From the NCBI GenBank assembly GCA_012031345.1, contig JAAUTS010000002.1, positions 1-51,778 on the forward strand: 51,778 bases of DNA, written 5' to 3'. The notes below the pieces were generated by a model that saw nothing but the letters and a program-made list of their open reading frames with translations, had not been told where the DNA came from and made no database searches. Both the position numbers and the translations under genes were made by a program. The DNA is from Blastochloris sp. (lineage in GTDB: Bacteria; Verrucomicrobiota; Verrucomicrobiia; Methylacidiphilales; JAAUTS01). This document shows, one piece after another, positions 1-51,778 of the stretch (positions within the stretch are counted from its first letter, which is position 1; each line of letters starts with the position of its first letter).

Positions 1-532
1 GTAAAGCCTAACGTTCAATAATACGAACAAAATTTAATGTCAGAGAAATTTTAATCAGTGCTTTAGTCATGGCGCGCATCCTGAGCCTGACATATCCCCC
101 CAGTCAAAATTAAAGATAAAAGTTGTTCACAACTCCTTTTACCCTTTCGCAAAGACTTCAACATCAACACCTAACATGATGTGACAATCAGGTGAATTTT
201 TCGGGACGAGAATGACATGATGCACCCTGAACCTCTTTCACTCGCCTAACAGGGCGAACGCAGTTCATGTTGCTTGACAAGAATGGCTTGAATTGGGGTA
301 GCACTGGCATCTAACCCGCAAGATCGTGCGTCCCGTCCTTAGGTTCCCGACCCACTGGATCACCACGTCGCGTTGCTTCTCACGATGACGGAAGAGGGGG
401 AGACACCCCTGCTACAGCTGAATTTTAATGCAGCTATCCTGTTAGTTTTGAAGTGGAGGGGAGCCTGGAGGAGGCTTTGTTTTGCTCTCAGATAGCGGTG
501 TTTATGATGAGAACTGAGCTTGGCAGAGGGAG

Positions 533-1711
533 ATGGAAAGAGTTGGGCAAGTTGGAACTTGGGGGATTCGCGCTATGCTGGGCAGGATGAATTCATGGCG
601 TTTTTGGGCATTTTTTGGAATCCTGCTGAGTTTGTATGGGGCCTTGCATTGTTATGTGGGTTACAGGTTGTGGAGCACTTTGGGGCAGGAGGCTTGGGCC
701 CGAGTCGCTATCGTGGTGGTTTTGGTTCTGGGTTTTTTGAGTTATCCGCTGGGACGATTTTTGGAGAAGCAGGGCTGGATTGGGTTGGGAGAGGCGTTAG
801 GAATGCTGGGCGCCTTTTGGATGGCGGGAGTGGTGTATGCGCTGCTGGGTTTGGCTCTTTTACATTTGATGTATATGGGATTTCCTGGCTTGCCTAAAGG
901 CTGGGGGGAGCTTGGGATCGGGTTGAGCATTGGGGTGTTGCTGATTTGGGGGCATTGGAATGCCACGCAAGGGAAAGTGACCCGGTATGACTTGGAGTCG
1001 TCGAAGGCGTTGCCGGGGGGGCGTTTGAACATGGTGGTGGTTTCGGATATTCACATGGGAAGTCTGGTGAATCGGGAGAGGGTGCAAAGGTTGGTGGAGG
1101 AGATACGTGTTCTGGAGCCGGACATTGTGTTGATGCCGGGAGACTTGCTCGACGAGGATTTGGCGCCAGTGCTGAGGGGAAACCTGGGAGCTTTGCTTGG
1201 GGAGATCAAAGCACGTCACGGGGTGGTTGCTTCGACCGGGAACCATGAATTCATCGGTGGGGTGGAGGAGGGGGTGGCGTATCTGCGGAGCCATGGAGTG
1301 CGTGTGTTGCGGGATGAGGTGGCGGAGCTTGGGGATTTCATGGTGGTGATTGGGCGGGAGGATGTGGCGGCGAAACGATTTGGCTCGGAGCGGGAAGAGC
1401 GGAGTTTGCAGGAGCTGACCCAGGGCCTGGATCCGGGGAAGCTGTGGGTGGTTTTGGATCACACGCCCGTTCGACTGGAGGAGGCGGCGCGGGCAGGGGT
1501 GGATCTTTCGCTCTCGGGGCACACGCATCACGGGCAGTTTTGGCCCTGGAATCTGGTCACGAGCCTGATGTATGAAGTCAGTCGCGGCTACAAGCTCAAG
1601 GCGGGGACTCATGTGGTGGTCTCCAGCGGCTACGGAACCTGGGGACCTCCGGTGCGGATTGGCAGCAGGTCGGAGATTGTACAAATCATACTGAAAACAC
1701 GCACTGAATAA
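533..1711 (+). CDS. Membrane-anchored metallophosphoesterase (YkuE/YaeI-like)
   Basis: N-terminal TM helices, then VVSDIHMGS, PGDLLDED, STGNHEF and LSGHTHHGQ metallophosphoesterase motifs. Confidence 0.85.
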   Translation: MERVGQVGTWGIRAMLGRMNSWRFWAFFGILLSLYGALHCYVGYRLWSTLGQEAWARVAIVVVLVLGFLSYPLGRFLEKQGWIGLGEALGMLGAFWMAGVVYALLGLALLHLMYMGFPGLPKGWGELGIGLSIGVLLIWGHWNATQGKVTRYDLESSKALPGGRLNMVVVSDIHMGSLVNRERVQRLVEEIRVLEPDIVLMPGDLLDEDLAPVLRGNLGALLGEIKARHGVVASTGNHEFIGGVEEGVAYLRSHGVRVLRDEVAELGDFMVVIGREDVAAKRFGSEREERSLQELTQGLDPGKLWVVLDHTPVRLEEAARAGVDLSLSGHTHHGQFWPWNLVTSLMYEVSRGYKLKAGTHVVVSSGYGTWGPPVRIGSRSEIVQIILKTRTE

Positions 1712-1762
1712 GCGTTCAGGGTTTGTTGCCAAAGGATGGACGCTGTGATATTCTCAACACTC

Positions 1763-3859
1763 ATGTCTAAAGACTCCAAAGCACCCAAGGTGCCCAAGTT
1801 ACCCAAAGCCCCTCAACGCAACCCGACGCCCGGCTCCAGCGATGGTCAACCTTCCGGCAACTGGAAAGGCTTGACCCTGTTTTTGATTGCCTCCTCCATC
1901 CTCTTGTTGGCCTTCATGGCCCATCGGATGCAAACCACGGGTTCGGTCAAGGAACTGACTTTCAAAGAGTTCCAGACCCAACTGGAGGAGGGGCAAGTCA
2001 AGTCCGTGCTTCTCTTTGCCGAACCTTCCACGGGAATGGTGCATCTCGAGGGTGAGCTGAAGCCGCTGGGTGCAGTTGATGGAGCGGAGCCGGTTTTGGT
2101 CAATGGGGAACCGCAGGGGCAGAAGTTTAAAACTTTTGTGGTGCTCAGTTTCCAGAAAAATCTGGATGAAATCCTGGCCAAGCACGGCTTCAGCAGCATC
2201 CCGCAAGCTTACAACAACAATCCGACCTGGCAGATCTTGAACTTTCTGCTGCCTTTTCTGCTTTTTATTTTGTTGATGTATTTCTTCTTCCGCCAACAAA
2301 TCAAAATGGCAGGCAAGTCCGCCTTCAACTTCGGCAAGAGTAAGGCCAAGATGATGAACAAGGACAAAAATAAGATCACCTTCAAGGATGTGGCCGGGGT
2401 GGATGAGGCGAAGGAAGAGGTCAGCGAAATTGTAGAGTTCTTGAAAGATCCCAAAAAATTCCAGCGTCTCGGTGGTCGTATTCCCAAGGGTATTCTGATG
2501 GTGGGTTCCCCCGGCACAGGCAAAACGCTGTTGGCTAAAGCTATCGCGGGTGAGGCGGATGTTCCTTTCTACGGCATCAGTGGTTCGGACTTTGTGGAGA
2601 TGTTTGTCGGCGTGGGAGCCTCCCGGGTTCGTGACATGTTTGAACAGGGACGCAAATCAGCCCCTTGCCTGATCTTCATTGACGAAATCGATGCGGTGGG
2701 TCGCAGTCGTGGCCATGGCCTGGGCGGCGGACATGATGAACGTGAGCAGACCTTGAACGCCATGTTGGTTGAAATGGACGGGATCGACACCCAGGAGGGG
2801 GTCATCATCATCGCCGCCACCAACCGCAAGGACGTGCTCGACCCGGCTTTGTTGCGTCCCGGACGCTTTGATCGTGAAGTCATCATCAGCCTGCCGGATG
2901 TCAAAGGTCGCGAGCAGATTCTTCGGGTTCATGCCAAGAAGGTGAAGCATGCCGAGAACGTGGATTGGGCGGTGATTGGGCGAGGCACACCGGGCTTTTC
3001 CGGGGCGGAACTGGCCAACCTGATCAATGAAGCGGCTCTGCTGGCGGCGCGGCGCGGGGCGGAAGCGATTGAGATGTCTGATCTGGAGGAGGCCCGCGAC
3101 AAGGTTCGTTGGGGTCGCGAACGTCGCAGCATGGCCATGACGGAGGAGGAAAAGAAAAACACCGCCTACCATGAAGCGGGACACGCCATTCTGAGTGTGT
3201 TGTTGGAAAACACCGATCCGCTGCACAAGGTGACCATCATTCCCCGCGGCCCATCCCTGGGCGTGACCATGTCGCTCCCGGAAAAGGATGCGGTGAGTTA
3301 TTATCGCAAGAAGATGTTAGATATGATGTGCATGATCATGGGCGGACGCGTGGCGGAAGAAGTCTTCCTGGGAGATGTCTGCAGCGGTGCCTCCATGGAC
3401 ATCCGCCAGGCCACCATGATCGCCCGGAAGATGGTTTGTGAGTGGGGCATGAGCGAGAAGCTGGGCATGGTGAACTACGGGGAGAACGACGACTACGTTT
3501 TCCTTGGACGCGAAATTTCCAAGTCCCGCAGCTACAGCGAAGCGACAGCCCAGGAAATTGACAGTGAAGTGAGAGGATTGGTTAGCGAAGCCCATGAAAA
3601 GGCCCGCAGCCTGATCTCTGAACACCGGGACAAGGTGCAGGCTATCGCCTTGGCCTTGATGGAATACGAAACTCTCGATGGCAAACAGGTCGAGGACATC
3701 GTGCGCACGGGTCGGATGAGCAATCCTCCGCCGAAAAACGTGAGTCCGCCCGCCACACCATTGCCGGATGAAACTTTGGATGCCGCGCCCAAACCGGAGA
3801 AGAAGAAGGATGACGACGGCCTTTTACCCGGATTGCAGGGTGCTCCCGCCGGAGCCTGA
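1763..3859 (+). CDS. ftsH: ATP-dependent zinc metalloprotease FtsH (ORF opens at 1736; Met at 1763 more likely)
   Basis: GSPGTGKT Walker A, IFIDEIDA Walker B, SRH region, HEAGH zinc site, two N-terminal TM segments. Confidence 0.96.
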
Positions 3860-3923
3860 GTTTTGTTCTGAGAAAGGGTCCGCTCGGTTCCCTGGTTTTT
3901 GGACGGAGACTTGAGGATTCCTC

Positions 3924-4769
3924 ATGACATGGAAACATGCCCAAGGCCGCTTTGAGATGGGATCGAGTCCCCTGCTCATGGGGATCGTGAATCTGACGCC
4001 TGATTCTTTTTCCGACGGCGGCGTGTTTCATCAAGTGGACAAGGCTCTGGCTCGTATTGAGGTTTTGAGAGAGGAGGGGATGGATCTGGTGGATCTGGGG
4101 GCGGAATCGACCCGACCGGGGGCCTCTCCTGTTTCGTGGAGGAAGAGTGGCGGCGACTGGAGGCGGTGTTGAAGGGAACGCTGGCGCGTTGGCCGGATCT
4201 GGTGGTATCGGTGGATACCTACAAACGGAGGTTGCCCGGCGAGCCTTGGCGGAAGGGGCGGCGATTATTAATGACGTGGGGGAGGGTTTTGGGATGAGGG
4301 TATGGCGGAGTTGTTAGCTGAATACAAGGAGGCGGGATATGTCTGCATGCACAGCCAAGGTCGGCCCCAGACCATGCAGCAAAATCCCGTATATACCGAA
4401 CATGACGTGGTGGGAGAGTTGGAACATTTTTTTAAGGAACGCATCCGGGCCTTTGCTCAAAGATGCGGCAACTTGGAGCGATTGGCGATTGATCCGGGGA
4501 TAGGGTTTGGGAAAACCTTGTCCCATAACCTAGCAATCATCGGCGGGGCTCAACGCTTTCAAGAACTGGGTCAGCCCGTGGTCTGGGGCCTGTCCCGCAA
4601 GTCCTTTGTTTCTCAGGCACTGGGAGTGGGGGCCGGGGAGCGATTGATCGGCAGTCTGGGTGCCTCGGCCCGTTTACTTCACGCGGGAGGCTCTCAAATC
4701 TGGCGGGTTCACGACGTGGCGGCGCACCAACAATTTATCCGTATGTGGTCCGCTTGCTCCTCTGGCTAG
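3924..4769 (+). CDS. folP: Dihydropteroate synthase, interrupted by apparent 1-nt frameshifts
   Basis: [25 protein letters not shown], then in other frames [32 protein letters not shown]. Confidence 0.85.
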
Positions 4770-4950
4770 GGAGTCTTCTGGCACAGAAGGCCTAAACTTT
4801 CTTTTTCAGATTAGTCAGCCTTGCTTCAGGGAGTGAGGCGCATGGACGGGAAGACTCAAGGCGGCAGGTGATCAACCAGCCGCAGCGAGCGAATTCCGTT
4901 TCGTTTTCCCAAGGGCAAGAGTTCCGTTGGGTTCAAGGTTTAAGCTTGAG

Positions 4951-6109
4951 TTAGGAAACGAACTTTTTGATGAGTTGCAGACCCTTTTCCAGATTCTCCA
5001 TGCTGGTGGCGTAGGAGATGCGGATGGTCTTGTCATCCCCGAAGGCGAGGCCGGGAACGACGGCGACTTTTTCTTCTTCCAGCAAGTCTTTGGGCAAACT
5101 TGGAGGAGGTCATGCCGGTGGCGGAGATGTCCACCAGGAAGTAGAAAGCTCCCATGGGTTTGACGTAACTGAGGGAGGAGATGCCATCGAGGATTTCACA
5201 AACCCGGGCGCGACGTTTGCTGTATTCTTTGAGCATGTCGCTGACGCAATCCTGGGGTCCTTTGTAGGCGGCCCAGGCACCTTTTTGGGCAAAGGAGGTG
5301 GGGTTGGAGGTGGAGTGGCTTTGCAGGGACTCAATCTTGGCCGCGATGTTTTTCGGTGCTGCGACATAGCCGAGACGCCAGCCGGTCATGGAGTAGGGTT
5401 TGCTGAAGCCGTTGATAGTGAGGACTTGTTCGTAGATGTCCTTACTGAAGCTGGCGATGGAGACGTGTTTGGCGTCGTCGTAGATCAGTTTTTCGTAGAT
5501 TTCATCGGAAAGGATGAGCATGTCTTCGTCCAGGGCCACATCGGCCAGAGCGGCCAGTTCATTTTCTGTATAGACGGCGCCAGTGGGATTGCCGGGGCTG
5601 TTCAGGATGAGCATTTTGGTCAGGGGGCTCATGTATTCCAGGAATTGGTCCGGGGTAATTTTGTAACCGCTTTCCGCCGTGGTGGGAACAATGACAGGTT
5701 CACCACCGACGAGTTTGACCATCTCCGGGTAGCTGGTCCAGTAGGGGGCGGGGATGAGCACTTCATCGCCGGGGTTGATGCTGGCCAGTAGGGCATTGTA
5801 ACAGGCGTGTTTGGCACCGCAGGTCACGATGATCTGGGAAGGGTCGTAATCCAACTGGTTGTCCGCCTTGAGTTTGTCGCTAATGGCGGCGCGCAGTTCG
5901 GGGATACCGGCGGCGGGGGTGTATTTGGTGAATCCGGCATCGAGAGAGCCCATGGCAGCGGCTTTGATGTGCTCCGGGGTGTCAAAATCGGGTTCTCCCG
6001 CGGCGAAGGCGATGACATCCAGCCCTTCGGTTTTCATGGCTTTGGCTTTGGCATCAATGGCCAGCGTCAAGGAGGGCGATAACTTTTCTGCGCGTTCTGA
6101 GATTTCCAT
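4951..6109 (-). CDS. Aspartate/aromatic aminotransferase (PLP class I/II), C-terminus frameshifted
   Basis: AAGEPDFDTPEHI, NSPGNPTGAVY, SDEIYEKL, NGFSKPYSMTGWRLGY; C-terminal ...LLEEEKVAVVPGLAFGDDKTIRISYATSMENLEKGLQLIKKFVS* found in another frame. Confidence 0.93.
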
Positions 6110-6264
6110 AGGGAGAAAAACGTACACAAGGCGATGGAATGAGGCGAGTTCTTTTCTCGAAAAAGTTCCGAGGGGGGGAGGGGGGAGTAGTTTCGGGTTT
6201 CGGGTTGAAAGGGGATTTCTGATTTCGAATTGAGGGAGTTACTACTTACGGAAAACTATCCCTC

Positions 6265-6292
6265 TTGACAAATTCACAACTTTCAGTATTAT
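6265..6292 (+). promoter_or_regulatory. Candidate sigma70-type promoter of the GbsR/MarR gene (TTGACA-16-TATTAT)
   Basis: TTGACA at 6265-6270, TATTAT at 6287-6292. Confidence 0.55.
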
Positions 6293-6298
6293 CTGAAA
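6281..6298. promoter_or_regulatory. Candidate operator TTTCA-N8-TGAAA overlapping the -10
   Basis: Inverted repeat TTTCAGTATTATCTGAAA; second matching copy at 6849-6866. Confidence 0.5.
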
Positions 6299-6305
6299 AT
6301 ATAGT

Positions 6306-6830
6306 ATGAGTCAGGAGTTAAAAACCCCTCTGTCGCAGGCCAAAGATGACTTTGTCACCCAGTGGGGGGCGATTGGGAGTGCCTGGGGGATCAATCGCAC
6401 GATGGCACAGATTCATGCCTTGCTGATGGTCACGGCCCGGCCTCTGAGCACGGATGAAGTCATGGATGAGCTGAAGATCAGCCGTGGAAATGCGCACAGC
6501 AATTTACGCGAATTAATCGGCTGGGGTTTGATCCGCAGTGTGATTCGTAAGGGTGAGAGGAAGGAATATTTTGAAGCGGAAAAGGATGTCTGGAAGATGT
6601 TTTGCATCATTGTGCGGGAACGGAAACGTCGCGAGATCGACCCCGCGCTGGAGGTGTTGACCAGGTGCCGCCAGGCGACCAAGGGCTTGAAGGGGGAGGA
6701 GGCGGAGGTTTTCCAAAAGCAGATTGCGGCTTTGAGTGACTTTGTGGCGGTGGCGAACCGGGTCATGGACAAGGTGGCCAATGGCTCGGAAAGCCAGCTC
6801 ATGCCTTTGGCTTTGAAGATGATCAAATGA
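6306..6830 (+). CDS. GbsR/MarR-family transcriptional regulator
   Basis: wHTH DEVMDELKISRGNAHSNLRELIGWGLIRSV typical of GbsR/MarR. Confidence 0.8.
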   Translation: MSQELKTPLSQAKDDFVTQWGAIGSAWGINRTMAQIHALLMVTARPLSTDEVMDELKISRGNAHSNLRELIGWGLIRSVIRKGERKEYFEAEKDVWKMFCIIVRERKRREIDPALEVLTRCRQATKGLKGEEAEVFQKQIAALSDFVAVANRVMDKVANGSESQLMPLALKMIK

Positions 6831-6848
6831 AATCATTTTGCCATCAAC

Positions 6849-6866
6849 TTTCAAATTTTATTGAAA
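6849..6866. promoter_or_regulatory. Second candidate operator TTTCA-N8-TGAAA
   Basis: Inverted repeat TTTCAAATTTTATTGAAA between the regulator and the next gene. Confidence 0.45.
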
Positions 6867-6890
6867 CTACAAAAAGAAAGGGAAATTAAA

Positions 6891-7286
6891 ATGAATGCGG
6901 TGGTTTGGACTTACATTGTTTATCTGGCACTGAGCCTCTTCCTGACGGTCTGGGTGGCTCACACTTTACATCGAAATGGCAGAGTCTTCCTGGTCGATGC
7001 TTTTCATGGGAACGAAACCCTGGCCGATTCGGTCAATCATCTTTTGGTGGTGGGTTTCTACCTGATCAATATCGGCTTTGTCAGCTTTGTCCTCAAGACG
7101 GGCGAAGCCATCACCACGGTGCAGGTCAGTTTTGAAATTCTGAGTGGCAAGATGGGCACGGTGTTGCTGGTTCTGGGGCTGATGCACTTTTTCAACCTCT
7201 TCCTCTTTTCGAGGCTACGTCGCCGGGCCCAGCTCGGAGCAGTGCCGCCTCCGGTGCCGCCGACTCAAAGAATTCCGGTGCTGTGA
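6891..7286 (+). CDS. Small membrane protein, unknown function
   Basis: Several hydrophobic helices; start MNAVVWTYIVYLALSLF. Confidence 0.6.
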   Translation: MNAVVWTYIVYLALSLFLTVWVAHTLHRNGRVFLVDAFHGNETLADSVNHLLVVGFYLINIGFVSFVLKTGEAITTVQVSFEILSGKMGTVLLVLGLMHFFNLFLFSRLRRRAQLGAVPPPVPPTQRIPVL

Positions 7287-7308
7287 TGTTGAAACCAGGG
7301 AATATCCA

Positions 7309-7797
7309 ATGAAAAAAATGACCTTACTTTATGACGCCAGTTGTGGCATCTGCCGTGAATCGCGGACCTGGCTGGAAACCCAGAATACCTGGATCCAACT
7401 GGAGTTCCTGGCCCTGCAATCGCCCGACTTGAGCATCCGTTTCCCTGGCATTGAGAAGTATCGACCGATGGAACAGTTGCTCGTGGTGGGAGAAGGGGGT
7501 GAACTTTATCAAGGGGCTGATGCCTGGATCATGGTGTTGTATGCCTTGGTGGAGTATCGCGAGCTTTCGCTCAAGTTAGCTCATCCGATTCTGAAACCTT
7601 TTGCCCGAAAAGCCTATGAAGCCGTGGCGCGGAACAGGCATGTCTTATCGGCTTTTCTTGGCAAAAGTGAAGGGGATGAAGAAGCCCTGAAGACGGTTTT
7701 GGAAAATCAGGACTCGGCCCGCTGGCTCTGTCAGTGTGATGGAGAATGCCATGTCCTGCGCCCTGGGGAAGCGGGACGGAATCGGAGGGCGGCATGA
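7309..7797 (+). CDS. DCC-family (DUF393) thiol-disulfide oxidoreductase-like protein
   Basis: N-terminal LLYDASCGICRESRTWLE (DxxCxxC) motif. Confidence 0.75.
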   Translation: MKKMTLLYDASCGICRESRTWLETQNTWIQLEFLALQSPDLSIRFPGIEKYRPMEQLLVVGEGGELYQGADAWIMVLYALVEYRELSLKLAHPILKPFARKAYEAVARNRHVLSAFLGKSEGDEEALKTVLENQDSARWLCQCDGECHVLRPGEAGRNRRAA

Positions 7798-8291
7798 GCG
7801 GGGCTGTTCGTCGAGTCCGAAGGCCGTGGTGGCGACAAATCCTAGGGATCTTGGTTTCGTTGCTGGCGGGTTGGGTGACGGGATTGGGGGCTTTGGTTCC
7901 TTTTGCTTTGATTTTTTTCCAGCGTGAATGGAGAGGGGAAGCCTATTGGTTATTATTTTACTTCGCGCTGTTCAGTCTGCCCGTGATTCTGGCGGCGGGG
8001 CTGCTGGTGTTTACGCCTGTGTATTGTTGTTTGAGTGGAGAATCTTCATTTTGGAAAGTCAGCAATGCATGTTGGCTGGGCGCGGGCTCGGGTTTGGGGA
8101 TCATGCTTCTGCTGGTTTTGGGGACAGCCTGGGCCGCAGCTTGGAGAGAGGGAAGTGTTTTGAATTTCGAGGATCTCGCGGAACCGATGATTGGGATGAT
8201 GCTGGTGGGAGCCATAGGCACAGGCCTGGGTGCGGCTTGGGTGGCGGCCCGGACCCGATTTTATTTCAGGGAGCTGGAAGGAGAGCTGTGA
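7794..8291 (+). CDS. Hypothetical membrane protein
   Basis: Multiple hydrophobic segments; overlaps neighbours in an operon-like manner. Confidence 0.5.
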   Translation: MSGAVRRVRRPWWRQILGILVSLLAGWVTGLGALVPFALIFFQREWRGEAYWLLFYFALFSLPVILAAGLLVFTPVYCCLSGESSFWKVSNACWLGAGSGLGIMLLLVLGTAWAAAWREGSVLNFEDLAEPMIGMMLVGAIGTGLGAAWVAARTRFYFRELEGEL

Positions 8292-8854
8292 TGAAAGTTT
8301 TTTGGTGGGGTCTGACGGATTTCCGGACACAGGCGATTCAGTGGCAGAATCACGCATGGAGTTGGTCCGGGATTCCTTGGGCGGGCTGGACGGTGATGAG
8401 TCTGATGGCAGTGATGGGATCGCTGATCTATGGATATGCCTTGGTCACAACGGCGGGCCTGTCGATGGGTTGGGAGGGCGGTGTCCTGGTGGCGGTTCCG
8501 GCCGGGTTGGGTTGGTGTGTGCTGGGTTTGGCCTTGCTGGGGTTGACCAAGAGGCACCCTATTTTTCTGGCACAAGTCTGTTTGGTCAGCATGTTTTGGG
8601 GGGAAATCTGGTTGTTGTGTGGAGCGGTGCTGAATTTGGCGGTGATTGATGCGCTGGGCTGGTCCGATCGAGAGGTGTGGTTTTTTAATGGAATCTGGAT
8701 TTTGCTTTCCAATCTTTTGATGTTTTTCGTTTGGAGTGTGTCCTTGATTCAGGTGGGGGAATCCTGGAGGAAACTCCTTTTCCTTTGGCTGGTTGTATTG
8801 AATGGAACAGGGCTGTTGGCCTTTTTTCTGTTGCGATCCCTTTGGAGACTATGA
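8291..8854 (+). CDS. Hypothetical membrane protein
   Basis: Multiple TM segments; ATG overlaps the upstream stop. Confidence 0.5.
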   Translation: MKVFWWGLTDFRTQAIQWQNHAWSWSGIPWAGWTVMSLMAVMGSLIYGYALVTTAGLSMGWEGGVLVAVPAGLGWCVLGLALLGLTKRHPIFLAQVCLVSMFWGEIWLLCGAVLNLAVIDALGWSDREVWFFNGIWILLSNLLMFFVWSVSLIQVGESWRKLLFLWLVVLNGTGLLAFFLLRSLWRL

Positions 8855-9582
8855 TGAACATCAAGCATCCCGTGGCCATGTGGGGAAGAATCCAGCGATG
8901 CTGGCTCCTGTCTTATCGGGCACCCAGGGAAGAAGTCGCCGCGCGTCTGCCTGAACCTCTGCAGCCAGTGACCAAGGAGGGTTTTGGTTTTTATAATGTA
9001 GTGATTTGTCAGATTCATAAGATGAGGCCCTGGCCTTTACCGCCGTGGTGTGGGTTCAGTTACTGGCATGTGGCCTACCGAATCCAGGCACAATTTCAGA
9101 GCTTGGATGGAAGCTGGGTGCAGGGACTTTATTTTCTCCGCAGCGACTGCGATCTAGCCTGGCTGGTTCCGCTGGGGAATTTTTGTTCAGATTTTCGTTT
9201 TCATCAGGCACGGATCCTGTGTGAAGAAGGTGGGGGCTCCACCCGGATTGAGGTGAAATCGCCTGGTGCCTCCATGTGTGTGGACATCCCGAACCGTGAG
9301 CCCCGGAAGCCTGTGGCGGGGAGTCCTTTTGCCTCCGTGGAGGAAGCAGCTCGTTTTCTCAAGTATCAGCCGAGGGGATTGGGCGAACCGAGAGGGGGTG
9401 TTGTGCCAGTGTTGCAGATACGTCGGAAGGAGGAGGCATGGAAATACTGCGTGAAAGAGCTGCGGATCGATAAAATGGAATTTTTAGAAGGATCCAAGGC
9501 CGTGCCGGAGTTGTGCACCCAGGTGGAAGCGATTGATTATGTCTGGGGCAGGGCGGAGATGCTTGCCTCGGCCCCTCGTTAA
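8851..9582 (+). CDS. DUF2071-like protein
   Basis: LLSYRAPREEVAARLPEPLQP N-terminus and overall pattern resemble DUF2071/acetoacetate-decarboxylase-like proteins; overlaps upstream ORF. Confidence 0.5.
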   Translation: MMNIKHPVAMWGRIQRCWLLSYRAPREEVAARLPEPLQPVTKEGFGFYNVVICQIHKMRPWPLPPWCGFSYWHVAYRIQAQFQSLDGSWVQGLYFLRSDCDLAWLVPLGNFCSDFRFHQARILCEEGGGSTRIEVKSPGASMCVDIPNREPRKPVAGSPFASVEEAARFLKYQPRGLGEPRGGVVPVLQIRRKEEAWKYCVKELRIDKMEFLEGSKAVPELCTQVEAIDYVWGRAEMLASAPR

Positions 9583-9616
9583 AGCGCACAAGAAGGATTT
9601 TTACCAACTTTGTCTT

Positions 9617-9634
9617 TGTCACATGGTTGTGACA
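9617..9634. promoter_or_regulatory. Palindrome TGTCACA-TGGT-TGTGACA upstream of the kinase
   Basis: Perfect 7-bp arms with 4-bp spacer, ~20 bp before the GTG start. Confidence 0.4.
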
Positions 9635-9655
9635 TGGTGGGAATAGAGTTAGTCT

Positions 9656-11128
9656 GTGAGCGTGGATGCCATCAGCCCTGAAGTGTGGATCAAGGAACGA
9701 TATCGCGTGGTGCAGGCGATTGGGGCCGGAGGTTTGGGGCAGGTTTTTTACGGAATGGATGAGCAGTTGCAGCGTCCTGTGGCGATCAAACGTTTGAAGG
9801 AAGGGGGCTACATCCATGAGAAGTATCGGGATGGTTGGGTTGAGGCGCGGGCCCTGGCCAGTCTGCAGCATCCCAATGTTGTGACTCTCTTTGACTTCGG
9901 TGAAGATGAAGAAGGTGCGTATTTCATCATGGAATACATCGCGGGGGAGACCATTGAAAAACTGGCCACCATGACCCGCTTCACTGAGAAAGAGTTTGTC
10001 AACATCGCCCGGCAATGTCTGGTGGGAATTGCCGCCGCGCATGAGCTGGGTTTGGTGCATCGGGATATCAAGCCGACCAACATCATGTTGGTGCAAGGGG
10101 CGGCGGGGCAAACGCTGGTCAAGATTTTGGATTTCGGTCTGGCCAAGTTCCAAAAAGTCCCTGAGCCGCAAACGACGGATCATGACAACAACCTGCTCGG
10201 CTCGATTTATTACATGGCACCGGAGCAGTTCAGCCGGGCACCTGTGGATGGCGGGCGGACTTGTACTCGCTGGGCAATGTTTTTTATTATGCCATGACCG
10301 GGCGCATGGCTCATGCGGCGGATTCGGTGGAGCAGATTATTTTTTCACATCTCATGCACCAACCCCATTCCTGTCAACGAGTATCGTCCTGACTTGAATC
10401 CGGCCCTGGCTCTGTGGATTCATCAATTGATGAAAAAAGATCCCTTGGAACGTCCTCAAGATGCGGGGGAGGCACTGCGTTATCTGGAAGACTTGGAGAA
10501 TGCGGTGTTGACCCGGCAGGTTCAGGCCGCTCCGGCCACTCACAACCGTCAGGGGCGTTCGGGTTCGGGCGGAGGCAAGCCATGGATGCTGGGGCTGTGG
10601 ATCGGCTTGCCTGTTTTGTTAGTGGGAGCTTTGGCCGTTTGGTTTTTATCCCAGCCCAAGGCAGAGCAGCTGGAAGCTCCGGTCGCCGTGCCAATAGTTC
10701 CAGTGACGGAAACAGTTCCCCCCGAGCCTGAGCCTCCCCAGGTCATCAGTGATCCCCTGCCTCAACGTGTGGAGTCCGTGCCGGAGCCGATCCAGACGGA
10801 GCCGAAAGTGGAGGCAGCGTTCTTGGACCCCCTCGATACGGAGGCGGTCCGCGCTGCGGTGGGACAAACGAGGGAGGTGGAGGGGCGCCCGGTGCGCTTG
10901 GGGGAGAACAAGGCGGGGACGATTCTTTATTTGAATTTTTCAGAAAATTTCCGCAACACCCTGACCTTGGTTTTCTTCATCAAGGATCAAGCTCCGGGAT
11001 TTGGCCGGGAAAGTCTGGAGCCTTATCTGAACAAAAAAATCCGAATCAAGGCCGAGATCAGCGAATACAATGGTGCGCCTCAGATCAAAGTGGATTCCCT
11101 GGATCAAATGCAAATGGTGCAGGATTGA
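9656..11128 (+). CDS. Membrane-anchored Ser/Thr protein kinase with C-terminal OB-fold-like domain; two compensating frameshifts ~10250-10380
   Basis: GAGGLGQVFYG, VAIKRL, HRDIKPTNIM, DFGLAKF; +1-frame segment DLYSLGNVFYYAMTGRMAHAADSVEQIIFSHLMHQP; single TM; C-terminal VRLGENKAGTILYLNFSENFRNTLTLVFF...KKIRIKAEISEYNGAPQI. Confidence 0.85.
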
Positions 11129-11158
11129 TGCGATGGCTGACCCGGAAATGGGTGCGGT

Positions 11159-11491
11159 TCAGGAATGAGTGAATTTGAGACCGATGATGCCCGCGACGAT
11201 CAAGAAGAGGCAGAGCAGGCGCAGGGCGGAAGCACTTTCTCCATAATAATAAATTCCGATCAGGGTAGCTCCGACGGCACCGATGCCTGTCCAAATGGCG
11301 TAGGAAGTGCCGAGGGGCAGTGACTTGGTGGCCTGGGAGAGGAGAAAAACGCTGGTGACCATGAGCGCGAGATTGAGCACCACGGGGCCCGGACGGGTGT
11401 AACCTTCGGTCATCTTCATGGTGCCAGCCCAAGCCACTTCCGTGATTCCTGCCAGCAGCAGATAGATCCAGGGTAGAGTGGTCTGACTCAT
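11159..11491 (-). CDS. SMR-family exporter, Gdx/SugE-like
   Basis: 110 aa, four TM, LAGITEVAWAGTMKMTEGYTRPGP and GTSYAIWTGIGAVG motifs. Confidence 0.8.
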   Translation of the reverse strand: MSQTTLPWIYLLLAGITEVAWAGTMKMTEGYTRPGPVVLNLALMVTSVFLLSQATKSLPLGTSYAIWTGIGAVGATLIGIYYYGESASALRLLCLFLIVAGIIGLKFTHS

Positions 11492-11578
11492 GAAATGGAG
11501 TGCTGGTGGGGGAGAGCAAGACTCAGAGCCCCGCCCGGAAGGTTGTTCCGAGCGGGCCAGGTCAGCGTGGTTCTGAAG

Positions 11579-12678
11579 TTATTCGGGCGGGGCGGGGGGG
11601 GCTTTGCGGCTGGAGGGAATTTCGGCTCCATCATTCAGCTTGGCGATCACGGCGGTTTCCACCTTGGCGTAGAGTTCGGGGTTTTTCTTGAGTTCCTCCT
11701 TGGCGGCGTCGCGGCCTTGGGAAACCTGGGCACCTTCGAAGAAAATCCAGGCCCCTTTTTTCTCCAGCACATTCAGGTCGATGGCCAGATCCAGCAGGGA
11801 GCCGGTTTTGGAGATGCCCTCATTATACATGATGTCGAATTCCGCTTCGGTGAAGGGCGGGGCAACTTTGTTTTTGACCAGTTTGACCCTGGTGCGGTTT
11901 CCGATGACGGCACCTTCCGTGGCTTTGATGGCTCCGATGCGGCGGATGTCCACGCGCACGCTGGAGTAGAATTTGAGAGCCTTACCTCCGGGGGTGGTCT
12001 CCGGGCTACCGAACATGACGCCGATTTTTTCGCGGATTTGGTTGGTGAAGATGCAGACCGTTTTGGCTTTGTTGATCAAAGCGGTGAGCTTGCGCATGGC
12101 CTGACTCATGAGGCGGGCCTGGGAGCCGACCACGGCATCTCCCATGTTGCCGTCGAGTTCGTTTTTAGTCACGAGGGCGGCGACGGAGTCGAGCACGATG
12201 ACGTCGATGGCGTTGGAGCGGACGAGGGTCTCGAGGATGGTCAGGGCTTCCTCCCCGGAGTCGGGCTGGGAGACGAGGAGTTCGTCCATGTTAACACCGA
12301 GCTTGCGGGCGTAGCCGGGGTCGAGGGCGTGTTCCACGTCGATAAAGGCGGCGGTGCCGCCCTTCTTTTGAGCCTCGGCTACTACGGTGAGGGTGAGGGT
12401 GGTTTTACCGGAGGATTCCGGGCCGTAGATTTCGATGATACGACCGCGGGGGAAGCCGCCTACGCCCAGGGCGCGGTCATGGTGACACAGCCAGTGGGGA
12501 TGACGTCGATCTTCATCTTGGCGGATTCGTCGCCCAGACGCATGATGGAGTTGTCGCCAAATTGTTTGACGATGGACTGGATGGCCAGATCGAGATTCTT
12601 TTTATCGGCGCTGTTTTGAGCGGCGGTCTTGGGTTCGTTTCGGTCGATTTTTTCAGCTTTGTCAGTTTTGGCAGCCAT
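11579..12678 (-). CDS. recA: Recombinase RecA (one apparent frameshift after VIPTG)
   Basis: [26 protein letters not shown] (another frame), [51 protein letters not shown]. Confidence 0.93.
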
Positions 12679-12700
12679 AGTCTTGTGATGGGTGTGGGAT

Positions 12701-13963
12701 TCAGGTGGTGAGCGCGGAGTCTCGTTGGTTGTGTTTGAGCAAGGCCCGCCGGAACAAATCCAGCGCAGCTTGCGAGGCCATAGTTTTAAAGACTTCCCGA
12801 CGGGGCACAAGCCGCTTTTCCTCAGTTAGACAGGAAATTGTGCCATCGACAGTTTTTTCGGCCAGGGCCAAGAAGAGGGTGCCGACGGGTTTTTCCGGGC
12901 TGCCGCCCTCCGGGCCGGCGATTCCCGTGAGGGAGACGGCCAGATCGGCTCCGCTTCGCAACAAAGCACCGCGGGCCATTTCCTCGGCGGTGGCGGCGGA
13001 GACGGCACCGTGGGTGTCGAGGGTGACGGTTGGGACTCCGAGTTCTTCGGTTTTCGAGGTGTTGCTGTAGCTGACCCAACCGCGATGAAAGACAGCGGAG
13101 GCACCGGGGACATTGGTGAGGCGATGAGCGAGCAGGCCTCCTGTGCAGGACTCGGCGGTGCTGAGTTGTCGTCCCTGTTGTCGGGCGAGGTGAATGACGA
13201 CCTGCTCCATATTGTCCTGGCCCTGGGCGTAGATAAATTCCTGAAATTCGGACTGAACGAGCTGGGCCATACGATCAAGCAGAGCCGAGTCGGTGGAGAT
13301 GAGGCGGAGATCAACTTCTCGGTAACGGGCGCAATAACCGATCTCGACCTGACCGAGGGCCAGCAATGGTTCCTCCACCCTTTGTTGCACTTCGGACTCG
13401 CCCAAGCCATGGATTCGAAAACTGCGACAATGGATGGCGGCGGTCCGGGGGGAGAGTTGTTGGAGGAGAGGGATGACCTGTTCCTCGAACATGGGGTAGA
13501 GTTCGGAGGGGGGGCCGGGCAGACAGAAGAGGTGACAGTTTTGGTGGAGGAGATGAAATCCGGGAGCGGTGCCGTGGTGGTTGTCGAGGATTTGGGCGGA
13601 ACGGGGAATCTGGGCCTGAACTTTGACCGATGAGGGCGGGGTGATGCGTCGCCGGGCAAAGTAATCCATGATTTTGGCTTCGATCTCAGGATGATATTCC
13701 AAGGGGCAGTGACAGAGATCAGAGACCAGAAAGCGGGTTAGATCGTCCGAGGTGGGGCCGAGTCCTCCGGTGAGCAGGATGACATGAGAGCGCGAAAGGC
13801 TTTCGGCCAAAACGTCGCGGATGATGGGGCCATCGGGCAGAGTGTGTTGGCGTTGGATGCGGAGGCCGAGGGGGAGAAGGAGCTGGGAAAAGTAGCCGAG
13901 ATGAGAATTTTGGACCTGACCCAGCATGAGTTCGGAGCCAGTGTTGAGTACTTCGATGTTCAT
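12701..13963 (-). CDS. cinA: CinA-family protein (competence/damage-inducible; NMN deamidase-like C-terminus)
   Basis: LNTGSELMLGQVQNSH, LLTGGLGPTSDDLTR, STAESCTGGLLAHRLTNVPGAS, SLTGIAGPEGGSPEKPVGT. Confidence 0.88.
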   Translation of the reverse strand: MNIEVLNTGSELMLGQVQNSHLGYFSQLLLPLGLRIQRQHTLPDGPIIRDVLAESLSRSHVILLTGGLGPTSDDLTRFLVSDLCHCPLEYHPEIEAKIMDYFARRRITPPSSVKVQAQIPRSAQILDNHHGTAPGFHLLHQNCHLFCLPGPPSELYPMFEEQVIPLLQQLSPRTAAIHCRSFRIHGLGESEVQQRVEEPLLALGQVEIGYCARYREVDLRLISTDSALLDRMAQLVQSEFQEFIYAQGQDNMEQVVIHLARQQGRQLSTAESCTGGLLAHRLTNVPGASAVFHRGWVSYSNTSKTEELGVPTVTLDTHGAVSAATAEEMARGALLRSGADLAVSLTGIAGPEGGSPEKPVGTLFLALAEKTVDGTISCLTEEKRLVPRREVFKTMASQAALDLFRRALLKHNQRDSALTT

Positions 13964-14086
13964 GAATCAGGGGGCAGCTTAACGCAAGGACGCCAAGAAG
14001 CAAAAGAGGCAAGTTGTGGGGGAAGGTTGGGGAATGGATGAAGTGTTGAGGTATGAGCAGAGGGTTGGGATGTTCATTATTCAAGT

Positions 14087-15273
14087 ATCGAGGGAACAAG
14101 GTTGGAAGCCCGGTATTGGTGGGTTCCGCCCAGGGGTTTGAGGTCTTGGGCCTCGACGAGGCTGCCGCGTTGCGTTTTGGTGAGGGTGCGGATTTGGGGT
14201 GCGGTCGAGATGGCGGGTGAGGATGTCGTATTCGGCGGCTTGGCCCAGGCTGTTGCAGCCGCTGGTGAGAAGTTTTCCGTGCATGGCCGCGATGGGGGCG
14301 ATGAGGCGGAAGGTGGAAGCGGAGGCGGGAAGGGATTGAGGAGCCTGTGGGCCCAGCATGAGGAAGCTGAATTTCAGATCTTCCAGGGTGAGGCGGAGAT
14401 GGTTGTTGATCATTTGCAGGCTGCGGGGGAGGGGCCAGGAGCGGACTTCGTGGCACCAATATTTTTTCTGGGCCAGAAGGGGGCAGGTTTCGCGGTGAAG
14501 GCAGGGCCCAGATGTTCCAGTCCGTGGAGAGGGCCACCATGTTGCGGAGTTCCTCCAAGCGTTCGCTGCTTTCTTTGAGTGCGGGTTCGAGGATGAGAAG
14601 AATGCCTCCGGGTTTGAGGCAGGAGCGGAGTTGGGTCAGCCAGTCGAAGAGAGCGGACAGGGGTTGGGCGGTGAAGGCTTCATTCAAGGCAAAGCTCAGC
14701 GTGATCAAGTCCCAGGTCTCGGATTTGGCTCTCCATGATTGGATCTGGGTGAAGTCCGCGTTGTGCTGGCTGAGTTGGAGTTGGGAAAAATTTTTGGCAA
14801 GAATATCGCGGTGCAGGTTCTCCGCCAGATGCAGAAGATGTTTCTCCTGATCCACCAATTTGAGATGGATGCGTTCCTTTGGAAACTGTTGATGCAGGCG
14901 TTGGGCGGCGGCGAATCCAGCGGCACCCGCGCCGGAACCTAGATCCAGGACTCGGATGCCGCCGGGGCTGGAGACGGGATTCCAGCGGCGAAAATCGAGC
15001 AGTTCCCCCAGGGGAAAAAGAGTGCGGACATAAGTCTGGGGAAAGAAGGTGATGCCGTAGGCCAATTGGTTTTGTTTGCTTTGGTAGAGAGTTCTGAAGT
15101 CGGCGGCTTCGCTGCTGCGCTCGTCGGTGTAGCGATGGCTGAGAGATTTGGCGTAGGGGGCGAGAACCTTCAGGGCGGCCTGGTCGGACTTGAGGTTGAA
15201 AACGTTGGAGGATTTGTTGAAGCCACCAGGCCTCTATTTCAGAGGGGTAGGCGGGAGTAAGAGATCGAAGCAC
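14087..15273 (-). CDS. Rsm22-like SAM-dependent methyltransferase, frameshifted
   Basis: AYGITFFPQTYVRTLFPLGELL, VLDLGSGAGAAGFAA, and in another frame ETCPLLAQKKYWCHEVRSW (Cys/His motif typical of Rsm22). Confidence 0.7.
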
Positions 15274-15323
15274 AAGCGGAGCCTAGGGGAATATGCTTGG
15301 GAGCCAAGGCAAATGGCTTGGGT

Positions 15324-16469
15324 TTATTTTCCGGCAGTGCTCGCAACGGCATCGTTTTTGATGAATTGATAGCGGTCGGTCCAGGTCTGGGTTTCGCCGG
15401 GGGCCAGTTTGATGTTGAGGAAGGGTTCGACGCACATGGTTTTGTCATGGGCGTAGAAGACCAGCTTGCCGGGGCGATAGTCGATGGTGAGTTGGACGGA
15501 GAGTTGGGACTCCTGATGGGAGATGGTGTTGATCAGTCCTTTTTCAAAGCCGGGAGGGATATCGAGTTCGGCGTAGTAACCCTTGTTGGGCACGATGTTG
15601 TCGGTGAAGAGGATGGAGTTTTCCTGGATTTGAGCGTGATCCCGAAGGCGGCTGAGCAGGGGAGTGATGGGGAAAGGGAGAGTGAAGCGGTGCGCGGGGC
15701 CGACCATGGTTTGATTGAAGGTCAGGAGATTATGATTGTAGAAAACTGTCTCGATGGTTTTGCTGCCTGTGTTTTTCAGCGTGTAAACAATCGCCATCTG
15801 CTTGCCGGGTTCAAGGGTGATTCTTTTGGTGTAGGAGTAATTCCAGCCCCGCAGTTCGGGCAGTTCGTGTTGGACTTCGACAAAATTCTCCCCTTGTTCA
15901 AGTTTCCAGGTTCCGGGATGAGCCAGGGCATAGCCGTGGGCAAAGAAGTATTTTTTATCGTCCTTGCGGGTGAGGTGACCCACGCCGATTTTAATGAAAT
16001 TTTCGCCGGGTGCGGCTTCGTCATAACCGAGAGGGCTGTCCATGCCGAATTCACCTGCGGGGCCGGTTACGGAGTCGCCGCCGCCGCGTTTGAAACCGTT
16101 TTTCCAAGGGCCATAAAGGATGGTGCCGTCCACGGTGGCTTCGTAGATCATGCTGGAATGATCGAAGCGCGAGCCTCGATAAAAGCCTTTTTCAGGATCG
16201 GGCAAGGCGATGAGGAGGGAAAGTCCATCTTTCTCCAAGGTAAGCCGGGGCCAGTCCTGGGATTTGATGTCAGGTGCTTCCGTTTTTTGTGCGGGGGCCG
16301 CCGCAGGAGGGGTTTTGTTTTCCGGGGTTTGGGCTGGGAGTGGATCGGCATGGAGCGATAGCGCGAAAAAGCTCAGAAAGATCAGGAAGGATTTGTTCTT
16401 TGGAAACATAAAAACAGAGTAAAGGGGTGTAAGTTCGAGAGCAAGAGTCACTTTTTCTGGAGCTTCCAT
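15324..16469 (-). CDS. Secreted aldose 1-epimerase/mutarotase-like protein
   Basis: Signal peptide; GMDSPLGYDEAAPGENFIKIGVGHL, FYNHNLLTFN and beta-rich pattern. Confidence 0.55.
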   Translation of the reverse strand: MEAPEKVTLALELTPLYSVFMFPKNKSFLIFLSFFALSLHADPLPAQTPENKTPPAAAPAQKTEAPDIKSQDWPRLTLEKDGLSLLIALPDPEKGFYRGSRFDHSSMIYEATVDGTILYGPWKNGFKRGGGDSVTGPAGEFGMDSPLGYDEAAPGENFIKIGVGHLTRKDDKKYFFAHGYALAHPGTWKLEQGENFVEVQHELPELRGWNYSYTKRITLEPGKQMAIVYTLKNTGSKTIETVFYNHNLLTFNQTMVGPAHRFTLPFPITPLLSRLRDHAQIQENSILFTDNIVPNKGYYAELDIPPGFEKGLINTISHQESQLSVQLTIDYRPGKLVFYAHDKTMCVEPFLNIKLAPGETQTWTDRYQFIKNDAVASTAGK

Positions 16470-16514
16470 TTAGAGTTGGTAATCCGTGGTATTTGCAGGC
16501 TTAATGATATCTGC

Positions 16515-17234
16515 ATGTCCGAACCTAAAGAATCCGCGCCTTTGATTTGGTTAAGAAACAAGTTTTTGACCGGCTTGTTTGTGGTCATTCCCTTGTTTGC
16601 CACCTTTTGGATTTTGAAGTTTCTCTACAAGGTAATGAGCGGCTTTGCCGAGCGCTTGGTCAAGACTTTGGTGGAGGTGTATCGGCCCTTGATTCCTAAC
16701 TTTTTGATTGTTGACGGCACGATCCCGTTCGCCGCGCTTTTTATCACCCTGGCCACGGTGATCGCGGTTGGGTTGTTAGCAACCAATGTTTTTGGCCGGA
16801 AGATTGTCGAGTGGATTGAGTCGGCCCTGCATCGTGTGCCCTTGGTCAATTTGATTTATCCTGTGGCCAAGCAGGTGGTGGAATCCCTGAAGGAACTGGG
16901 GAATGCTCAGACGGAGGAAAGCCGCAAGCCGGTGGTTTTTTTGCGGTATCCGGGGACTTTGGGATATTTTATCGGGTTTCAGACCGGAAGATTCAAAAGC
17001 GCGGAGGGGAAAAGAATGGTGACGGTGTTCCTGCCCACGGCGCCGAATCCGATCACAGGTTTTGTGTTGGCCTTTGAGGAGACGGATGTGGTCAACAGCG
17101 ACATCAAGTATGAGGATGCCTGGAAGATGATTGTTTCCGGGGGACTGGTAACGCCCAAGAACATCAGTTTCGGAACCACAACCACAGCAGCAGTCCCAGT
17201 CCCAATACCAGTCGATACCAAGCAAACGGGATGA
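16515..17234 (+). CDS. DUF502-family membrane protein
   Basis: WLRNKFLTGLFVVIPLFATFWILKFLY, LYKVMSGF and VPLVNLIYPVAKQVVESL pattern. Confidence 0.75.
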   Translation: MSEPKESAPLIWLRNKFLTGLFVVIPLFATFWILKFLYKVMSGFAERLVKTLVEVYRPLIPNFLIVDGTIPFAALFITLATVIAVGLLATNVFGRKIVEWIESALHRVPLVNLIYPVAKQVVESLKELGNAQTEESRKPVVFLRYPGTLGYFIGFQTGRFKSAEGKRMVTVFLPTAPNPITGFVLAFEETDVVNSDIKYEDAWKMIVSGGLVTPKNISFGTTTTAAVPVPIPVDTKQTG

Positions 17235-17960
17235 AGCTGTGGGTTCGTATAAAACCGAGCAGCCATTTGACCACGATGAAGGCTACGACCATGGAAACCA
17301 AGAAGCCCAGGGCGAAGTGTTGCCATTCCTCCTTGGGCAGATTGCCGTGGTCATGGATTTCTGAGAGCAGGCCATAGACGCTGGCGGCCAGCAAGGTGGG
17401 GATGCCGAGGAGAAAGGAAAACTCCGTGGCCATCATGCGGGAGCTGCCCATCATCATGGCGGCGATGATGGTGGTGGCGGATCGGGAACTGCCGGGAAAA
17501 ACAGCGGCCAGCACCTGAGCGAGGCCGATCACAATGGCCATGGGCCAGGTGATGTGGTCGCGGGGTTGATGTTTTTTCAAATGATGCTCGGCGGCGAAGA
17601 TTAGCAGGGCGCCGATCAAGACGGCCCAGGCTACGGGTGCGGGATCTTCCGGCAGTTGAAGACCGAGGAATTTACAGACCAAGGCAAGGATGACGGTCAG
17701 GAAAAAGCGGCGGCCAGTTTCAGGATATAATCGAGTTGTTCCGGTTGCCGCCAGTGTAGTGCGAGATGCACCAGTTTTTCACGATAGATCAAAACCACGG
17801 CCAGGACCGCTCCCGACTGGATGCCGATGTTAAAAAACTCCGAACGCAGATTTCCCATGAAGTATTCGGCTAAGAGAAGGTGGCCAGTGGAGGAAATGGG
17901 AAGAAACTCGGTAATTCCCTCGATGACACCCAAAAGAACGGTTTGCAACCAATCTGACAT
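17164..17960 (-). CDS. uppP: Undecaprenyl-diphosphatase, one frameshift near 17690
   Basis: GVIEGITEFLPISSTGHL and LAAVFPGSSRSATTI BacA/UppP motifs. Confidence 0.9.
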
Positions 17961-18100
17961 AAAGAAAGAGCATCGGGATTTGTCTGCGCTTGCCAAGAGC
18001 AGAGTTGGTGAGGGCCTGTCACTTTTTTGTATCGCTGCGGTGATTTGGTCAGAGATGGGAACTTGGGCAGTTCATGGATGCGCTGGGTGATATTTGACTT

Positions 18101-19036
18101 GTGCCGGGAGCGGGCTTGGGCTGGATTGGCGGCATGTTTTGTTGGCGCAGATCAAGGTTAAGTCAGCCGAGGGACGTCCTGCTTTTGGGGGTGTTGGTCT
18201 TTTTTGGTGGGAGCATTTTGTTGCAGGGGCGGGCAGGAGCGGAGGAGAAGGGATGGTTCAGGATCACGGCGGCGAATTTGACCAGTGGCAATCAACAATC
18301 CTATGATCCGGGGCATGGGAGCCGTATTTTGCAGGGCTTGCGTCCTGATGTGGTGTTGTTACAGGAGGCGCGCTTTGGGGACAAAAGTTTGGCTCAGTGG
18401 CTGGGTTGGGTGCAGGCGGTGTTGGGAGGTGATTTTGTTGCTTATCGGGAGAAGGCGGAGTTGCCCAATGCCATATTGAGCAGGTTCCCTATTTTGGAGT
18501 CAGGTTCCTGGGACGATCCCGAGCAGGTGAACCGGGACTTTGCCTGGGCGCGGCTGGAGTTGCCGGAGGGACGCAGGCTGTTGGTGGTTAGTGTGCATCT
18601 CTCAGCCCGCAGCGCGGAGAAACGACAGAATTCAGCCAAGGCTCTGGCCCGCGAAATTACGGAGGCACGGGTGCAGGAGGAGCTTTTGGTGATCGGGGGG
18701 GATTTTAATGTGCAACATCGCCATGAACCCGCGCTCAAGGCGCTGGACAGGCTGGTGATGACAGAGGGGCCTTATCCGGTGGATGAGCAGGGGAATGAAA
18801 ACACCAATCGCGGACGCAACAAGCCTTATGACGGAATTTATGTGAGTCGGGAACTTCATGGCCGGGAGAAAGCGGTATCGTTCGGAGGGGAGCAGTTGGC
18901 GGGGGTGACGGGTGGTTTTGTTTTCGACAGCCGGGTTTTTAAGGATTTATCGAGGGTATCACCCGTGCAAAGAGAAGATAGCGACGCGCCGCAGATGCAG
19001 CATATGGCGGTGGTGCGGGATTTTTCCTGGCCCTGA
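18101..19036 (+). CDS. Endonuclease/exonuclease/phosphatase-family protein
   Basis: ITAANLTSGNQQSY, VVLLQEAR, VIGGDFNVQ motifs. Confidence 0.75.
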   Translation: MPGAGLGWIGGMFCWRRSRLSQPRDVLLLGVLVFFGGSILLQGRAGAEEKGWFRITAANLTSGNQQSYDPGHGSRILQGLRPDVVLLQEARFGDKSLAQWLGWVQAVLGGDFVAYREKAELPNAILSRFPILESGSWDDPEQVNRDFAWARLELPEGRRLLVVSVHLSARSAEKRQNSAKALAREITEARVQEELLVIGGDFNVQHRHEPALKALDRLVMTEGPYPVDEQGNENTNRGRNKPYDGIYVSRELHGREKAVSFGGEQLAGVTGGFVFDSRVFKDLSRVSPVQREDSDAPQMQHMAVVRDFSWP

Positions 19037-19049
19037 AGCTAGACAGCCT

Positions 19050-20746
19050 CTAACGGAGTTTCTTTGGATCCAGGAGGAGTCGTTCCTCCGGAAGCAGGTC
19101 GGGAGAGGCGGCTGCCCTGGTCTCATGAAGCGCAGCCAACTCACTTTGACCTGTCGCCCGCAGGATGAGTGCGTAGTAGAGAGCTTTCCGGGGATCTTGC
19201 CAAGTCTCTGCCGGTAGCCGGTTCAGCAATTCCAGGGCTTCCTTGTATTGTTGTTTACGGTAGAGGGCGAAAGCTGCGGTCACGCGGATGGTGGGATTTT
19301 CCGGGTGTTCCCGGAGGAGGGTTTGGGCCAGGGATTGGCAAAATCGGGGTCATGTTGCAGGAGCAGACCGTAGCTGGCGGTGTTGTTGCGAATGACGAGG
19401 TTGCCGGGATCCAGGGTCAGGGCGAGGCGGGCGAAGTGGTAAAGAGCCAAGGTGTCCTGTTTGCTTTCGGCTTGGCGAAGAAGGGTGAGGAGCAATTTTT
19501 TGTCAGGCTCGAGCCGGTCGCAGAATTCGGAGAGAAGTTTTTGTTTTTCAGCCGCGCTCCAATTCCATGGACGAATCAAGGCGGAGAGTCGGGGATAATC
19601 CCAGGGATTTTTGAGCAGGGCGTCGAGCATTCGATCCCAGTAGTAGGGCTCCAGAGAGGCGCGCAGGCTGGAACTTTCGTGAAGAGAGGCCTGACGCAGA
19701 AAGGCAAAACGCAGATGGTTGGCCTTTCCCCAATCGGCCTCGTTAAGTTTGCTCACCAGGCGGGGCCATAAGCCCAAATGTGACAACATCTCCGCTTCTG
19801 CCAGAAGAACGAGGGTGGAGCGGCGTGAGTCGGCGGGCAGGGTATCAAACCACGGCAGGGCAGAGGCCAGGAGATTGTGCTGCTTGAACCAGGCCAGGGC
19901 GGCGTAGATCTCGGAGGGGCGACGGCAGCGCGCGCTGAGTTCCTCAAACCAATCGGGAGGCAGGCTCAGGCCTTGGGCGAGCAGGGCGTTCCCGGCAAGC
20001 AAGAGGTCGGGGAGGCTGGCATCGGGAGCTTTTCTGAGATGCTGGATCGGGGCTGCGATGTCGGAGAAGTTTTTTTCGGCCAAAGCCAGGTGGATCAGGC
20101 TGCGGCTGGTGGCGAGAGGCAGGAGTTGTTGGGTCCAAAGTTGTTTGAGCAAATTGCGGCCTTCCTCTCTTTGGCTGGGATTTCTGGAAGCAAGCAGGAG
20201 GTTGGCCAGGCTGAGCTGAAGGTGGGGATCAGAGGGGTTTTGGGTCAGGAGTTGACGGTGCAGAGACAAAGCGAGTTCCGGTTGATTCCGGGCCAGAGCC
20301 GTGGCGGCTTGGAGTTGACCCAGTCGGAGGCGGTTGACTCCCGGTAAGGTTTCCGTGCGGGTCAGAATTTGTGCGGCTTGATCCACCTGATTGGTTTCGA
20401 GGAGGGAGCCGACCAGATCGAGCTGGAAATCGGGATGATCGGGGCGGTTTTGAGCGCGGAGAAGTTTCCAGTAAAGAGTTTCCTGCGGGTTGAGGCTTGA
20501 GCTGAGTTCCACCAGGAGGTTTAAACTGCGATCACCCTGTGGGTTGGCCTGCCAGGCCAGTTTGGCATAAAAAAGGGCTTCCTGGTCCTGACCTTGCTTC
20601 TGGTGTTGTCGGGCCAGATAAAGAAAACGCTCATGCCGGAGCAAGGGGTAGGCCAGATGGATCAGCAGGGCGATCAGAAGAAGAAAGAGCAGGGCGAGGA
20701 CAAGTTTTTGTCGTGTGAAAATAGGAGGTTGGGTGGGAAGGCTCAT
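19050..20746 (-). CDS. Membrane-anchored TPR protein, frameshift near 19280
   Basis: N-terminal TM and repeated TPR-like A/L patterns; C-terminal part in a second frame. Confidence 0.65.
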
Positions 20747-20858
20747 TTCTCTGCATTCGGTCTGGGGACAAATCGCGTTGTTTTCCTGCTTGCCGCTGGA
20801 AAGGGAATGATGAAGGATCAAGCTCTCAGGACAACCCTCAAACTGGAATTTTTAAATT

Positions 20859-21803
20859 ATGAGCAGCACCCACCAACTGGATCAATTGAAGAGCTACACC
20901 AAAGTCGTCGCCGACACGGGAGACTTTGAATCGATGAAGGCTTATGCCCCCCACGATGCCACCACCAATCCCTCGCTCATTTTAAAGGCGGTGCAAAAGG
21001 ACGAGTACAAGCCGCTGCTGCTCAAGGCAGTGAAAGATCGGGCCGGGGCTTCCACGGATGAGATCATTGATTATCTGTTGATTCTGTTCGGGCTCGAAAT
21101 TTTGAAAATTGTGCCCGGTCGCGTTTCGACCGAGACCGATGCCCGTCTTTCCTTTGATACGGCGGGAACCATCGCCAAGGCGCATACCTTGATTGATTTG
21201 TATGCGAAGCACGGGATCGCCAAGGAACGGATTTTGATCAAGATTGCCTCGACCTGGGAGGGGATCAAGGCGGCGGAGGTTTTGGAGAAGGAAGGGATCC
21301 GCTGCAACCTGACTCTTTTGTTTGCCATGCCCCAGGCGGTGGCTTGTGCGGAGGGCGGGATTCAATTGATCTCCCCGTTCGTGGGTCGGATCTACGACTG
21401 GTATAAGAAGAATGAAGCCAAGGAATACAGCGGGGCGGAGGACCCCGGTGTGAAATCGGTCCGGGCGATTTACAATTACTACAAGAAATTCGGTTACAAG
21501 ACCGAGGTGATGGGAGCGAGCTTCCGCAACATCGGCCAAATTCAGGAGTTGGCGGGCTGCGATTTGTTGACCATCAGCCCGAATCTTCTGCAGGAGTTGA
21601 AGGACAACACGGAGCCGCTGAGCCGCAAGTTAAGTCCCGAGAGCGCGCAGGCCAGTGACTTGACCAAGATTCATCTGGATGAAAAGACCTTCCGCCTGAT
21701 GCTCAACGATGATGCGATGGGCACGGAAAAGTTGTCCGAAGGGATTCGGCTCTTTGCCGCGGATGCGGTGAAGTTGGAGAAGTTGATCGAGCAGAATCGC
21801 TGA
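20859..21803 (+). CDS. tal: Transaldolase
   Basis: [82 protein letters not shown]. Confidence 0.95.
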
Positions 21804-21823
21804 GCTGACAGTTTCGCCGGGGT

Positions 21824-22705
21824 TTACTCAAACTTGTAAACCAGGGCGGAGATTAGTGAGACGTCGTTCTGCCGTGTGCCGGGCGCGGGCAGATGGTCGT
21901 AACGATGTTTGCCGAAGACGCGCAGGGACAGAGCGCTGTTGAGCTTGGTTTCGACTCCGAGTTCGTTGGTGACAATGGCGTCCTCCGTGTCCTGAAAGTT
22001 GAAGAGAAGTTCAGTGCTTTGGAAGAGGGTGGCGGACTGGGTGAGTTTGAATTCAAAGCGATCTCCGATGCGTCCCCGGGCGCTGTAGTCGATGCTGTCA
22101 TCCGTAAATTTTTCAGCCACGAAGGCAGGGCCGGCCTCGAGGGAGAGTTTGACCTGGTCGCTGTCGAAGAAGCGATAGCCGACGCCGGGACCCACGGTGG
22201 CACGGAATTCGAGGTCGGCCAATTGATCGCGTTCGAGAGAACTGCCGAGGAGCCAATACCATTTTTTATCAAATTGACGGCGATAATCGGCGGAGGCTTT
22301 CCCTTTTTCCGAAGTTTTTTCCCCTTCGTTTTCGCCCAGATCGGCGTTGAGAGCCAGGACGAGTTCGTCGAGATCGGTTTTACGGACAGCTTTGGCACTG
22401 AGGTTGACTTGATAGGCGTCGTTGTTGCCCCGGGATAAGCTGGCACCGAGACCGACCTCTGCCTTCCAGAGGCTGGCGGACTGGGGGCTGAGTCCGGCTT
22501 CCGGGCTGAGGTCTCCCTGGAGTGCGGCCTGGTAGCGACGTTGATAGTCCAGTGATTCCTGTTGGTGGCGGATGACTTGCTCGCGCAGTTGGGCGTTTTC
22601 TTTTTCCAGGTGGTGAATGTATTCGGCCTGGATTTGCTCCGAAGTGGCGGCGTGAAGGTATGAGGAAAGGAGGAGCAGAGGGAGTAGGCGTAGGAAGATA
22701 GGCAT
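21824..22705 (-). CDS. DUF481/YdiY-like outer-membrane beta-barrel protein (ORF opens at 22756)
   Basis: Signal peptide, coiled coil, alternating beta-strand pattern with VGPGVGYRFFDSDQVKLSLEAGP. Confidence 0.7.
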   Translation of the reverse strand: MPIFLRLLPLLLLSSYLHAATSEQIQAEYIHHLEKENAQLREQVIRHQQESLDYQRRYQAALQGDLSPEAGLSPQSASLWKAEVGLGASLSRGNNDAYQVNLSAKAVRKTDLDELVLALNADLGENEGEKTSEKGKASADYRRQFDKKWYWLLGSSLERDQLADLEFRATVGPGVGYRFFDSDQVKLSLEAGPAFVAEKFTDDSIDYSARGRIGDRFEFKLTQSATLFQSTELLFNFQDTEDAIVTNELGVETKLNSALSLRVFGKHRYDHLPAPGTRQNDVSLISALVYKFE

Positions 22706-22817
22706 GGTGGTGGGATTTGGTTTGAATGAATATAGAGGAGTGAGGGAATGAGACAAGTTTACAGAGATCGTCGCATTTTCGTGCTGACTTCCAGCGGTGG
22801 TGTTTTAGGTTCCGGAC

Positions 22818-23398
22818 ATGATTTTAAATGACAGGCAGATTACGAAACTGGCCAAAGGTGGAATGATCAAGCCCTTTGTGCCGAGTTTGTTGAGGCAGTC
22901 GGAGGGGCGGGCGGTGTTGTCTTATGGATTGAGCAGCTATGGGTATGATCTGCGGCTTTCGGGCAAGGAATTCAAAATATTCCGTCACATTCCCGGCACG
23001 GTGGTGGATCCGAAGGCGTTCAGTCCGAAGAATCTGGAATTGGCGGAACGGCATGAGGATGAGAAGGGGATTTATTTTATTCTGCCCGGACGAAGTTACG
23101 GACTGGGAGTGGCGGTGGAGCAGTTGCATCTGCCGGATAATGTCAGTGCGATTTGTGTGGGAAAAGCACCTATGCGCGATGCGGGATCATCGCCAACGTG
23201 ACGCCGGCAGAGGCGGGCTGGCTGGGGCATCTGACGCTGGAATTTTCCAACAGCAGCGCGGCGGATTGTCGGGTTTATGCGGGCGAGGGTGTGGTGCAGA
23301 TGATTTTCTTCCAAGGTGAAACCTGCGCGACAAGTTATCGCGCCCGGTCCGGGAAATATCAAAAGCAGACGCATCGGATCACGTTGCCCAAGGTATAG
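22818..23398 (+). CDS. dcd: dCTP deaminase, one frameshift near 23165
   Basis: [21 protein letters not shown], then in the next frame [28 protein letters not shown]. Confidence 0.9.
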
Positions 23399-23450
23399 CG
23401 GTGTGGGTGGGGGGATGTTTTAACGCCTAGGGAAGGGAGTGAGGCAGGGT

Positions 23451-23898
23451 TCAGAGGAGGGGGAGGAGTTTCCATTGGGGAGGCTGGGATGCGGACAGGG
23501 TGAGGATGGCGCAGGAGGGTGGGGCGCCTTTGTTGGCTTTGCTGATGCAGCCGGGATTCAGAAAGCGTGTGTTGCGCAGGGTTTCGTCGCGTGGAACATG
23601 GGTGTGGCCGTGGAGGAGGAAGGGAGTGTTAGGCGGGGCTTGACGGGGAGGGATGTGAACGAGGTGGAAGAGATGTCCCGCTCTGCTCAGGCGCAGTTCC
23701 AAAGGCCAGGACTCATCGGAATCACAGTTTCCGCGCACGATGTGGGCGGTTGTCCAAGAAGAGGAGGGAGGTGAGGGTGGACGGGTCACAGACATCGCCC
23801 AAATGCCAGAACTCATCGCAGAAACCTAACTTGGTCAACACCAGATCCGGGAGCCGATCGTGGGTGTCGGAGAGAACCCCGATGCGATGAGGCTGCAT
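23451..23898 (-). CDS. YfcE/MJ0936-type metallophosphoesterase, frameshifted
   Basis: RIGVLSDTHDRLPD and FWHLGDVCD in one frame, VRGNCD and LLHGHTH in another. Confidence 0.65.
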
Positions 23899-23905
23899 AG
23901 GGGAT

Positions 23906-24481
23906 TCAGTTCAAGGCGGTCTTGCTGGGAAAAAGGAAGGAGGCGGACTGGCGACGTGAGGCGGCGAATTCCATGGAGCCGACGAAGATTGCGGTGAAGA
24001 GGAGGTCGCTGAAGAGGGAGTTGCGCAAGAAAACCCAGGTCTGGGGCTGGTGAATGAGGTCGCCCACGGTCAGGGCCTGGAGCCAGCCGCTGAGGTTGGG
24101 GGCGTAGATGGGGTTGAGGACGAAGGCGATGGTGTTGGTGACCAGGTAAAAGAACACGGTGGAGAGCAGGCAGGAGCCGAAGATGGTGATGAGGGATTTT
24201 TGGGAGGAGACCCAGAGACCGAGCAGGCCCACGAGCAGGTAGCAGGAGCTGGTGGCGATGAGGTAGGGTTGGAAGAGGGCAACTCCGTAGTAGGAATTAA
24301 GGAGGAGGTCGGAGAAGATGAGAGCGAGGAGAGGCAGGGAGAAGGCCCAGCGACGTGGCAGATAAATAGCAGCGCAGAGACTGATGGCCATGAGGGGCGC
24401 GAAATTTTCAAGTCCGTCCACTTGAGGGGAGACAAGACGATAAGCCACGGCGATGAGAACCAATGCAATCCAAAGTATCAT
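23906..24481 (-). CDS. Integral membrane protein, DUF6580-like
   Basis: Multiple TM segments with ENFAPLMAISLCAAIYLPRRWAF. Confidence 0.5.
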   Translation of the reverse strand: MILWIALVLIAVAYRLVSPQVDGLENFAPLMAISLCAAIYLPRRWAFSLPLLALIFSDLLLNSYYGVALFQPYLIATSSCYLLVGLLGLWVSSQKSLITIFGSCLLSTVFFYLVTNTIAFVLNPIYAPNLSGWLQALTVGDLIHQPQTWVFLRNSLFSDLLFTAIFVGSMEFAASRRQSASFLFPSKTALN

Positions 24482-24744
24482 GTCTGGAAATTAGAAGGGG
24501 TGGGGGGAAAGGCAATCTTAAAGAAGGTTAAGATGCGGGTAGAAGAATGGGCAGCTTGATGAGGAAAAAAATAATAAAGAAATCCCTTGCATCTTTTGGC
24601 CAAACTCGTAGAACTTTCATTCCCTTTCTCTGAAAAGAGATGCTGAAGTGATTCAGCAATGCAAAGGCGTGTGACGGCCAAAGTCGCGAAAAAGCAGGAA
24701 ACTGCGGATTCCAGACCCTGTTCGTCCTCCATGCGACTGGTGCG

Positions 24745-24768
24745 GGATGCTGTCTTCGGACGGTATCC
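24745..24768 (+). promoter_or_regulatory. Leader stem-loop with UUCG tetraloop upstream of rpsL
   Basis: GGATGCTGTC-TTCG-GACGGTATCC, 10-bp stem with two G-U wobbles. Confidence 0.5.
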
Positions 24769-24770
24769 AC

Positions 24771-24807
24771 AAAAGCACGCATGGCCCTTTCGCCAGGCGT
24801 GCTTTTT
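24771..24807 (+). terminator. Terminator-like hairpin in the rpsL leader (possible attenuator)
   Basis: AAAAGCACGCATGGCCCTTTCGCCAGGCGTGCTTTTT hairpin plus T tract. Confidence 0.55.
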
Positions 24808-24862
24808 GCATTTAGGGGAAATGAACGAACGAAAAATCGAGAATCAACGAAAGTTTTTTAAG

Positions 24863-25282
24863 ATGCCGACGATTAACCAGCTTGTCCGCAAGGGCAGAAC
24901 AGTGATCAAGAACAAGACCAAGGCGCCTGCCTTGGCCGATTGCCCGCAACGTCGTGGGGTGTGTGTTCAGGTCATGACCCGGACGCCGAAAAAGCCGAAC
25001 TCCGCTTTGCGTAAAGTGGCCAAGGTCCGCTTGACCAATGGGCAGGAAGTCATCGCCTATATCATGGGTGAAGGTCACAACCTCCAGGAGCATTCGATTG
25101 TGCTGGTGCGTGGGGGTCGTGTGAAGGATTTGCCTGGGGTGCGTTATCACATTGTGCGCGGAACCCTCGATTCCCTCGGAGCGGTTGGACCGAGCAACAC
25201 CAACAAGCTGAACCGTAATGTTTCCCGTAGTAAATACGGGGTCAAGAAGCCCAAGAAGGGTGACGCTGCGGCCAAGAAATAA
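24863..25282 (+). CDS. rpsL: 30S ribosomal protein S12
   Basis: [12 protein letters not shown]...[40 protein letters not shown]. Confidence 0.97.
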
Positions 25283-25334
25283 GCTGATAAGCTGAAAACT
25301 TTAAGAATTTTTTAACCCACAAACACATTTATAT

Positions 25335-25807
25335 ATGGCACGCAGACGTCAAGCAACCAAACGCACGATCCCGAATGATCCGGTCTTCGAAACGCCCATG
25401 GTGACCGCTCTGGTCAACACCGTGATGCGCGATGGCAAAAAGAACACCGCCCGCCGGATTGTTTACTCGGCCATCGACAAGGTGAACGAAGGCAAGAAGG
25501 AGGGGAATCCTCTGGAAATCCTCGAAAAAGCCATGGAAACGTGAAGCCTCGTCTTGAGGTTAAGTCCCGCCGGGTCGGCGGTGCCACTTATCAGGTTCCG
25601 ATGGAAGTGACTCCTGAGCGTCAATTGGCTCTGGCCGTCCGTTGGTTGGTGGGTTATGCCTCCGGTCGCAAAGGCACACCAATGCCCAAGGCGCTGGCCT
25701 TTGAAATCAAAGAAGCGGCGGCGGGGCAGGGTAATGCCATCAAGAAGCGCGACGACGTGCATCGTATGGCCCAAGCCAACAAGGCCTTTGCTCATTTGCG
25801 CTGGTAA
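25335..25807 (+). CDS. rpsG: 30S ribosomal protein S7 (1-nt deletion near 25542)
   Basis: [10 protein letters not shown]...[28 protein letters not shown] across two frames. Confidence 0.95.
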
Positions 25808-25845
25808 GACATTTTCAAAATTTAAACATTTACTGACTCATTATT

Positions 25846-27981
25846 ATGGCTTCACCCACACGAGCGTATTCCCTGGAAAGAACCCGAAACATCGGTATCT
25901 GCGCGCACATTGATGCGGGTAAGACGACCCTGACCGAGCGTATTTTGTTCTACACCGGAATGATCCATAAGATCGGCGAAGTGCATGAAGGCACAACCGT
26001 GACCGACTGGATGGAGCAGGAGCGTGAGCGCGGCATCACCATCACCTCGGCGGCGACCACCTGTTTCTGGCCGGTCAAAGTGGAGCCGGGTTTGGTCAAG
26101 ACCTTTGAAGGCACCAAAAATCGCGTCAACATCATTGACACTCCCGGCCACGTGGATTTCACGGCGGAAGTGGAGCGTTCTTTGCGTGTGTTGGATGGTG
26201 CGGTGGCGGTGTTTTGTGGTGTGGCCGGGGTTCAGCCCCAGTCGGAAACGGTCTGGCGTCAGGCCACCAAGTATAATGTTCCCCGTATTGCCTTCGTCAA
26301 CAAGATGGACCGCGTCGGCGCGGATTTCAACAAGGCGGTGGGCGAGATGCGCGAAAAGCTCAAGGCCAATGCCTGGCCTGTGTTGATCCCCTTGGGCAAG
26401 GAAGACACCTTGAAGGGTCAGATCGACATCGTGAACCAGAAGGTCATTGTTTATAAAGATGACGCCGCTTTTGGATCCTCTTATTCCGTCGAGGAAATTC
26501 CGGCGGAACTGAAGGACATGGCGGAGACGGCTCTGGAAGAATTGATCGGAGCGGTGGCGGATAAGGACGATGAAGTGGCCACGCTTTTCCTAGAAGAGAA
26601 AAAGCCCAGCACCTTGGAGCTCAAGCAAGCCATTCGCCGTTTGGTGATTTCCAATCAAATTGTGCCAGTAGTGGGAGGCTCCGCCTTCAAGAACAAGGGC
26701 GTTCAGGGATTGATCGATGCGGTCATTGATTATCTGCCCAGCCCGATCGACATTCCTCCGGCCCAAGGCCAGGACCCTGATTCTCCCGAAGTGAAAGTGG
26801 AAGCTCCTTCCAACGACGACCACAAGTTCTGCGGTCTGGCCTTCAAGCTCTGGTCGGATCCCTTTGTCGGTAAGTTGATTTTCTTCCGGGTCTATTCCGG
26901 CAAGCTCAGCAAGGGCGACACCATTTACAATCCCCGCACCAACAAGCGTGAGCGCGTCAGCCGCATCATCCAGATTCAGGCGGATAAGCGTGAAGAAGTG
27001 GAAACCGTGTTCGCGGGAGACATCGCCGCTACAGTGGGAATGAAAGACATCCGCACCGGGGACACCTTGGTGGACGAAAGCTTCTCCATTGTTTTGGAAC
27101 CGCCTTCCTTCCCCGAGCCTGTCATCAGCATGGCGATTGAACCGAAAACCAAGGGTGACCGTGAGAAACTCAGCGGTGGACTGGGTCGTTTGGCGGAAGA
27201 AGATCCCACCTTCATGGTTCAGACCAACGAAGAAACGGGGCAGACCATCATCAAGGGGATGGGAGAATTGCACTTGGAAATCATCTGCGACCGTCTCCGC
27301 CGCGAGTTCAACGTGGAAACCAACGCTGGTGCGCCTCAGATTGCGTATCGCGAAACCATTCTCAAGCAGGCGCAGGGAGAAGGTAAATTGATCAAGCAGT
27401 CCGGTGGACGTGGTCAATACGGTCACGTGATCCTGGAAGTCATCCCGCTGGAACGGGGCAAGGGCCGCGTGATTGAAAGCAAGGTTGTCGGCGGTAACAT
27501 TCCCAAGGAATACATTGGCCCCTCCAAGAAGGGTGTCGAAGAACAGCTCGGCAACGGGATCATCAACGGCAGTCAGGTCATCGACATTGAGGTCAACATT
27601 CTGGACGGTTCCTATCACGACGTTGACTCCAACGAACTCGCGTTCAAGTTGGCGGCTTCCTTTGCGTTGAAGGATGCACTGGCCAAAGCCCAATCCATTT
27701 TGCTCGAACCCATCATGAAGGTGGAAGTGATCACCCCCGAAGAATATCAAGGTGATATCCTTGGTGACGTGAACCGTCGCCGCGGCAAAATCAACAGCAT
27801 GGAAACCAAGAACGGCGGCTGCGTGTTGCAGGCGGACGTGCCCTTGGCGGAAATGTTCGGTTACGTCAATACCCTGCGTTCGCTTTCCCGCGGACGTGCG
27901 GCTTACTCGATGGAGCCCTCGCACTTTGAGCAGGTGCCCGCGCAAATCCTGGCTCAGATTTTGGAACAGAAGAAAGGTTAA
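25846..27981 (+). CDS. fusA: Elongation factor G
   Basis: [39 protein letters not shown]. Confidence 0.98.
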
Positions 27982-27985
27982 TCCT

Positions 27986-28293
27986 ATGGCTGGAACACGC
28001 ATACGTATCCGTTTGAAAGGTTTTGATTACCGCCTGATCGACAAGGCGGCGCACGAGATTGCCGAGACCGCAGTCCGCACCGGCTCCCGCGTCAGCGGCC
28101 CCGTGCCCCTGCCCAGCAAGATCGAGCGCTACACCGTGAACCGCTCGCCTCACGTGGACAAGAAGAGCATGGAACAGTTTGAAATCCGCACCCACAAGCG
28201 TCTTCTGGACATTGTGGAGCCTTCGGCCAAGACCGTGGACGAACTGAAAAAACTCAACCTCCCGGCCGGGTGGACATCACCATCAAGATTTGA
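27986..28293 (+). CDS. rpsJ: 30S ribosomal protein S10 (1-nt deletion near 28269)
   Basis: [21 protein letters not shown]...[36 protein letters not shown]. Confidence 0.95.
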
Positions 28294-28352
28294 GGAAAAA
28301 TTTCCCATTCCTGTTCTGAAAAGATCGGAAACAAGACAATACGGAGTTTGCT

Positions 28353-29000
28353 ATGAGCATTGGAATTTTAGGCAAGAAAGTCGGGATGACCCGGGTGTAT
28401 GACGACAAGGGCGCGGCCACAGCTGTGACCGTGATCGAAGCCAGCCCCAACATCGTGACCCAGATCAAAAAGGCGGCGGAGAAGGACGGCTACAACGCGG
28501 TGCAAATCGCGTTTGATGAGCAGCCTGAGCGCACGGTGAGCAAGCCTTTGGCGGGCCACTTTAAAAAGGCGGGCACCTCCCCCAAGCGGTTCCTGAAGGA
28601 ATTTGAATTTGCGGGTGAAGAACTCAACCTGGGTGATGCCGTCACCGTGACCCGCTTCGCCGTGGGTCAGATGGTGGATGTGATCGGCCTGTCCAAGGGC
28701 CGCGGCTTCCAAGGTGTGGTCAAGCGCCACAACTTCGGTGGTCAGCCGGAAACCCACGGTTCCATGATGCACCGCCGGGCGGGTGCCATCGGTTGCCGTA
28801 ACAAGCCCGGTCGTATTTTCAAGAACAAGCGTATGCCCGGTCACATGGGTCAGACCAAGGCCACCGTGCAGAATCTGCGCGTGGTGCAAGTGCGTGAGAG
28901 TGACAACCTGCTGGTCATCAAGGGAGCGATCCCCGGTGCCAACGGCAGCTATGTCATCGTTCGTCAGGCCGTCAAAGCCAAGAAGGAAGCTGCCAAATGA
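28353..29000 (+). CDS. rplC: 50S ribosomal protein L3
   Basis: [30 protein letters not shown]. Confidence 0.97.
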
Positions 29001-29609
29001 AACTCAAACCCCTCGATTTTAAAAGCGGCCGAACAGGCCTTGGACGTCAAGTTGATCGAAAACGGCAAGTCCACCCAGACGCTGCACGACGCTGTGGTCG
29101 GTTATCAGGCCAACCGTCGTGCCGGAACGCACCAGGTCAAAACCAAGGCCACCGTCGCGGCCTCCGGTAAAAAGCCCTGGCGCCAAAAAGGAACGGGTAA
29201 TGCCCGTGCCGGTTACGCTTCCTCGCCTGTCTGGACCGGGGGTGGTGTGGTCTTCGGGCCGCATCCCAGGGATTATTCTCATCGCCTTTCCAAAGGGGTC
29301 AAGCGTCGTGCTCTGACCAAGGCTCTGAGCGAAGCCGCCAAATCCGGACGTTTGCAATCCATTCCCGCGCTGGAGTTGAAGGATCACAAAAGCAAGCAGT
29401 TGTCCGAACTGATCAAGGCGAACAAGCTGGAAGGCAGCATCCTTTTCATCACCAAAGCGGTGGATAAGAATGCCCTGTTGGCCTCTCGCAACATGCCCAA
29501 GGTGGAAGTCATTGAAGCCGCCCTGGTCAATGCGGAACACATTTTAACCTATCGCCAAGTGATTTGGTCGGAAGATGCCTGTGAGGTTCTTTCCTCCCGT
29601 TTGAAATAA
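28997..29609 (+). CDS. rplD: 50S ribosomal protein L4 (frameshift near 29030)
   Basis: GTHQVKTKATVAASGKKPWRQKGTGNARAG. Confidence 0.94.
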
Positions 29610-29628
29610 GTCTGAACCGATACGAGCC

Positions 29629-29913
29629 ATGAAAAATCCTTACGACATCGTTAGAAAAGCCCGCGTGACGGAAAAGTCCGGCGCCCTCAAAGAGAAGCAT
29701 AACCAGTATGTCTTCGAAGTGGACACCAAGGCCACCAAGCAGGACATCCGTTTTGCTGTGGAAAAAATCTTCAATAAAAAAGTCGCCTCGGTCAACACCC
29801 TGCGGGTGACGGGTAAGAAGAAGCGCGAACGCACGGTCAATTTCGGACGCAAACCGAACTGGAAAAAAGCCATCGTCACCCTGCGTGAAGGCGAAACCCT
29901 GGAGCTTATCTAA
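29629..29913 (+). CDS. rplW: 50S ribosomal protein L23
   Basis: ARVTEKSGALKEKHNQYVFEVDTKATKQDIRFAVEKIF. Confidence 0.95.
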   Translation: MKNPYDIVRKARVTEKSGALKEKHNQYVFEVDTKATKQDIRFAVEKIFNKKVASVNTLRVTGKKKRERTVNFGRKPNWKKAIVTLREGETLELI

Positions 29914-29937
29914 TCCTCATTTAACTGGAACAGCACT

Positions 29938-30777
29938 ATGGCCATCAAAACCTTTAGACCTCTGACGCCGACCCTGCGCTTTACCGCAGGCCAAGATTTC
30001 TCGACCATCACGAAAAAGACGCCGGAGAAATCCCTGCTGCACCCCTTGAAGAAGAGTGGCGGACGTAACAACAACGGACGCCTGACCTCGCGTCGTCGTG
30101 GTGGTGGACACAAGAAGCATTATCGCGTGATCGATTGGAAGCGTTCCCGTCATGGGGAGGCTGCGGAAGTGATGGGCATCGAATATGATCCCAACCGCAA
30201 CGCACGCATTGCCCTGATCCAGTATGCGGACGGCACCAAGTCCTACATCGTTGCCGCCCATGGGTTGGCCGTGGGCAGCAAGGTCGTCTCCGGGGCGGGC
30301 TCCGCTCCTGAGTTGGGCAATGCTCTTCCCTTGAAAAATATCCCGCTGGGCATGGCGGTTCACAACATTGAACTCATCCCCGGACGCGGAGCGCAGATGG
30401 TTCGTTCGGCGGGTTCTTCCGCCACGTTGATGGGTGTGACGGGCGAATATGCCCAGTTGAAAATGGCTTCCGGCGAAATCCGCCAGGTGCATGGAACCTG
30501 CTACGCCACGATCGGGCAAGTCAGCAATCCCCAGCATGAAAACGTTATCCTGGGTAAGGCCGGGCGTAATCGCTGGCTGGGTCGTCGTCCCCGTGTGCGC
30601 GGTATGGTGATGAACCCGGTGGATCACCCGAACGGTGGGGGTGAAGCCAAGAGCAAGGGTGGTGGCGGACGCCAGCATCTCGTTTCGCCCTGGGGCCAGG
30701 TGGCCAAGGGACTCAAGACCCGCCGCAAACACAAGCCCACGGACCGCTTTATTTTGACCCGCCGTCCCAAGAAATAA
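29938..30777 (+). CDS. rplB: 50S ribosomal protein L2
   Basis: GRNNNGRLTSRRRGGGHKKHYRVIDW, VRGMVMNPVDHPNGGGEAKSKGG. Confidence 0.98.
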   Translation: MAIKTFRPLTPTLRFTAGQDFSTITKKTPEKSLLHPLKKSGGRNNNGRLTSRRRGGGHKKHYRVIDWKRSRHGEAAEVMGIEYDPNRNARIALIQYADGTKSYIVAAHGLAVGSKVVSGAGSAPELGNALPLKNIPLGMAVHNIELIPGRGAQMVRSAGSSATLMGVTGEYAQLKMASGEIRQVHGTCYATIGQVSNPQHENVILGKAGRNRWLGRRPRVRGMVMNPVDHPNGGGEAKSKGGGGRQHLVSPWGQVAKGLKTRRKHKPTDRFILTRRPKK

Positions 30778-30801
30778 TCAATTAAAACCGGAAATTATCT
30801 T

Positions 30802-31080
30802 ATGCCACGCAGTTTGAAAAAAGGACCTTTCGTTGACGAGCATTTGGCCGTCAAGGTCGAGAAACAGATCAAAACGGACAACAAGAAGCCGATCAAGACA
30901 TGGTCGCGCCGTTCGATGATCACCCCGGATTTTGTGGGTCAGACCTTTTTGGTTCACAATGGCAAGGTGTTCAACTCCGTCTTCGTGACGGAAAACATGG
31001 TGGGACACAAGCTGGGTGAGTTTTCCCTGACCCGTATTTTCAAACGGCACGGGGGACATACCGAGAAGGTGACCAAGTAG
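30802..31080 (+). CDS. rpsS: 30S ribosomal protein S19
   Basis: [29 protein letters not shown]. Confidence 0.97.
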
Positions 31081-31083
31081 TTT

Positions 31084-31833
31084 ATGGCCCGGCCTGCCAA
31101 AATTGCGGGCTTGGTGAGTATTTTCGGCTTCAGCCTGGTGCTGAGCCTAGGGGGGCAAGACTCCCCGAAACGTTCTTTACAAGTTGGACAGAAAGAAAGC
31201 AATCGGGAGCAGCCGGGCAGTCAGGAGAGCCGGAGCAACGAGGAGCGTCTGCAGGAGCTGGAAGAAAGTCTGGCTCTGGCGCGGACGGAGTCGGAATACT
31301 TCCATGAGAAGTGGGTCGCGCTCAAACTCGAACACGAAGCGCTGGGTCTGGAAGCCTTGACCGCCAATGAACGGGCCATGCAGGAAAAGCTGGTGCGTTT
31401 GGTGGGAGAGGTTTACCGGAGCGAGAAAAGCAGGCTCAAGCTGCAGGCGGCGACAGAAAAACTGATCGAGGCCGGGCAGAGTCTGCAACAGGCGGGTCCC
31501 TTGGACCGCGCTCAGCGTCGGGCGGAATACGAAGTCGCTCTGCGTGATGTCAGGCAAGCCATGAGGGGTGAAACCAAAGTGGCCATCGCGAACGATTTGC
31601 AGTCCGGGATCATCCGCAGTGTGGATGAGTCCGGTCTGGCCATTGTGAATTTTGGACGGGCCCAGAAGGCCCGGATCGGAATGCCCTTCCGCATCTTGCG
31701 AGACAGCAAGGTGGTGGGTCGGGGCAAACTGGTTGAAATCAGGGAGTATGCAAGTGCTCTGCTGATTGAAGATGTGATTGAAAAAGAACAGGTGAAGGTG
31801 GGTGACCGCCTTCTCCTGGAAACAGTGAAGTAA
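31084..31833 (+). CDS. Secreted/periplasmic coiled-coil protein of unknown function inserted between rpsS and rplV
   Basis: Signal-like N-terminus, heptad-rich centre, small beta-rich C-terminal domain (LAIVNFGRAQKARIGMPFRILRDSKVVGRGKLVEI); 3-4 nt spacing to ribosomal neighbours. Confidence 0.75.
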   Translation: MARPAKIAGLVSIFGFSLVLSLGGQDSPKRSLQVGQKESNREQPGSQESRSNEERLQELEESLALARTESEYFHEKWVALKLEHEALGLEALTANERAMQEKLVRLVGEVYRSEKSRLKLQAATEKLIEAGQSLQQAGPLDRAQRRAEYEVALRDVRQAMRGETKVAIANDLQSGIIRSVDESGLAIVNFGRAQKARIGMPFRILRDSKVVGRGKLVEIREYASALLIEDVIEKEQVKVGDRLLLETVK

Positions 31834-31837
31834 CATT

Positions 31838-32263
31838 ATGGAAGTTAAGGCAGTAACAAAGTATACGCGCATTTCCGCCTTCAAGGCGAGGAACGTGACA
31901 CGCCATATCCAGGGGATGCCCGCATTGGGTGCCCTGGAGATGCTGGAGTTCTATCCCCAAAAGGCAGCCCGTCTGATCTACAAGACGCTCAAGTCGGCCC
32001 TGGCCAACGCGGAGAACAACAATGCGCTCAATCCGGCCAACATGATCGTGAAAGAAGCGGTCGTGGGAGAAGGCAGGACGATCAAACGTTTCATGCCCCG
32101 CGCCCGTGGATCGGCTTCCCCGATCATGAAGCGCACCAGCCACATCCGCATCATTTTAACCGAACGGACCGAAGAGGTGGAGGAGACTCCCAAGCAGAAG
32201 TCCAAAAAAGAGGCGATTGCCCGGGGTAAAGCCCGCCGCCAGCAGAAGAAAGCACAGGAATAA
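31838..32263 (+). CDS. rplV: 50S ribosomal protein L22 with basic C-terminal tail
   Basis: TRISAFKARNVTRHIQGMP, LKSALANAENN, RFMPRARGSASPIMKRTSHIRIIL. Confidence 0.95.
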   Translation: MEVKAVTKYTRISAFKARNVTRHIQGMPALGALEMLEFYPQKAARLIYKTLKSALANAENNNALNPANMIVKEAVVGEGRTIKRFMPRARGSASPIMKRTSHIRIILTERTEEVEETPKQKSKKEAIARGKARRQQKKAQE

Positions 32264-32269
32264 CATCGT

Positions 32270-32910
32270 ATGGGTCAGAAAGTTCATCCCTTTGGGTTTC
32301 GTATCGCCGTCAAACGCAATTGGCGTTCGATGTGGTATGCCAACAAAAAAGATTTCCCGGTCTATCTGCATGAGGACTACGAGATCCGTCAGTTCTGCAG
32401 AAGCGTTTGAATGGTGCGGCCATTTCCAAGATCACCATCGAACGTGCCGCCAACCGTGTGCGTGTGAACATCTTCACCGCCCGTCCCGGTCTGGTCATCG
32501 GACGTAAAGCCTCCGAGCTGGACAAGTTGAAGGGGGAAATCAACGACCTGTTGCCGGGCCGTGATGTCCTGGTGGACGTGAAAGAAGTCAAAAACCCTGA
32601 AATCGACGCGCAGCTCGTGGCGGAAAACATCGCCGTGCAGTTGGAGCGCCGTATTTCCTTCCGTCGCGCCATGAAGAAAGCGGTGCAGACCGCCATGGAC
32701 TTCGGTGCCTTAGGGATCAAGGTGCGTTGCTCCGGTCGTTTGCAGAACGCGGAAATCGCCCGTTCCGAGCCTTATCGTGAGGGGAAAGTGCCGCTGCACA
32801 CCCTGCGCGCCAACATTGAATACGGATTTACTGAAGCCAACACCATCGCCGGAAAAATCGGGGTGAAAGTGTGGGTTTGTTTGAAGGAGGACGCGGCTCA
32901 GGCTGCGTAA
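32270..32910 (+). CDS. rpsC: 30S ribosomal protein S3 (frameshift near 32395)
   Basis: [51 protein letters not shown]. Confidence 0.95.
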
Positions 32911-32918
32911 GTTGAACT

Positions 32919-33343
32919 ATGCCATTACTTCCAAAACGCGTTAAATATCGCAAAACACAGCGTCGCAGCCGCGCGCACGACGCCACACGGGGAACGACGT
33001 TGGCCTTCGGTTCCTTTGGTCTGCAGACTCTGGAGCGTCACTGGTTGACGAACATCCAGATTGAAGCGGCCCGTGTCGCCCTGACCCGCAACATGAAGCG
33101 CAAAGGGAAACTCTGGATCCGTGTGTTCCCTGACAAATCGGTCACGGCCCGTCCCCCGGAAACCCGAATGGGTAAAGGAAAAGGCGCGCCGGACAAGTGG
33201 GTTGCGGTCATTCGCCCCGGTAACATTTTATTGAATTGGACGGTCTGCCCGAATCGACCGCCCGTGAATCCCTGCGCCTGGCGGCTTCCAAACTGCCCAT
33301 GGGCACCCGGTTCATCAGTCGTGACAGGAAATTGAGCGTATGA
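32919..33343 (+). CDS. rplP: 50S ribosomal protein L16 (frameshift near 33229)
   Basis: [41 protein letters not shown]; true C-terminus [24 protein letters not shown] in another frame. Confidence 0.95.
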
Positions 33344-33549
33344 AGATTGCCGAAGTTAACCATTTGAGTGACCAGGAGCTGGTGAACAAGACCCAGGACC
33401 TGAAACAGGAACGTCTGAACCTCCGCATCCAGCAACAGAGCGGCCAGTTGGAACGTCCCAGCCGCTTGAAAGAAATCCGTAAAACCATCGCCCGCATTGA
33501 GACGGTGGCCAGCCAACGCCGCATCAAGGGATCGGCCAAGGCTTCCTGA
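33340..33549 (+). CDS. rpmC: 50S ribosomal protein L29
   Basis: Position between L16 and S17; [45 protein letters not shown]. Confidence 0.93.
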
Positions 33550-33583
33550 TCCGGCACAACCAGTGATCCAAAGGTAAAGAGAT

Positions 33584-33859
33584 ATGACAACCGCAGTAGA
33601 AAAAGCAGAGAAGCCCTCCCGCAAGGAAAAGACCGGCGAGGTCGTTTCCGACAAGATGCAAAAGACCATCGTGGTCAAGGTCGTGCGCCGTGTGCCTCAC
33701 CCCAAGTTCAAGAAGATCGTGAAGGTCTCCAACAAATTTTACGCCCATGATGAAGACGGCAAGGCCAAGGTTGGCGATACCGTCCGCATTGCCGAAACCC
33801 GCCCCTTGAGCAAACTCAAGCGTTGGGAGTTGGTGGAAGTCGTGGGTCAGAACCATTGA
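33584..33859 (+). CDS. rpsQ: 30S ribosomal protein S17
   Basis: [53 protein letters not shown]. Confidence 0.95.
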
Positions 33860-33870
33860 GATAAACGTAT

Positions 33871-34239
33871 ATGATTCAAATTCGTTCCTGGTTGGATGTT
33901 GCTGACAACACCGGGGCCCGCAAGGCCACGATGATCGGTGTGATCGGCAAGAAAAACACGCAGACGGCCCGCATTGGTGACATCATCACCTGCAACGTTA
34001 AGGAAGCTGCCCCCACGGGAGCGGTGAAAAAGAGTGACGTGGTCCGTGCGGTCATCGTGCGCACCAAGCAGGCGATCAAGCGCAAGGACGGCTCGACGCT
34101 GCGCTTCGACAACAACGCCATTGTCATCATCGACAAAGATCAGAACCCGCGTGGCACCCGTATCTTCGGACCGGTGGCCCGTGAGTTACGCGAGAAAAAT
34201 TTCATGAAGATCATTTCCCTGGCCCCGGAGGTCATATGA
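33871..34239 (+). CDS. rplN: 50S ribosomal protein L14
   Basis: [53 protein letters not shown]. Confidence 0.97.
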
Positions 34240-34538
34240 AGAAAACAGCAGATATCACCGTGCCCCGTCGGTATCACGTCAAGAAAAACGATCAAGTGCG
34301 GGTCATCAGTGGTGCCCATAAAGGTAAGGAAGGCAAAGTCCTCCAGATTTTGACCAAGAAAGCCCGTGTCATCGTGGAAGGCGTCCACATGATCAAGAAA
34401 GCCGTGCGCCCGACCCAGATCAACCCGAAGGGTGGATTTGAGGAGAAGGAAGGATCGATTCACGTCTCCAATTTAAAGGTGCTGGCCTCCGGTGAGAAGC
34501 CGGACAAGGCAAGCAAAGCCGCCAAGAGTAAGGAATAA
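34236..34538 (+). CDS. rplX: 50S ribosomal protein L24
   Basis: [28 protein letters not shown] motif. Confidence 0.95.
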
Positions 34539-34541
34539 ACC

Positions 34542-35102
34542 ATGAGCAGTGTCACCAGTTTGAAAGAAGAATACCTCCAGAAGGTGGTTCCCGCGTTGAA
34601 GGCCTCACGCGGTTACAAGAATGTCAACCAAGTGCCCAAGATCGAGAAGATCGTGGTCAATTGCTGCGTGGGCTCCGCTCAGGATGTGAAAAACGCGCTG
34701 GAAGACGCCATCCATGACGTGACCCTGATCACGGGTCAGAAGCCGGTCCGCACCATTTCCAAGACCAGCATCTCCAACTTCAAGTTGCGGGAAGGTCAGG
34801 AAATCGGCTGCAAAGTGACGCTGCGTGGCCGCGTGATGTATGAGTTCATGCTGCGCCTGACCCGCATGGCACTGCCGCGCATCCGCGATTTCCGTGGCAT
34901 TTCCCCCCGCGCCTTTGACGGACGCGGTGCCTACACGCTGGGCATCAAGGATCACACCATTTTTCCGGAAATTGAACTGGATAAAATCAAGCGCAACCTG
35001 GGGATGGACGTGACCATTGTGACCACGGCCACAAACAAGGAAGAAACCAAGGAACTGCTGTCCCTCATGGGCATGCCGTTCTCCGACCGTAAGGTTGCCT
35101 AA
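34542..35102 (+). CDS. rplE: 50S ribosomal protein L5
   Basis: [61 protein letters not shown]. Confidence 0.97.
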
Positions 35103-35145
35103 CACACGCATTGTAGAGATCGAACGTCAGAGGAAGAAAAAACGT

Positions 35146-35331
35146 ATGGCCAAAAAATCCTGGGTAGCCAAGCAGAAGCTCAAACCGAAATTCTCCAGCC
35201 GGAAATACAACCGCTGCAGCATCACGGGTCGTCGCCGCGCTTACATGAGAAAATTCGGCGTGAGCCGCATCCAATTCCGTGAAATGGCATTGCGGGGGGA
35301 AATCCCCGGCGTGACCAAAGCAAGCTGGTAA
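35146..35331 (+). CDS. rpsN: 30S ribosomal protein S14, short 61-aa form with only one of four Zn-binding Cys retained
   Basis: [61 protein letters not shown]. Confidence 0.94.
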
Positions 35332-35354
35332 GCCCGTCCATCAGAAAGAACATT

Positions 35355-35747
35355 ATGCAGACTGACCCCTTAGCCGACTTTCTCACCATCATCCGCAACG
35401 CCAACAAGGTTTCCAAGGCGGAGATCATCGCCCCTTATTCTCGTTTGAAAGGGGATGTGGCCGATGTGTTGAAAAAAGAAGGTTTCATTGAAGATTTTGA
35501 ACTGACCAAGGAAGGCAAACTTCCCAAGCTGAAAGTGACCCTCAAGTCCAATCAGCGTCAGAAAGCGATCCGCGGCATCCGCCGTGTGTCCAAGCCCGGT
35601 ATTCGCATCTATGTGGGTGCGCGGGAAATTCCCAAAGTTTTGGGCGGCCTGGGCGTGAGCATCCTGTCAACTCCGAAGGGTGTGATGTCCGGTCGTGAAG
35701 CGAAGAAACAAAACGTGGGGGGCGAAGTGCTCCTTTATATCTGGTAA
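35355..35747 (+). CDS. rpsH: 30S ribosomal protein S8
   Basis: DPLADFLTIIRNANKV, STPKGVMSGREAKKQNVGGEVLLYIW. Confidence 0.97.
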   Translation: MQTDPLADFLTIIRNANKVSKAEIIAPYSRLKGDVADVLKKEGFIEDFELTKEGKLPKLKVTLKSNQRQKAIRGIRRVSKPGIRIYVGAREIPKVLGGLGVSILSTPKGVMSGREAKKQNVGGEVLLYIW

Positions 35748-35753
35748 ACGAGT

Positions 35754-36296
35754 ATGTCGAGGATTGGCAACAAAACAATTTTGATCCCGGACAAGGTGAA
35801 AGTCCAAGTCCAAGGCCGCCGTGTGAACGTGGAAGGCCCCAAAGGGAAGATGGAATACAACGCACCGGAAGGTGTGGATGTGGAGATCGTGGAGAAGGAG
35901 ATCCGTTTCAAGCGTAAGAGTGAGGAACGTGAAGTCCGCGCTTTGCATGGTCTGGCCCGCTCTCTGGTCAACAACATGGTGCAGGGGACCCTGAGCGGTT
36001 TCCAGAAGCGCATGGAGATCCAAGGCGTCGGTTTCAAGGCCGCCGTGCAGGGTAAAAACCTGAACCTCAGCCTGGGTTACTCCCATCCGCTGTTGTATCC
36101 CATTCCCTCCGACATCAAGATCACGGTCGAGGATCAGACCAAACTTTTAGTGGAAGGTGTGGACAAGCAGAAGGTCGGCCAGGTTTGTGCCGATATCCGC
36201 GCCTACTACCCGCCGGAGCCCTACAAAGGCAAGGGTGTCCGTTTCGCCGGGGAAAATGTCCGCCGCAAGGAAGGCAAAACCGCTCAGAGCAAATAA
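35754..36296 (+). CDS. rplF: 50S ribosomal protein L6
   Basis: MSRIGNKTILIPDKVKV, KGKGVRFAGENVRRKEGKT. Confidence 0.97.
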   Translation: MSRIGNKTILIPDKVKVQVQGRRVNVEGPKGKMEYNAPEGVDVEIVEKEIRFKRKSEEREVRALHGLARSLVNNMVQGTLSGFQKRMEIQGVGFKAAVQGKNLNLSLGYSHPLLYPIPSDIKITVEDQTKLLVEGVDKQKVGQVCADIRAYYPPEPYKGKGVRFAGENVRRKEGKTAQSK

Positions 36297-36340
36297 GCAA
36301 ACCCCGCCCCCCGGCAGCACTTCTCTTTTAGGAATCGACT

Positions 36341-36709
36341 ATGAAATCCGCACAAAAAACCACCAAAGCACGGCGTCAGCGCATGCACTTGCGTGTCCGC
36401 AAGAAAATCACCGGCACCCCGGCCCGGCCCCGCTTGAGCGTGGCCTTTTCCGGCCAGCATATCTATGCCCAGATTATCGACGACGCGGCCAGCAAGACCA
36501 TCGTGGGTGTGAGCACCACGGAAAAAGGTGTCGCCTCCAAAAAACTTTCCCCGAACGTGGCTGGTGCCGCGCAGGTCGGCAAGCTTCTCGCCGAACGCGC
36601 CAAAGCCAAGGAAATCAGTGCTGTGGTCTTCGACCGTGGCGGATACAAATACCACGGTAAAGTCAAAGCCCTGGCCGATGCAGCCCGCGAAGGCGGACTG
36701 AACTTCTAA
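36341..36709 (+). CDS. rplR: 50S ribosomal protein L18
   Basis: [64 protein letters not shown]. Confidence 0.96.
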
Positions 36710-36730
36710 GCCATCATCCCCTCCAATACT

Positions 36731-37495
36731 ATGTCAGAAGAATCCAAAGTTACTCCTTCTATCGAAAACACCGAGCCCGCTGTGGACACGGTTGTGGAAA
36801 CCGCAGCCGGGACGGAAGTCTCCGCTCCGGCTCCCCGTGCCAGCACGGCCAGCACCACCCAGGCGGGGGCCATCGCGGCCAACCGCGGCGGCACCCGTGG
36901 AGGCCGTGGTCGTGGACGCGGACGTGATGGGGAAGGTGGCGGAAACAGTGGCGGCGGCGGCGGTGGTGGCAACTACCTGGAAAGCTCCCGCAACAAAGGG
37001 GAGAAGCGCGACGAAGCGCCGGAATTTATTGAAAAAGTCGTGTTCATCAACCGTTGCGCCAAAGTGGTCAAAGGTGGACGCCGCTTCAGCTTCAGTGCTT
37101 TGGTGGTGGTGGGTGATGGCAAGGGCAAGGTCGGCATCGGATTTGGCAAGGCCAATGAAGTGGCGGAATCCATCCGTAAAGGCAATGAAGATGCCAAGAA
37201 GAACATGGAATTCATCAGCCTGAACAAAACTTCCATTCCTCACGAGGTTCTGGGTGAGTTCGGCGGCAGCAAAGTGTTGCTCAAGCCGGCTTCGGCTGGA
37301 ACAGGTTTGATTGCCGGTGGCGGCGCCCGTGCCATTGTGGAAGCGGTCGGGATCAAGGACATCCTGACCAAATCCCTGGGCTCCAGCAATCCTTCCAACG
37401 TGGTCAAGGCCACCTTGGCAGGTCTGCGTCAGCTTTCGCCCCGTGAAGAAATTTTCCGCGCCCGTGGCAAACAACTCGTCTCCAAGGAATCCTAA
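36731..37495 (+). CDS. rpsE: 30S ribosomal protein S5 with ~95-aa low-complexity Gly/Arg-rich N-terminal extension
   Basis: [46 protein letters not shown]; extension [30 protein letters not shown]. Confidence 0.96.
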
Positions 37496-37497
37496 TT

Positions 37498-37968
37498 ATG
37501 CAACTGCACAATCTCAAACCCTCTGTCGGTGCCAAGCATCGCACCAAGCGTCTCGGCTGTGGCGAAAGCTCCGGTCATGGAAAAACCTCCGGTAAAGGTC
37601 ACAAAGGTCAAAAGGCCCGTTCCGGTGGCTCGGTGCGTCTCGGATTTGAAGGCGGTCAGTGGCCCCTTTACCGTCGTCTGCCCAAGCGCGGGTTCAACAA
37701 CGCGGAGTTCACCACCACCTACGCTCCGGTCAATCTTTCCGCCCTCAACGTCTTCAATGACGGGGACACGGTCGATGAAGCCAGCTTGAAGGCCAAGGGG
37801 ATCGTCAATGGCAAATTCGACGGGATTAAAATCCTGGCTACAGGTGAGCTGAAGAAAAAGCTGAGCATTGCGGTCACGGCGGCGAGTGAAGCGGCTCAAG
37901 CCAAAATTCAAAAATCAGGTTCCACCCTCACCCTCAAACCTTTGGTGACGGTTCAAACCAGGAAGTAA
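37498..37968 (+). CDS. rplO: 50S ribosomal protein L15
   Basis: MQLHNLKPSVGAKHRTKRLGCGESSGHGKTSGKGHKGQKARSGG. Confidence 0.96.
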   Translation: MQLHNLKPSVGAKHRTKRLGCGESSGHGKTSGKGHKGQKARSGGSVRLGFEGGQWPLYRRLPKRGFNNAEFTTTYAPVNLSALNVFNDGDTVDEASLKAKGIVNGKFDGIKILATGELKKKLSIAVTAASEAAQAKIQKSGSTLTLKPLVTVQTRK

Positions 37969-38003
37969 GACGGCGGCATGATCGAACGGAAGATTTTCGT
38001 GGT

Positions 38004-38019
38004 CGGGGTCTTGACCCCG
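38004..38019 (+). other. GC-rich hairpin in the rplO-secY gap
   Basis: CGGGGTC-TT-GACCCCG inverted repeat. Confidence 0.35.
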
Positions 38020-38101
38020 GAACTTCGGAAGCCTGGGCAGGAAGTCCGGGCTCTGTCCGGTCGCAGCCCCAGGTTGTAGTCTAACATTTGGTATATCATC
38101 C

Positions 38102-39598
38102 ATGTTCTCCGCTTTCATCAACTGTTTCAAAATTCCCGAGCTACGCTCCCGTATCCTCTTTACGCTGGCTCTGCTGGTGATCGTGCGTTTGGGCGCGGCC
38201 ATTCCTGTGCCTGGGATCAACCCTGAAGTTTTGGGTGAATATTTCCGCTCGGTGGTCGAGCAACAGTCGGGTGGATCGGTTCTGGGCATGTTCAACCTGT
38301 TCAGCGGTGGTGCTTTGCGGAATTGCGCCATCTTTTCACTGACCATCATGCCTTACATCAGTGCCAGCATCATCATGCAGTTGGCCACGGGGGTCATCCC
38401 GTCCTTGGGCAAGTTGGCCCGGGAGGAGGGGGGACGTCAAAAGATCACCCAATACACCCGCTTCGGCACGCTGATCCTGTGTTTGGTGCAGGGATATTTC
38501 CTGGCATCGGCCTTTCAAAATCCCGAACAAATTTTGCCGGGAATCACGGCGATCGCGAATACGATGGGATCGCCCTTGGTGGCGGTGACGGGTTGGTTTT
38601 TCATTCTGACCACGGTCATCACGCTGACGGCGGGAACCATGTTATTGATGTGGTTGGGAGAACAGATCACGGACAAGGGAATTGGGAACGGGATTTCCCT
38701 CATCATTTCCGTAGGGATTGTTTCCGAGCTGCCTTCCGCGTTGGTGGCGGGTTGGGATGTGTTTAATCCTCCGGCGGAAAGTGGTAAGGATGGTCTGAGT
38801 CCTCTGATTTTGGTGGTGATGTTGGCCTTTCTGCTGCTGGTGGTGGCGGCCACGGTGATGATCACCCAAGCCATGCGCAAGGTGAGTGTGCAATACGCCC
38901 GTCAGGTGCGTGGCAACAAAGTGTATGGGGGACAGAGTTCCTTCCTGCCGCTCAAAGTGAACTACTCCGGGGTGATGCCGATCATTTTTGCCAGTGCGAT
39001 TCTGCTTTTCCCGGCGGCCTTCATCAAGATGCTGGCTCCAGGTTGGCAGCAGGGTGCCAAGATTGCGGACATGTTAAGCGGCGGTTGGCTGCACTGGACG
39101 CTGTATGCGGTCATGATTTTCTTTTTCTCCTATTTCTGGGTCGCCATGGTGTTCAACCCGACGCAGATCGCGGACGACATGAAAAAGAACGGTGGGTTCA
39201 TTCCCGGAGTGCGTCCCGGTGCGCCCACGGCGACGTTTTTGGATTATTCCATGTCCCGCCTGACTTTTGCCGGAGCCATCTTTTTGACCGTGCTGGCCAT
39301 CCTGCCCATGATTATCAGTGAGGGCTTGAAAGTGCCCTTCATCACCGCCTCTTTTTTTGGCGGCACCAGTTTGTTGATTATCGTCGGGGTTATGTTGGAC
39401 ACCATGCGTCAGACAGAAACGCATTTGTTGCAACGTCACTACGACGGCTTTTTGAAAAAAGGCAAGGTGCGGGGACGCAACAATTTCAACACCAGCTCCG
39501 GTGGAGCACCCGTCTCGGAAGACAAGCTATTCTGGCTGCTTCTTTTGGTCGGGGTCATCCTATTGGGCGGCATTGTGGTCAGCCTGATCAAGCAGTGA
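38102..39598 (+). CDS. secY: Protein translocase subunit SecY
   Basis: IPVPGINPEVL, LGIMPYISASIIMQL-type segment, GIGNGISLIISVGIV, LPLKVNYSGVMPIIFAS. Confidence 0.97.
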   Translation: MFSAFINCFKIPELRSRILFTLALLVIVRLGAAIPVPGINPEVLGEYFRSVVEQQSGGSVLGMFNLFSGGALRNCAIFSLTIMPYISASIIMQLATGVIPSLGKLAREEGGRQKITQYTRFGTLILCLVQGYFLASAFQNPEQILPGITAIANTMGSPLVAVTGWFFILTTVITLTAGTMLLMWLGEQITDKGIGNGISLIISVGIVSELPSALVAGWDVFNPPAESGKDGLSPLILVVMLAFLLLVVAATVMITQAMRKVSVQYARQVRGNKVYGGQSSFLPLKVNYSGVMPIIFASAILLFPAAFIKMLAPGWQQGAKIADMLSGGWLHWTLYAVMIFFFSYFWVAMVFNPTQIADDMKKNGGFIPGVRPGAPTATFLDYSMSRLTFAGAIFLTVLAILPMIISEGLKVPFITASFFGGTSLLIIVGVMLDTMRQTETHLLQRHYDGFLKKGKVRGRNNFNTSSGGAPVSEDKLFWLLLLVGVILLGGIVVSLIKQ

Positions 39599-39605
39599 TC
39601 CGGCC

Positions 39606-40370
39606 ATGATTCCGATTAAAAAAGGGGTTGAGATTGAGGGGATGAGAAAAAGCTGCCGGGCGGTCAGCGAAATCCTGGATCATTTGATTTCAATGGTGGA
39701 GCCCGGAGTGACCACGGGAGATCTTGATCGAGAGGCGGCGCGCTTGATGAAAGAGCGCGGGGGCAAGAGTGCTTTTTTGGGGTATCGCGGTTTTCCCGGC
39801 CACATCTGCGCTTCGGTCAATGAAGAGGTGGTTCATGGGATTGGCGGTGCCCGCAAACTTTCCTACGGGGACATCATCAAATTGGACGTGGGGATTATTT
39901 TGGAAGGTTGGGTGGGGGACACGGCCACGACGGTGACGGTGGGAGCGGTTTCCCAGGAGACGAGTCAGCTTTTACAATGCACGGAAGCGGCACTTTACCT
40001 GGGTATTGAAAAGGTGCGTTCCGGTGCCCGCTTGGGGGATGTTTGTTCCGCGATTGAAAAACACGTGCACAAGGCGGGTTACTCGGTGGTGCGTGAGTTT
40101 GTGGGGCATGGGGTGGGCCGCAGTCTGCATGAAGAGCCGCAGATTCCGAATTTTGGCAAGGCGGGCACGGGTCCGATTTTGAAGCCTGGGATGACGCTAG
40201 CCATTGAACCGATGGTGAATATGGGCGGTTGTGATGTGAAGATTTTGAAGGATGGATGGACGGTGGTGACCCGGGATGGGCAGCCTTCCGCCCATTTCGA
40301 ACACACCGTATTGGTGACACAAGGAGAACCGGAAATACTGACATGCAGGAAAGCAGCCGTCTGCAAGTAA
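39606..40370 (+). CDS. map: Methionine aminopeptidase
   Basis: GYRGFPGHICASVNEEVVHGI, KLDVGIILEGWVGDTATT, FVGHGVGRSLHEEPQI, AIEPMVNMG. Confidence 0.96.
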   Translation: MIPIKKGVEIEGMRKSCRAVSEILDHLISMVEPGVTTGDLDREAARLMKERGGKSAFLGYRGFPGHICASVNEEVVHGIGGARKLSYGDIIKLDVGIILEGWVGDTATTVTVGAVSQETSQLLQCTEAALYLGIEKVRSGARLGDVCSAIEKHVHKAGYSVVREFVGHGVGRSLHEEPQIPNFGKAGTGPILKPGMTLAIEPMVNMGGCDVKILKDGWTVVTRDGQPSAHFEHTVLVTQGEPEILTCRKAAVCK

Positions 40371-40573
40371 AGGCCACGGTCATCGCTGCCATCTCGACCA
40401 CGCGTTATCGGGTGGAATTGGAGGATGGAAAACAGATGATTGTGACTTTGGCAGGAAAATTGCGGATGGACTTCATTAGACTCTTGCCAGCAACAAAAGT
40501 TTTAGTAGAATTCTCGCCCTATGACTTGTCCTCTGGCAGGATCATTGAGCACGAAAGCAACAAAAAAATATGA
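40343..40573 (+). CDS. infA: Translation initiation factor IF-1
   Basis: [50 protein letters not shown]. Confidence 0.92.
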
Positions 40574-40686
40574 AAGTCAAAGCATCGGTCAAGAGGAGAA
40601 CATCAGACTGCCAAGTGGTTCGCCGCAAGGGCAAGGTTTATATCATCAACAAAAAAAACCCGCGTTTGAAGCAACGTCAGGGTTGA
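40570..40686 (+). CDS. rpmJ: 50S ribosomal protein L36, form lacking the Zn-ribbon ligands
   Basis: 38-aa [41 protein letters not shown], below the size cutoff of the supplied ORF track. Confidence 0.9.
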
Positions 40687-40708
40687 TCGCAGTACAAAGA
40701 GAACGCAT

Positions 40709-41103
40709 ATGCACGAGTTTTAGGAGTAGATATCCCCGGAGAGAAGCGCATCGAAGCTTCGCTGCAATACATTTACGGAATCGGGTTGACCCGGGCCAAA
40801 CTGGTTTTGGACGAGGCTGAAGTGGACCCGAACACGCGGGCCAAGGAGTTGAGCGGCCAGCAGATCAACCGTCTCATCCAGGTCATTCAGGCTCATGGCT
40901 TCATGATTGAAGGGGATTTGCGCCGGGAACTGCAGCAGAATCTCAAACGTCTTCAGGGGATCAATTCCTATCGCGGCATCCGCCATAAAAAAGGTCTCCC
41001 CGTGCGTGGCCAACGCACCTCCACCAACGCCCGCACCCGCAAGGGTCCGCGCAAGACGGTCGGTGTGCAGCGCAACAAGGACGCCAAGGCCGGCAAAGTA
41101 TAA
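40709..41103 (+). CDS. rpsM: 30S ribosomal protein S13 (apparent G deletion just after the ATG)
   Basis: [61 protein letters not shown]. Confidence 0.94.
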
Positions 41104-41135
41104 TCAGCTAATCATTCAGATCAGGACCTATCATT

Positions 41136-41657
41136 ATGGCAGACGACACCAAGAAAAAATCCACCAAAGCCGCAGGCAAATCCGGCGGTGGATCGAAATC
41201 AGCCGCCAAGGAAGCGGCACCCGCCGCAGTTCCCGTGGAGAACCTCAGCCTCAGCCTGGATCCTGCCATGGATCCCAAGCCCAAGATTGTCAAGGCCAAG
41301 GGCAGCAAAAACATCAGCCAAGGCATCGCCCACATTCTCGCCTCCTTCAACAACACCATAGTTTCCATCACCGACAGCAACGGCAACCTCTTGGGTTGGT
41401 CCAGTGCGGGCAAATGCGGGTTCCGTGGTTCGAAAAAATCCACCGCCTATGTCGCCCAGGTCATCACCCAGGACGCTTGCCGTCAAGCCATGTCCCATGG
41501 TTTGAAGGAAGTGGAAGTCCGCGTCAAAGGTCCCGGCATGGGTCGTGAATCCGCCGTGCGTGCCCTCCAGGCCATGGGCTTGGAAATTAGCACCATCCGG
41601 GATGTCACCCCCATCCCTCACAACGGTTGCCGCCTCCGCAAGGCGCGCCGCGTTTGA
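41136..41657 (+). CDS. rpsK: 30S ribosomal protein S11 with ~50-aa Lys/Ala-rich N-terminal extension
   Basis: [46 protein letters not shown]. Confidence 0.96.
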
Positions 41658-41690
41658 TCGATTGACAGTTATTTATCAGGAATATTATTT

Positions 41691-42296
41691 ATGGCACGTT
41701 ATACAGGTCCCCGCAGCAAAATCAGCCGTCGTTTCGGCATGGACATTTTTGGTGGCTCCAAAGCTCTGGAGCGCCGCAACTATCCCCCCGGAGTTCACGG
41801 ACAGAAGCGCCGCAAAACTTCCGAATATGGCGTGGCCATGGCTGAGAAGCAAAAGCTCAAGCTGACCTATGGTGTGCTGGAAGCGCAGTTCCGTCGTTAC
41901 TTCGAGATGGCCGCTCAGAAACGTGGTGTGACGGGTGACATCCTGCTCCAGCTTTTGGAAACCCGTTTGGACAACGTGATCTACCGTCTCGGTTTTGCCA
42001 AAACCCGCCGTCTGGCCCGTCAGTTCGTCACCCACGGCCATGCCCGGGTCAACGGAGTCAAGGCCGCCATCCCCAGCTTCATCTGCAAGCCCGGTGATGT
42101 CATTGAAATCCGTAACAACCCCAAATCCAAACAGATCGTCACGGCCAGCATCGAGGCCTCCCAGCTCCGCACCGTGCCGGATTGGATGACGGTGGATAAG
42201 GACAACATGAAGGGCAGCATCGTCCGCGAGCCCACCCGTGAGGAAATCGGCGTCAACATCAACGAACGTTTGGTGGTCGAACTTTACTCGCGTTAA
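41691..42296 (+). CDS. rpsD: 30S ribosomal protein S4
   Basis: MARYTGPRSKISRRFG, YPPGVHGQKRRKTSEYG, LLETRLDNVIYRLGFAKTRRLARQFVTHGHARVNG. Confidence 0.97.
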   Translation: MARYTGPRSKISRRFGMDIFGGSKALERRNYPPGVHGQKRRKTSEYGVAMAEKQKLKLTYGVLEAQFRRYFEMAAQKRGVTGDILLQLLETRLDNVIYRLGFAKTRRLARQFVTHGHARVNGVKAAIPSFICKPGDVIEIRNNPKSKQIVTASIEASQLRTVPDWMTVDKDNMKGSIVREPTREEIGVNINERLVVELYSR

Positions 42297-42400
42297 GCTG
42301 GTCTTGGTCCGATAAATATTTTAACGAACAAAACACTCCGTTGGTCCTGGCTCGCCTGCTGCGGGCTCAGGGTAACCCGGAATAAGGAAAAACACACACC

Positions 42401-43416
42401 ATGGCCCTCAAATTAGCACGGTTCGAATTGCCGAACCGCCTCGTGAAGGACGAAGACTCCGCCACACCCACCTACGCCAAGTTCATTGCCGAACCTTTTG
42501 AACAGGGTTATGGACACACACTCGGCAACTCCCTGCGCCGCGTGTTGCTCAGCTCTCTGGAAGGAGCGGCCATCACCTCGGTCAAAATCGAGGGAGCCTT
42601 GCATGAATTCGCCACGCTTCCCGGCGTGGTTCAGGACGTGACCGACATCGTTTTGAATCTCAAGAAGATCAAATTCAAAATGGCCAATCGCGATCCCCGC
42701 ATCCTGTTCCTGAACGTGAACAAGGAAGGCGACGTCACGGCGGGCGACATCACCCTGGAAACGGGAGTGGAAGTGGTCAACCCCGAGCAGATCATTTGCA
42801 CCCTCGACAAAAAAATGAAGTTCGAGGCGGAATTGGAAATCAAAGTCGGACGTGGTTACACCAGTGCCGATGAAAACAAGCCCGAGGCCCAGACCATCGG
42901 TGTGATCCCGATTGATTCCCTGTTTTCCCCGGTGAAAAGGTGAAATACAACGTGGAAGCCACCCGTGTGGGTCAGCGCACGGATTACGACAAGCTGGTTT
43001 TGGAAGTGTGGACGGATGGCCGTCTGAACCCTGACGAATCCTTGCTGCAGGCTTCGGCCATCTTGCGCCATCACCTCGATATCTTTGTCAACTTTGACAA
43101 GGAACCGATTGAGTTTGAAGAGCCCAAGCAGGCCACGGGCACCCAGGACAGTGCCCTCAAGAAACTGCTTAACATGAGCGTCAACGAGATCGAGTTGTCG
43201 GTTCGCGCCGCCAACTGTCTGAACAACGCCAACATCACCACGGTGGGTCAACTGGCCCTCAAGTCCGAGGCGGAAATGCTCAAGTATCGGAACTTCGGCA
43301 AAAAGTCCCTGAACGAAATCAAGGACAAGCTGACCCAGCTTGGTCTTTCCCTGGGAATGCATTTCGAACCCGGCCTGGTCGAGATCCCGGTCGATGTCAA
43401 TGCGGAGAACAAATAA
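42401..43416 (+). CDS. rpoA: RNA polymerase subunit alpha (1-nt deletion in an A run near 42940)
   Basis: AEPFEQGYGHTLGNSLRRVLLSSLEGAAITSVKIEG; C-terminal LSVRAANCLNNANITTVGQLALKSEAEMLKYRNFGKKSLNEIKDKL. Confidence 0.96.
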
Positions 43417-43890
43417 ATGAGACACCGTACGAAAACCGTCAAACTTGGCCGCAAGTCGCAGCATCGCGACGCCATGCTGGCCAACATGGCAGGAAGTTTG
43501 ATCCTGCATAACCGCATCAAAACCACCCTGCCCAAAGCCAAGGCGCTGCGCCCGATTGTGGAGAAGCTGGTGACTCTGGGTAAGAAGGGTGGCCTGCATC
43601 AGCGTCGCCTGGCCCTGGCCCGTCTCCTGGGTAACGAGGATGTGGTCAAAAAGTTGTTCGGTGAAATTGCCCCCCGCTTTAAAGAGCGTGCGGGCGGATA
43701 CACCCGTATTCTCAAGACCGGACCCCGCCGTGGGGATGCCGCCAGTATGGCTTTGATCGAGTGGGTGGATTTCCTCTCCTCGACCACGGACAGTGCTGCT
43801 CCCGAGGCACCAGCCGCGGAAGCTGCGGCCAAGCCCAAAAAAGCCAAGGCCGCCAAGTCCGAGAAAAAGACGGAAGAAGCCTCAGCCTGA
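43417..43890 (+). CDS. rplQ: 50S ribosomal protein L17 with Ala/Lys-rich C-terminal tail
   Basis: [52 protein letters not shown]. Confidence 0.96.
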
Positions 43891-43922
43891 TCTGAATCCC
43901 GGATCCGAGCCCCAGGCTAAGC

Positions 43923-43957
43923 AAAGGCAGCGACCCCACAAAGGTCGCTGCCTTTTT
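43923..43957 (+). terminator. Rho-independent terminator of the ribosomal superoperon
   Basis: AAAGGCAGCGACC-CCACAAA-GGTCGCTGCCTTTTT, perfect stem plus T tract after rplQ. Confidence 0.92.
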
Positions 43958-44040
43958 GTTGGGCAAGAGGTTTGGACAGGAAGGACAAGATGTAGACTGG
44001 GGAAGAAGGTGCTGATTTTGGGTGGGAAGTGTGCGTTTCT

Positions 44041-44556
44041 TTATGGGCGATAGCCACGACCCTTTTGCCATGTTTTGATCCGATCCGAACACAGCACTTT
44101 TGGCAGATAGCGGTCTTGAGCGAGGAGGGACTCGAGTTTTTCCGCAGCGTCTTTGGGTTTGAGTAAACCTTTTTCGATCAGACGATCGAAGATCCAGAGT
44201 GTGCCGTGCACTTCTACGCACCGGGCTTCGGCCAACAGGCGCAGTTCCTTGTCCCCGGTCAGTAGCAAGGCCCTAAGTGCCACCGCCAGCAGGTACGCCC
44301 CGGCATCCTCTATTTCCAAATCAGGATGGTCGAACAGGCATTGCGCCGACTCCGCCAGAATTTGTGGCGTGGTCTCATGGATGAACAGTCGTCTGGAAGC
44401 GGCGAAGGCCAGCACCCCCGAATGCCCTCCTTTCTGAATCTGGGCGAGGATCAAGTCGGTGGTGTGGGTCTCGATTCCCAGATCAAACCAGATGCCCAAA
44501 GTCCCGGAAAGTTCCAGGTCAATGAGGATGTTGGCGTCCTGAACGGCGATCTTCAT
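44041..44556 (-). CDS. PIN-domain protein (putative toxin-like nuclease)
   Basis: N-terminal MKIAVQDANILIDLELSG, central Glu/Asp, LLLTGDKELRLLAE; overlaps the XRE-ImmA gene. Confidence 0.7.
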   Translation of the reverse strand: MKIAVQDANILIDLELSGTLGIWFDLGIETHTTDLILAQIQKGGHSGVLAFAASRRLFIHETTPQILAESAQCLFDHPDLEIEDAGAYLLAVALRALLLTGDKELRLLAEARCVEVHGTLWIFDRLIEKGLLKPKDAAEKLESLLAQDRYLPKVLCSDRIKTWQKGRGYRP

Positions 44557-45632
44557 GAGAGCAGATCGTCGCCTTTCCGGATTTCAACCAGCGTCACGTT
44601 GAGGAGTGAGGCGGCCTTGGAACGGGTGACCTGCTGTTCCGCCACCGCCCGGAAGACTAGTTGGCGGAAGCGTTGGGAGCGTTCGCAGCCTCGGTAGTCG
44701 TCATCGCCCGGCTCCTTGGCCTTCCAGTTCTCCGCCTTGTAACGGTCCCAGAAGCGTCGGGAAAGCGCGGGGGTGATCAACTCCTGTTGTTTGGCTCGCA
44801 TCATGAGGGAGCCCAGGGAAATGCCCCAGGTGACTTTGATGCTGATCAGTTCTTTCAAGGAAAGGGTTTCCCGGAACCCGCCGAAAGCCTGCCGACAGGA
44901 CTCCGCAGGCAGGATGAAGGACCCGGCGAAGCGGGCGACGATCTTTTCCTCGTCCAGACCGGGAGCAAGGCGGTCCTTGAGCAGGACATGGCCAAGCTCG
45001 TGGATTGTGGTGTGGCGCTTGCGGGTCAGGCATTGGTCGTTGAGGTGTTTGCCGATGACCACGATGGGGGTCGAGCCGATCCAGCCGGAAAATCCGTCGA
45101 ACTCCGGTGGCGCGTCCACCTCACAAACTTTGATGCCGTTCAGTTCCAGCATTTCCATCAGGTTGCCGATGGGTTGGCGTCCCAGGTTCCAGGCATCACG
45201 CAGCTTTTCTGCGGCGGTCTCCGCGTCTTGAGGCGACTCGATTCGCAGCTTACCAAGCGGGTTGTGGAAGGGGTGCTTGAGGCCAAGGATCGATTCGATG
45301 GAGAGATAGCGCTCGAAGTAATCCTGAGCCTTGATTTCAAGGGTCTGGAACTGTTTGACGCCTAATGTGTCGTGTTTGGCGCGGTATTTCACACCCTGGA
45401 TGGCTGGCTCTGTCGGCCGGAAGAAGAAACCTGGAGGTTGGTTCAGGGCTTCCGAGAGGGCGATGAGGAGGGTGCCGTCGGGCATCATCTCGCCGCGTTC
45501 GTATTTGGCCAAGGCGTTGTGGGAGACGGCACCACCGATGCGGTCGGAGAGTTCGCGCAGGGAAAACCCCGCCATCTGCCGCGCCTGCCGCAGCCGTGTT
45601 CCGAAAAGTGAGGTATATTTGGTTTCGGTCAT
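44553..45632 (-). CDS. XRE HTH + ImmA/IrrE-type metallopeptidase fusion protein
   Basis: HTH FGTRLRQARQMAGFSLRELSDRIGGAVSHNALAKYERGE; zinc motif TTIHELGHVLLKDRL. Confidence 0.88.
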   Translation of the reverse strand: MTETKYTSLFGTRLRQARQMAGFSLRELSDRIGGAVSHNALAKYERGEMMPDGTLLIALSEALNQPPGFFFRPTEPAIQGVKYRAKHDTLGVKQFQTLEIKAQDYFERYLSIESILGLKHPFHNPLGKLRIESPQDAETAAEKLRDAWNLGRQPIGNLMEMLELNGIKVCEVDAPPEFDGFSGWIGSTPIVVIGKHLNDQCLTRKRHTTIHELGHVLLKDRLAPGLDEEKIVARFAGSFILPAESCRQAFGGFRETLSLKELISIKVTWGISLGSLMMRAKQQELITPALSRRFWDRYKAENWKAKEPGDDDYRGCERSQRFRQLVFRAVAEQQVTRSKAASLLNVTLVEIRKGDDLLS

Positions 45633-45674
45633 GTTTACAAAATAGTTGACAAATTAAATATTGTAAACCATTAT
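45633..45674. promoter_or_regulatory. Divergent promoter/operator: minus TTTACA-17-TATTTT, plus TTGACA-17-CATTAT, spanned by inverted repeat GTTTACAA-N20-TTGTAAAC
   Basis: Read directly: arms at 45633-45640 and 45661-45668, third half-site-like GTTGACAA at 45645-45652. Confidence 0.55.
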
Positions 45675-45793
45675 GTGCTTATGAAACGAGGTTGCTAATT
45701 TACTGAAGGGGTGGCCCAGCGTGCTGTTATGGGCGACGGTAATGACCAAGCAACTTCGCTACACGGAACGGAACGCATAGAACAAATATCATC

Positions 45794-46754
45794 ATGAAGC
45801 TTACTGATACTCAGCTAAACGTTTTCATATCTAAGGTTCTTCATCTTGGGAAAGGAAAACGGAAGGAATTCCTTACTCAAGTAGATTTCCTTATTCAAAG
45901 TCTGGATAAGAAAATCAAGGAAGACGCATCCTTCAAGGTAAAGGGCTTCAAAAAAACCGGCTCAATCATGAAAGGCACGGTTCTCAAGCCCAGTGGTGAC
46001 TTTGGAGTTGATGCGGATATTGCGGTTTTCTTAGATGTTTCAGAATCTGAAAAAAATGACATCGAAAATCTCCACCAAATCATTCGCAATCTTCTTGTGG
46101 CAGTTTATCCAACTAAGAAGCCACAGGATTTCCGGGTTCAACCTAGGACGCTAGGCATTCACTTTCACACGTCGGGCCTAGATGTTGATCTTGTCCCAGT
46201 AATTCCAATCCCCAAGCAAGAGGGTTACGGATGGCAGCCATCGTCTCAGCGTGGACAGCCCGTTAAAACCTCAATCCAAGGCCAATTGGATTTCATTAAA
46301 AACCGGAGAGATGCGGACCCGAGATTTAAATCCATCGTGCGATTGTTGAAAAAATGGCGGAATGAGAATGAACTCGAGCGTTTCCGCTCTTTCACCATTG
46401 AACTGCTTGTCGCACACCTTTACGACCAAAACGGTGCAGCAACTTCCCTCGAAGACGGGCTCCAGCGGTTCTTCCTTTTTCGTTGCTCAAACTGGCCTTA
46501 CCAAGCCCATCACTTTTCCTGAGCTTGGCAAAGGAGTGAGCTTTCCGAGTGACCCAGTTGTGATTCTCGACCCCGTAAACAAGGACAACAATGTCGCGTC
46601 CCGTCTGACTGATGATGAAAGAAAAGAAATCGTGGGAGGTGCAGAAATGGCATGGTCCACGATAGAGGCAGCGAGCTGGAAGGGTGGGAAAGGCGACACA
46701 TTAGATCTTTGGAAGAAAGTCATGGGACGTTCCTTCACAATCGACCAAGAATAA
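45794..46754 (+). CDS. CBASS cGAS/DncV-like nucleotidyltransferase (CD-NTase), frameshift in a T run near 46480
   Basis: GSIMKGTVLKPSGDFGVDADIAVFLDV (GS plus DxD) and LDVDLVPVIPIP; C-terminal segment LTKPITFPELGKGVSF...WKKVMGRSFTI in another frame. Confidence 0.88.
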
Positions 46755-46756
46755 AT

Positions 46757-47272
46757 ATGAGTTCAACAGGCACACGCACCACCACCTACACAGTCGCTGA
46801 CATCCGCAAAGTCGTCGAAAACTTTGCCGCCGATTTCTCCATGATGGCACAAGCCACGGGATTGCGCACACGTGAAAGCGTCGCATCCGTGGTTTCCGAC
46901 CTGAACATTTTCGCAGAATATGGTTACCTAGTTTCGGTGACGCTGTTCTTGCTCGACAAGGACGGCAACAAACTTCGTGTCGCCTACTACAAGGTCGCGG
47001 ATTCCGCAGCGGGCTGGCAATCGGATGCGCCCGGCAACAACCTCTGGCCCAGAACCGAAGGAGGCTCTTTGTGGGTGCTCGGGACATTGACGGACGCGTG
47101 GTGGAACAAAACAGGTGCCGAAAAGGAAGCATTTATTAAAGCGAGGGGGTTGAATTTCCCATGGTCCAAAACTGATAAGGACACATCGCTCAGTGGGTTG
47201 ACTTCAAGTGCTGGCCAAAAATACGCCAGCAATGGATATGGTTGGGAGCGGACTAATTACAGTCGATTATAA
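46757..47272 (+). CDS. Bacterial HORMA-domain protein (type III CBASS Cap7-like)
   Basis: TYTVADIRKVVENFAADFSMMAQATGLR and C-terminal YASNGYGWERTNYSRL; sits between CD-NTase and TRIP13-like genes. Confidence 0.82.
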   Translation: MSSTGTRTTTYTVADIRKVVENFAADFSMMAQATGLRTRESVASVVSDLNIFAEYGYLVSVTLFLLDKDGNKLRVAYYKVADSAAGWQSDAPGNNLWPRTEGGSLWVLGTLTDAWWNKTGAEKEAFIKARGLNFPWSKTDKDTSLSGLTSSAGQKYASNGYGWERTNYSRL

Positions 47273-47274
47273 TT

Positions 47275-48189
47275 ATGAAAGAAGGAACCGCCGCGTTGTT
47301 TGAACTGGAAACCTCCCTGCCCGATGCCAGGCTTAAGACCCAAGCGGAAAGGCTGGTTGGATTCAAGGCCCGATACGACCGCATTCACCAGGACTTGCGC
47401 CTCCTAATCGACAAGGAAGGTTTGGAAAATTGGAGCAAGAAGCATTACCACAACCGCCTTCCATTGCTGGATTCGTTGTTCGACCGATACCCACTCGTTG
47501 TATTTCACGGAGATGTTGGAACGGGTAAAACAGCAACCGCTGAGGCAGTAACAAACGCACTCGCCGGGGAGCTTGGCAAGGGAGCGCTGCTCTTCAAACT
47601 GAGCACGCGTGTGCGAGGAAGCGGCAACGTCGGAGAAATGAGTTCCCTCATCAACCAAGCCTTCGATATTGTTGGCGAGGAAGCTGGGAAAGCAAAACTG
47701 TCCTTTCTTATCATTGATGAGGCTGACTCACTCGCAGCCAACCGCTCCGGTAGCCAAAGCCATCATGAGGATAAGGTTGCTGTGAACACGCTTATTCAAA
47801 AGATTGATGACGTTAGGAGATTCAACGGCCGTGTGCTGGTCATTCTTTGTACGAACCGATACGAGGCGCTCGATCCAGCAATTCTCCGACGTGCTGCATA
47901 CGTCGAAGAATTTCGACGACCTGATGACGGTGAACGGCGCGAGATTCTGAATCTGGATTGTGAAGGGCTGGGACTGACAGCATCCGCCATTGAAGAATTG
48001 GTACAGCTCACGGGAACGCACGGTCCCCACAAGCTTGGCTACACGTTTTCTGATATTCGCACGAGGCTACTTCCAGAGGCACTGGTACACGCTTACCCGA
48101 CGCGCAAAATTAACCATACTGATTTGATCGACGCAATTTCACGAGTTGCGCCATCACCGACAATCTTTACGACGGAAGATCGCGTATGA
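47275..48189 (+). CDS. TRIP13/Pch2-like AAA+ ATPase (type III CBASS Cap6-like)
   Basis: FHGDVGTGKTATAEAV, FLIIDEADSLAANRSGSQSHHEDKVAVNTLIQKID, LCTNRYEALDPAILRRA. Confidence 0.9.
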   Translation: MKEGTAALFELETSLPDARLKTQAERLVGFKARYDRIHQDLRLLIDKEGLENWSKKHYHNRLPLLDSLFDRYPLVVFHGDVGTGKTATAEAVTNALAGELGKGALLFKLSTRVRGSGNVGEMSSLINQAFDIVGEEAGKAKLSFLIIDEADSLAANRSGSQSHHEDKVAVNTLIQKIDDVRRFNGRVLVILCTNRYEALDPAILRRAAYVEEFRRPDDGERREILNLDCEGLGLTASAIEELVQLTGTHGPHKLGYTFSDIRTRLLPEALVHAYPTRKINHTDLIDAISRVAPSPTIFTTEDRV

Positions 48190-49350
48190 ATCTTCGTGGT
48201 CGCCGAATTCACATCGTTGGGAGTGCTGATCCCACGGCTGATGAAGAGAAACTGGGATATGTCCATTCGCTTGTATCTGAACTGACAAACGCACTTGTGG
48301 CGGAGGGTGCTAATTTCGTTATACCGTTTGGTAAGGAGCCGTTTCTTACAGAACGGGAAGATGGGCTCTCTATCATCTTTGATTGGACCGTAGCTGAAGC
48401 GGTATCCAAAGCCCAAATCAAAGGAATTGCTAAGCCTTCTGGCCCCAATGGTTACCTGATTGCAACCTTGGCAACAAGTAAGACAGATTTCCAAATTCCA
48501 GCAGTTCGTCGCGTTATTTATGAACAACTTAGGGACACTAATTCCATCGGCATCGAATTCCTTGAACCTGGCTGGAGCGCGGGCGCCATTAGCCGTTCAC
48601 GGCTTGCCCAGCTCGGGGACATTCTGATTGCGATTAGTGGGGTCAAGGGGTTGAGCAACTTGCAATCGAATATTCCTCAAGGGTAAGCCGGTCATTCCGC
48701 TCGATATTAACGTGGGTTCTTCTTCGCGCGATGGATCTGGAGGGGCACCAAGACTCTTTGATCGAGCTCGCGCCAAGCCTGGAGACTTCTTTTCAGTAGC
48801 AGCGTCTGCATCCGCAGCTGATTTACTAGACCGAACCCAAACTCGAAATGGAGAAGTCAATGTCATGGTAGTCGTGGCTGCCATCCTTAACCTGATCCAT
48901 GCCCTCGTTCCCCCACGAGTTTTCTACGTCAGACTCCTGAATGACACGCTTCCCGAATATACATCTGTAGAGGAGTTTTTTAGAAAAACCGCCGACCCGC
49001 TTGTTCGAGAATTGGGCTATGAGCCGCTCCAAATGGGGCTTGGAAAGAACGAGTTTGTCTGGATGAATCAAGCCATTTTCGACTCCATGCACCACAGTAG
49101 TGTAGCACTTGTAGATCTGACAGGACTGAGGCCCAATTGCTTTATGGAACTGGGATATTCGCTCGGCAACAAGCAGCGAGTGATTGTATGTGCTCGTGAC
49201 GACACGCGAATTCCATTTGATGCGTTTGCGCTGGAGGCTTTTCAGTGGAAAGAATCTGAAGACCTAGGTAAGAGATTGGACAAGTTCCGCACACATTGGG
49301 AAAGAAATATCAACATGCCAACGCTTGTTCGACCAAAGGAGGCGAAGTGA
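48186..49350 (+). CDS. Putative CBASS effector: N-terminal SLOG-like domain + C-terminal nucleoside deoxyribosyltransferase/TIR-like (DRHyd-like) domain; two frameshifts near 48640-48690
   Basis: HIVGSADPTADEEKLGYVHSLVSELTNALVAEGANFVIPFG and (restored) AISGGQGVEQLAIEYSSQGKPVIPLD; C-terminal SSVALVDLTGLRPNCFMELGYSLGNKQRVIVCARD; ATGA overlap with upstream gene. Confidence 0.7.
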
Positions 49351-49893
49351 AAGCTGAGTGCTATTTTTTCAGTAGATATTGAATCCGCAGGTCCGATACC
49401 CCGGCAAAATACAGCATGCTTTTCTCTAGGCGCGTGTGTGGTGGGTGATCCTACGGTATCGTTTTACGCCGAACTGAAACCCATCACTAAAGAGTTCGTG
49501 GCAGAAGCTCTTAAGATATCTGGGTTTAACCTTGAACGTCTTGAGCGCGAGGGTCAGGCGCCTGAAAATGTAATGAAGGACTTCCGCCGATGGGTTGAAA
49601 CAGTCACCGAGGAGTGCAAACCAGTCTTTGTCGGTTTCAATGGCTGCTTTGACTGGCAGTTTGTGAACTGGTACTGTGAATCGTTTGCCGGGGGCAATCC
49701 ATTTGGGTTTGGTGGAATAGACATCAAGTCGTATTTTATGGGCTTTAGTGGTGAGACGTGGGCGAGATCGACATCAAGCCAACTACCAGAGGAATTTAAG
49801 CCTGACATTCCACAAACCCACAATGCGCTTGATGACGCACGTGCCCAAGCATCGATCTTTCATAAATTATTTACTAAGCGGCGTTCAAGATAG
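49347..49893 (+). CDS. DEDDh 3'-5' exonuclease (CBASS ancillary, Cap18-like), frameshift near 49362
   Basis: Exo I FSVDIESAGPIP, Exo II FVGFNGCFDWQFVNWY, Exo III THNALDDARAQASIF; GTG after GGAGG gives MKAECYF-SVDIE if one T of the T6 run is extra. Confidence 0.8.
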
Positions 49894-50133
49894 ATAGCCG
49901 TAAATGTCAATTCGTTGTGTTGCGCGATCCAAGAACGGCGCCCAGCGGGTCGGTCCTCGAATTTAAGGGTCTAACGGCGTTATTGCCTGAGCAAGAGGTA
50001 ACACCCTTTCTGAGTGTGGGTCTCTTTCAACTGGCTTGGCCTGAGGTGACGGGGAGGTTTAGGAGTGAGGGATCATGGGCCATCAGCCTTTTACGTATCA
50101 ATCTTGCCCTCTTCCGTAATTTCCTGCTACTTT

Positions 50134-50322
50134 ATGAATATGACAACCGGGTATTCCAATTACACCAGAGCCGATGCACGCAAAGAAATTGGAGAAATGC
50201 GCAAATTTACCCAAGAGCTGGTGAAATCACCCGGCAAAGCGCAAAAGCTTTTGATCGAGGCGGGTATTCTTCGCAAATCGGGCAGGGGTTTGGCCAAAAA
50301 ATATCAATCGGCCAGCACTTGA
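50134..50322 (+). CDS. Small hypothetical protein, possible antitoxin partner of the next gene
   Basis: 62 aa, charged; ends 4 nt before the next ATG. Confidence 0.5.
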   Translation: MNMTTGYSNYTRADARKEIGEMRKFTQELVKSPGKAQKLLIEAGILRKSGRGLAKKYQSAST

Positions 50323-50326
50323 GCCT

Positions 50327-50959
50327 ATGCGTCACTCGGCTTGGATATTGGCATACCATGGATGTGATCGGTCTATAGGTGATCAAATCCTCCGTGGTGA
50401 CTCTGAAGTCAAGCCGAGCAACAACGAGTATGACTGGCTTGGGAAAGGTTCTTATTTTTGGGAAAACTCCTACAGCCGCGCCCTCAAGTGGGCTCAATTT
50501 CTAAAAGAGCACCCTTCCTACACTCATAAAGCGATCAAAGATCCGTTTGTGGTGGGCGCCATCATTGATCCCGGAAATTGCCTCGATCTGACAGAAGCCG
50601 AATGTCTCGATATCCTGAAGGAAGCTTACGCGCAATATGTTGATGTGATGCGTTTGGTGGCCAAATACTCGGGTGAGCCGACGGTCCTTCCGAAAAATGA
50701 GCCTGGTTTCAAAGGGGACGAGGATCTAGTCAAACGCAAGTTGGATTGCGCTGTCATCAACTGGCTTCATAAAACGAGAGAAGACCGGAAGCTCAAAAGC
50801 AAGGGACTACAACCCTTTGATACCGTGCGTGGCGCCTTTTCAGAAGGTGATTCGCTTTTTGAGAATTCGAAAATTGAATCCAGAACCCATATTCAATGGT
50901 CGGTGTTGGACCCTGCACGAAGTGTGGTGGCTTATTTCAGACCTCGAATCAGAAATTGA
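50327..50959 (+). CDS. ADP-ribosyltransferase-like (DUF3990-like) protein, possible toxin
   Basis: AYHGCDRSIGDQIL...YDWLGKGSYFWENSYSRALKWA resembles the ART H...Y core; conserved FDTVRGAF and THIQWSV tail. Confidence 0.55.
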   Translation: MRHSAWILAYHGCDRSIGDQILRGDSEVKPSNNEYDWLGKGSYFWENSYSRALKWAQFLKEHPSYTHKAIKDPFVVGAIIDPGNCLDLTEAECLDILKEAYAQYVDVMRLVAKYSGEPTVLPKNEPGFKGDEDLVKRKLDCAVINWLHKTREDRKLKSKGLQPFDTVRGAFSEGDSLFENSKIESRTHIQWSVLDPARSVVAYFRPRIRN

Positions 50960-50977
50960 TCTTTTACGGACATATGA

Positions 50978-51778
50978 TCTTCGAGATGGGAACGCGTGAT
51001 GCTGGGTGTCACGACAACCGCCGATCTGTCTCTGGTGCGCTCGCGAGGAGAGGAATGGCGAACTCTCGCTTTCATGCCGGCGGCCGCGCTGTGGCGCGAG
51101 TTCCTCGACGCTGACGTGCTGCGCCTCTGGGACGGCTGGCTGAATCGCCCGCTGGTGGAAGATATCCGTTCAGCGGGACGCGAGATCTGGGTGATGAGCG
51201 GCAATCTGGGCTCCTACCTTCCGACGGGCGTCTTCGATCCGGCGCGAGTCGCGCTCTATCGCGAGCTTGGAGTCGACGGCGTTCTGGTGAACGAAGTCTC
51301 GCGATTTCGGCGGGTATTGGCGAGAGGTGGGTACCCGCGCCTGATCGCGCACCGCGGCCTCTGCCCTGGCTTGTGCCGAGAATTCGCTTCCCGCTTCGCG
51401 GCCGCGAAGGCCCTTGGTGCGGACGAGATCGAGCTGGACGTTCGAGGAACCGCCGACCGGCACCTCGTGATCTGTCACGACAGGGATCTCGCCCGCATTG
51501 CGGGAATCCCCGGCAGCATAGACGCTCTTGGCGTTGAGCAGCTTGCCGCAGCGAGGCTGCGTGGGGACATGGAAAGCGTCGGCCTCTGCACCCTTGAGGA
51601 GGTTTTTCGCCTGTTGGGTCAGAGCATCGGGTACAACATCCACATCAAGGAGGCCGGCGACGACGGATGGATCGTTGCTCGGACCATCCGGACCATTCGG
51701 GAGTACGCGTTGCAGCGTATCGCGTACATAGCGGGAGATGCGGAAGTGCTCGATTACGCGATGAGGATGGATCCGGAG
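50978..51778 (+). CDS. Glycerophosphodiester phosphodiesterase-like protein, truncated at both ends: C-terminal part of one GDPD domain then start of a second
   Basis: Open frame to the window end (absent from the ORF track, no stop): LWDGWLNRPLVEDIRSAGREIWVMSG...LYRELGVDGVLVNEV, then RLIAHRGL...AKALGADEIELDVRGTADRHLVICHDRDLARI. Confidence 0.75.

Follow-up and report, generated by a model that had tools for sequence, protein, structure and literature searches.

An XRE-ImmA/PIN toxin–antitoxin-like module as a candidate controller of a divergent CBASS operon

Three families of damage-responsive controllers of immune operons, namely CapW, CapH + CapP and CapK + CapS, have been described (PMC9122588, PMC10904395, PMC13373217). 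In the window, which is the whole 51,778-nucleotide stretch of Blastochloris sp. DNA analyzed here, a gene encoding an XRE-ImmA fusion protein lies divergent to a CBASS operon. Does this single protein control CBASS, and if so, is CBASS its proper business? The original prediction took it for a one-protein CapH/CapP-like switch that represses CBASS from a shared operator, and left open how a PIN gene downstream fits in.

XRE-ImmA, its PIN partner and their operator

The XRE-ImmA gene (44553–45632, minus strand) is a single open frame of 359 residues, with an HTH at residues ~14–69 and an M78/ImmA peptidase domain carrying HELGH at residues 211–215. Its profile matches are HTH_3 and Peptidase_M78, together with PADLOC RmrA (5e-44) and capP (6e-7). 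The top PDB match of the predicted structure (pLDDT 92.7) is Thauera CapP (7t5t), with IrrE lower in the list, and the HTH half matches C-proteins, ImmR and P22 C2. The HExxH motif is kept in all 52 related loci. The 3′ end of the gene overlaps by 4 bp a second minus-strand gene (44041–44556) for a PIN-fold nuclease, a predicted toxin. Given the weak sequence evidence for the latter, with a DUF3368 match below its cut-off and no PDB match by sequence, its structure was also predicted. The model (pLDDT 94.4) matches solved structures that include VapC4 and other PIN structures, and the acidic residues Asp7, Asp84 and Asp102 are invariant (19/19). With the CD-NTase ATG at 45794, the three-part arrangement is as originally described.

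Comparison across loci revealed how closely the two minus-strand genes travel together. A PIN gene lies 3′ of XRE-ImmA in 46 of the 52 loci, two of these matches being partial, and usually overlaps it or starts within ~20 bp; two of the six loci without PIN are at contig ends. Among the 22 closest GTDB loci, 21 have the PIN gene and the remaining one is a contig end. An XRE HTH fused to an HExxH ImmA/IrrE peptidase is thus found in a conserved operon with a toxin-type partner. XRE-ImmA accordingly belongs to a RosmerTA-like module, in which it takes the antitoxin-like part and PIN is its partner. We hold this architecture and its operator, both well supported by comparison, with high confidence; toxicity of PIN and its neutralization by XRE-ImmA are proposed. 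A regulator dedicated to CBASS, as originally envisaged, is not borne out, since XRE-ImmA appears as the antitoxin-like partner of PIN in a module that mostly occurs with no CBASS beside it. As to the choice first posed between toxin–antitoxin module and regulator, the former side holds, and the choice itself is probably a false one, as both roles may coexist.

The predicted operator GTTTACAA-N20-TTGTAAAC (45633–45668, no strand) has exact 8-bp arms, with outer half-sites at 45633–45640 and 45661–45668 and the full sequence GTTTACAAAATAGTTGACAAATTAAATATTGTAAAC. Within it lies an extra half-site, GTTGACAA (45645–45652, plus strand), which contains the –35 of the CBASS-directed promoter-like site. 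The inverted repeat and extra half-site are both present where they had been claimed; in relatives, the extra half-site was not found as a conserved feature at the same place. The inner pair GTTKACAA-N8-TTGTAAAC (24 bp, at most two mismatches) gave two strand matches against 0.05 expected from shuffling. In the 3.18-Mb genome, the operator has a single exact match and no second good copy with up to two mismatches was found, other matches being about as common as those of a reversed control. A genome-wide regulon of XRE-ImmA was accordingly rejected, and the uniqueness of the operator points to a local regulon. Across relatives, 45 of the 52 loci have the operator upstream of the XRE-ImmA gene (up to 3/16 mismatches), mostly without CBASS; it thus belongs to the XRE-ImmA/PIN module and not to CBASS.

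The CBASS operon and the divergent promoters

The plus-strand operon comprises a CD-NTase (45794–46754, PDLC00808), a Cap7-type bacterial HORMA protein (46757–47272, bacHORMA_1), a Cap6-type TRIP13-like AAA+ ATPase (47275–48189, profile match), a Cap17-like effector (48186–49350) and a Cap18-type 3′–5′ exonuclease (49347–49893). With CD-NTase, HORMA, TRIP13 and effector genes all present, it is a type III CBASS. The HORMA and TRIP13 genes are intact. Four frame breaks, unnoticed in the original prediction, affect the CD-NTase (near 46476–46480, T run), the Cap17-like gene (near 48647–48683, G runs) and the Cap18 gene (near 49364–49369, T run), every one at a homopolymer run. Elsewhere in the window, at 40708–40760, rpsM (ribosomal protein S13) is without an in-frame start as assembled, off by one base; its frame opens only beyond an ATG that is itself out of frame, a sign of a small indel error in the contig. 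On the 3′ side of CBASS, an ORF at 50327–50959 (plus strand) weakly matches PADLOC PD-T4-9_A (7e-5) and is preceded by a small ORF at 50065–50322, possibly forming another defence gene pair.

Consensus matching recovered both of the divergent promoters originally claimed, spanned by the operator, as unmapped candidates. The XRE-ImmA promoter-like site TTTACA-17-TATTTT (45639–45667, minus strand, 9/12 consensus match) lies inside the operator. The CBASS-directed site TTGACA-17-CATTAT (45646–45674, plus strand, 10/12) has its –35 inside the operator and its –10, a weak CATTAT, directly against the operator edge. It scores highest among the seven promoter-like sites in 44–51 kb, a number close to background (5.0 ± 2.4 expected). 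No further plus-strand promoter-like site was found between 45675 and 45793.

Linkage to CBASS and other immune operons in relatives

In the 22 closest GTDB loci, tblastn detected neither a CBASS cyclase nor HORMA. Weak TRIP13-like matches in three loci (L038, L044 and L051; 30%–35%) were rejected as CBASS, as they come without cyclase or HORMA. The XRE-ImmA protein occurs in 24 of 369 genomes sampled from one class, and no CD-NTase was found by tblastn in the 23 new loci, where divergent cyclases may escape tblastn and several contigs stop close upstream. A TRIP13 search within the phylum yielded one distant relative only. The CBASS linkage is thus a singleton inside the window's own XRE-ImmA clade.

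A verdict of no conserved linkage, drawn from these CBASS-free close relatives, was overturned by reciprocal TRIP13 and plasmid XRE searches. Starting from CBASS, XRE-ImmA/PIN was found on plasmids divergent to a type III CBASS of the same kind in Beijerinckiaceae, Bradyrhizobium and Mesorhizobium. Starting from XRE, it was found with another type III CBASS in Methylobacterium; with CD-NTase-SLATT in Rhizobium gallicum, Agrobacterium and Sulfitobacter; with CapV CBASS in Runella and Roseovarius; with multiubiquitin-E2-ThiF in Neotabrizicola; and, read by eye, with a CD-NTase-like remnant that an IS element interrupts in Sphingobium. Representative cyclases of the linked loci were confirmed by profile. 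An alphaproteobacterial clade of nine rows (support 100/98) has CBASS in the divergent position throughout, in three kinds of which one is a remnant; further CBASS-linked cases, in the window, Runella and Roseovarius, fall outside this clade. Mapping the CBASS label on the tree required four changes, at least three of them on strongly supported branches. The neighbours of other relatives are restriction-modification genes, a Fic gene or a helicase; phage matches are distant. The CBASS association is clade-restricted and recurrent, not general: the conserved divergent linkage that the original prediction asked for exists elsewhere and is absent in the closest relatives.

In a search with the window's XRE-ImmA as query, the top 20 rows represent about nine lineages. 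One representative per lineage was read by annotation, the remaining rows of Sulfitobacter, of Vibrio-Shewanella-Salinivibrio and of Agrobacterium being assumed to share the context of their representative, and eight of the roughly nine lie near a defence operon, which is a raw proportion. L067, L068 and L073 came in via CBASS genes, and L074–L083 and L105–L111 via XRE sequence, many with the CBASS-linked L073 as query; the linkage count thus rests on a modest number of hand-read neighbourhoods, partly ascertained by CBASS-linked queries.

The promoter geometry was compared in ten loci, the nine-row clade plus Neotabrizicola. In all ten, a –35-like TTGAA/TTGAT/TTGCG element starts 7–9 bp outside the operator. 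Five of them also have another half-site, TTGTAAACCG, at 72–73 bp from the first, about seven helical turns, against 0.08 expected from shuffles; shared descent adds to both counts. The window layout differs, its extra half-site lying inside the operator and itself being the predicted CBASS –35.

Several neighbourhoods show further arrangements. In Neotabrizicola (L079, 4083–4860) the multiubiquitin, E2 and ThiF genes are directly divergent to XRE-ImmA/PIN, and in L096 (6982–8433) a ThiF gene lies ~1 kb upstream. XRE-ImmA, mostly with PIN, immediately precedes restriction-modification genes of the same orientation in L083, L105, L110, L111, L054, L062, L146 and L151; the module may serve such operons too. 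A small DUF2188 gene is directly divergent to XRE-ImmA in L106, L107 and L108 (~4670–4896), heading a CapV-CD-NTase operon in L108 and standing without CBASS in the other two. Downstream of a related type III CBASS, Bradyrhizobium sp. 172 (L071, 7668–8884) carries separate HTH and ImmA/IrrE genes, CapH/CapP-like, in place of the fused XRE-ImmA.

A putative switch, its rivals and known systems

From the computed domains, the conservation of catalytic residues, operator and PIN partner, and the recurrent divergent immune linkage, we infer DNA binding, repression, proteolysis, a trigger and PIN neutralization by XRE-ImmA, and propose a putative model. XRE-ImmA would sit, probably as a dimer, on GTTTACAA-N20-TTGTAAAC and so cover both elements, –35 and –10, of the promoter of its own gene. 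With the CBASS –35 inside the operator and the –10 at its edge, CBASS should be silenced by this bound protein as well. On damage or infection, the ImmA half would be activated or removed, by self-cleavage or antitoxin loss; both promoters would be released and the PIN nuclease set free, so that one switch would set off two abortive responses. That the XRE-ImmA autorepressor also controls CBASS at this locus is, with somewhat better than even confidence, our best single explanation. Control of CBASS is favoured by the recurrent linkage, the promoter geometry, the CapP-like model and the presence of CapW in the same slot elsewhere. Counting against it are the singleton linkage in the window's own XRE-ImmA clade, the weak CBASS –10 with a near-background number of promoter-like sites, and the lack of conservation of the extra half-site.

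The main rival, possible yet doubtful, is that the module regulates itself only and adjoins CBASS merely through the clustering of defence islands, with the CBASS promoter further downstream. It would explain why the operator goes with the module whether CBASS is present or not, why many relatives have restriction-modification or other genes as neighbours, and why in the window's clade a single locus is linked. Against it stand the strict nine-row clade with its three CBASS kinds, the constant spacing of the –35-like element and the extra half-sites in relatives, and a predicted CBASS promoter embedded in the operator with no other plus-strand candidate up to 45793. The broken CD-NTase, Cap17-like and Cap18 frames could instead mean that the operon is a decaying remnant and that the common operator controls nothing useful any more. 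This is unlikely, given the intact HORMA and TRIP13 genes; moreover, as all four breaks fall at homopolymers and the rpsM start is off by one base, sequencing or assembly indels are likelier than decay.

Two further readings concern the role of XRE-ImmA itself, and we regard both as highly improbable. In the original one, a CBASS-dedicated CapH/CapP switch with PIN an unrelated passenger, the HTH and CapP-like peptidase in one chain and an operator common to both promoters are accounted for, but a PIN gene following XRE-ImmA in 46 of 52 loci, mostly without CBASS, is what a toxin–antitoxin pair would give. In the other, XRE-ImmA would act as its own repressor but as an activator of the immune operon opposite, occupying a site 5′ to that operon's –35. 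Such a position is open to class I activators, and the alphaproteobacterial operators do lie, in full, immediately before the –35-like element; in the window, however, the –35 is inside the operator, and the half-site also found downstream of the promoter in five of the ten alphaproteobacterial loci is better suited to repression.

If control of CBASS by the XRE-ImmA/PIN module is true, toxin–antitoxin modules would be a further source of immune-operon controllers, and a predicted RNase toxin would be coupled to CBASS under one operator. One protein might then hold off two killing systems until damage or infection. This would give the large, poorly understood XRE-ImmA/PIN family a testable role and offer a ready explanation for the protease domain retained in an antitoxin.

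Our literature search found no description of an XRE-ImmA/PIN module as a CBASS regulator, and the parts of the proposal have known counterparts. A prediction that XRE-ImmA fusions pair with PIN toxins dates from 2009 (PMC2701414), node D25 of the NetFlax network is associated with PIN-like domains (PMC10440598), and a Streptococcus pneumoniae Rosmer antitoxin of XRE-ImmA architecture antagonizes its toxin (PMC12795458; RipAB = Spr1630/Spr1629). The module here resembles RosmerTA/COG2856-Xre (PMC2701414, PMC10440598, PMC12795458) in its one-chain XRE and ImmA/IrrE with a toxin in the same operon, PIN being a listed toxin partner. It differs in facing a divergent CBASS across a common operator, and toxicity and neutralization here are predicted. 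The target and fold of RipA also differ from those of PIN.

IrrE/PprI-DdrO and ImmA-ImmR share the COG2856 peptidase fold and HExxH with XRE-ImmA, and in the model for these systems proteolysis releases the repressor. Repressor and peptidase are separate proteins there, with DNA repair genes or a mobile element as targets. CapH + CapP is reported to control CBASS (Lau et al. 2022, cited in PMC10904395 and PMC13373217), and ssDNA activates CapP and PprI (PMC10904395, PMC13373217). Common to that system and this locus are an HTH repressor and a CapP-fold metallopeptidase beside CBASS. The original idea of fused CapH and CapP functions stands as regards the chain but not as regards dedication to CBASS. 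Two separate proteins are here replaced by a single chain, with a PIN gene in the operon and a divergent orientation. XRE-ImmA may by analogy work like CapH/CapP, with cleavage and ssDNA activation carried over from that system only, yet we do not class it as a member. CapK + CapS (PMC13373217) is similarly damage-responsive and found beside immune operons of several kinds, ubiquitin-like operons among them, but consists of a kinase and a STAS repressor instead of a protease or toxin–antitoxin pair. Finally, for every major type of CBASS a CapW gene has been described that lies upstream on the other strand (PMC9122588), and in a related Enterobacter CBASS a WYL protein occupies the divergent slot, which is the CapW arrangement. 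CapW/BrxR WYL regulators (PMC9122588) thus share with XRE-ImmA the divergent position upstream of the CD-NTase, but are unrelated to it and have neither a peptidase nor a toxin partner.
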